From: Synechococcaceae cyanobacterium
GTDB lineage: Bacteria; Cyanobacteriota; Cyanobacteriia; PCC-6307; Cyanobiaceae
Assembly (NCBI GenBank): GCA_947461705.1
Contig: CANHMF010000002.1
Span: forward strand, 1-48,420
Direction of reading: 5' to 3'
Length of the DNA stretch: 48,420 nt
The position numbers were made by a program, and so were the translations under genes. Below, in pieces: positions 1 to 48,420 of this stretch. The stretch's first letter is position 1. The number at the start of each line of letters is the position of its first letter. The notes beneath the pieces are model-generated. The model had not been told where the DNA came from. It saw only the letters and a list, made by a program, of their open reading frames with translations, and ran no database searches.

Positions 1-737
1 ACCGCTTCCACATAGTCCACCACCAGCCCCGCTGAGGCGAGCTCAGCGACCACCTGCGCCATGAGCTGGCTGGGGGTGGCGCTGCGCTGTTGCCGGGTGG
101 CCATCAGCGCCCGTGGCAGGGCCGCCGCCTGCTGCCGCTGCTCCGCCGTGAGATAGCGGTTGCGGGAACTGAGGGCCAGGCCATCGGCCTCCCGCTGGGT
201 GCGGCAGCCGATCACCTGCACCGGCAGGCCCAGGTCGGCCACCACCCGCCGCAGGATCACGAGCTGCTGCCAGTCCTTCTCCCCCAGCAGCAGCGCATCG
301 GGGCGAATCAAGCCCAGTAGCCGCGCCACCACGGTGGCCACGCCATCGAAGTGTCCAGGGCGTCGGGCACCGCAGAGCCCCCGTTGCAGCGAGGCCGGGG
401 GCTGCAGCCGGGTGAGCTCCGCGTCGCCGTCGGGGTAGAGCTCCGCCACGCTGGGAGCAAACAGGGCTTCAGCCCCTGCGGCGGCGGCCAGTTCCGCATC
501 GGCCGCCAGGGTGCGGGGGTAGTGGTCGAAATCTTCGCTGGGCCCGAATTGCAGCGGGTTCACAAACACGCTCACCAGCACCCGGGGCGTGCGGCCAGTG
601 GAGATGGCGGCTGCCCGCCGGATCAGGCTCTGGTGCCCGGCATGGAGCGCCCCCATCGTGGGCACGAAGTGCAGGGGCGCATCGGCGGCCTGCCGGCGCC
701 AGTGCAGCAAGTCAGTGCGGGTGTGCAGCAGGCGCAC
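1..737 (-). CDS. panC: Pantoate--beta-alanine ligase (PanC domain; possibly the PanC-Cmk fusion), 3' part off-window
   Basis: Minus-strand translation from GTG at 737 reads VRLLHTRTDLLHWRRQAADAPLHFVPTMGALHAGHQSLIR..., with PTMGALHAGH and LLLGEKDWQQLVILRR motifs typical of PanC. Runs off the left edge. Confidence 0.9.
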   Translation of the reverse strand, partial: MRLLHTRTDLLHWRRQAADAPLHFVPTMGALHAGHQSLIRRAAAISTGRTPRVLVSVFVNPLQFGPSEDFDHYPRTLAADAELAAAAGAEALFAPSVAELYPDGDAELTRLQPPASLQRGLCGARRPGHFDGVATVVARLLGLIRPDALLLGEKDWQQLVILRRVVADLGLPVQVIGCRTQREADGLALSSRNRYLTAEQRQQAAALPRALMATRQQRSATPSQLMAQVVAELASAGLVVDYVEA

Positions 738-781
738 CGGGACTCCCGTTGGGCCCTGACACTACGAGTGGGGCCCGCAGC

Positions 782-815
782 AAAAAAGCCCACCCGCCGG
801 AGAGGCGGGTGGGCT
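782..815 (-). terminator. Rho-independent terminator downstream of the rlpA-like gene
   Basis: Perfect 12-bp stem AGCCCACCCGCC/GGCGGGTGGGCT with 5-nt loop, followed on the minus strand by a T run. Confidence 0.8.
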
Positions 816-843
816 GAGCGGGATGCCTGGGGGCGCCCTAGGC

Positions 844-1362
844 CTACTGGAGAACTTCCAGCTTCACCTGGGCCACACCACTGGCGACCACACCGAGTTG
901 GTTGGCGGCGCCATGGGCCAGGTCGATCACCCGGTTGCCGTGGAAGGGGCCTCGGTCGTTGATGCGAACCACGGCCGTGCGGCCGTTCCAGAGGTTGGTC
1001 ACCCGCACCTTGGTGCCGAAGGGCAGGGTGCGGTGGGCGGCGGTGAGGGTGCCTGGGCGGAACACCTCGCCATTGGCGGTGCGGTTGCCATAAAAACCAG
1101 GGCCGTACCAACTGGCTTGGCCATTGCTCACGGAGCGCACCGTCGGCTGAGCCGGAGGGGTGGCAATGGGCAGGCTGGGGGCCGCAGGCTTGAGGGGCTG
1201 TTCCTCGATGGCTTGGGGGGCCTCCACTTCACGGATGGCCACCTCAAAGCGGGATTCGCTGGTGACAGGGTCCACCCGGCCGGTGGTTGCGAAAGCAGGG
1301 GCCAGGACGTTGCTGCCAGACAGCAGGAGGGCGGAGCCGCTCAGGAAAATCGTGCGACGCAT
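844..1362 (-). CDS. Septal ring lytic transglycosylase RlpA-like (double-psi beta-barrel) protein with signal peptide
   Basis: QASWYGPGFYGNRTANGEVF...LPFGTKVRVTNLWNGRTAVVRINDRGPF is the RlpA/DPBB signature; hydrophobic N-terminus. Confidence 0.88.
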   Translation of the reverse strand: MRRTIFLSGSALLLSGSNVLAPAFATTGRVDPVTSESRFEVAIREVEAPQAIEEQPLKPAAPSLPIATPPAQPTVRSVSNGQASWYGPGFYGNRTANGEVFRPGTLTAAHRTLPFGTKVRVTNLWNGRTAVVRINDRGPFHGNRVIDLAHGAANQLGVVASGVAQVKLEVLQ

Positions 1363-1773
1363 AACAAGCGAAACTCGCTGCGGTGAACGCAGCAGCCACT
1401 GGGAAAGACGTGGCCCGCTAGCGGTGTAAACGCTCCAGCTCTTTGGAAGAGTTGATGGAGTGAACCGCCCTGCGAAGTTCCTATCGGGAATTGACGACTC
1501 AGCAAAGTTAGGGGCTATCTGCAGGAGATCTGATCAAGAAAGGCCCGTATTCCATCGATCAGGATTCACTATCAAAGTGCTGAGCCCTGGCCTGGCCTGA
1601 GATCTGCGCCTGTCAAGTCCCGCCTGGCCATCAGCAAGAGCGATCGCGTCCATAAGGCCGGCTGATCCTTGCTTGGGTCAATCGGCCGACTGTCCACTCC
1701 CTCGGAGGTCTTGGGCCGGGGTTTCAGGCGCGCGGCGGGGCAGGATCGGGTTAGGAGATTGATGGGATCACGC

Positions 1774-2808
1774 ATGGACTACCGCACAGCCGGTGTGGAC
1801 GTGGTGGCTGGACGGGCGTTTGTCGAGCGGATTCGCGCCAGCGTCGAATCCACCCGCAGGCCCGAGGTGGTGGGCGGTCTGGGTGGGTTCGGCGGCCTCT
1901 GCCGTCTGCCGGAGGGGCTCAAGAAGCCCCTGCTGGTGTCCGGCACCGATGGCGTCGGCACCAAGCTGGAGTTGGCCCAGGCCCATGGTCAGCACCACGG
2001 TGTGGGAATCGATCTGGTGGCGATGTGCGTCAACGACGTGATCACCAGCGGCGCCCAGCCCCTGTTCTTTCTCGATTACATCGCCACCGGAAAGCTCACC
2101 CCCGAGGCCATGGCCGAGGTGGTGGAGGGCATCGCCGATGGCTGTCGCCAGAGCGGCTGCGCCCTGCTGGGGGGGGAAACGGCCGAGATGCCGGGCTTCT
2201 ACGGCCCCGGTCGTTACGACCTGGCGGGCTTCTGTGTGGCGGTGGTGGATGAGGACGCTCTGATTGATGGCCGGGCGGTACGGGCCGGCGATCGCCTCGT
2301 GGCCGTGGCCAGCAGTGGCGTGCACAGCAATGGCTTCAGCCTGGTGCGGCGGATCCTTGAGGCCCACAGCGTCGGTCCGGATACCCCGCTGGTGGCCGGC
2401 GGGCCGCCGGTGCTCGAAGCCCTGCTCACGCCCACCCGTCTCTACGGATCCCTGGTGCAGGCCCTGCTCACGGCCGGCGTGCCGCTGCATGGCATGGCCC
2501 ACATCACCGGCGGGGGCCTGCCGGAGAACCTGCCCCGCACGCTGCCGGCCGGGGTTCACGGCCGCATCGATGCCACCAGCTGGGAGCGCCCGGAGCTGTT
2601 CCGCTGGCTGCAGCAGAAAGGGGAGGTGCCTGAGGCCGATCTCTGGAACACCTTCAACCTCGGCGTGGGCTTCTGCCTGGTGGTGCCGGAAGCCGCCGTG
2701 GCCCAGGCCCTCGCGGTGTGTGATGAGCAGGGGCATCAGGCCTGGCTGCTGGGGTCGGTGGAGCAGGGCGAAAACCTGGATGCGCCCCTGGCGGGTTTGC
2801 CGTACTGA
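1774..2808 (+). CDS. purM: Phosphoribosylformylglycinamidine cyclo-ligase
   Basis: [20 protein letters not shown]...[14 protein letters not shown]...[11 protein letters not shown]...[15 protein letters not shown] synthase motifs. Confidence 0.95.
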
Positions 2809-2986
2809 GGCCCCTGGCGACACCTGCCAGATTGCTTCAAGTGTGCAGCGTTTGCTGCTGAACAGGCCTGGGATCCCTAGGGTGCCAGCCAGCAGAGGCT
2901 GGCGCTCGGCACGACCGAGCGTTCCCCAGCTGAAGAAGAGGCGCTCGCGCCCGACAGATAACAACCGCGTCAATAGGTCCATTGGT

Positions 2987-3712
2987 ATGTCCTTTAGTTC
3001 CCCTTCGGCTGCGTCTGGCCTCAATGGCACGGGCTCGGGCTTCAACGGCACCAGTCGCATCACCCGCCGGCGCAGTTCTGCCGGCCCGATGCCGCCCAAC
3101 CGCCCCCAGCGTCCGCGGGAGGCCTATCCCAGTCGGGGTACGGTGCGGCCCACCTTCCTCACCCTGCGGGACCACGGCAAGGTGTTCGTGGCGGATCTGC
3201 CTCGGCTGTCCGACGGCCAGTTGGCCCACGTGGGCAAAGAGGCCCGCGAAGTGCTCGAGAGCCTGAGCCGTCGCCTAGAGGAGCTTGAGCTGCAGGGCAC
3301 GCTCACGCCGCTGGAGCAGGAAACCCGCATCCGGGCTGCCACCAAGCGCGATGTCACCGAGCGCTTCATTCGGGCCGTGGAAGATGAACAGGAGCAGCGG
3401 CGCTCCAACCCCGCCCTCAAGGCTGCTGCGGGAGAGTCGTTGGCGCGGGCCTTTCTGGAGATTGCCCGCCATCGCCTGGCTGGGGCCACGTTCGATTCCT
3501 TGCTGCAGGAGGCCCTGGCCGCTTGCGATCACAGTGGCGAGGTCGCCGATGAAGAGCCGGACGTTCCTGCCCTGGCCCTGGCTGAGCCTCCCCGCCCTCG
3601 GGTGGTGAGCCTCGTGCGTCATGGCGAGGTGGCAGCGGCTGCGGAGCCGGAACGCGAGCGCCTTCCCGTGGTGCTCACCCCGGATCCATCCCCGGAGATG
3701 GGCCGGATCTGA
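2987..3712 (+). CDS. Conserved hypothetical protein (cyanobacterial), 241 aa
   Basis: Open frame from ATG 2987 (MSFSSPSAASGLNGTGSG...) with helical, charged middle (LESLSRRLEELELQGTLTPLEQETRIRAATKRDVTERFIRAVEDEQEQRRSNPALKAAAG). Confidence 0.7.
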   Translation: MSFSSPSAASGLNGTGSGFNGTSRITRRRSSAGPMPPNRPQRPREAYPSRGTVRPTFLTLRDHGKVFVADLPRLSDGQLAHVGKEAREVLESLSRRLEELELQGTLTPLEQETRIRAATKRDVTERFIRAVEDEQEQRRSNPALKAAAGESLARAFLEIARHRLAGATFDSLLQEALAACDHSGEVADEEPDVPALALAEPPRPRVVSLVRHGEVAAAAEPERERLPVVLTPDPSPEMGRI

Positions 3713-3716
3713 GGGT

Positions 3717-4700
3717 TCAGGCGCTCTGAAACGGATTGGCCGGCATGCGTGGCCCGTCTGCCAGCACCAGTTGATCCAGGGCGCCGCGTTCGCCGGCGTT
3801 CAGCTGCCAGCTCCAGGCTGCGGCGGCCGCCTCCACCTGTTCGGGGCTGCGCAGGCCCGGAATCGGCATGGCGCCATGGGCTCGACACCAATTCAGCGCC
3901 ACGGCTGCCCGCCCGCCGGGGCGGTCGCCGCCAATGCTGTCCATCAGCTGCAGCAGTGGGGTGAGACGGGGACCCAGTCGCCGGAACAGGGCCCCGCGCG
4001 GCCCCCTGGGCAGCGCCGTTGCCGTGTCGGTCCCGCCACGACCCAGAAGGCCCAGAGCTAAGGGGCTGTAGGCAATCAGCTCGATTCCCAGCTCACGGCA
4101 CACCTCCGCCACTCCGCCAGGGCCGATGGCCTCGGGGGCCAGCAGGGAGAGTTGCACCTGCAGGCTGCTGATGGGCACGCCCCGCATCTGCAGGTCCGTG
4201 GCCACTTGGCGTAGCCGCTGGGGCCCCATGTTGGACACCCCCAGGCTCCCTACAGCTCCCTGCTCCACTAGGTCGGCGAGGCCCTGCAGCAGGGGGCCTT
4301 CCTGCCAGGGCGCATAGCGGGCCGTGCTCCAGTGCAGCTGCACCCGGTTGAGCTGCCCCTGCAGCCGTGCTTGGGAGGCGGCAAAGGCCCTGGCGTAACC
4401 GCGCCGCCCCAGCCGCCAGGGGAACGGGGCGAGCTTGGTGGCGATGCAGAGCTGGCGCCGCTGCTCGGCGCTGGCGGCTGCGGCGAACCGCCCGAGTAGC
4501 AGCTCGCTACGGCCGTTGAAGCGGCCTGTGCCGTAGGAGTCGGCGGTGTCGAAGAACTGGAAGCCAAGCGCCAGGCAGCGCTCGAAGGTGGTTGCCAGAG
4601 CCGCGTCGTCGCGCTCGGGGTCGTAACCCCACAGGAATTGATTGCCCCAGGCCCAGGTGCCAACCCCGATCCCCGGCGTGGGGGGCTTGTCGGTTGCCAT
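3717..4700 (-). CDS. Aldo/keto reductase family protein
   Basis: IGVGTWAWGNQFLWGYDPERDD...FQFFDTADSYGTGRFNGRSELLLGRF...QLHWSTARYAPWQEGPLLQGLADLVEQGAVGSLGVSNM; AKR catalytic motifs. Confidence 0.92.
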   Translation of the reverse strand: MATDKPPTPGIGVGTWAWGNQFLWGYDPERDDAALATTFERCLALGFQFFDTADSYGTGRFNGRSELLLGRFAAAASAEQRRQLCIATKLAPFPWRLGRRGYARAFAASQARLQGQLNRVQLHWSTARYAPWQEGPLLQGLADLVEQGAVGSLGVSNMGPQRLRQVATDLQMRGVPISSLQVQLSLLAPEAIGPGGVAEVCRELGIELIAYSPLALGLLGRGGTDTATALPRGPRGALFRRLGPRLTPLLQLMDSIGGDRPGGRAAVALNWCRAHGAMPIPGLRSPEQVEAAAAAWSWQLNAGERGALDQLVLADGPRMPANPFQSA

Positions 4701-4896
4701 GATCAACGTCCACGGGGCTGCAACTGCAGTGAAGTCTCTGCCCACACCGGTGTCCACGGGCCTTGAACAGAAGCCGCCTGCTGCAGAGCCCGCCTCCCCT
4801 GGGTCGGTGGATCCGGTGCTCTGTAACCACTGCGGCCGCACCGCCACCAACGGTCTGGTGTGTGTGGGAATCTGTGTGGCCGATTCGGGCTATTGA
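4699..4896 (+). CDS. Small Cys-rich (zinc-ribbon-like) conserved protein
   Basis: C-terminus VDPVLCNHCGRTATNGLVCVGICVADSGY with CxxC...CxxxC; ATG at 4699, or GTG near 4729 giving a shorter product. Confidence 0.6.
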   Translation: MINVHGAATAVKSLPTPVSTGLEQKPPAAEPASPGSVDPVLCNHCGRTATNGLVCVGICVADSGY

Positions 4897-4937
4897 GCCC
4901 AGTCGCCGCAGAATGGCTCTGCCTTGAGCGCCTGCCG

Positions 4938-5468
4938 ATGTTGTCCTTCCCGGGTCGTCGTCTGGTCAGGCCAGCGGGCCTGGCTCTGGCCAGCATGCTG
5001 CTCGCCGCTCAGCTGCTGCCGCCACAGGCCCTGGCCCGCGGCGGCCAGGAGGGTTTTGGTCGTTGGGAGCTGCGCAGCGACCACTGCAAGCGCAATCTTG
5101 CGGAGTCGTTGGCAACCTCGCCCTGCCAGGTTGTGCAATTGGATCAGCGCCAGGAGGGGCTGCTGAATGTGACGTTCCTGGCCCGTGGTGCCGAAAAGGG
5201 TGCCATCAATCAACTCACCTTTGTGGGTGAGCTCAAGCCCGGCAGCCTGGCGATGCGCTGCGCTCAGGCGCGCTGTACGCCCCAGGGGAGCATGCAGGCC
5301 CAGCTCAGTAGCGTCAGTGAGACTCGCTTTGATGGCCGCGGCATTGCCCAGGGGCTTCCCAGCGCCTGGCCGGTGAATGGCACTTGTCTGGTGGAGGACC
5401 GTCAGGTCCGTTGTGAGGCTAAGGCGCTCAGTGGAGAGGCCTGGACTGCTGAGGCAACGACACCCTGA
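4938..5468 (+). CDS. Hypothetical exported protein
   Basis: ATG 4938; MLSFPGRRLVRPAGLALASMLLAAQLLPPQALARG reads as a Sec signal peptide; several Cys in the mature part. Confidence 0.65.
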   Translation: MLSFPGRRLVRPAGLALASMLLAAQLLPPQALARGGQEGFGRWELRSDHCKRNLAESLATSPCQVVQLDQRQEGLLNVTFLARGAEKGAINQLTFVGELKPGSLAMRCAQARCTPQGSMQAQLSSVSETRFDGRGIAQGLPSAWPVNGTCLVEDRQVRCEAKALSGEAWTAEATTP

Positions 5469-5639
5469 GCGCTCTCTTTGTAGTGGAAGGCGGCACGCTG
5501 AGGTCATCACGTCAGTAGGAATACCTAGCGTTAGCTCGAATCGCGCACCATGCGCAGGGAACTCGCCCAGGGAAAGTGGAAGAAAAGATAAGGGAGTGTG
5601 TCATGCTGGCGAAGTCCCGATGGGAAAGGGGGGTCTGTT

Positions 5640-5831
5640 ATGGCTGCCTCTCAAGCAGACGTTGAGCCACGAGACCGAGCTCTTTTTCGCTCCTCGCGAA
5701 GAGTGTCCGTCACCTTGTCCTATGTGGCCTATTCGCGATTGCTGAAGCGCAGTGATCAGGAGGGTAGATCGCTCAGTAATCTTTCTGCCTTTCTGCTGGA
5801 ATCAGCGCTTGGATTAGAGGAGGAGCACTGA
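5640..5831 (+). CDS. Small ribbon-helix-helix-like protein, 63 aa
   Basis: MAASQADVEPRDRALFRSSRRVSVTLSYVAYSRLLKRSDQEGRSLSNLSAFLLESALGLEEEH; strand plus two helices with a LSNLSAFLLESAL RHH-like tail. Confidence 0.6.
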   Translation: MAASQADVEPRDRALFRSSRRVSVTLSYVAYSRLLKRSDQEGRSLSNLSAFLLESALGLEEEH

Positions 5832-5954
5832 TTTCACTGGTGCTCGTTCGGCTGGTGGCCAGCGGCGAGGATTGCCTGGCTGGCAACGCTGTTGTAACGC
5901 GAGCTTCCCTGGCCTGATTGCGCCCGTAAAGTTGAGTCCGCTTGGCACTGGGCG

Positions 5955-6845
5955 GTGGTTGATCTGGATGCCCTGACGGCGCTCGATGCGCTGCAGTGGT
6001 TGAGAACCGGGGACGAGGTGTCCAGGCGCTTTGCCATCAGTGCGGCTTCCGTGAGCAGGCAATCCAGGAAATGCCTGGATCTCTTTGGTCTTGATTTGCA
6101 GCGTGTGGATGGGGAGTGGAACACTCTGGGGGATAGCTCAATCCTTCTGCTTGAGCGCAGGGTGCATCAAACCGCGCGTTGGATGGGGCGGCGGCTGCTG
6201 AGGCTGGAGGCCACCTATTGGTCGGGGCCTTTGCTGTGTTCACCGGTTCCAGAGGGTTGGATTCTGGGTTTGTCGAATATTGTTGGCGTGCCCAGAAGCT
6301 TCCAGCTTGTTCGCGAGCGGATTGTGGATGTGTGCCTGGCTGCGCTGCCCGATTGTCCCTCTGAGGATGATCCTGAGCTGACGTCCTTGACCCTGTCTTG
6401 GATGCCGGTGTTCTTCATTGTGAGCGCAGGCCATCCATTGGTGGGCCGGCGTCATCTCACCTATGCGGATATCGCGGAGTACCCCACGCTTGGCTTGCCC
6501 GGTGGCGCCTATCCGCTGGTGGAGACATCGTTGAAGTCGATTGGTCTTTGGAACGATTTTGTTCGCATGTCGCGCTACCGGCGTGAGGCGTGGGAAGGGA
6601 AGACTGAGGCTGAACTCACGGTTGGCTACGGAACGGTGCTCAGCATGGAGGTGAGCGGTTCCGGTTTGGTGCCACTTCCCTTGCGCTTGCCCTTCGATTC
6701 AGGCGAGGTGATGGTGGTGCGAAGGGATTTCTGCGCCCATCCCAGGCTGCTGGCTCTGCGCGATCTGATCGTCGCCCGTCTGCGGCAGTTCGCCGAACGG
6801 TATCCGGAGATTCGCCTGGAGCCTCCTGATTCCCGGCCTAGCTGA
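5955..6845 (+). CDS. LysR-like transcriptional regulator (paralog A)
   Basis: GTG start; HTH-like N-terminus (LQWLRTGDEVSRRFAISAASVSRQSRKCLDLFGLDL) and LysR substrate-binding-like FIVSAGHPLVGRRHLTYADIAEYPTLGLPGGAYP. Confidence 0.7.
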   Translation: MVDLDALTALDALQWLRTGDEVSRRFAISAASVSRQSRKCLDLFGLDLQRVDGEWNTLGDSSILLLERRVHQTARWMGRRLLRLEATYWSGPLLCSPVPEGWILGLSNIVGVPRSFQLVRERIVDVCLAALPDCPSEDDPELTSLTLSWMPVFFIVSAGHPLVGRRHLTYADIAEYPTLGLPGGAYPLVETSLKSIGLWNDFVRMSRYRREAWEGKTEAELTVGYGTVLSMEVSGSGLVPLPLRLPFDSGEVMVVRRDFCAHPRLLALRDLIVARLRQFAERYPEIRLEPPDSRPS

Positions 6846-6956
6846 GCCGACGGGATTCACCGCTATGCGAAATCTGCAAGATTTTGCGTGGATCGTTGAA
6901 CTCCTCCGGAAGCTGCTGAATTGATGCCATAGTGCAGGTCCATTGCTTTCGGGGGC

Positions 6957-7928
6957 TTGGTTGATCTTGACTCCCTTGCGGCCCTCGATGGGTTGATCTG
7001 GTTGCGAACCGGGCACGCGGTAGCCAGCACCTTCTGTTTCAGTCAGTCCTTTGTGAGTCGAAGTGCGAGGAAGTGCGCCGATGTTTTCGAAGTTGAACTG
7101 AAAAAGGCTGAATCCGAGTGGTGCTTAGAAGGCGATCTGGTGCTGCTCAACCTTGAGCGCAAGGTTCATCAGCACGTCAGGTGGCAGAAGGGTCTTCCAT
7201 TGCGGCTGGATGCGCAACATTGGTCGGGGCCCTTGCTTTGCACGCCGCCGCCTCCCGGCTGGATCACGGGCAACCTGAATTATCTGGAGTATCACAGGCC
7301 GTTGCACTTGCTGGAGCTGGGCGTGATCGATGCCTGGCTTGCCTCCTATCCCGATGCACCCTGCGGCGATGACTCGGACATCGTTGCGATCCCCCTGAGT
7401 CGGATGCCGATGCGCTTGGTTGTGAACCAAGGGCATCCTCTGCAGGCCCTTGGGCATCACATCACCTTTGCTGATGTGGCTCAGTACCCCTGCCTGCCGC
7501 TGCCCAATGGCGCGTTCCCGCAGTTCCAGGCCGCCTTGCAGCGGTGCGGGCTCTGGCAGGACTCAAGCCCCGCTGAGCCCCAGTCTCGCCGCCGGGGCTG
7601 GGCGGGGCAAGCTGGTGTGGAGGATCTTCTGGTTGGCTTCGCGACCCCCTTGGCCCTGCCTCTCTATGGAGAGTCTGTTGTGGAGCTCCCGCTGGATTTC
7701 CCCATGGTCGTTGGAGATGTTCTGCTGATCCGTCGGGAATTCAGTGATACCCCGCAAGCCCATGGTCTGGTATCCCAGCTGCGCCAGCGTCTGCGGAAGC
7801 TGGCCTCCACAACGCCGGATGTGGAGGTTCTGGAGGATTCAATGTGGAGCGGCTGTGAAGCGGCTGCAGGCTTAAACGAGTTGGATGGCCGTGATGTTGG
7901 TGTTTCGGGAACAGCCAAGATCCTCTGA
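6957..7928 (+). CDS. LysR-like transcriptional regulator (paralog B, tandem duplicate)
   Basis: TTG start; MVDLDSLAALDGLIWLRTGHAVASTFCFSQSFVSRSARKCADVF... aligns along its length with paralog A, including LERKVHQHVRW and HWSGPLLCTP. Confidence 0.7.
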   Translation: MVDLDSLAALDGLIWLRTGHAVASTFCFSQSFVSRSARKCADVFEVELKKAESEWCLEGDLVLLNLERKVHQHVRWQKGLPLRLDAQHWSGPLLCTPPPPGWITGNLNYLEYHRPLHLLELGVIDAWLASYPDAPCGDDSDIVAIPLSRMPMRLVVNQGHPLQALGHHITFADVAQYPCLPLPNGAFPQFQAALQRCGLWQDSSPAEPQSRRRGWAGQAGVEDLLVGFATPLALPLYGESVVELPLDFPMVVGDVLLIRREFSDTPQAHGLVSQLRQRLRKLASTTPDVEVLEDSMWSGCEAAAGLNELDGRDVGVSGTAKIL

Positions 7929-7970
7929 CATCCTCACGCAGGCCGCGCTGGGGCGGCCGATGCCATCGGG

Positions 7971-8102
7971 TTAGCGCTTGCTGCCTTCCACATCGGTGTC
8001 GGAGCCGTTCTGATGCCCGTTCATGTGCTTCTCGCAGGCCGTGGCGGTGAGCGTGCCCACAATGGTCACGGTGGCCAGGGCCAGCAGCAGGAGGCGTCTC
8101 AT
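7971..8102 (-). CDS. Putative 43-aa exported peptide
   Basis: MRRLLLLALATVTIVGTLTATACEKHMNGHQNGSDTDVEGSKR; hydrophobic leader followed by a short polar tail with Cys/His. Confidence 0.4.
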   Translation of the reverse strand: MRRLLLLALATVTIVGTLTATACEKHMNGHQNGSDTDVEGSKR

Positions 8103-8239
8103 GGGAGTGAGCTCAATGCCCGAAGGGTATGCCTGCTTGCCCGGTTCTGCCACGGATACCAGCAGGTGCTCAACACAGTGCGTGGCGTGTCGGGGCACTG
8201 CACACCCGATCGTGGCCCCGATAGGGATCAAAAAGTAAG

Positions 8240-8310
8240 AGGCGGCACCCAGATTCGAACTGGGGGTAAAGGATTTGCAATCCTCTGCCTTACCACTTGG
8301 CCATGCCGCC
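8240..8310 (-). tRNA. tRNA-Cys (GCA)
   Basis: Revcomp GGCGGCATGGCCAAGTGGTAAGGCAGAGGATTGCAAATCCTTTACCCCCAGTTCGAATCTGGGTGCCGCCT; 7-bp acceptor stem, TTCGAAT T-loop, anticodon GCA, U73. Confidence 0.95.
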
Positions 8311-8353
8311 GGTCAGGAGCAAACTCCCTGGCACGGATCGTATCAGCCACAAG

Positions 8354-9622
8354 ATGCCCGGCCGTCTGCTGGTTCTGAGCAACGGCCATGGGGAAGACCT
8401 GATCGCCCTGCGGGTGTTGCTCGCCCTGCACCAGCGTTGCCCGCAGCTGGAGCTGGCGGTGTTGCCCCTGGTGGGGGAGGGCACGGTGTTTGCCGCGGCG
8501 GAGCAGGCCGGGGTATTGCGCCGCATCGGCCCCAGGCGTCAGCTGCCCAGCGGTGGCTTCAGCAACCAGAGCCTGACGGGCTTGCTGCGGGATCTGGCGG
8601 CCGGTGTGCTGGGGCTGAGCTGGCGCCAGTGGCGACTGGTGCGGCGCTGGGGGCGCCATGGTGATCCCGTGCTGGCGGTGGGTGATCTCCTGCCCCTTCT
8701 GCTGGCCTGGGGCAGTGGCGCTCCCTATGGCTTCATTGGCACTCCCAAGAGCGATTACACCTGGCGTAGCGGTCCTGGTTCGGCGGGCTTGGCCGCTCTC
8801 TACCACCGCCTCAAGGGCAGCGAATGGGATCCCTGGGAATGGGCCTTGATGGGGCACGCCCGTTGCCGTCTGGTGGCCCTGCGCGATGGCCTCACGGCCA
8901 GGGGGTTGCGGCGCCATGGCGTGAGGGCCCTGGCTCCGGGCAATCCGATGATGGATGGCCTGGAGGGCATCCCCCTGCCCGCCGCCCTAGCGGGGCACCG
9001 TCGACTGGTGTTGCTGGGCGGCAGCCGGATGCCCGAGGCCCTTGGCAATCTCGAGCGCCTGCTGCTGGCCCTCGATCCCTGGGCGCTCCATCCGCCAGGC
9101 CCACCGCCGGCTGCTGGGCTGCTGGTGTTGGCTCCCACCGGCGCACGGCCCAGCCTTGACGATTGCCAGCCGCTGCTGCTGAGCCTGGGCTACGCACCGG
9201 CGGCCATCCCGGATGGCACAGGGGCGCAGGCGGCCTGGGGCCGGGGGGCAGTGCTGCTGCTGATTGGCAGTGGCGGGTTTGGCCGTTGGGCCAGCTGGGG
9301 CGAGGTGGGAGTGGCGGCAGCCGGCACCGCCACCGAGCAGTTGGTGGGGCTTGGCGTGCCCTGTCTGTCGTTGCCGGGGCCGGGGCCCCAGTTCAAATTG
9401 GGCTTTGCTCAGCGGCAGAGCCGTCTGCTGGGCGGGGCTGTGGGGGTGTGCCGCAGTGCCGCAGAGCTGGCGGACCGGCTGGAGCTCTTGTTGCGGGAGC
9501 CCTCCGACCGCCGTGCCTTGGGCCGCATGGGCCGCCGGCGCATGGGCCGGGCGGGTGGCAGTGCTGCCCTGGCGGAGCTGGTGCAGCAGCGGCTGGTGGA
9601 CACCGCCCGCGCCGCGGGATGA
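8354..9622 (+). CDS. Lipid-A-disaccharide synthase-related (LpxB-like) glycosyltransferase
   Basis: MPGRLLVLSNGHGEDLIALRVL... with late GTATEQLVGLGVPCLSLPGPGPQFKLGFAQRQSRLLG; pattern known from cyanobacterial LpxB-related proteins. Confidence 0.7.
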   Translation: MPGRLLVLSNGHGEDLIALRVLLALHQRCPQLELAVLPLVGEGTVFAAAEQAGVLRRIGPRRQLPSGGFSNQSLTGLLRDLAAGVLGLSWRQWRLVRRWGRHGDPVLAVGDLLPLLLAWGSGAPYGFIGTPKSDYTWRSGPGSAGLAALYHRLKGSEWDPWEWALMGHARCRLVALRDGLTARGLRRHGVRALAPGNPMMDGLEGIPLPAALAGHRRLVLLGGSRMPEALGNLERLLLALDPWALHPPGPPPAAGLLVLAPTGARPSLDDCQPLLLSLGYAPAAIPDGTGAQAAWGRGAVLLLIGSGGFGRWASWGEVGVAAAGTATEQLVGLGVPCLSLPGPGPQFKLGFAQRQSRLLGGAVGVCRSAAELADRLELLLREPSDRRALGRMGRRRMGRAGGSAALAELVQQRLVDTARAAG

Positions 9623-9653
9623 TGGGGGGTGAGCCCATGCCCGCACCCGTTCG

Positions 9654-9911
9654 ATGCCCGCACCCCAGGACAAGGACTTCGTGACGGCTTGCGGGCGGCT
9701 GGCCAGCCAGCTGAGCATCAGCATCGCCGCGGCCCGCCGCAAGGTGGAGCTGGTGGCCGCCAGGGAAGGGGTGCGGGACGCCGATGGCCGCCTGTTGATT
9801 GCCCAGAGGTTGCTGCTGGAATCCCAGGGGGTGAGTGCCGAATCCCGCCAGCTGCTGGATGTGCTGCTGGAGGCCGTGGCGGAGGAGGCCAACTACATCG
9901 GCGACGACTGA
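9654..9911 (+). CDS. Conserved hypothetical protein, 85 aa
   Basis: MPAPQDKDFVTACGRLASQLSISIAAARRKVELVAAREGVRDADGRLLIAQRLLLESQG...; compact helical ORF between two confident genes. Confidence 0.6.
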   Translation: MPAPQDKDFVTACGRLASQLSISIAAARRKVELVAAREGVRDADGRLLIAQRLLLESQGVSAESRQLLDVLLEAVAEEANYIGDD

Positions 9912-9934
9912 TCCGCTCCCTGTGCGGCAGGCGC

Positions 9935-10603
9935 TCAGCAGCGGTGCTCGAAGATCGCCCCGAAGCGGCCGCGATCGAGCTCGGCGATCACTGGGATGCA
10001 GGCAAAGCTGCGGCGGGCCAGGTCCATGCGCTCCTCGCGTTCCAGCATCTGCGTGAGCCGGTCGCGGGCGGCCAGCAGATAGCGCACGTCGTTGGCGGCG
10101 TAGGCGAGCTGGGTGTCGCTGAGGTCCTCCACCCGGCCCCAGTCGCTGCTCTGGGCGCCCTTGTCGAGTTCCACGCCGCAGAGTTCCTGCACCAGTTCCT
10201 TGAGCCCATGCCGGTTGGTGTAGGTGCGGGCCAGCCGGCTCCCCACCTTGGTGCAGAACAGGGGCGCCACGGCGATGCCCAGGCCCTCCCCGAGGGCCGC
10301 CACGTCAAAGCGGGCGAAGTGGAACACCTTTTCGATCGTGGGGGCCTCCATCAGTTGCTGGAGCAGGGGGGCCTGCCGTTGGCCGCGCTGGATGCGGATG
10401 CAGCACACGTTGTCGTGATCGTCGCTGATCTGCACCAGGCAGAGCCTGTCGCGGCCGTGCACCAGGCCCATGGCCTCCGTGTCCACGGCCAGGGCGCTGG
10501 AGGCCCCCAGCAGGGCATGCCATTCGGCATTCAGATCGCCATCGAGAACGGCAAAGCGAGCGGGGCTGGAGCCGGCGGCCGGGGCGCTGTGGGGGGTGGT
10601 CAT
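9935..10603 (-). CDS. Ribonuclease D-like 3'-5' exonuclease
   Basis: ALAVDTEAMGL...RLCLVQISDDHDNVCCIRI...VFHFARFDVAAL...DWGRVEDLSDTQLAYAANDVRYLLAARD; DEDD-type motifs. Confidence 0.9.
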   Translation of the reverse strand: MTTPHSAPAAGSSPARFAVLDGDLNAEWHALLGASSALAVDTEAMGLVHGRDRLCLVQISDDHDNVCCIRIQRGQRQAPLLQQLMEAPTIEKVFHFARFDVAALGEGLGIAVAPLFCTKVGSRLARTYTNRHGLKELVQELCGVELDKGAQSSDWGRVEDLSDTQLAYAANDVRYLLAARDRLTQMLEREERMDLARRSFACIPVIAELDRGRFGAIFEHRC

Positions 10604-10763
10604 GGCTGGTGGGTGAGGGCCGGAGGTCCCGGCCTGGACACTGTGCCGCCATCGTCGCGGACGCCGAGGCCCCTCCGCCCAAAACCCAAGATCGTCTATC
10701 GCTTTTGGGATTCGAGCCGAGACTGGGCTAGTTGGTGGGTAGAGCGCGCTCCGATAGGCCGTG

Positions 10764-11243
10764 ATGCGATCCACCCCTAAGCCCGCCCGCTCCGGCCTGG
10801 AGGTCATTCATGCCTTCTTCGCCCGGCCCGCCATTCAGCACCTGGGGCTGGAGCTGGCGGTGTGCTGGGTGCTGGAGCGCCTGTTGGAGGTCGACACCTA
10901 TCCCACGGCCCTGATGCACGATCTCGCTGCAGCCCATCCCAAGTTGCGCCTTTCCGAGACCGTGTTGCAGCAGGCTCTCACCTTTTTGGATCAGCAGGGA
11001 GCCATCAGCAGCTATGCCCAGCGCTGCCCGAGCCGGGGTCGCCCCCGGCGGATGCTTCACCTGCTGGAGGGCAGCCGCGAGCAGGCCCTGGGTCTGATGC
11101 TGCCGTGGCATCACTGGTTGGAGGAGAATGAGTTCCACCTTCGTGTTGAGGCTGGGTCCCATGCCACCAGCTCTGGGCTCCACGCTGCTGCTCACGGTTC
11201 TGCTGGCTGTCGGCCTGGTGTTCTTCCTTCGGGCTGCCAGTAA
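10764..11243 (+). CDS. Hypothetical protein (possible winged-helix-like), 3' end overlaps the next gene
   Basis: MRSTPKPARSGLEVIHAFFARPAIQHLGLELAVCWVLERLLEVDTYPTALMHDLAAAHPKLRLSETVLQQALTFLDQQGAISSYAQ...; the C-terminal ~38 aa lie in the alternative frame of the downstream gene. Confidence 0.6.
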   Translation: MRSTPKPARSGLEVIHAFFARPAIQHLGLELAVCWVLERLLEVDTYPTALMHDLAAAHPKLRLSETVLQQALTFLDQQGAISSYAQRCPSRGRPRRMLHLLEGSREQALGLMLPWHHWLEENEFHLRVEAGSHATSSGLHAAAHGSAGCRPGVLPSGCQ

Positions 11244-11715
11244 GGACCGCACCACCGTGGTGGAGGTGCGCTCCTCCAAGCCCCCGCTGGAGGTGTTGCC
11301 CGGCATTGCCGACTGGTTGCAGCAGCGCGGCTGGACGGCCGAGGACGCCAACCCGGAGCGGCGTCTGCTGCGCTTCCGTGGCCAGGTGGAGGCCAGCCCT
11401 GTGCTGGCGGTGTTGCTCTCGCTCCTGGGAGGCGTGGGTGCCGGTTGCCTGGGCCTGGTACTCCGCCAGCTGTTGCCCCAGTTGGGCTGGTGGCCGCTGC
11501 TGTTGGTGGGCCTCGGGCCGCTGGCGGGGGTGATCTACCGCCGCCGGGCTGCCCGGGCTGAAACCGTTGAGCTTCGGCTGATCAGCCACGACACCGCCAC
11601 CGGCAGCGCCCTGCGCCTGCGCGCCCACCGGGATGAACTGATTGCCCTGGAGCTGGAGATGGGACCGAAGCTGGGCCTGTTCAGCGACGGCAACCTGCTC
11701 AGTTCGCCGATCTAA
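11128..11715 (+). CDS. Cofactor assembly of complex C subunit B-like (CCB/DUF3529-type) membrane protein
   Basis: SD-like GAGGAG just upstream of ATG 11128; two hydrophobic segments and VVEVRSSKPPLEVLPGIADWLQQRGW...LLRFRGQVEASPVLAVLLSLLGGVG pattern. Confidence 0.65.
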   Translation: MSSTFVLRLGPMPPALGSTLLLTVLLAVGLVFFLRAASKDRTTVVEVRSSKPPLEVLPGIADWLQQRGWTAEDANPERRLLRFRGQVEASPVLAVLLSLLGGVGAGCLGLVLRQLLPQLGWWPLLLVGLGPLAGVIYRRRAARAETVELRLISHDTATGSALRLRAHRDELIALELEMGPKLGLFSDGNLLSSPI

Positions 11716-11718
11716 CGA

Positions 11719-12543
11719 ATGGGCCGCCGCCTTCCCCTGTTGCCCCTGGTGCTGGGCCTGGGGCTGCTGGCTCCGGCCTCAGCCCAACCCCTGGCCAGAG
11801 CCAGCGCCAGGGAGAGTGAGAGCCTCACCGGCCCCCGCAGTGCGCTGCAGAAGAACTGGATCGGCCTGCGGACGTTGCCGGCAGCCACCGAGATCCTGGT
11901 GATGGCGGGCCATGCCGATTCTCAGGGGATCGCCGGTTCAGGCACCGCCGGAGCCGCGGTGGCGCTGGCGGGCTTTGCCCCCATGCAGTCCGGCATCACC
12001 GACGAGCTCTACTGGAATCTGGCGGTGGCCCAGGCGGTGGTGGCCCGCGGTCAGTTGCGGGGCCTCGACATCCGCTACTACGAGCCGCCGCTGCGCACAA
12101 TCCACCACCAGGACGATCCGCGCACCAACTGGAGCGTGGGCCAGCGCCATGTCCGCAATGGGGGCTACGCCCTCGAGATTCACTTCGATGCCTACGGCTC
12201 GAGTGGCATCGGCTCCGGCGTGATCCCGGCCCTGCAGGGCCCCTTCACACGGGTGGACGAAAGCCTGGCCGCGGCCTTCGGTGCCTATCCGATGTGGTTC
12301 CGTGGCGGCCTGGGCGGGCCTCGCCGGGGGGTCACCTTGCTCGAGATCGGCAAGCTCGAAGGGGCCTTGGAAGCCACCCTGCGGGATCCCAGCCGTCGTG
12401 AGGCGGCCATCGCGTTCATCGCCGATCGCGTTGCGCTGGCCCTGGTGGGGGGCCTGGATCAGCCGCTCGCTAGCCCACCGCCCCGTGGGGTTGGCAGCGT
12501 GCCGCCAGGGAGGGGTCGCTCAGCCAGTTCTGGGGGCGGGTGA
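11719..12543 (+). CDS. Exported N-acetylmuramoyl-L-alanine amidase-like protein (divergent)
   Basis: Signal peptide, then [23 protein letters not shown] and [13 protein letters not shown], resembling the metal-binding and catalytic strand positions of Amidase_3. Confidence 0.5.
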
Positions 12544-13582
12544 ACAGATCAGTCAGCAGGGCCTCGCGGCTGCCGGCTGCGGCCTGATAGCCGTACTCCC
12601 AGCGCACCAACGGCGGCAGCGACATCAGGATCGACTCGGTGCGGCCATTGGTCTGCAGGCCGAAGATCGTGCCCCGGTCGAACACCAGGTTGAACTCCAC
12701 GTAGCGGCCGCGGCGGTAGAGCTGGAAGTCGCGCTCGCGGGTGCCGAAGGGGGTGAACTGACGTTTCTCGGCGATGGGCAGATAGCTCGGCAGGAAGGCG
12801 TTGCCGCAGGCGGAGGCCAGCTGGAACAGCTGTTCCCAGCTCTGGCTCACGGCCCCGACGGCCTGGCTGGCGGCCGCCGCGGGGCCGTTCGGATCCTGCC
12901 CCTTGTACAGCACGCCACGGGGATCCTGGTAGTCGTAGAAGATGCCGCCCACACCGCGGGTTTCCTGGCGGTGCTTGAGGAAGAAATACTCGTCGCACCA
13001 GGGCTTGAACACCGGGTAGTAGGCCGGGTTCACGCTGTCGCAGGCGCCCTTGAGGGTGCGGTGGAAGTGCTGGGCGTCTTCCAGGAACGGGTAGTAGGGG
13101 GTGAGGTCGGCGCCGCCGCCGAACCACCACACCGGCCCGGCCTCGAAGTAGCGGTAGTTGAGGTGAACGGTGGGGATATATGGATTGCGGGGATGGAGCA
13201 CCATCGAGGTGCCGGTGGCAAACCAGCGGTGCCCCTTGGCCTCTGGCCGCTGGCTGAGAATGGACGGGGGCAGTTCCGAGCCCTCCACCTCCGAGAAGTT
13301 CACACCGCCCTGCTCGAACACGCGGCCCTGCTTCATCACCCGGGAGCGGCCGCCACCGCCTTCTGGGCGCACCCAGCTCTCTTCGGCGAAGCTGCCCACG
13401 CCATCGAATTGCTCGAGGCCGGCGCAGATGGAGTCCTGCAGGCCCATCAGCAGGGCCTTGGCCCGAGCCCGCGAATCGGCGGGAGGGGCCTCCAGGGCCG
13501 GCGCGGCGGGCATGGCGTCGGCGCTGGCTGGGCGGAGCCCGGTCACCTTGTTCTTCGCGCGGGACAGCAGGCCCTTCAACAT
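12470..13582 (-). CDS. hemF: Oxygen-dependent coproporphyrinogen-III oxidase
   Basis: [28 protein letters not shown]...[31 protein letters not shown]...[34 protein letters not shown]. Confidence 0.97.
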
Positions 13583-13747
13583 CAACGCCACACCCCAGGG
13601 GGTGCCAGATAAGCGCCTCACCTTTTCAGCCCGCGGCCCCGGCGCACAAGCTCTCGAGAGAGTTTGTCATCACGATCATGGAATGTCTGGACCTGAAGGC
13701 GCCAGAACGGGGCCCCTAGGATCCAGGCCCTCGCTCAGTTCCGCCGG

Positions 13748-14866
13748 ATGGCCAGCGCCGATCCAGCTCTCGCCCAGGCCCTCGCCGCGCTTGAGCCCCT
13801 CCAGGATGCCGGCAGTGGTCGCAGCCTGCTGGCGTTGGAGTGGATCCAGCAGGTGCGCCTGCAGGGCAGTCGTGTGGTGTTCCGTCTGGCGCTGCCGGGC
13901 TTTGCCAACAGCCAGCGGGAGCGGATCGCGGCGGAAGCCCGCACAGCCTTGCTGCAACTCAGCGGGATTGATGACGTTCAGATCGAATTGGCACAGCCCG
14001 CTGAAGCGGCGGCGGCCCATGCCCATAGCCATGGCGGCGCCCCCATTGGTGCCGCGGGCCACGGTGGTGGTGGTCCGGAGCGCCAGCCCGTACCCGGGGT
14101 GAAGCAAGTGATTGCCGTGAGCAGTGGCAAGGGCGGCGTTGGCAAGAGCACCGTGGCGGTGAACCTGGCCTGCGCCCTGGCGGCCAGTGGCCTCAAGGTG
14201 GGCCTGCTGGATGCCGACATCTACGGCCCCAATGCCCCCACGATGCTCGGGGTGGCCGACCGCACTCCCGAGGTGCGGGGCAGCGGCAACGAGCAGATCC
14301 TCACCCCGATCGAGAGCTGTGGCATCGCCATGGTGTCGATGGGGTTGCTGATCGCCGAGAACCAGCCGGTGATCTGGCGTGGACCGATGCTCAACGGCAT
14401 CATTCGCCAGTTCCTCTACCAGGTGGACTGGGGCGAGCGGGATGTGCTCGTGGTGGATCTTCCCCCCGGCACGGGAGATGCCCAGCTCAGCCTGGCCCAG
14501 GCCGTGCCCATGGCCGGTGTGATTGTGGTCACCACCCCGCAGACCGTGTCTTTACAGGATGCGCGGCGTGGGCTGGCCATGTTCCTGCAGATGGGTGTGC
14601 CGGTGCTGGGGGTGGTGGAGAACATGACGGCGTTCATTCCGCCCGATGCGCCCGACAAGCGCTACGAACTGTTCGGCTCCGGTGGCGGGGCCCTGCTGGC
14701 CGAGGAGGCCGGCGTGCCGCTGCTGGCCCAGTTGCCCATGGAACTGGCGGTGGTTCAGGGCGGTGATGCGGGTCGGCCGGCGGTGCTCAGCGCCCCCGCC
14801 TCGCTCACGGCCGAGGCCTTCCGCCGCTTGGCTGATCGGGTTCTCGGCGGCGTGCCGGTGGCATGA
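13748..14866 (+). CDS. mrp: Mrp/ApbC/NBP35-family Fe-S carrier P-loop ATPase
   Basis: IAVSSGKGGVGKSTVAVNLACALAASGLKVGLLDADIYGPNAPTMLG deviant Walker A; LVVDLPPGTGDAQLSLAQ. Confidence 0.95.
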   Translation: MASADPALAQALAALEPLQDAGSGRSLLALEWIQQVRLQGSRVVFRLALPGFANSQRERIAAEARTALLQLSGIDDVQIELAQPAEAAAAHAHSHGGAPIGAAGHGGGGPERQPVPGVKQVIAVSSGKGGVGKSTVAVNLACALAASGLKVGLLDADIYGPNAPTMLGVADRTPEVRGSGNEQILTPIESCGIAMVSMGLLIAENQPVIWRGPMLNGIIRQFLYQVDWGERDVLVVDLPPGTGDAQLSLAQAVPMAGVIVVTTPQTVSLQDARRGLAMFLQMGVPVLGVVENMTAFIPPDAPDKRYELFGSGGGALLAEEAGVPLLAQLPMELAVVQGGDAGRPAVLSAPASLTAEAFRRLADRVLGGVPVA

Positions 14867-16146
14867 CGGTGCTCGGCCTCTGGGGCAGGCGCGCCGGCAT
14901 GTTCGGCAGCGGCAAGCTGCGTCGCCGCGGCTGGCCGGACGGCGTGGACAAGCTGCTCTGGTGGATCCCCCTGGCGATGATCTTCATCGCCGGAATCCTG
15001 ATCGCCAGCACCCAGCGCCAGGCCGATTACGCCGACTGGTATCAGCACTGGGTCACCGCTGCCGTGGGCATGGCCATCGCCCTGCTGTTGGCGCGGGTGC
15101 CCCTGGAGCGGATCAGCAGCTGGCAGTGGCCCATCTATGGCGCCATGGTGGCCAGCCTCATCGCCGTGCGGATCGTGGGCGTCAGTGCCCTCGGTGCCCA
15201 GAGCTGGATCAACATCGCCGGCTTCCACGTGCAGCCCTCCGAGTTCGCGAAGGTGGCGGCGATCCTGTTGCTGGCCAGGGTGTTGTCCCGCCATCCGGTG
15301 GAGCGCCCCGTGGATCTCCTGCGGCCTGTGGCGATGATCAGCATCCCCTGGCTGCTGGTGTTTGTTCAGCCAGATCTGGGCAGCTCGCTGGTGTTCGGCG
15401 CCGTGCTGCTCGTGATGATGTTCTGGTCGCGCATTCCCGGGGCGTGGGTGATGCTGTTCATGGCACCGCTGTTCACGGCGATCCTGGCCGGTGCCTTCCC
15501 CTGGCTGCTATTCGCCTGGATTCCGGCCATGGGCTGGTTGGCCTGGACATCCCTGCCCTGGAAACGGGTGGGGCTCGCTGTGGGGCTGGCTGTGCAGGCC
15601 GCCTTTGCCGTGGGGACCCCCTGGCTCTGGAACAACTTTCTGCAGCCCCACCAGCGCGCCCGGCTCACCCTGTTTCTCGATCCCTCCCAGGACCCCCTTG
15701 GCGGGGGCTATCACCTGCTGCAGAGCACGGTGGGGATTGGCTCCGGGGGCCTCCTGGGCACCGGTTTGATGCAGGGCCACCTCACGCTGCTGCGCTTCAT
15801 CCCCGAGCAGCACACCGATTTCATCTTCAGTGCCCTGGGCGAGGAAACCGGGTTCATCGGCTCGATGGTGGTGGTGCTGGGGTTTGTGGTGTGGATCTGG
15901 CGGTTGCTCCAGATCGCCGGTAAGGCCCGCACGGACTACGAGTCGCTCGTGGTGGTGGGGATTGGGGCGATGGTGATGTTCCAAGTGGTGGTGAACATCA
16001 ACATGACCATCGGCCTGGGGCCGATCACCGGCATTCCCTTGCCCTGGCTGAGCTATGGCCGCTCGGCCATGCTCGTGAACTTCATCGCCCTTGGCCTGTG
16101 CGCCTCGGTGGCTCGCCGCGGCATCTCCGCCCAGGGCCGCCGCTGA
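14863..16146 (+). CDS. rodA: Rod shape-determining protein RodA (SEDS family)
   Basis: ALGAQSWINIAGFHVQPSEFAKVAAILLLARVL...LTLFLDPSQDPLGGGYHLLQSTVGIGSGGLLGTG...FIPEQHTDFIFSALGEETGFIGS; 4-bp overlap with mrp. Confidence 0.95.
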   Translation: MTVLGLWGRRAGMFGSGKLRRRGWPDGVDKLLWWIPLAMIFIAGILIASTQRQADYADWYQHWVTAAVGMAIALLLARVPLERISSWQWPIYGAMVASLIAVRIVGVSALGAQSWINIAGFHVQPSEFAKVAAILLLARVLSRHPVERPVDLLRPVAMISIPWLLVFVQPDLGSSLVFGAVLLVMMFWSRIPGAWVMLFMAPLFTAILAGAFPWLLFAWIPAMGWLAWTSLPWKRVGLAVGLAVQAAFAVGTPWLWNNFLQPHQRARLTLFLDPSQDPLGGGYHLLQSTVGIGSGGLLGTGLMQGHLTLLRFIPEQHTDFIFSALGEETGFIGSMVVVLGFVVWIWRLLQIAGKARTDYESLVVVGIGAMVMFQVVVNINMTIGLGPITGIPLPWLSYGRSAMLVNFIALGLCASVARRGISAQGRR

Positions 16147-17525
16147 TGGCGGCCTCAGCCAGCGGCAGCCTGGATTCCCTGCGGCAGCTGTTGGCCGCGG
16201 GTGTCCCCGCTGGCCGCAGCGACGAGGACAGCATTCGCCGCCAGTGGTGGGCGGCCCTCGCCACCCTTCAGGAGGATTTCCTGCTGCCCTTGCAGCCCCT
16301 GCAGGGGGTGTGGCTGGCCTCGCCCCTGCCGGCCCTCTATGAACCAGCCCTGCTCGCCCAGTTGCAGGGCTGGGTGTGGGCTCCGGAGGAGCTGGGGGAC
16401 CTCTTCACCCAGGCGGCTCCCCTGTTGCCCAGCTCCCGGGCCGCCAGTGCGCCGCCGGCTCGGGAGGCCCTCGGTGGCTTCAGTCGGCTGCCCTTGGAGG
16501 AGGGCGATGGCAGTGATCCCCTGCTGCTGGTGATCACCCCCCAGCTGCAGGTGGCCATGACCCTGGCGGGCCCCCCCCAGGCGCGGCAGCTGGTGGTGCG
16601 CTTTGATCCATCCACCCTGTCGGCGGCCCTGACCCTGCTGGATGGGCGCCTGCAGCGCTCCGCTCCGCACCAGGGCAGACGGTTGCGGGAGGCGTTGCAG
16701 GGCCTCGGCCCGCTGCAGAGCGATGGCCAACTGGCGGAGGCGTTCTGGCCGCGGCTGGCGGAGCGGCTGGCCACCATGGCTCCAAGCGTGACCCTCCAGC
16801 CCCTGGTGCACCGCAGTGAGGGCCAGGAGGCGAAGCCTGGCCCCAGCAGTGAACTGGCCCTGCTTGAGGCCCTCACCCATGAGGTGCGTACCCCCCTGGC
16901 CACCATTCGCACCCTGATTCGCTCCCTGCTGCGCCGCGCCGATCTCTCCGCCCTGGTACGCCAGCGGCTGCAGCAGATCGATGGCGAATGCAGTGAGCAG
17001 ATCGATCGCTTCGGCCTGATCTTCCACGCCGCTGAACTGCAGCGCCAGCCGGGTTCGGAGCCGGCTCAGCGGCTGGCCCGTACCGACCTGGCAGAGCTGC
17101 TGCGTCAGCTGGAGCCCCTCTGCCGGCACCAGCTGGAACGCCGCGGCCTGCTGCTGGAGCTCGAGATGGCGGCGGACCTGCCGCCGGTGCTCAGTGATCC
17201 CAGCCGCCTCGAGACCATGCTCGGCGGGTTGATCGATCGGTTCAGCCGTGGCCTGCCGGCTGGCTCGCGTGTGCTGCTCAGCCTACAGCCGGCCGGGTCG
17301 CGGCTCAAGCTGCGGCTCAGCGGGGCCGGTGACCCGGCATTTAGCGCCGAGCCGGAGGCTGGCGAACGCCGCTCCGTGGGACCTGTGCTCAGTTGGAACC
17401 CCGGCACCGGCAGTCTGCAGCTCAGTCGCCAGGCCACCCAGCGCCTGTTCCACAGCCTTGGTGGGCGGCTCACCGAGCGCTCGGGCAACGACCTCACGGT
17501 GTTCTTCCCCGTGGCTCCCGGCTAG
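16146..17525 (+). CDS. Sensor histidine kinase-like protein with divergent ATP-binding domain
   Basis: H-box ALLEALTHEVRTPLATIRTLIRSLLRR is clear; canonical N- and G-boxes are not recognisable in the C-terminal third. Confidence 0.75.
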   Translation: MAASASGSLDSLRQLLAAGVPAGRSDEDSIRRQWWAALATLQEDFLLPLQPLQGVWLASPLPALYEPALLAQLQGWVWAPEELGDLFTQAAPLLPSSRAASAPPAREALGGFSRLPLEEGDGSDPLLLVITPQLQVAMTLAGPPQARQLVVRFDPSTLSAALTLLDGRLQRSAPHQGRRLREALQGLGPLQSDGQLAEAFWPRLAERLATMAPSVTLQPLVHRSEGQEAKPGPSSELALLEALTHEVRTPLATIRTLIRSLLRRADLSALVRQRLQQIDGECSEQIDRFGLIFHAAELQRQPGSEPAQRLARTDLAELLRQLEPLCRHQLERRGLLLELEMAADLPPVLSDPSRLETMLGGLIDRFSRGLPAGSRVLLSLQPAGSRLKLRLSGAGDPAFSAEPEAGERRSVGPVLSWNPGTGSLQLSRQATQRLFHSLGGRLTERSGNDLTVFFPVAPG

Positions 17526-17532
17526 GCGTTTG

Positions 17533-17560
17533 TTGACGGGTGTGAAGAGAGGGCTAGACC
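17533..17560 (+). promoter_or_regulatory. Candidate sigma70-type promoter of psaD
   Basis: TTGACG (17533-17538), 16-bp spacer, TAGACC (17555-17560), directly after the upstream stop codon and about 85 bp before psaD. Confidence 0.35.
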
Positions 17561-17645
17561 CGTCTGTCTGCCCCAAAACACGGTGCTAGCTTCCGAGCGA
17601 AACGGTCTGCCGATTCCCTTCTCAGGACCCTTCTCTGAAAAAGCC

Positions 17646-18068
17646 ATGGCATTGAGCGGTCAACTCCCGAAGTACATCGGCAGCACGGGCGGTCTGCTCA
17701 ACGCCGCTGAAACCGAAGAGAAGTACGCCATCACTTGGACCAGCTCCAAGGTTCAGGCCTTCGAGCTGCCCACCGGTGGCGCCGCCCACATGAATGAGGG
17801 CGAGAACATCATGTACTTCGCTCGCAAGGAGCAGTGCCTCGCCCTGGGTACCCAGCTGCGCACCAAGTTCAAGCCCCGGATCGAGGACTACAAGATCTAT
17901 CGGATCTTCCCGGGTGGTGACACCGAATTCCTGCATCCCAAGGATGGCGTGTTCCCCGAGAAAGTGAACGAAGGTCGGGTGATGGTCGGGCACAACGCTC
18001 GCCGCATCGGTCAGAACGGCAACCCTTCCAGCATCAAGTTCACCGGCAAGAACACCTTCGATTCCTGA
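17646..18068 (+). CDS. psaD: Photosystem I reaction center subunit II
   Basis: [66 protein letters not shown]; diagnostic PsaD. Confidence 0.98.
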
Positions 18069-18121
18069 TCGCAGTCCGGTTGCGCCCGGAGTGGCCACAG
18101 CCCAGCCAACCTCTATAAAGG

Positions 18122-18146
18122 CGGGGCCAGGCGCCCCGTTTTTTTT
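18122..18146 (+). terminator. Rho-independent terminator of psaD
   Basis: CGGGGC-CAGGC-GCCCCG hairpin followed by 8 T. Confidence 0.85.
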
Positions 18147-18163
18147 GCCTGCCCGTTGCCGTG

Positions 18164-19684
18164 ATGCCTTCCCCCGATCGCGCCACCTTTCTGGACCAGG
18201 CCGCGGCGGGCAGCACCTTCATCCCAGTGGTGCGCTGCTGGCCGGCTGATCTGGAAACTCCCCTCACCACCTGGCTGAAGGTGGGAGCCGCCAGCGACCA
18301 CGGCGTGCTGCTGGAGTCGGTGGAGGGCGGTGAGCGCATTGGCCGCTGGAGCTTTGTGGTGAGTGATCCCCTGTGGACCCTCACGGTGCGCGCGGATCGG
18401 GCTGAGCAGCGCTGGCGTGATGGTCGCTGCGACCACCATCAGGGCAACCCGTTCGACCTGCTGCGCCAGGCCCTGGCGCCCTACAGCGCTCCACCGGTAC
18501 CCGGGCTTCCCCCGGTGGGCCAGCTGTTTGGGTTCTGGGGGTATGAATTGATTCGCTGGATTGAACCCAGCGTGCCAGTGCACCCCACGGCACCCGATGG
18601 GCCGCCCGATGGCTGCTGGATGTTGGCCGACAGCCTGCTGGTGTTCGACCAGGTGAAGCGCCAGATCACCGCGGTGGCCTACGCCGATCTCACGGCCGCC
18701 GCGGATCCGGCCGCCGCCTATGACGCTGCCGTGGCCCGGCTGGATGCCCTGGAGGGCCAGATGCATCAGCCCTTGCCCCCCGGCGTGACACCGCTGGACT
18801 GGCATGACAGCCCTGGCCTGGAGCTCGAGACCCGCAGCAATCGCAGCCGCGACGACTTCGAAGCGGCGGTGCTCACGGCCAAGGAGCACATCGCCGCCGG
18901 TGACGTGTTCCAGCTGGTGATCAGCCAGCGCCTGGACACCCAGATTCAGCGCGAGCCCTTTGAGCTCTACCGCAGCCTGCGGATGGTGAATCCCTCGCCG
19001 TACATGGCCTTCTTCAACTTCGGCGGCTGGCACCTGATTGGCTCCAGCCCTGAGGTGATGGTGAAGGCCGAACCCCTGGCCGATGGCAGTGGCCGGGTGA
19101 AGGCCTCGCTGCGGCCCATCGCCGGCACCCGGCCCCGTGGCGCCGATCCGGCGGAGGACAGGGCTCTAGAGGCCGATCTGTTGGCCGATCCCAAGGAGCG
19201 GGCCGAGCACGTGATGCTGGTGGATCTGGGCCGCAACGACCTCGGCCGTGTCTGTGAGCCCGGCACGGTGCGTGTGAGCGAGCTGATGGTGATCGAGCGC
19301 TACTCCCACGTGATGCACATCGTGAGCGAAGTGGAGGGGTTGCTGGATCCTCGGCACGATGTCTGGGATCTGTTGATGGCCTCCTTCCCGGCGGGCACCG
19401 TGAGTGGAGCCCCCAAGATCCGGGCGATGCAGCTGATTAACCAGCTCGAGCCCGATGCCCGGGGCCCCTATTCCGGCGTCTATGGCGCCATGGATCTGGG
19501 GGGCGCCCTGAACACCGCCATCACCATCCGCACCATGGTGGTGCTGCCCACTGCTGATGGCAGCTGGCGGGTGCAGGTGCAGGCCGGTGCCGGCCTGGTG
19601 GCCGATTCGGTGCCAGCCTCGGAGTACCAGGAAACCCTCAACAAGGCGCGCGGCATGCTCAAGGCTCTGGCCTGCCTGCAATGA
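18164..19684 (+). CDS. trpE: Anthranilate synthase component I
   Basis: DVFQLVISQRLDTQ...NPSPYMAFFNFGGWHLIGSSPEVMVK...RPIAGTRPRGADPAEDRALEADLLADPKERAEHVMLVDLGRNDLGRV...FPAGTVSGAPKIRAMQLI; chorismate-binding core. Confidence 0.93.
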   Translation: MPSPDRATFLDQAAAGSTFIPVVRCWPADLETPLTTWLKVGAASDHGVLLESVEGGERIGRWSFVVSDPLWTLTVRADRAEQRWRDGRCDHHQGNPFDLLRQALAPYSAPPVPGLPPVGQLFGFWGYELIRWIEPSVPVHPTAPDGPPDGCWMLADSLLVFDQVKRQITAVAYADLTAAADPAAAYDAAVARLDALEGQMHQPLPPGVTPLDWHDSPGLELETRSNRSRDDFEAAVLTAKEHIAAGDVFQLVISQRLDTQIQREPFELYRSLRMVNPSPYMAFFNFGGWHLIGSSPEVMVKAEPLADGSGRVKASLRPIAGTRPRGADPAEDRALEADLLADPKERAEHVMLVDLGRNDLGRVCEPGTVRVSELMVIERYSHVMHIVSEVEGLLDPRHDVWDLLMASFPAGTVSGAPKIRAMQLINQLEPDARGPYSGVYGAMDLGGALNTAITIRTMVVLPTADGSWRVQVQAGAGLVADSVPASEYQETLNKARGMLKALACLQ

Positions 19685-20838
19685 CAGGGACTCTTCTGCT
19701 CAAGGGCTTTGAGGTGGAGCTGTTCACCGGCCAGCCCGACGGGACGGTGGTGGGTTGCTCGGCTGAGGCGGCGGCGGCCCTTGAGGGCTTTGTGACCGAG
19801 CCCGATTGCCGCAATCTCGAGTACACCACCCCCCCGGATGCCAGCTACCCGGCCCAGCTGGAGCTGCTGTTGGAGCCCCGCCGGCGGCTGCGGTCGTGGC
19901 TGGCCCAGCGTGGGCTCACCCTGCTCCCCGGCAGCACCCTGAGCACGGGCGACAGCACCCGCTTCGAGCGCTCCAACCCCGACAACCCCTATCACGCCTA
20001 CATCGAGGCCAGCTACGGCACCCGGGTGGTGACGGCCAGTGTGCACATCAATCTGGGCCTCACCGACATGGATGCCCTGTTTGCGGCCTGCCGACTGGTG
20101 CGCTGCGAGGCGGCCCTGCTGCTGGCCCTCAGTGCTTGTTCCCCCTTTGTGGATGGCCGCGTGAGCGGCGCCCATTCCCAGCGCTGGTTGCAGTTCCCGA
20201 TCACGCCCGAGCAGGTGCCCCTGTTCACCAGCCATCCGCACTACATCGGCTGGGTGGAGCAGCAGCTGGCCCTCGGCACGATGCAGAACGTGCGCCATCT
20301 CTGGACCTCCGTGCGCCCCAATGGCGAGGACCGGCCCCACGATCTCAACCGCCTCGAGATCCGTATCTGTGATCTCATCGCCGATCCGGAGCTGTTGCTG
20401 GCGGTCACGGCCTTCGCGGAACTCCGCATCCATCAGCTGCTGCGTGACCCCGCCAGCCACGACCCGCTGCTGGCCAGCGTCCTGGATGCCGAGCAGCTGG
20501 CAGAGCTGGCTGACGCCAACGACCGCAGCGCCGCCCGCAGCAGCCTGGAGGCCCAGCTGCACCACTGGCGGACGGGGGAGCCGGTGATCGCCCGCGACTG
20601 GATCGCCGCAGAGCTCGAGGCCATGGCCCCGCTGGCGGCGGAGCTGGGCTTGCAGGGTGTCCTGGCGCCTGTGCAGCAGGTGCTCAGCCAGGGGAATCAG
20701 GCCATGCAGTGGCTGGCCGCTCACACTGCCGGTGCTGCGGTGGCGGCGTTGGTGGCCGATGGTGCGGTAGCGATGGCCGCCCTGGAGGCCAGGCTGAATG
20801 CAGGCCTTGCGACAGATCGGGCCGGCACTTTGGGATGA
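19681..20838 (+). CDS. gshA: Glutamate--cysteine ligase (cyanobacterial type)
   Basis: [11 protein letters not shown]...[32 protein letters not shown]...[30 protein letters not shown]...[10 protein letters not shown]. Confidence 0.88.
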
Positions 20839-23800
20839 TCATGGATCGCCCGCTTGCCGTGCCCACCTCCATGGGGCCAACCCTCGCTGCCACTGGCTCT
20901 GATCCAGAAACCAGCCTTGCGGCAGGTGCCGCCGAGCCGAGGGTGATGCGCCTGCTGGGTGAACGGCTCGAGCTGGTGGAAGACCTCTGGCAGACCGTGC
21001 TGCGCAGTGAGTGCCCCTCCCAGCAGGCCGAGCGTCTGCTGCGCATGAAGGAGCTCAGCAATGGCATTGATGGCGGCGCTCCCGATCAGGCCTCGGAGGC
21101 CGCCACCGCGGCGATCGTGCAGTTGATCCGCGACATGGACCTGGCGGAGGCCATCGCCGCGGCCCGGGCCTTTTCCCTCTATTTCCAGCTGGTCAACATC
21201 CTTGAGCAGCACATCGAGGAAGACAGCTACCTCGCCAGCCTCCAGGTCCAGCACCCTGAAGCGGTCAGCGATCCCTTCATCCCGCCGCTGGCCACCCAGA
21301 CCGAGCCGGCCACCTTCCGGGAGCTCTTTGCCCGGCTGCGGGGCCTGGGTGTGCCGCCCGCCCAGATCGAGCAGCTGCTGCAGGAGCTGGACATTCGCCT
21401 GGTGTTCACGGCGCACCCCACGGAGATCGTGCGCCACACCGTGCGTCACAAGCAGCGCCGGGTGGCGGCCCTGATCCAGAAACTGCAGCAGAGCCAGCCC
21501 CTCAATGTGGATGATCGCCACAGCCTGCGCCAGCAGCTGGAGGAGGAGATCCGGCTCTGGTGGCGCACCGATGAACTCCACCAGTTCAAGCCCTCAGTGC
21601 TGGACGAGGTGGATTACGCCCTCCACTACTTCCAGCAGGTGCTGTTCGGGGCCATGCCCCAGCTGCGCCAGCGCATCCGCACGGCCCTGGCGGCCAACTA
21701 CCCCGATGTGGTGCCCCCCAGCGATGCCTTCTGCACCTTCGGCTCCTGGGTGGGGTCAGACCGCGATGGCAACCCGTCGGTCACCCCGGAGATCACCTGG
21801 CGCACGGCCTGTTACCAGCGCCAGCTGATGCTGGATCGTTACCTCGCGGCGGTGGCTGATCTGCGCGATCAGCTCAGCATCTCGATGCAGTGGAGCCAGG
21901 TGAGCGCTCCCTTGCTCGAGTCGCTCGAGATGGACAGGCTGCGCTTTCCGGAGATCTATGAGGAACGTGCCGCCCGGTATCGGCTGGAGCCCTATCGCCT
22001 CAAAATCAGCTATGTGCTGGAGCGGCTCAAGCTCACCCAGCAGCGCAACCAGCAGCTGGCTGCCGCCGGTTGGGAAGCCCCGGGCGATGCCAAGCCAGCG
22101 CTGCCGGATTTTGGCCAGGGCTCCCTGGCCCCGGCCCCAGCTCCGGAACTCCACTACGCCTCCGTCACGGAGTTCCGCAGTGACCTGGAACTGATTCAGG
22201 ACAGCCTGCAGGGCACGGGCCTGAGCTGTGAACCGCTGCAGGGCCTGATCGCCCAGGTGCACACCTTTGCGTTCTGCCTCGCCAGCCTGGATATTCGCCA
22301 GGAGAGCACCCGCCATAGTGATGCCCTCGATGAGCTGAGCCGCTATCTGCAGCTGCCCCAGCCCTACTCCGAGATGGATGAGGAGCAGAAGGTGCAGTGG
22401 CTGCTCACCGAGCTCAAGACCCGGCGGCCCCTGATCCCGCCGGCGGTGCAGTGGACGCCCGCCACGGCTGAAACCTTCGATGTGCTGCGCATGCTGCATC
22501 GCCTGCAGCAGGAGTTCGGAGGCCGCATCTGCCGCACCTATGTGATCTCCATGAGTCACACGGTGTCGGATCTGCTGGAGGTGCTGCTGCTGGCCAAGGA
22601 GGCCGGCCTGGTGGATCCCATGGCCCAGCGTTCCGACCTGTTGGTGGTGCCACTGTTTGAAACGGTGGAAGACCTCAAGGCCGCCCCGGCGGTGATGGAG
22701 CGGCTGTTCCAGGAGCCCTTCTATCGCCAGTTGCTGGTGAGCAGCAGCCCCACCACCCGGCCCCTGCAGGAGCTGATGCTCGGGTACTCCGACAGCAACA
22801 AGGATTCCGGCTTCCTCTCCAGTAACTGGGAGATTCATCAGGCCCAGATCGCCCTGCAGCAGCTCGCCACCCGCCACGACGTGGCCCTGCGCATCTTCCA
22901 CGGCCGCGGCGGTTCCGTGGGTCGTGGCGGTGGGCCTGCCTACCAGGCGATCTTGGCCCAGCCCAGCGGCACCCTCAGCGGTCGTATCAAGATCACGGAG
23001 CAGGGTGAAGTGCTGGCCTCCAAATACTCCCTGCCGGAGTTGGCGCTCTACAACCTGGAAACCGTCACCACGGCGGTGCTGCAGAACAGCCTGGTCACCA
23101 GCCACGTAGACGACACCCCCAGCTGGAATGAGCTGATGGCGCGGTTAGCGGCCCGCTCCCGCAGCCACTACCGGGCCCTAGTGCATGAGAACCCCGATCT
23201 GGTGGCCTTTTTCCAGCAGGTCACCCCGATTGAGGAGATCAGCAAGCTGCAGATCTCCAGCCGTCCGGCCCGCCGCAAGAGTGGCGCCAAGGATCTCTCC
23301 AGCCTGCGGGCAATTCCCTGGGTCTTCGGCTGGACCCAGAGCCGCTTCCTGTTGCCCAGCTGGTTCGGCGTGGGAGCGGCCCTGCAGGAAGAGGTGGACG
23401 CGGACCCCGGCCAACTGGAACTGTTCCAGCGCTTGTATCAGCGCTGGCCCTTCTTCCGCATGCTCATCTCCAAGGTGGAGATGACCCTCTCCAAGGTGGA
23501 TCTGGACCTGGCCCACCACTACGTGCAGTCGTTGGGACGGGCCGAGTCGCGCCAGGCCTTTGAGCAGATCTTCGAGGTGATCGCCAAGGAGTTTGTGCTC
23601 ACCCGTGATCTGGTGCTGGCGATCACCGGCCACCAGCGCCTGCTGGATGGTGATCCGGCCCTGCAACTCTCCGTGGAGCTGCGCAACCGCACCATCATTC
23701 CCCTGGGCTTCCTGCAGGTGGCTCTGCTGCGGCGCCTGCGCGATCAGAACCGCCAGCCCCCCATGAGTGAGGCCGCCGCCAGCGATGACGGACGCACCTA

Positions 23801-23876
23801 CAGCCGCAGTGAACTGTTGCGCGGTGCCCTGCTCACCATCAATGGCATTGCCGCCGGCATGCGGAACACGGGTTGA
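20835..23876 (+). CDS. ppc: Phosphoenolpyruvate carboxylase
   Basis: [21 protein letters not shown]...[20 protein letters not shown]...[25 protein letters not shown]...[24 protein letters not shown]; 1013 aa. Confidence 0.98.
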
Positions 23877-23892
23877 GGAGTCTCCTGAGCCC

Positions 23893-24363
23893 GTGCTGGA
23901 TTCGCTCTTGATTCCCTTTCGCAGCCAGCCCCAGCCGCCGGTGTTGCCGGAGGGCTACAGCCTTGAAGCCGCGGCGCCTCCCGCGGCTGCGGAGCTCAAT
24001 GGCCTGCTCGTGGCCTGCGGTGATCCCTCCCGCGGCTGCGAGCGCCTGGAGCAGGCGCTGGCCCGCAGTGCCTGGCAGCTCACCGTGCGCAACGGTGCCG
24101 GTGCATTGGTGGGCTTTGTGCGGGCCACCAGTGACCTCGCCCTCAATGCCAACCTCTGGGACCTCAGCGTGCACCCCAGCGAAACGGAGCACGCGCAGCA
24201 ACTGCTGCTCGTGCTGGTCCATGGCGCGCTCGGCCGCCTGCGGCGGGAGTTGCCCGGTTGCAGCATTTCGGTGGCTGCGCCACCGGTGGCTCTGGAGGCC
24301 CTCCGGCGCCATGGCTTCGTGGTGGATCCCGGCGGCATCCGTGCCATGGGCTTGCATCTCTAG
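23893..24363 (+). CDS. GNAT-family N-acetyltransferase-like protein
   Basis: LTVRNGAGALVGFVRATSDLALNANLWDLSVHPSETEHAQQLLLVLVHGALGRLRRELPGCSISVAAPPVALEALRRHGFVVDPGGIRAMGL; GNAT-like. GTG start assumed. Confidence 0.65.
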   Translation: MLDSLLIPFRSQPQPPVLPEGYSLEAAAPPAAAELNGLLVACGDPSRGCERLEQALARSAWQLTVRNGAGALVGFVRATSDLALNANLWDLSVHPSETEHAQQLLLVLVHGALGRLRRELPGCSISVAAPPVALEALRRHGFVVDPGGIRAMGLHL

Positions 24364-24425
24364 GCCAGTGGGCTGGGCCTAGGGATGAGGAGGATTGGCC
24401 TGCACCCTGCAGGACCGGAAGCCAA

Positions 24426-24499
24426 CGAGCATGGAGGGACTCGAACCCCCGACATTCAGAACCGGAATCTGACGCTCTATCCAACTGAGCTACATGCCC
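24426..24499 (-). tRNA. tRNA-Arg (CCG)
   Basis: Revcomp GGGCATGTAGCTCAGTTGGATAGAGCGTCAGATTCCGGTTCTGAATGTCGGGGGTTCGAGTCCCTCCATGCTCG; cloverleaf with anticodon CCG. Confidence 0.95.
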
Positions 24500-24557
24500 G
24501 TGCAGGGATCGGATCCCTTCACGGGCCTTACCTTACCCGTCAGACGGCCCCAGACCC

Positions 24558-25667
24558 ATTCGGCTGCATCGCCTGGAGCTGCTGCACTTCCGCAACTACG
24601 GCCGGCTCAGCCTGAGTCTCGAAGCGCCACGGCTGTTGGTGATCGGCAGCAATGGCGAGGGCAAGTCGAACTTGCTGGAGGCCGTGGAGTTGCTGGGAAG
24701 CCTGCGCTCCCATCGCTGCAGCGCTGATCGGGATCTGATCCAGCAGGGGGAGCGTCAGGCCCTGATCGCCGCCGACTGTGCGGATGGCGATCGGCTGGAG
24801 CTGGAGTTGCGTCGCCAGGGCGGTCGCCAGGCCCGCCGCAACGGCAAGCTGCTGGAGCGGCAGCACGAGTTGATCGGTCCGCTGCGCTGTGTGGGCTTCA
24901 GCGCCCTGGATCTCGAGCTGGTGCGGGGTGAGCCGGCCCTGCGGCGCCAGTGGCTGGATCGGGTGGTGCTGCAGCTGGAGCCCGTGTACGCCGAACTGCT
25001 CAGCCGTTATGGCCGCTTGCTGCGCCAGCGGGCCCAGCTGCTGCGGCGGGGCCTGGGCCAGGGGCATCTGGGGGATCTGCTGGAGGTCTTTGATCAGCAG
25101 ATGGCCCTGGTGGGCACCCGTCTGCATCGCCGCCGCTTGCGGGCCCTCACGCGGCTGCAGCCCCTGGCGGCGGCCTGGCAGCAACGGCTCAGTGGTGGCC
25201 GTGAGCAGCTGCACCTGCGCTATCGGCCTGGCAGCCTGCTGGAGGGGGAGGAGGCCGAAGGCCCCTGGCGTGAGGCGCTGCTGCACCAGCTGCGGGCTCA
25301 GCGCGACACGGAGCTGCGCCTGGGCCAGTGCACCGTGGGGCCCCACCGCGATGAAATTGCCCTGGAGATCGGCGAACAGCCGGCCCGGCGCTATGGCTCG
25401 GCAGGGCAGCAGCGCACCCTGGTACTGGCGCTCAAACTGGCGGAACTGAACCTGGTGCATCAGCTCTGGGGGGAACCGCCGCTGCTGCTGCTCGACGATG
25501 TGCTGGCCGAGTTGGACCCCACCCGCCAGCAGCTGTTGCTGGAAGCCGTGGGGGAGGGCCACCAATGCCTCGTGAGCGCCACCCACCTGGGGGCCTTCAG
25601 CGGTGGCTGGCACGAATGTTCCCAGGTGCTCACCGTGACAGCCGGTTCCATCAGCTCCACGAGCTAG
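24558..25667 (+). CDS. recF: DNA replication and repair protein RecF
   Basis: [47 protein letters not shown]...[22 protein letters not shown]. The conserved N-terminal strand begins at an ATT codon; 369 aa from there. Confidence 0.9.
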
Positions 25668-25693
25668 TGTTATGGGCTGTTTGCCTGGTTCTG

Positions 25694-26173
25694 ATGACCC
25701 AAGCGGCCTGCCTCCACCCGAACCCGGGATGGACCGGAGCTGAGAGCACCTTCTCCAATAGCCCCCAAACACCCAGTGCCACCGAGATGGTGGGCAAACA
25801 CTGCATCCTCGAGCTTTACAACTGCGATCCCGCCAAGCTCGACGACGAGGCTTTCCTCAGGAACGCCATCACCACCGCTGCGAAGCGTGCTGGCGCTACT
25901 CTCCTGAATCTGATCACCCATCGGTTTGACCCCCAGGGTGTGACGGGGCTGGCTCTATTGGCCGAATCCCATATCTCCATCCATACGTGGCCCGAGTCGG
26001 GTTACGCCGCTGTGGATGTGTTCACCTGTGGTGATCACACCATGCCGGAACGCGCCTGCATCGTGCTGAGCGAAGAGCTCAATGCCGGCAACTACAAGCT
26101 CAAGAGCTTCCGGCGCGAAACCCCTGGTTCCGTGGCTGGTGCCGAACGGGAGCCGGTGCTGGCGGCGGCCTGA
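25694..26173 (+). CDS. speD: S-adenosylmethionine decarboxylase proenzyme
   Basis: [20 protein letters not shown]...[36 protein letters not shown] self-cleavage site. Start at 25694, or 25787 for the minimal form. Confidence 0.93.
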
Positions 26174-26193
26174 TCCGCCGTCTACCGGTCTGG

Positions 26194-26220
26194 AGCCCCT
26201 TCGATCGGAGGGGCTTTTTT
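26194..26220 (+). terminator. Rho-independent terminator of speD
   Basis: AGCCCCT-tcgatcgg-AGGGGCT hairpin followed by T run. Confidence 0.8.
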
Positions 26221-26258
26221 GTGCCTGCTCCTCGGCTCTCGGCGATGGCGGCGGCGGT

Positions 26259-27110
26259 TCAGGGCGTCAGGTCGCGGTTGAGCTTGCCGCTCACCAGTCC
26301 CTCCAGGTCGAGGCTCACGGCCGAAAAGCCCAGCTCGCGGAAGGTCTGCACCAGCTCCAGTCGCGCCACGCGCTGCAGCAGGGCCTCCACCTGATGGCTG
26401 GGCAGTTCGATGCGGGCCGTTTCCCCCTGGCTGCGCACCCGCAGCTCCTGGAACCCCTGCTGCCGCAACCAGGCCTCGGCGGCGGCCACCCGGTGCAGGC
26501 GCTGGGCGTTGATGCTGTCGCCGTAGGGGAAGCGGGAGGCCAGGCACGGCTGGGCGGGCTTATCCCACCAGGGGAAGCCCAGGCTGCGGGAGATGGCACG
26601 CACGCCTGCCTTGTCGATGCCGAGCTCCGCCAGTGGCGAGCCCACCCCGCGTTCGCGGGCGGCCTCGATACCCGGCCGGTGGTCGCCTAGGTCGTCGCGG
26701 TTCACCCCGTCCAGCACTTGGGTGGCCGGGGCCCCAGGGGCAAGGGCTTCCCGCGCCACCAGGGCCAGCAGCCCATGCAGTTCGCGCTTGCAGGCGTAGC
26801 AGCGATCGGTGGGATTGCTGCTGTAGGCGGGATCCTCCAGCTCGGCTGTGGCGATCTCCCGGTGGCGGATGCCCATCCAGTGGGCCTGCAGGCGCGCTTC
26901 GTTGAGTAGATGGGGGGCGAGGGCCGGCGAGACGCCGGTCACGGCCAGGGCGCGATCCCCCAGCTGCTCCGCGGCGATGGCCGCCACCAGGGCGCTGTCC
27001 ACGCCGCCGGAGTAGGCCACCACCACGGCGGGATAGCCAGCCAGGTGGGCACGGAGCCCGGCTAGGGCGTTCTCCAGCTCTGGGGGAAGGGCTTCAACGG
27101 CGCGATGCAC
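26259..27110 (-). CDS. larE: ATP-dependent sacrificial sulfur transferase LarE-like (PP-loop)
   Basis: VVVAYSGGVDSALVAAIAAEQLG...YSSNPTDRCYACKRELHGLL...VLDGVNRDDLGDHRPGIEAARERGVGSPLAELGIDKAGVRAISR...PCLASRFPYG. Start could extend to 27167. Confidence 0.88.
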   Translation of the reverse strand: MHRAVEALPPELENALAGLRAHLAGYPAVVVAYSGGVDSALVAAIAAEQLGDRALAVTGVSPALAPHLLNEARLQAHWMGIRHREIATAELEDPAYSSNPTDRCYACKRELHGLLALVAREALAPGAPATQVLDGVNRDDLGDHRPGIEAARERGVGSPLAELGIDKAGVRAISRSLGFPWWDKPAQPCLASRFPYGDSINAQRLHRVAAAEAWLRQQGFQELRVRSQGETARIELPSHQVEALLQRVARLELVQTFRELGFSAVSLDLEGLVSGKLNRDLTP

Positions 27111-27184
27111 GGGCCTCACCGGGCTGAAAGGGGCACGGCAGGGCCTATGACCCTCGTTAGGATCCAACGGTAAGTGGCCCGGCT

Positions 27185-28396
27185 ATGGCCCCGCAGGCAA
27201 CCACCGCCACCACCTCTAGTCGCAGCGGCACCGGCCGTGGCATTGGGATCCGTACCGCTGCCGATAGCAGTGAGCGGGCCCGCGGCCAGTTGCACGTCTA
27301 CGACGGAGAGGGCAAGGGCAAGAGCCAGGCGGCCCTGGGGGTGGTGCTGCGCACGATTGGCCTGGGCATCTGCGAGCAGAAGCGAACCCGGGTGCTGCTG
27401 CTGCGCTTCCTCAAGGGGCCCGGCCGCTCCTATGACGAGGACTCCGCCATCGAAGCCCTGCAGCAGGGTTTCCCCCACTTGATCGACCAGGTGCGCACGG
27501 GGCGTGGGGAGTTCTTCACGGCGGATGAGGCCACCCGCTTCGATCAACAGGAGGCACAGCGCGGCTGGGATATCGCCAAGGGCGCCATCGCCAGCGAGCT
27601 CTATTCGGTGGTGGTGCTCGATGAGCTCAACCCCGTGCTCGATCTGGGCCTGCTCGAGGCCGACGACGTGGTGCGCACCCTGGCGGCCAAGCCGCCGGGT
27701 ATGGAGGTGATCGTGACTGGGCGCGGGGCTCCTCGCCAGTTGGTGCAGATCGCCGACCTGCATTCAGAGATGCGGGCCCATCGCCGCGATGACCGCCGCA
27801 CCGCGGGCTTCGACTCCGACCTTGAGGCCGACCAGGTGCAAGGGCTGGAGGGAATCGAGATTTACACGGGGGAAGGCAAGGGCAAGAGCACCAGCGCCCT
27901 TGGCAAGGCCCTGCAGGCCATCGGCCGCGGCATCAGCCAGGACAAGAGCCATCGGGTCTTGATCCTGCAATGGCTCAAGGGCGGCAGTGGGTACACCGAA
28001 GATGCCGCCATCGCTGCCCTGCGGGAGAGCTACCCCCACCTGGTGGATCATCTGCGCTCCGGGCGCGATGCCATCGTGTGGCGCGGTCAGCAGCAACCGA
28101 TCGACTACGTGGAGGCGGAGCGCGCCTGGGAGATCGCCCGGGCCGCCATCTCCAGTGGGCTCTACAAGACCGTGATCCTCGATGAACTCAACCCCACGGT
28201 GGATCTCGAGCTGCTGCCGGTGGAGCCGATCGTGCAGACGCTCCTGCGTAAACCGTCGGAAACCGAGGTGATCATCACCGGCCGCTGCAAGCACCAGCCG
28301 GCCTATTTCGACCTGGCCAGCGTGCACTCGGAGATGGTGTGCCACAAGCACTACGCCGAGCGTGGCGTGGATCTCAAGCGCGGGGTGGATTACTGA
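27185..28396 (+). CDS. Two-domain CobA/CobO-like P-loop ATP:corrinoid adenosyltransferase family protein
   Basis: Two tandem copies of the fold: LHVYDGEGKGKSQAALGVVLRTIGLGI...VVVLDELNPVLDLGLL and IEIYTGEGKGKSTSALGKALQAIGRGI...TVILDELNPTVDLELL. Confidence 0.85.
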   Translation: MAPQATTATTSSRSGTGRGIGIRTAADSSERARGQLHVYDGEGKGKSQAALGVVLRTIGLGICEQKRTRVLLLRFLKGPGRSYDEDSAIEALQQGFPHLIDQVRTGRGEFFTADEATRFDQQEAQRGWDIAKGAIASELYSVVVLDELNPVLDLGLLEADDVVRTLAAKPPGMEVIVTGRGAPRQLVQIADLHSEMRAHRRDDRRTAGFDSDLEADQVQGLEGIEIYTGEGKGKSTSALGKALQAIGRGISQDKSHRVLILQWLKGGSGYTEDAAIAALRESYPHLVDHLRSGRDAIVWRGQQQPIDYVEAERAWEIARAAISSGLYKTVILDELNPTVDLELLPVEPIVQTLLRKPSETEVIITGRCKHQPAYFDLASVHSEMVCHKHYAERGVDLKRGVDY

Positions 28397-28399
28397 CAT

Positions 28400-28440
28400 C
28401 GCAGCACTGAGGCCGGGTCTGCCCCGGCCTCAGTGCTGCG
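28400..28440. terminator. Bidirectional terminator between convergent genes
   Basis: Perfect 18-bp stem CGCAGCACTGAGGCCGGG / CCCGGCCTCAGTGCTGCG, 5-nt loop, located between convergent stop codons. Confidence 0.8.
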
Positions 28441-28448
28441 GTTGTTCT

Positions 28449-29621
28449 TCAGTACCGGGGCACGCTCGGATCCACCTCCTGGCTCCAGGCGTCGATGCCG
28501 CCGGCCACGTTGATGCCCTCGATGCCGGCCCGCTTAAGGGCGATCAGGGCCTTGGCGCTGCGGCCGCCCAGCTTGCAGTGGGCGTAGAGGGTTTTGCCCG
28601 CCGCCAGCTGCTGGATGCGTTCCACGGCCGTGCCGTTCTCGATTTGATCGAGGGGGATCAACACGGCGCCGGGAATCACGGCGATGTCCGCCTCGGGGGG
28701 GTTGCGCACGTCGATCAGCACCAGGCCACTGGTGTCGCCATCCAGCACTGTTTTGAGTTCGCGCACGCTGATGCTCTCCACCGCGCCGGCCTCCTCCTGG
28801 CCCGGGGCGCTGCCGCCCACGCCGCAGAACTCCTGGTAGTCGATCAGTTTGTCGATCACCGGCCGCTCGGGGCTGGGCCGCAGCTTCAGCTCCCGGAACT
28901 TCATGCCCAGGGCATCGAACAGCAGCAGCCGGCCGCTGAGGGTGGTGCCGATGCCGGTGATGATCTTCACCGCCTCGGTGGCCTGGATCACCCCGATGAT
29001 TCCGGGCAGCACGCCCACCACGCCACCTTCGGCGCAGGAGGGCACCATGCCCGGCGGCGGCGGCTCGGGGAACAGGTCGCGGTAGTTGGGGCTCTCGGCA
29101 TCCAGGTTGAACACCGTGGCCTGGCCCTCGAAGCGGAAGATCGAGCCGTACACGTTGGGCTTGCCCAGCAGCACGCAGGCGTCGTTCACCAGGTAACGGG
29201 TGGGGAAGTTGTCCGTGCCGTCGCAGACGATGTCGTACGGGCGGATGATCTCCAGGGCGTTCTCGCTGGTGAGGGCCGTCTCGTAGAGATCCACCTGGCA
29301 GTGGGGGTTGATCTCGAGGATGCGGGCCTTGGCCGATTCGATCTTGGGTTTGCCCACCCAGCTGGTGCCATGGATCACCTGGCGCTGCAGGTTGGAGTGG
29401 TCCACCACATCGAAATCCACGATCCCCAGGCGCCCCACGCCGGCGGCGGCGAGGTAGAGCAGCAGGGGGGAGCCGAGGCCGCCGGTGCCCACGCACAGCA
29501 CCGAGGCGGCTTTGAGGCGCTTCTGCCCCTCCATGCCCACCTCGGGCAGGATCAGGTGCCGGGCAAAGCGGGCCACCTCATCGGGGCTCAGCTGAATGCC
29601 GCTGGTATCGAGGGGAAGCAT
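28449..29621 (-). CDS. moeB: MoeB/ThiF-type E1-like adenylyltransferase with C-terminal rhodanese domain
   Basis: RFARHLILPEVGMEGQKRLKAASVLCVGTGGLGSPLLLYLAAAGVGRLGIVDFDVVDHSNLQRQV... plus LVLIDVRNPPEADIAVIPGAVLIPLDQI...LYAHCKLGGRSAKAL. Confidence 0.95.
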   Translation of the reverse strand: MLPLDTSGIQLSPDEVARFARHLILPEVGMEGQKRLKAASVLCVGTGGLGSPLLLYLAAAGVGRLGIVDFDVVDHSNLQRQVIHGTSWVGKPKIESAKARILEINPHCQVDLYETALTSENALEIIRPYDIVCDGTDNFPTRYLVNDACVLLGKPNVYGSIFRFEGQATVFNLDAESPNYRDLFPEPPPPGMVPSCAEGGVVGVLPGIIGVIQATEAVKIITGIGTTLSGRLLLFDALGMKFRELKLRPSPERPVIDKLIDYQEFCGVGGSAPGQEEAGAVESISVRELKTVLDGDTSGLVLIDVRNPPEADIAVIPGAVLIPLDQIENGTAVERIQQLAAGKTLYAHCKLGGRSAKALIALKRAGIEGINVAGGIDAWSQEVDPSVPRY

Positions 29622-29672
29622 GGGCCTCTGGGCGCTTTCCAGGTCCCTACTCTCCCAAATGCCCGGTCGGGT

Positions 29673-30140
29673 TCAGGCGTCCGCGCACACAACCAGTTGC
29701 AGCGGTCTGGCCTGGGGCTCGTCCTCCCCCTCTCCGTCAGCAATCCACCAGGCCCCGAAGGCCTGAGCGCTGTGGGTCAGTCCGCTGCGGATCAGCATCA
29801 GCGTGGGCCCCACGCACAGCTGCAGATCGGTGGCCGAGGGCCTGGCGGCACTGCTGGGGTGGCTATGGGCCGCACCGATCACCCGGAGCTGCCGCTGGCG
29901 CGCCCATTTCTGGGCCAGCAGTTGCTCGCGTGGATCCAGGCCGAAGCGGTGCGCCCGCTCGCCGGGCGGTTCCCAGCAGTTCAGGCATGGCCACACCTGC
30001 GTGAGCTGCAGGTGGTCTGGAGCCTGGTGGCCCAGCAGCAGCGCGCAACCTTCCAGGGGGTGTGCGGCCTGAAACACCTGCTCCAGAACGATCAGGCAAT
30101 GCCGATCTATGCGCAGGAGCTCTGGCCATGGGGCAGTCAC
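29673..30140 (-). CDS. Mov34/MPN/PAD-1 (JAMM) family metalloprotease-like protein
   Basis: EGCALLLG and VIGAAHSHPSSAARPSATDL match E...HxHP-x7-S-x2-D of JAMM; GTG start. Confidence 0.85.
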   Translation of the reverse strand: MTAPWPELLRIDRHCLIVLEQVFQAAHPLEGCALLLGHQAPDHLQLTQVWPCLNCWEPPGERAHRFGLDPREQLLAQKWARQRQLRVIGAAHSHPSSAARPSATDLQLCVGPTLMLIRSGLTHSAQAFGAWWIADGEGEDEPQARPLQLVVCADA

Positions 30141-30183
30141 CCCGATACCTTATGACCGCTGAACAATCAAGACGCCTGCCTCC

Positions 30184-30549
30184 ATGACTGACGAGACCAC
30201 CGATCTGAAGGAGCAGGTGAGCACCGTGGCTGAGGAGGCCGGCGCCAGCTTCAGTGAGCGCTACAGCGACATCCTCGGCAAGGTGAACGAGACCCTCGAC
30301 AAGGTCGACTGGAGTCAGATGGGCCGCATCGGCAAGGGTGTGGGCGTGCTGGTGGCCGTGATCGTTGCCCAGGTGCTGATCAAGGGCGTGCTGGACACCA
30401 TCAACCTGCTGCCCGTGGTGCCTGGGCTGCTGGAGCTGCTGGGCCTGGTGGTGGTGGGCCAGTGGAGCTGGCAGAACCTCACCACCAGCGAGAAGCGCAA
30501 TGCCGTGGTGAGCAAGGTGCAGACCCTGCGCAAGGAATATCTCGGCTGA
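30184..30549 (+). CDS. CAAD-domain protein (CurT/CURT1-like thylakoid membrane protein)
   Basis: ERYSDILGKVNETLDKVDWSQMGRIGKGVGVLVAVIVAQVLIKGVLDTINLLPVVPGLLELLGLVVVGQWSWQNLTTSEKR. Confidence 0.85.
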   Translation: MTDETTDLKEQVSTVAEEAGASFSERYSDILGKVNETLDKVDWSQMGRIGKGVGVLVAVIVAQVLIKGVLDTINLLPVVPGLLELLGLVVVGQWSWQNLTTSEKRNAVVSKVQTLRKEYLG

Positions 30550-30590
30550 GCTGGTCGCCTTCTCGGCCTGATCCGTCGGCTGTCCTCGCC

Positions 30591-31514
30591 TCAGGCGATG
30601 GGTGGCCGACGGATCAGCGTTTGGATGCATTGCTGGGCCTGAGGCCAGTAGCTGCCGCCGAACAGGTTGGCGTGGTTGAGCAGGTGATACAGGTTGTAGA
30701 GCTTCACCCGCTCTTGGTGGCCAGGCTCGAGGGGCCACTCCGCCTGGTAACCGGCGAAGAAGACCTCGGGATAGCCGCCGAACAGCCGCGCCATGGCCAG
30801 GTCCACCTCCCGATCGCCGCGATACACCGCCGGATCAAAGATGGCGCCGGTGTCCCCACGGCCCGTGAGCAGGGCGGCATTGCCGCTCCACAGGTCGCCG
30901 TGCACCAACACGGGCTGCACTCGGTGATCCCCCAGCCATGCCGGGACCCGCTCCAGCAGGGTGTCGGTGCCGGCCAGCCGGTGGCCTGAGCGCTCGGCCT
31001 GGGCCAGCTGAACCCCCAGGCGCTGTTCGGCGAAGAAGGCCCCCCAGCTCGCGCGCCAGCCATTGCGCTGGGGGCCCATGCCGATGAAGTTGTCGGCCGT
31101 CCAGCCATAGGGCGCCGCAGGGTTGCCCGGTGCCGCAGACAGGCTGTTCCGGTGCAGCCGGGCCAGGCCCCTGCCGAGGCCAAGCCAGCCGGCGTCGCTG
31201 CAGTTGTGGGCCCCACGGGCCAGCGGGAGCCACTCCATCAACAGGCAGGCCTGCCCATCCACGCGGCCCCAGTGCAGGGGGCGGGGGATGGTGAGTGCCC
31301 CACAGGCCGCGGCGGCCAGGGCATGCAGGCCGTCGGCCTCTGCCTCCAGCACTGGCAGCAGGTCGGCGCGGTTGGTCTTGGCGAACAGCGGGCCACCCTC
31401 CGACAGCTGCAGCTGCCAGGCGCTGTGGATGCAGCCACCGCCCACGGGGGTGAGGTGCCGCACCGGCTGACCCACCAGGGCCTCGACCCAGGTGCTGAGC
31501 AGGGCCAGCCTCAT
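30591..31514 (-). CDS. Fructosamine kinase family protein
   Basis: PVGGGCIHSAWQLQL...LFAKTNRADLLPVLEAEADGLHAL...PVLVHGDLWSGNAALL...AIFDPAVYRGDREVDLAMARLFGGYPEVFFAGYQ. Confidence 0.93.
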   Translation of the reverse strand: MRLALLSTWVEALVGQPVRHLTPVGGGCIHSAWQLQLSEGGPLFAKTNRADLLPVLEAEADGLHALAAAACGALTIPRPLHWGRVDGQACLLMEWLPLARGAHNCSDAGWLGLGRGLARLHRNSLSAAPGNPAAPYGWTADNFIGMGPQRNGWRASWGAFFAEQRLGVQLAQAERSGHRLAGTDTLLERVPAWLGDHRVQPVLVHGDLWSGNAALLTGRGDTGAIFDPAVYRGDREVDLAMARLFGGYPEVFFAGYQAEWPLEPGHQERVKLYNLYHLLNHANLFGGSYWPQAQQCIQTLIRRPPIA

Positions 31515-31554
31515 CGCGTCACGACAGCCGTGGTGGCACTGCCAGCATGCCGCC

Positions 31555-33060
31555 ATGACCATGCGCTGTGACGTGGCGGTGGTGGGGGCGGGCATTGCCG
31601 GACTCACCGCTGCAGCCCTCCTGGCCGCGGAAGGGCTGGAGGTGGTGCTGCTGGAGGCCCACAGCCAGAGCGGCGGTTGTGCCGGCACCTTCCGGCGGGG
31701 CGCCTACACCTTTGACGTGGGGGCCACCCAGGTGGCGGGCTTTGAACCCGGGGGCATCCACCAGCGGCTGTTCCGCCATTTCGGGGTGCCGTTGCCGCAG
31801 GCCGCACCCCTGGACCCGGGGTGCAGTGTGTGGCTGGCTGGCGAAACTGAGCCCATCCGGCTCTGGCGTGATCCCCAGCGCTGGCAGGCCGAGCGCCTGC
31901 GCCAGTTCCCAGGGAGTGCTCGGTTCTGGGAGCTGTGTGCGGCCCTGCATCGCAGCAATTGGGCCTTTGCGGCCCGGGATCCTGTGCTGCCCCCCCGCAA
32001 TGGCTGGGATCTGGCCCAGCTGCTGGGGGCCCTGAGACCCGGAACCGTGGCCAGCGGCCTGTTCACGACGGCCACGATCGCCGATCTGTTGCGGCTGAGT
32101 GGCTGCGGTGGGGATCGGCGCTTGCGGCGCTTCCTCGATCTGCAGCTCAAGCTCTATTCACAGGAGCCCGCCGATCGCACCGCAGCCCTCTATGGCGCCA
32201 CGGTGTTGGCCATGGCCCAGGCGCCGCTGGGCCTCTGGCACCTCCAGGGCTCCATGCAGCAGTTGAGCCAGGCCCTGGAGCTGGCCCTGGCCCAGGCCGG
32301 CGGCCAGCTGCGCTTGCGGCACCGGTTGGAGCGGCTGCAGCCCAACCCCCTGGGGGGCTGGAGCCTGGAGGGCGCCGGCCCGGCTCGGCGCCCCTTCCTG
32401 TTGGAGGCTGATGAGGTGGTTTGCACCCTGCCGCCCCAGGCTCTGCAGGGCTTGCTGGGTGCCGCCTTGCCCCGCGCCTATGGCCGCCGGATCGAGGCCT
32501 GCGGTGATCCATCCGGCGCCCTGGTGCTCTACGGCGCCGTGCCCCGGCAGCTGTTGCCCCCCGATCTGGGGCTGCATGCCCAGTTGGAGTGGCGGGATCC
32601 CGGCAACCTGTTCGTGTCGATCAGCGCCGAAGCCGATGGCCGGGCCCCGGCGGGGCAGGCCAGCCTGATCGCCAGCGTGTTCACCCCAGCCCGGCCCTGG
32701 TTCGGCCTGGAGGAAGCGGCCTATCAGCGGCGCAAACAGAAGGCCATGGCGGGAATCCTTGCGGGCCTCGAGGTGCTGCTGGGCCTGAAGCCTGAGCAGT
32801 TTCTGCATGCCGAGTTGGCCACCCCCCGGGGCTGGGCCGGCTGGACCGGCAGGCCCTTCGGCTTTGTTGGCGGATTGGGTCAGCACCCCAGCCGCTTTGG
32901 CCCCTTCGGCCTGGCCAGCCGCACGCCCGTGCCGGGGCTATGGCTGTGCGGTGATGCCATCTATCCGGGAGAGGGCACCGCCGGGGTGAGCCTCTCGGCG
33001 CTGATGGCCTGCCGGCAGTTGCTGGCGCGGCGGGGGCAGGCCCTGGAGATTGGGGCCTAG
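31555..33060 (+). CDS. crtD: C-3',4' desaturase CrtD-like / phytoene desaturase-family FAD enzyme
   Basis: CDVAVVGAGIAGLTAAALLAAEGLEVVLLEAHSQSGGCAGTFRRGAYTFDVGATQVAGFEPGGIHQRLF...GLWLCGDAIYPGEGTAGVSLSAL. Confidence 0.8.
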   Translation: MTMRCDVAVVGAGIAGLTAAALLAAEGLEVVLLEAHSQSGGCAGTFRRGAYTFDVGATQVAGFEPGGIHQRLFRHFGVPLPQAAPLDPGCSVWLAGETEPIRLWRDPQRWQAERLRQFPGSARFWELCAALHRSNWAFAARDPVLPPRNGWDLAQLLGALRPGTVASGLFTTATIADLLRLSGCGGDRRLRRFLDLQLKLYSQEPADRTAALYGATVLAMAQAPLGLWHLQGSMQQLSQALELALAQAGGQLRLRHRLERLQPNPLGGWSLEGAGPARRPFLLEADEVVCTLPPQALQGLLGAALPRAYGRRIEACGDPSGALVLYGAVPRQLLPPDLGLHAQLEWRDPGNLFVSISAEADGRAPAGQASLIASVFTPARPWFGLEEAAYQRRKQKAMAGILAGLEVLLGLKPEQFLHAELATPRGWAGWTGRPFGFVGGLGQHPSRFGPFGLASRTPVPGLWLCGDAIYPGEGTAGVSLSALMACRQLLARRGQALEIGA

Positions 33061-33914
33061 AGAAACTCCGGCCGCAGGGCCTGAGTGGCGGCGAGGGCCT
33101 GCTCCAGCTGCGGCCACTGCTCGCCCTGCACCAGGGCTTCCAGGCCATCCAGCTGCTGGCGGTAGTGCTGCAGGGCCCCCAGCACGGCCTCGCGGTTGCA
33201 GCGGGCCATCAGGGTGCCCAGCTCCGGGTTGCCGCCACCGATGCGGCTGGTATCGGCAAAGCCGCTGGAGGCCAGGTGCCGCACCAGGGCACTGGCTCCA
33301 GCCGCCGCCCCACCCAGAGCGGCGGCCTCCACCAAGGCGGCACTCACCAGCACGGGCATGTGGGAGATCAGGGCCACGGCCTGGTCGTGGGCGCTGGCCC
33401 CACAGGTGAGCCACTGGGCCCCAACGGCCTCGGCCAACTGCTGCACCGCTGCGAGGGCCGCGGGGTCGGTGCTGGCCTCCGGGGTGGCCACCCAGGGCCG
33501 CCCTTCAAACAGGCCGCGGAGGCCCGCTTCCACCCCTGCCTCCGCAGTGCCGGCCATTGGATGACTCGCCACAAAGCGGTCCAGCTGGCGCCACCGCTCC
33601 AGCACAGGAGCTTTCACGGAGCCCACATCCGTCACCACCGCCGCCGTGGGCAGTGCCGCCAGCAACGCCTCCGGGGGATGGAGCAGCCGGTCTAGGGGCA
33701 GGGCCAGCACGATCAGGCCGCAGTCCCGCAACACGGCGGGATCGGTGCTCACCACGGTGGCCAGCCCGCGCTCCAGGGCCCGTTCGGCGGTGGCGGGCCG
33801 GTGCACCAGGGCCTGCACCCGTGCTCCCTGCGCCAGCAGATCCAGGCCCAGGGAGCCCCCGATCAGGCCGAGGCCCACGATCCCCACGGGGCGCTCGCGC
33901 CACAGGCTGGTCAT
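33057..33914 (-). CDS. tyrA: Prephenate/arogenate dehydrogenase
   Basis: VGIVGLGLIGGSLGLDLLAQG...VVTDVGSVKAPVLERW...FVASHPMAGTAEAGVEAG...FADTSRIGGGNPELGTLMARCN. Confidence 0.92.
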   Translation of the reverse strand: MTSLWRERPVGIVGLGLIGGSLGLDLLAQGARVQALVHRPATAERALERGLATVVSTDPAVLRDCGLIVLALPLDRLLHPPEALLAALPTAAVVTDVGSVKAPVLERWRQLDRFVASHPMAGTAEAGVEAGLRGLFEGRPWVATPEASTDPAALAAVQQLAEAVGAQWLTCGASAHDQAVALISHMPVLVSAALVEAAALGGAAAGASALVRHLASSGFADTSRIGGGNPELGTLMARCNREAVLGALQHYRQQLDGLEALVQGEQWPQLEQALAATQALRPEFL

Positions 33915-33955
33915 GGCTGAACAGTTCGCTGGAGCCAGCTTCCTACGATTTGCCG

Positions 33956-35389
33956 ATGTTGGAAGCCCAGGCCCACCAACAGCTCAAGGCACTCCTCCGG
34001 CTGGAGGGGGAAACCCGCTGGCCGCATCACCTCACCCTGAGTCGGTTGGTGGCCCGCAGCTTGCGGCGCGCTGACCAGACCCTGGTGCGTCTGGCTCCGG
34101 GCAGTGATCCCAGTTGGTTGCTGGGCCTGCTGGTGCCCCTGGCCTTGAACGAGCAGCCCGTGGCCCTGGTGGTGAGTGCGGGGTTGCGGCAGCGGTTGCT
34201 GCAGGTGGAGCTGCCACGTCTCCAGGCCGTAGGGCTGCAGTTGCCCTGTTGGGAAGGGCCCTTGGCGCCACCCTCAGCGCGGCTGTGGCTGCTGGACCAC
34301 CAGGGCTTGGTGCGGGCCTGGCGAGAGGGGTTGCTGGACCAGCGTCAGCTGGTGATCCCGGAGGCGGAGCTGCTGGAGCCGTTGCTGCGCGCGGCCCTGG
34401 GGGTGGTGATCGACACCGAGCACTGGGAGCAGTTGCGCCGCAGCCTGCCCGGCGCTGCGTCCAGCCTGTTGCAGCTGCATGAGCGCCTCAGCCGCCGGCT
34501 GTTGGCACGTCCCTGTGGGCCGCTGCAGCAGGCGCCCATCACCCCGGAGGAGGAGGCGCCGCTGCGGCAGCTGCTGGCGGCGCTCGCCCCCCTGCCGGAT
34601 CCCTGGCCCCGCTGGCTGGCCGCCTCCGGCGATGGCTGGACCAGCTGGGCCTGCATCAACCCCACCCTGTTGCAATGGCAGTGGCACCGCCAGCCGCTGG
34701 ACCCCCTGGGGGTGATGGCCGGGCTGCTCCACCAGCGCGGGGCCGTGCTGGTGGGCCAGCTCTCGGAGGCGGCCGGCCGCGGCATGGGCTTTGTGCCCCA
34801 GGTGGAGCTGAGCCTGGCCGATCCGCCCCTGCAGGATCCCCTGCCGCTCTATGCCCCGCCGGCCCAGCCCCTGCCCAACGCCCCCCACTACGGCGAGCAC
34901 CTGCTAGCGCAGTGCCGGCGCCTGGTGTTGGGCCAGGCCGGCCTCACGGTGGTGCTGCTCGACGACGACGGCCTGCGGCGTCAGCTGGCCAGTGGACTGG
35001 CCGCTGAGTTCGGCAGCCGCGTGGGTCACGAGCTCACGGCGCCGGAGAGCAATGGGGTGATCTGCTGCGGCTGGCGCTGGTGGCTCGACCACCAGCACTG
35101 CTTGCCGCTCCCCTGCCAACTGGTGGCGGCCACCCTGCCGATCGCCAGCCTCGAGGATCCGCTCACGGCAGCACGGGTCGCGGCCCTGCGGCTTCAGGGC
35201 CGCGACTGGTTCCGGGAGTTGCTCCTGCCGGAAGCTCTCGGGAGGCTCCAGCGGGCGGTGGCCGGCCTACGCCGCAACGGGGGGCGGCTTGCTGTGCTCG
35301 ATGGCCGCATCAAGCGCCGGGGCTGGGGCCGCCAGGTGCTGGAGGCCCTGGAACCCTGGGTGGCTTTGCAACGGCTGTTGCCCAGCTGA
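33956..35389 (+). CDS. DinG/Rad3-like helicase-family protein, apparently lacking Walker A and DEAH motifs
   Basis: 477-aa ORF; C-terminal LQGRDWFRELLLPEALGRLQRAVAGLRRNGGRLAVLDGRIKRRGWGRQVLEAL resembles motifs V/VI of DinG-type helicases; no GxGKT. Confidence 0.5.
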   Translation: MLEAQAHQQLKALLRLEGETRWPHHLTLSRLVARSLRRADQTLVRLAPGSDPSWLLGLLVPLALNEQPVALVVSAGLRQRLLQVELPRLQAVGLQLPCWEGPLAPPSARLWLLDHQGLVRAWREGLLDQRQLVIPEAELLEPLLRAALGVVIDTEHWEQLRRSLPGAASSLLQLHERLSRRLLARPCGPLQQAPITPEEEAPLRQLLAALAPLPDPWPRWLAASGDGWTSWACINPTLLQWQWHRQPLDPLGVMAGLLHQRGAVLVGQLSEAAGRGMGFVPQVELSLADPPLQDPLPLYAPPAQPLPNAPHYGEHLLAQCRRLVLGQAGLTVVLLDDDGLRRQLASGLAAEFGSRVGHELTAPESNGVICCGWRWWLDHQHCLPLPCQLVAATLPIASLEDPLTAARVAALRLQGRDWFRELLLPEALGRLQRAVAGLRRNGGRLAVLDGRIKRRGWGRQVLEALEPWVALQRLLPS

Positions 35390-35443
35390 TGACTTGGCGG
35401 GATCGGGCCCTTAGCCTGACCCCCACCAGTTGAGAGAGGGTGC

Positions 35444-35713
35444 GTGGGAGAAGCCAAGCGCCGTGCAGAGCAGGGTTTGCCGGCCCGGCCCAAGCCTGCC
35501 AAGTCCCCGGCGGCCAAGGGCGCTTCCTCCAGGCCAAAAGACACCTCCCCCCGCATTGCGCCATGGCTGCCCCTCACTCAGCAGCAGGGTGAACAGTTCG
35601 TTCAGGTCACCACCCGCGGGGCCTGGATTGGGATCGCCGCGTTGGTGCTGTTTTGGGTCACGGTGCGGTTTTTGGGGCCTGCCTTGGGCTGGTGGACCCT
35701 CGCCGACGGCTGA
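35444..35713 (+). CDS. DUF2839-type small membrane protein
   Basis: GTG start; VGEAKRRAEQGLPARPK... then one TM helix (GAWIGIAALVLFWVTVRFLGPALGWW). Confidence 0.7.
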   Translation: MGEAKRRAEQGLPARPKPAKSPAAKGASSRPKDTSPRIAPWLPLTQQQGEQFVQVTTRGAWIGIAALVLFWVTVRFLGPALGWWTLADG

Positions 35714-35816
35714 TCCCTGGGTGGGCGAAACCGCACACAGGCCACGCCGGGAGTATTTCTACCCACCGAACTCTGAAGAAAACCTTAGGATTGCCGCACT
35801 CCTCGCTCGAAGGCCG

Positions 35817-36158
35817 ATGTTCGCGCGTCTCGCCGAGCACTACCGATCCGTTGTTGAAGACCTGGTGATGAGCCTGCGTGCTCTCGCCGATGGCCTGCAG
35901 CAGCAGGGAATTGCTGCCACCTGTTACGTCTGCGGCGATGGCCGCGATGGCCATGGCGCCTCCTTCGTGGCCGATCTGGGCGACGGTCACATGGTGCGTT
36001 TTCTGGTGTCCGACTACGGGATCAGCTGGGTGGAATCCCGCAATGGCCATGAACTCGTGAAGTTCGAGGGCGCTGAGGCGATTCAGGAACTCGAGCGTGT
36101 GGCCAAGGCCCTGCGTGAAGACGTGATCTCTGCCGCTTCCCTGGCGAGTCACGCCTGA
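35817..36158 (+). CDS. DUF1815-type cyanobacterial conserved protein
   Basis: MFARLAEHYRSVVEDLVMSLRALADGLQQQGIAATCYVCGDGRDGHGASFVADLGDGHMVRFLVSDYGISWVE. Confidence 0.75.
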   Translation: MFARLAEHYRSVVEDLVMSLRALADGLQQQGIAATCYVCGDGRDGHGASFVADLGDGHMVRFLVSDYGISWVESRNGHELVKFEGAEAIQELERVAKALREDVISAASLASHA

Positions 36159-36188
36159 CGCGCCTGCCCACACCTCGGGTGCGCGATG

Positions 36189-36224
36189 AACAAGCCCCCG
36201 GCAGAAGCTTGCCGGGGGCTTGTT
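36189..36224. terminator. Bidirectional terminator between the DUF1815 gene and recA
   Basis: Perfect 15-bp stem AACAAGCCCCCGGCA / TGCCGGGGGCTTGTT between convergent genes. Confidence 0.8.
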
Positions 36225-36241
36225 GCTTGGCCATAGCCCGC

Positions 36242-37411
36242 TTAGCCAGCTGCAGGTAGGGCTTCGTCGCTCGTGCTGGCCGCTGTGGCGGAGCCAGCGG
36301 CGGCCAGTTTGGCGGCGGCGGCTGCCACCGGCTTGAGTGAGTCGCTGGTTTCACTCAGCTTCTGGCGCACCTGCACTTCAATCACCTCCTTCTGTGCGGG
36401 GTTCTGCTCCAGCCAGGTGATGGTGTTGTCGCGGCCCTGGCCGATGTTGTCGCCCTCGTAGCTGTACCAGGCCCCTTTGCGCACCACCACGCCGTTCTCT
36501 TCGGCGAGATCCAAGAGGCAGCCCAGGGTGCTGATGCCCCGGCCGAACAGAATGTCGAATTCGGCGATGCGGAAGGGTGGGGCCACCTTGTTCTTGGCCA
36601 CCTTCACCTTGGCGCGGATGCCGTATTCCTCGGTGCCGCGCTTGAGGGTCTGGATGCGCCGGATGTCCAGCCGCACGGAGGCGTAGAACTTCAGGGCGTT
36701 GCCGCCCGTGGTGGTTTCGGGGTTGCCGTAGGTCACGCCGATCTTCTGGCGTAGCTGGTTCAGGAAGATCACCGTGCAGCCTGACTTGCCGATGTTGCCG
36801 GTGATCTTGCGCATGGCCTGGCTCATCAGGCGGGCCTGGCTGCCCACGGCCAGGTCGCCCATTTCGCCCTCGATCTCGGCGCGGGGGGTGAGGGCCGCCA
36901 CCGAGTCCACCACCACGATGTCCACGGCGGCCGAGCGCACCAGCTGATCCACGATCTCCAGGGCCATCTCGCCGGTATCTGGCTGCGACACCAGCAGGTT
37001 CTCGATGTCCACGCCCAGGGCGGCGGCATACACCGGATCCAGGGCGTGTTCCGCATCCACAAAGGCGGCCACGCCGCCGCGGCGTTGCACCTCGGCGATG
37101 GCGTGCAGGGTGAGGGTAGTTTTGCCGGAGCTCTCCGGCCCGTAGACCTCCACCACCCGGCCTTTTGGATAGCCGCCACCCAGGGCCAGGTCGAGGGTGA
37201 GGGCCCCGGTGGGGGTGGTTTCGATCCGCATGCGGGAGGCATCCCCCAGGCGCATGATCGAGCCCTTGCCGAAGTTGCGCTCGATCTGGTTCAGCACCAG
37301 GCCCAGGGCCTTGTCACGTTCGGCGGCGGCGCGGGAATCGCTGGCGGCGCTGGCACGGGCGGATTTGGGATCGGAGGTCTTGAGATCCGAGGTCTTGTCG
37401 TCGGCGGGCAT
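36242..37411 (-). CDS. recA: Recombinase RecA
   Basis: [23 protein letters not shown]...[24 protein letters not shown]...[21 protein letters not shown]...[37 protein letters not shown]. Confidence 0.99.
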
Positions 37412-37561
37412 GTCTACGAAATCAGTGGGGGAACAGGCCGCGGATCAGGGGCCGGCGGAGGCCGGTGGCCATCCTCTGCGACCTCACAGGATGAAGTGCC
37501 ACCACACGTGCCATCCGTTCGATCGGGAGCTGCTGGCCGGGAGCCGTTAGCGGCATCTTGT

Positions 37562-37575
37562 AGTACAGGCGTACC
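37562..37575 (-). promoter_or_regulatory. Candidate cyanobacterial LexA (SOS) box upstream of recA
   Basis: Minus strand GGTACGCCTGTACT fits the reported cyanobacterial consensus RGTACNNNDGTWCB at every fixed position. Confidence 0.6.
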
Positions 37576-37583
37576 CTAGCGGA

Positions 37584-38336
37584 TCAGGGCCAGTCCGCCA
37601 AGGGGGCGTCGAACTGCTCCGGGGCGAGCAGGCGGATGCCGTCGGGCAGCCCTTCGCGGTCTCCGGGGCCCAGGTATCCCCAGGACACCAGAAAGCAGCG
37701 CACGGCCTCCAGGCCAGGGGTGCGGCGCACGGTTTCCAGGGTGGGGCGCCGGTCTTCGATGAACCACAGGGGCTGTTCCTGGTCCTGGCTGAGTTGGAGC
37801 AGCACATCGGGTTTGCTGCCCTGCTCGTGGCCGAACACCGCTAGGGGTTCCAAGCCGATGGCCCCCAGCAGCTCCCGGGCAAAGGCGGCGCCCTTGGTGG
37901 TGAGTACCAGCCAGGAGCTGCCCTCGGCCTCCAGGCGCCGCAGCCGCTCCGGCACGCCTGGGTAGGCGCGGTGTAGGGCCAGCCAGGCAGCGGGGTTGTC
38001 CTGCAGGGCCCCATGGCGCAGGGTTTCCAAGGCTGTTTGCAGCGCCGCGGGCTCCAGGGCCCAGCGCTGCAGAGCTGCGGCGGTGCAGCCGTGGTAGTCC
38101 GCCAGATAGCGAGCCAGGTCGAGGTCTGGGCGGGAGAGCTCCAGCGCCGCCAGCACCATTTCCCAGCCCTTGTGGATCAGGGGTCGGAGCTGGCTGAAGG
38201 CCTCTGGCGCCTGGAGGGGCAGCTCCACGTCCGGGTGCAGGCTTTGGGCGGCGCTGCGGGCGCTCCACCAATATTCCGGCATGCCGTCCACAAGCACGCC
38301 GTCGAAGTCAAACACCAGCAAGGGGCCGGACTTCAC
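37584..38336 (-). CDS. HAD-superfamily hydrolase
   Basis: LLVFDFDGVLVDGMPEYWWSA...SSWLVLTTKGAAFARELLGAIGLEPLAVFGHEQGSKPDVL...LWFIEDRRPTLETV; HAD motifs I-IV; GTG start. Confidence 0.85.
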   Translation of the reverse strand: MKSGPLLVFDFDGVLVDGMPEYWWSARSAAQSLHPDVELPLQAPEAFSQLRPLIHKGWEMVLAALELSRPDLDLARYLADYHGCTAAALQRWALEPAALQTALETLRHGALQDNPAAWLALHRAYPGVPERLRRLEAEGSSWLVLTTKGAAFARELLGAIGLEPLAVFGHEQGSKPDVLLQLSQDQEQPLWFIEDRRPTLETVRRTPGLEAVRCFLVSWGYLGPGDREGLPDGIRLLAPEQFDAPLADWP

Positions 38337-38353
38337 GCAGAAATGGCTTTGAA

Positions 38354-38425
38354 CTGGGCCGCTAGGATTCGAACCTAGGAATGGCGGGACCAAAACCCGC
38401 TGCCTTACCACTTGGCGACGGCCCA
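38354..38425 (-). tRNA. tRNA-Gln (UUG)
   Basis: Revcomp TGGGCCGTCGCCAAGTGGTAAGGCAGCGGGTTTTGGTCCCGCCATTCCTAGGTTCGAATCCTAGCGGCCCAG; anticodon TTG. Confidence 0.95.
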
Positions 38426-38547
38426 ATGCGCTGTGGGTTGAGATCAACCGGAGCTGATCGCCGCGACGCCTGAACGTCGCAACCCGGAGCACTCAGATAG
38501 TTACCCACAGCGGGGCGACCTTCGTCAATCGGGCAGCCGGATCGAGC

Positions 38548-40269
38548 TCAGGGCGGGAAGATCCGCAGCCGTTGCTGGGGCCCGCTGCCGAACACCGCAG
38601 AGCGCAGCCGGTAGCGGGCCGCCAGTTCCGCCTGCATCTGTCGTATGGCCTCCTGGCGGGGCAGCAACTCCACCGGCCGCCCCTGGGGCAACACCACCTG
38701 CTCCACCGCCAGGCGGCACTCCTCCAAGGCCCCGTGGGCGTCGTCCTGCGCGGCCGTTGGGGCTGCAGGCGTGGGGCCGGTGCCGCCTTGCCGCTGCAGC
38801 AGCCGTTCCAGGCCCCGTTGGATTTGGGGCAGGGTGTCGGCTTTGATCACCAGGATCGGCACCCCACTGGCCTGCGCGCGCCGCCGCACCTCGGGATCGC
38901 GCCCCAGCTGCTGGCGAATGGACAGCACGGCATCGGCCTCCTCCACCAGCGGCACCTGCTGCACCGGCAGTCGCCGGCTGCGCACGGCCTGCTCCACCAG
39001 CTGTTCGCTCACCCCCGCGCAATAGAGCTGCAGGGGGTGGGCGTCACTCACCGCAGCCGTCTCCCCCACGGCTGAGCGCTCCTCCTGGTCGGGGTCCTGG
39101 CTGCCCTGGGGGTCCGGCAGGGGCACCGGGGCCAGGGGGGTGAATCTGGGGCGGCCCGGGGGCGGCAGCGGGGTGGGCGAGGGCAGGGCCCTGGGGGCTG
39201 CTGGCGGAGGGGAATCCCTGAGCTGGAGCTCGCCGTTGGCATCCAGCTCCCGCACCTGGGGGCGGGGCAGCTGCCCCCGCAGCAGCAGATCCACGGTGCG
39301 GGCCACGTCCCGGTGCACCAGCCAGCGATGGCGGCTGTGCATCTCCACCGCCAGCGGGAAGGTGGGCTCTGCAGCCCGTTCCAGCACGGTCTTTTGGGTG
39401 CGCCGGCGCCGGGCTTCCTCGTCGCCCAGGGTCACCGATTCAATGCCCCCCACCAGATCGCTGAGGGTGGGGTTCTTCACCAGGTTGGCCAGCTCGTTGC
39501 CGTGGGCGGTGGCCACGAGCATCACGCCCCGCTCGGCAATGGTGCGGGCCGCCTGGGCCTCCAGTTCTGTGCCGATCTCATCGATCACGATGACCTCGGG
39601 CATGTGGTTTTCCACCGCTTCGATCATCACCTGGTGCTGCAGCTCAGGCCGGGCCACCTGCATGCGCCGTGCGCGCCCGATCGCTGGATGCGGGATGTCG
39701 CCATCGCCCGCGATCTCGTTGCTGGTGTCGATCACCACCACCCGCTTGCCCAGGTCGTCGGCCAGCACCCGGGCGATTTCGCGCAGGGCGGTGGTTTTGC
39801 CCACGCCGGGCCGGCCCATCAGCAACAGCGACTCGCCGCTGTCCATGAGGTCCCGCACCATGGCCACGGTGCCAAACACGGCGCGGCCCACCCGGCAGGT
39901 GAGGCCCACCACATCGCCGGTGCGGTTGCGGATGGCGCTGATGCGGTGCAGGGTGCGCTCGATGCCGGCGCGGTTGTCACCGCCGAAGGCCCCCAGCTTC
40001 TGCACCACCGCGGCCAGGTCGGCCCGCTCCACCACGGCCTCCCCCAGCGCCACGGCCCGACCGGGGTAGCGGGCCTCGGGCACCCGGCCCAGATCCAGCA
40101 CCACCTCCAGCAGCTGTTCGCGGGCCTCGGCGGGAGCGAGGGCCTGGCCCACCGCAGCGGGCAGCACCTCCAGGAGCCGGTCGAGGTCGTCGGTGATCCG
40201 CTGGGGCGTGATTGCTGCTGGCGAAGCCGACACGGGCGATGGGGTTTCTTGAACTGGCGTTCTAGCCAT
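38548..40269 (-). CDS. ycf45: Ycf45-like AAA ATPase (R3H/ssDNA-binding-family annotation in cyanobacteria)
   Basis: [59 protein letters not shown]...[46 protein letters not shown]. Confidence 0.88.
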
Positions 40270-41336
40270 CAACGGCGTTGCCAGGGCGTGATCAGGTCCT
40301 GGGCGAGGGCCAGCGCCTCCTGCCAGAGCAGCGGCTGCTCCCGCAGGGGGATTCCGGTGGTGTCTGCCTGGACCAGCAGCGGCTGCAGCAGGCTGCGGGC
40401 CATGCCGCCGAAGGCCACGCCGGCCGCTCCGCTGTTCGCCGGCAGGCGCCGCAGCGTGGTGGCGTTGGTCCCCCCCGCCAGTTGCAGGGGGCCGGGCGGT
40501 GCCCAGGGGCGCAGGGCTGCCAGCAGGGCCACTGCCGCTCGCGCCGTGCCGGCGCCCACATCGCCGCTCATGGGCCGCCCATCCAGTTGCCAGAGGGGGC
40601 GGAAACCGGCGCCGCGCACCAGGGCAAAGCGTGGCCATAGCTCTGCCGCGAGCTGGCGGGCGCTGATCTGGTCGTTGCTGTCGCCAGCCGCCTTGGCCAT
40701 GGCACCCCGCTCCAGGCCGCAGCTCACCGCCAGCCGCCGCAGGGCTATGCCGCTGGCCTGTACCTGGGCGAGCCGCTCGGCAAAGGCCCCCAGGCGCCCT
40801 GGCTGGGTGTGGATCTCGATGGCATCGGGCTCAAGTTCGGCCAGCAGGGGCGGCACCTCCGCTGCCGTGAGCAGTTGCTGGTGCTCGTCAATCAGCCCCA
40901 GGGGGCAGGCGGGCAGGCAGCGGCCGCAGCCGTAGCAGCGCTCGTCAAGCACCCCTCCCGTGGCGCCGATGGCCAGGGCTGGGCAGACCCGTCGGCAGGG
41001 CCGGGGGCAGTCCGGCGGGCACTGGCTGGGATCGAACCGGGCCTTGCGGAAGTGGGGGTCGTCGCCGTCGCTGAGGCTCACCATCAACCAGGGGGGCTGG
41101 GCTCCCCTGGCTTCGGCCCAGGCCATGCCGCGCCGCGCCGCGGCCACCACTGCCCGATCGGCGGCCACGTCAATGCAGTGCACCCCCGCCAATGCGTAGA
41201 TGGCACAGAGGTCCTCGATGGCGGCGAGGTCCTGGTTGCTGGCGCCACAGATGAGCTTGACCCAGCGCCCCTCGGCCAGGGCCTGCTCAGCCGACAAGTT
41301 GCTGGAGCGGCTGCCAGCGCAGGGCGCGGGCTCCAC
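40269..41336 (-). CDS. ldpA: LdpA-like circadian/redox Fe-S protein
   Basis: [36 protein letters not shown]...[18 protein letters not shown]...[16 protein letters not shown]; ferredoxin-type Cys clusters. Confidence 0.85.
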
Positions 41337-41745
41337 CCATTTCCACCACGATCTTCAGCCGCGGCTCCCGCCGGGTGAGCTCCACCAGCGCGCTCAGCTC
41401 GGCATTGGAAAGCACCTGGCCCTCCAGCAACCACAACAGCACCGGGGCGGTGCCTTCAAACAGGTGCCCCAGCTGCGGCATGGCCATCTGCACCTCGCCC
41501 ACGGCGGCCCCGCGGCCCACGCTCTGGTGGCCGAGGTGGGGGGGGCGCACACCGTGCAATTGGAGCAGGAAAGCCTCCGGATCGCCGAGGCCACGGGCTG
41601 AGGTCATCTGGGCTCGGTAGCCTGCAGCCCGGAGCCGGCGCAGCAAGCGAGTCTCGGCACCGCCCTCTAGGGGGGCAAACAGAGCCAGGGCCCCTGCCCG
41701 CTCGAGCTCCTGGCGAAAACCGCGGCCGGTGAGCAGCAGGGGCAT
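41287..41745 (-). CDS. ndhN: NAD(P)H-quinone oxidoreductase subunit N
   Basis: [85 protein letters not shown]. Confidence 0.93.
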
Positions 41746-42170
41746 GCGGACTGGAAAGCGCTCTGGCAAGTCTGGCAGCTGACTCCGGCAATAGGGGGGC
41801 AGGCGTTGCGGTACCATGGCCGCTTGTGCATCTGCAACTGTGCCCGTCCGCTAGCCGGGCCTCCAGCGCAATGCACCAGGTCGCCAGTGGTGGCGGCCTT
41901 CTCCGGCCAGTGCGGTTTCCCTTCTTCGGAAAGGAATCACCGCCGGGAAACTGCTCCGCGCACCCCTTAAAAGGTCCGGTCGAGCAAGTCCCAGCCCGCT
42001 GCGTCGACGCTGCTAGCCCAACCGAATCGTCTTGCTGGTGCTAGGTCCAACCGACCTGTCCCGTGGCTTCGATCCGGTCCCGACTGCGCAACGCGATTCA
42101 GCCACATCACCTGATGCCGCGACCTGTCGTCGCATCACGTGGTGGTCCTGCTGGCGTTTCTCCCCTCCTT

Positions 42171-42818
42171 ATGTCCATCGGCATTCTTGGGAAGAAACTG
42201 GGCATGTCCCAGTTCTTCGACGACGAAGGCAGATCCATCCCGGTCACCGTGATCGAGGCGGGTCCCTGCCGTATCACCCAACTCAAAACCGACAGCACCG
42301 ACGGTTACACCGCGGTTCAGCTGGGCTTTGGCGAGATTCGCGAGAAGCTCGTCAATAAGCCGGCCAAGGGTCACCTGGCCAAGTCCGGCAGCGAGCCCCT
42401 GCGCCACCTGAAGGAATACCGCGTCGACAGCGTCGACGGTCTGGAACTCGGCAGCGATGTCACCGTGGCTGCCTTTGAGGCGGGCCAGAAGGTCGATGTG
42501 AGCGGCGACACCATCGGTCGTGGTTTCGCTGGTCTTCAGAAGCGCCACGGCTTCAGCCGCGGCCCCATGACCCACGGTTCGAAGAACCACCGCGAGCCCG
42601 GTTCGATCGGCGCCGGTACCACCCCCGGTCGCGTCTATCCCGGCAAGCGCATGGCTGGCCGTTACGGCGGCAAGCAGATCACCACCCGTGGTCTCGTGAT
42701 CCTGAAAGTGGATGCCGAGCGCAACCTGCTGGTGGTGAAAGGCTCGGTGCCCGGCAAGCCCGGCGCCCTGCTGAACATCCTCCCCGCCAAGCGGGTGGGC
42801 TTCAAAGCCGCGAACTGA
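42171..42818 (+). CDS. rplC: 50S ribosomal protein L3
   Basis: [33 protein letters not shown]...[43 protein letters not shown]. Confidence 0.98.
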
Positions 42819-42829
42819 GGAGGTAGGAC

Positions 42830-43465
42830 ATGGCTAACTGTGTTGTTCGCGATTGGCAGGGAAAGGAAGCCGGTACGGCTGCCCTCGACCTGAAAGTCGC
42901 CAAGGAAAGTTCCGCTAACGACCTGGTGCATCGCGCCGTGGTGCGTCAGCTCGCCCATGCCCGTCAGGGCACGGCCAGCACCCTCACCCGTGCCGAAGTG
43001 GCTGGTGGTGGTCGCAAGCCCTACAAGCAGAAAGGCACCGGCCGCGCCCGTCAGGGTTCGATCCGTACGCCCCTGCGCCCGGGTGGTGGTGTGGTGTTCG
43101 GGCCCAAGCCCCGCACCTACAACCTGGCGATGAACCGCAAGGAGCGTCGCCTGGCACTCCGTACCGCGCTGATGAGCCGCACTGCCGACATCACGGTGGT
43201 GAAGGGCTTTGCCGCGGGCCTGGAAACCCCCAAAACCAAGGAAATCATCGCCGCCCTGGGTCGTTTCGGCATTGCCGATGGCACCAAGGTGCTGGTGGTG
43301 CTGGATGCCCCCAGTGAGGTGGTGCGCCGCTCGGTGCGCAACCTTGAAAAGGTCAAGCTGATCGCCGCTGATCAGCTCAACGTGTTTGATCTGCTCCACG
43401 CCAACTCCCTGGTGGTGAGCGAGGAAGCACTCGCGAAGATTCAGGAGGTCTACGGCGATGGCTGA
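42830..43465 (+). CDS. rplD: 50S ribosomal protein L4
   Basis: [59 protein letters not shown]. Confidence 0.98.
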
Positions 43466-43760
43466 GCGTTTCACAGGACGGCTTGCGGACGTGATCCGTC
43501 GGCCGTTGATCACCGAGAAGGCCACCCGGGCCATTGAGCAGAACCAGTACACCTTCGAGGTGGATCACCGGGCTGCCAAACCCGACATCAAGGCCGCCGT
43601 TGAACAACTGTTCGACGTGAAGGTCGTCGGCATCAGCACCATGAACCCCCCGCGCCGTACGCGTCGCGTGGGCCGTTTCGCCGGCAAGCGTGCCCAGGTG
43701 AAGAAGGCCGTGGTGCGGCTGGCCGATGGCAGCGCCATCCAGCTCTTCCCTGAAGCCTGA
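43458..43760 (+). CDS. rplW: 50S ribosomal protein L23
   Basis: [46 protein letters not shown]. Confidence 0.98.
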
Positions 43761-43775
43761 GGGGTCTGAAGAATC

Positions 43776-44639
43776 ATGGGAATCCGTAAGTACCGCCCTA
43801 TTACCCCCGGCACCCGCACCCGGGTCGCCAGCGACTTCGCTGAAGTCACCGGCCGTGGCCGCGAGCGGGGCTTGGTTGTCGCCAAGCACCAGCGCAAGGG
43901 CCGCAACAACCGTGGTGTGATCACCTGCCGTCACCGCGGCGGCGGCCACAAGCGCCTCTACCGCCTGGTGGACTTCCGTCGCGACAAGCACGGTGTGGCC
44001 GCCAAGGTGGCTGCCATCCACTACGACCCGCACCGCAACGCCCGCCTGGCGCTGCTCTTCTACGCCGATGGCGAGAAGCGCTACATCCTGGCTCCGGCTG
44101 GGGTGGCCGTTGGCGCCACTGTGGTGTCGGGCCCTGAAGCTCCGATCGAGAACGGCAACGCCCTGCCCCTCTCGGCTATCCCCCTCGGTTCCAGCGTCCA
44201 CTGTGTGGAGCTGTATGCCGGCCGTGGCGGCCAGATGGTGCGTACCGCTGGTGCCAGCGCCCAGGTGATGGCCAAGGAAGGCGATTACGTCGCTCTGAAG
44301 CTGCCCTCCACCGAGGTGCGTCTGGTGCGTCGTGAGTGCTACGCCACCCTCGGCGAAGTGGGCAACTCCGAAGTTCGCAACACGAGCCTCGGTAAGGCCG
44401 GTCGTCGCCGTTGGTTGGGCCGTCGCCCTCAGGTGCGAGGCAGCGTGATGAACCCCTGCGACCACCCCCACGGTGGTGGCGAGGGCCGCGCTCCGATCGG
44501 CCGTTCTGGCCCTGTCACCCCCTGGGGCAAGCCGGCCCTGGGTCTCAAGACCCGTAAGCGGAACAAACCCAGCAATCGGTTTGTGCTCCGGAAACGTCGC
44601 CGCACCTCCAAGCGGAGCCGTGGCGGACGCGATTCCTGA
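43776..44639 (+). CDS. rplB: 50S ribosomal protein L2
   Basis: [24 protein letters not shown]...[34 protein letters not shown]. Confidence 0.98.
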
Positions 44640-44674
44640 TCAACCTCACCGCTTTGCTGTTCGTTTAAACCGCT

Positions 44675-44950
44675 ATGGGACGTTCACTCAAAAAAGGACC
44701 GTTTGTTGCCGACAGCCTTCTGCGGAAGGTTGAGAAGCAGAACGCCGCCGACGACAAGTCCGTGATCAAAACCTGGTCCCGGGCTTCCACGATCCTGCCG
44801 ATGATGATCGGCCACACCATTGCCGTTCATAACGGCAAGGCTCATGTGCCCGTCTATGTGACGGAGCAGATGGTGGGTCACAAGCTCGGGGAATTCGCGC
44901 CGACCCGCAACTTCCGGGGCCACATCAAGGACAAGAAAGGAGGCCGCTGA
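44675..44950 (+). CDS. rpsS: 30S ribosomal protein S19
   Basis: [78 protein letters not shown]. Confidence 0.98.
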
Positions 44951-44954
44951 AGTC

Positions 44955-45314
44955 ATGGCAAACACCCCGAATTCCACAACCCAGGCCTTGGCCCACGGTC
45001 GCTATATCCGCGGCTCCGTGTCCAAGGTGCGCCGGGTGCTCGATCAGATCCGCGGTCGCTCTTATCGCGATGCGCTGATCATGCTCGAGTTCATGCCCTA
45101 CCGCTCCACTGGCCCCATCACCAAGGTGTTGCGGTCGGCTGTGGCCAACGCCGAGAACAACCTGGGTCTCGATCCCGCCTCTCTGGTGATCTCTTCCGCC
45201 ACGGCGGACATGGGTCCCTCGATGAAGCGCTTCCGTCCCCGTGCCCAGGGTCGCGCCTACGCGATCAAAAAACAGACCTGCCACATCAGCATTGCTGTGG
45301 CTCCTTCCGCCTGA
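44955..45314 (+). CDS. rplV: 50S ribosomal protein L22
   Basis: [55 protein letters not shown]. Confidence 0.97.
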
Positions 45315-45333
45315 CCCCCGAGGACACCGATCG

Positions 45334-46062
45334 ATGGGACACAAGATCCATCCAACCGGCCTGCGCCTGGGGATCACCCAGGAGCACCGCTCGCGTTGGT
45401 ACGCCCCCAGCAAGACCTATCCGACCCTCCTCCAGGAGGATGACCGGATTCGCAAGTTCATCCACAAGAAGTACAGCGCCGCTGGCATCAGCGACGTTCT
45501 GATTGCCCGCAAGGCCGATCAGCTCGAGGTGGAGCTCAAAACCGCCCGCCCCGGCGTGCTCGTTGGCCGTCAGGGCAGCGGCATCGAGGAACTGCGTGCC
45601 GGTATTCAGAAAACCCTCGGGGATGCGAGCCGTCAGGTGCGCATCAACGTGGTGGAAGTGGAGCGTGTTGACGCTGACGCTTACCTGCTGGCCGAATACA
45701 TCGCCCAGCAACTGGAAAAGCGCGTGGCCTTCCGCCGCGTGCTGCGCATGACCATCCAGCGCGCTCAGCGCGCCGGTGTTCTGGGCCTCAAGATCCAGGT
45801 GAGCGGTCGCCTCAACGGCGCCGAGATCGCCCGTACCGAATGGACCCGTGAAGGCCGTGTGCCCCTGCACACCCTCCGCGCCGACATCGACTACGCCACC
45901 AAGGTTGCCTCCACCACCTACGGGGTGCTGGGCATCAAGGTGTGGGTGTTCAAGGGCGAAGTGCTTCCTGGCCAACAGGACAAGGTGCCCGTGGGTGCGG
46001 CACCCAAGCGCCGCGCTAGCCGTCGGCCCCAACAGTTCGAAGACCGTTCGAACGAAGAGTGA
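45334..46062 (+). CDS. rpsC: 30S ribosomal protein S3
   Basis: [24 protein letters not shown]...[19 protein letters not shown]...[31 protein letters not shown]. Confidence 0.98.
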
Positions 46063-46078
46063 TCAGGAGGCCTGAACC

Positions 46079-46519
46079 ATGCTGAGTCCAAAACGCGTCA
46101 AATTCCGCAAGCAGCAGCGCGGCCGCATGCGCGGCATCGCCACCCGGGGCAACACCATTGCCTTCGGTGACTTTGCGCTCCAGGCCCAGGAATGCGGGTG
46201 GATCACCTCCCGTCAGATCGAAGCCTGCCGCCGTGCCATGACCCGCCACGTCAAGCGGGGTGGAAAGATCTGGATCCGGATCTTCCCCGATAAGCCGGTC
46301 ACCATGCGTCCTGCTGAAACCCGTATGGGTTCCGGTAAGGGCAACCCGGAGTTCTGGGTGGCGGTGATCAAGCCCGGCCGCATTCTCTTTGAGATGGGTG
46401 GTGCCGACATCACCCCCGAAATCGCCAAAGAGGCCATGCGCCTGGCGCAGTACAAGCTGCCCCTGAAAACCAAGTTCCTGGCCCTGGCGGATCAGGAAGC
46501 TGCCCCCGTGGAGTCCTGA
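46079..46519 (+). CDS. rplP: 50S ribosomal protein L16
   Basis: [73 protein letters not shown]. Confidence 0.98.
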
Positions 46520-46522
46520 ACC

Positions 46523-46732
46523 ATGGCCCGTCCCGACATCGCCGAGGTGCGCAAGCTCTCTGACGGCGACATCAACACGCAGATCGACGGCACCCGCCGC
46601 GAACTGTTCACTCTTCGCTTCGAGCAGGCCACCCGCCGTCTCGAGAACCCGCACCGCTTCAAGGCCGCCCGCATCAAGCTGGCCCAGCTACTGACGGTGC
46701 AAACGGAGCGCCAGCGCTCCACCGCGTCCTGA
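46523..46732 (+). CDS. rpmC: 50S ribosomal protein L29
   Basis: [59 protein letters not shown]. Confidence 0.96.
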
Positions 46733-46752
46733 TCCCCCAAGGAGAACCAGTC

Positions 46753-47004
46753 ATGGCACTCAAGGAAAGGGTCGGCACCGTCGTCAGCGACAAGATGGAC
46801 AAGACCGTGGTGGTCGCGGTGGAAAACCGCTTCCCCCACCCCATCTATCAAAAGACGGTCAGCCGCACCAAGCGCTACAAGGCCCACGACGAAGCCAACG
46901 CCTGCAAAGTGGGCGATCGCGTTCGTATCACCGAAACCCGTCCCCTCAGTCGCACCAAGCGCTGGGCCGTGGCCGAGGTTCTGTCCAACACCAGCGCTAG
47001 CTGA
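46753..47004 (+). CDS. rpsQ: 30S ribosomal protein S17
   Basis: [47 protein letters not shown]...[16 protein letters not shown]. Confidence 0.98.
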
Positions 47005-47016
47005 GGAAATCTCCCG

Positions 47017-47382
47017 ATGATTCAACAGGAAACTTTCCTCAACGTCGCTGACAACAGCGGCGCCAAGCGCATCCAGTGCATTCGTGTGCTGGGCACGAAC
47101 CGTCGTTATGCCCACGTGGGTGACGTGATCGTGGCTGCCGTTAAGGACGCCATGCCCAACATGGGCGTCAAGAAGTCCGATGTTGTGAAGGCCGTGGTGG
47201 TTCGCACCAAGGCCACCCTCCGTCGCGACACCGGCAACTCGATCCGGTTTGACGACAACGCTGCCGTGATCCTCGGCAACGACAACAACCCCAAGGGCAC
47301 CCGCGTCTTCGGTCCCGTTGCCCGCGAACTGCGCGAGCGCAATTTCACCAAGATTGTGTCCCTCGCTCCGGAGGTGATCTGA
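47017..47382 (+). CDS. rplN: 50S ribosomal protein L14
   Basis: [65 protein letters not shown]. Confidence 0.98.
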
Positions 47383-47383
47383 G

Positions 47384-47740
47384 ATGGCCACTGCCACCCC
47401 CAAAGCCAAGGCCCAAGTGCGCATCAAGATGCGCATCAAGCAGGGCGACACCGTTCAGGTGATCAGCGGTAAGGACAAGGGCAAGACCGGTGAGGTCCTG
47501 CGCACCCTTCCCTACGAGAACCGTGTGGTGGTGCAGGGCATCAACCTGCGCACCCGCCACGTGAAGCCCACCCAGGAAGGTGAATCCGGTCGCATTGTGA
47601 CCGAAGAGACCTCCCTGCACGCCTCCAACGTGATGCTGTACTCCACCGATAAAAAGGTGGCCAGCCGCGTGGAGATCGTGGTGGAGAAGGACGGCACCAA
47701 GAAGCGCCGTCTTAAGAAGACCGGCGAGATTCTCGACTGA
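47384..47740 (+). CDS. rplX: 50S ribosomal protein L24
   Basis: [64 protein letters not shown]. Confidence 0.97.
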
Positions 47741-47860
47741 TTCGTGCTCTGGCCCCGGTGCGGTGTTGCACCGAGGCTGCACGCCTACATCTCTCGTTCA
47801 CACCCCCTGTCCCTGTCCGCCTTCTGACAACGCCCAGAAGCGCAACCCCTTCCCCCCGTC

Positions 47861-48400
47861 ATGTCCCTCAAACAGAGCTATCGGGAGAAGATCCAGCCCA
47901 AGCTGCTCAAGGATCTCAATCTCTCGAACATTCACGAAGTCCCCAAGGTGGTGAAAGTCACCGTCAACCGGGGCCTCGGTGAAGCCGCCCAGAACGCCAA
48001 GGCCCTGGAAGCCTCCATCCAAGAACTGGCCGTGATCACTGGCCAGAAGGTGTTGGTCACCCGTGCCAAGAAGGCCATCGCCGGCTTCAAGATCCGTCAG
48101 GGCATGCCGATCGGCGTTGCCGTCACCCTTCGTGGTGACCGGATGTACGCCTTCCTCGAGCGTCTGATTCACTTGGCACTGCCCCGCATCCGCGACTTCC
48201 GCGGTGTGAGTGCAAAGAGCTTCGACGGCCGGGGGAACTACACCCTGGGGATTCGGGAACAGATCATCTTCCCCGAGATCTCCTTCGACAAGATCGACGC
48301 CATCCGGGGCATGGACATCACCATCGTGACCAGCGCCCGTAACGACGAAGAGGGCCGGGCCCTCCTCCGCGAGATGGGAATGCCGTTCCGCAGCAACTGA
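47861..48400 (+). CDS. rplE: 50S ribosomal protein L5
   Basis: [115 protein letters not shown]. Confidence 0.98.
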
Positions 48401-48420
48401 GCCCTCTTCGGACCCGACCA

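Follow-up and report, generated by a model that had tools for sequence, protein, structure and literature searches.

Where does the translation of recF begin in this Synechococcaceae genome, and why does its reading frame lack a usual start codon? In the window (i.e., the whole analyzed stretch of 48,420 nucleotides), the recF frame runs uninterrupted through 24489-25664, between stop codons at 24486-24488 and 25665-25667. It contains no ATG, GTG, or TTG (here, the canonical starts) between the stop at 24486 and a TTG at 24636. The preliminary description had reported this absence and had proposed ATT 24558 as the start of a RecF of normal length (i.e., 369 aa). Its coordinates were confirmed, and the protein read from ATT gave a full match to TIGR00611 (303.5 bits; cut-off, 172; profile positions 1 to 338 of 339). 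The features discussed below are as follows; "family" denotes the Synechococcus/Cyanobium family of small cyanobacteria.

24558..25667, + strand: recF coding sequence, 369 aa plus stop (TIGR00611, 303 bits)
24558..24560, + strand: ATT assigned as the start codon of recF; aligns with the ATG/GTG/TTG start of recF outside the family
24636..24638, + strand: TTG, first canonical in-frame start (codon 27), rejected as the main start
24645..24668, + strand: Walker A motif GSNGEGKS (in translation), at codon 30 in 111 of 111 family loci
24529..24534, + strand: TACCTT, a -10-like element located 23 bases 5' of the ATT (motif-based)
24541..24557, + strand: predicted short leader without a Shine-Dalgarno site, deduced from the -10-like element
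24425..24500, - strand: tRNA-Arg (CCG), divergent neighbor (ARAGORN)

The translated protein has the features of a complete RecF. Position 1 of the NF010680 profile aligns to the residue encoded by ATT 24558, both Walker motifs (A and B) of RecF/SMC-type ATPases are present, and solved RecF structures match the protein (2o5v aligns from residue 4). The TTG at 24636, by comparison, lies only three codons ahead of the Walker A motif. When a canonical start was forced on each gene, the loss of coding signal was greatest in the window for recF (8.9; the next value, 5.4, was at the window edge).

We collected recF from 25 genomes of the genus, 201 of the family, and 116 of the class, together with a few named loci, and took the family count over 111 distinct recF loci. 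Across the family, the start position was occupied by ATT in 70 loci, ATC in 36, ATG in 4, and CTC in 1, and neither GTG nor TTG was found there in any of the 111. Thus, 106 of the 111 family loci carry ATT or ATC, versus none of the 41 loci from outside the family (40 from cyanobacteria and one from a Lachnospiraceae member), in all of which the aligned codon is canonical (ATG, 28; GTG, 12; TTG, 1). This pattern goes well beyond what chance would give. The locus with CTC (L069/L205) appears to carry a four-codon insertion, and it has an ATC four codons upstream, in the usual CCC-ATC context. At the genus level, the codon is ATT in 23 of 23 loci. ATT is also present in recF of Synechococcus sp. 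HJ21-Hayes (97% identity), Synechococcus sp. ATX 2A4, Synechococcus sp. 1G10, and an uncultured Cyanobium, and likewise in the low-GC members with small genomes (1.6 to 1.7 Mb; L146-L149). The comparison with sister genomes that the preliminary description had suggested therefore returns ATT or ATC at the codon aligned to M1, barring four scattered ATG tips, and the presence of these codons in >100 genomes rules out a sequencing error or an ATT unique to this strain. On this comparison, the Ile start of recF is broader than had been supposed and characterizes the family as a whole.

The codon also behaves differently from other Ile codons. In the high-GC family members, codon 1 of recF is ATT in 44 cases and ATC in 23, while internal Ile codons are ATT in 74 cases and ATC in 329, a contrast to be read without a formal test since the sequences are related. 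Codon 1 is thus ATT-rich where internal Ile codons are ATC-rich, and it is unlike an ordinary internal Ile codon. Its A and T were invariant among the 76 non-redundant loci compared. Taken together, the alignments indicate that recF of this family almost certainly begins at ATT or ATC, and conservation in >100 genomes makes this start assignment strong from comparison alone.

Upstream of the codon, a motif of the form TANNNT[A/T] begins at position -29 or -28 in 100 of the 111 family loci, against a background of approximately 0.001 per position further upstream. A scan for a complete two-box sigma-70 promoter found none, and only the -10-like element is conserved. On the basis of this motif, the recF transcript is predicted to start approximately 17 bases before the Ile codon. 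Shine-Dalgarno-like 4-mers occur in just 5 of the 111 leaders. The gene and the divergent tRNA-Arg (CCG) share a 57-base intergenic region (24501-24557), and its conserved bases, including the -10-like element, may serve the divergent tRNA promoter as well.

A start further downstream (TTG 24636 or its equivalent), which would leave the Ile codon unused and shorten RecF by approximately 26 residues, is very unlikely. TTG or GTG at codons 26 to 28 is indeed the first canonical codon in 64 of the 111 family loci, but it is missing or located elsewhere in the remaining 47. The first downstream canonical codon is scattered from codon 3 to codon 67 across the family, and in 7 of the 111 loci it lies at or past the start of the Walker A motif. 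Moreover, codons 2 to 26 carry 1.12, 1.36, and 0.55 bits of information at codon positions 1, 2, and 3, respectively, versus 0.46, 0.77, and 0.59 bits in the upstream sequence. This phase pattern, which the upstream sequence does not have, points to a conserved translated protein from codon 1 onward. The same codons are conserved at the amino acid level and align with the N terminus of the solved RecF (2o5v). The TTG 24636 start, named in the preliminary description as one of the outcomes that would overturn the ATT assignment, is contradicted by this conservation; moreover, no downstream start is conserved across the family. A CTG at codon 3 was also considered as the start and rejected; the codon varies among CTG, CTT, CTC, TTA, and CTA.

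Two further readings would remove the Ile codon from initiation, and we regard each as extremely improbable. One places the start at an upstream canonical codon, either within the tRNA gene on the opposite strand or in a different frame, with a subsequent frameshift into recF. Although some loci have an in-frame ATG or GTG approximately 20 or more codons upstream, the window has no in-frame upstream canonical codon, and an in-frame stop lies 1 to 7 codons 5' of the Ile codon in 54 of the 111 family loci (one group reads TGA-CCC-ATT). No ATG, GTG, or TTG in any frame occurs within 30 bases upstream of the Ile codon in 88 of the 111 loci, which argues against a frameshift from a nearby start too. 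These stops and leaders exclude upstream starts in many members, and the conserved -10-like element sits downstream of the candidate upstream start codons. The other reading holds that an RNA hairpin or some other nucleic acid signal, rather than initiation, preserves the bases near codon 1. It could draw on codon 2 (24561-24563), which is CGG in 88 of the 111 loci, even in certain low-GC members in which Arg is seldom encoded by CGG. No RNA fold accounts for this CGG, however: the region from -17 to +25 around the start gave no folding signal (mean z, +0.35 over 71 loci), and a hairpin or other signal would still leave recF without a start. In the predicted folds, the start codon is largely left unpaired. 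A CC-AUU-GG stem at the start, which appears possible by eye, was rejected given the lack of a folding signal over the 71 loci.

To trace the history of the Ile start, we built a quick tree from 129 RecF proteins, with residue 1 left out. The family forms one clade (support, 100), and the distribution of Ile and canonical starts needs five changes, most simply explained if the Ile start was gained once on the stem of the family and reverted to ATG at four single tips. ATT and ATC have interchanged several times inside the family. The family portion of the tree is approximately 21 substitutions per site long; the trait has thus persisted through much change.

We propose, at a probability of roughly 0.8, that recF of this family is initiated by fMet-tRNA at AUU or AUC, with a short leader that lacks a Shine-Dalgarno site, and that this start arose once and was kept, likeliest through a RecF dose limited by IF3. 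The initiator fMet-tRNA would read AUU or AUC (AUU 24558 here), so that the protein would begin with Met. These codons differ from AUG in the third base only. As read from the tree above, the Ile codon replaced ATG, GTG, or TTG at the same position in a single event in the family ancestor. By analogy with known cases, IF3 would disfavor AUU and AUC and keep initiation at a low level, and the resulting low RecF output would avoid an excess dose, perhaps the selective reason for retaining the codon. IF3 destabilizes initiation complexes unless the codon is AUG, GUG, or UUG; AUU of Escherichia coli infC and GUC of Streptomyces sigR are the well-studied cases, and a canonical start in sigR leads to harmful overproduction (PMC5472188). 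In E. coli, where the normal level is approximately 50 molecules of RecF per cell, excess RecF is extremely toxic through its ATPase activity, and the replisome is destabilized (PMC10287930). The disfavor of IF3 and the toxicity of RecF together make a weak start codon plausible as a means of keeping RecF low. Counting against this proposal, four family members carry ATG, and a canonical start is evidently tolerated there; infC, moreover, starts canonically in the family, so that the known IF3 feedback is not seen.

Alternatively, the Ile start may be real and have no regulatory role, AUU and AUC having proved adequate after a single chance change in the family ancestor, with little pressure back to ATG. 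The free exchange of ATT and ATC and the ATG at four tips would fit such a history. We nevertheless consider it unlikely, because ATG is one step away and yet only four single-tip reversions occurred over approximately 21 substitutions per site, and because GTG and TTG were never found at this position, although each lies two changes from ATT. A more far-reaching form of the IF3-limited reading is that the family fixed an IF3-sensitive Ile start that ties RecF supply to initiation fidelity or the IF3 level and, through these, to the growth state. We offer this only tentatively, as a rather unlikely possibility; if true, it would place translational control on post-replication repair.

Starts outside ATG, GTG, and TTG have been documented for very few bacterial genes, and the comparison suggests that recF joins this small class, notable in being fixed across a family. 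One of the closest precedents is E. coli infC, the autoregulated IF3 gene with AUU (ATC in Streptomyces), likewise a conserved gene with an Ile start disfavored by IF3 (PMC5472188). Unlike infC, however, recF does not encode IF3, and there is no obvious feedback. Nor does infC share the Ile start in this family: it was rejected as a further case, being canonical in 48 of 48 loci (ATG, 47; TTG, 1; L226-L244 and L314-L342). The textbook IF3 feedback is thus absent or built differently in the family. Streptomyces sigR (GTC; IF3 repressed) resembles recF as a non-IF3 gene with a non-canonical start conserved in relatives, and its overproduction is harmful (PMC5472188), as the E. coli toxicity implies for recF; its codon is GTC, however, not ATT or ATC, and its start was established by experiment, that of recF by comparison only. 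Among cyanobacteria, ATA and ATT starts have been reported in Nostoc sp. PCC 7120, there with proteogenomic peptide evidence (PMC8557916). The main text of that report does not include recF, and the recF genes that we sampled outside the family start with ATG, GTG, or TTG. We found no prior report of an AUU/ATT start of recF in the open-licence literature; one may exist elsewhere.

A coding-onset screen covered 381 kb of a complete genome from the genus (G008; approximately 318 genes). It gives no total of such genes in that it overlooks those that happen to have an ATG upstream, recF of G008 among them, and further family-wide cases of an Ile start may therefore exist. Its one other convincing candidate was queA, in which the probable start is an ATC or CTG that overlaps the upstream stop. 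This arrangement (L250:15595-16896, i.e., G008:C1:110595-111896; L265-L268) was confined to four species of the genus that are closely related to each other. Their queA genes have no ATG, GTG, or TTG near the conserved N terminus, and a CTG or ATC overlaps the upstream stop (CTTCTGATC). Elsewhere in the genus, that place is mostly occupied by ATG, GTG, or TTG. An ftn2-like gene from the screen was rejected as non-canonical, since it has a TTG.

Gene finders limited to the three canonical starts are unable to call other start codons, and recF of these abundant cyanobacteria has probably been annotated as too short or too long. The Ile start of recF links to the toxicity that excess RecF is known to have at the replisome, and the gene may serve as a natural system for exploring why evolution retains a weak start codon.
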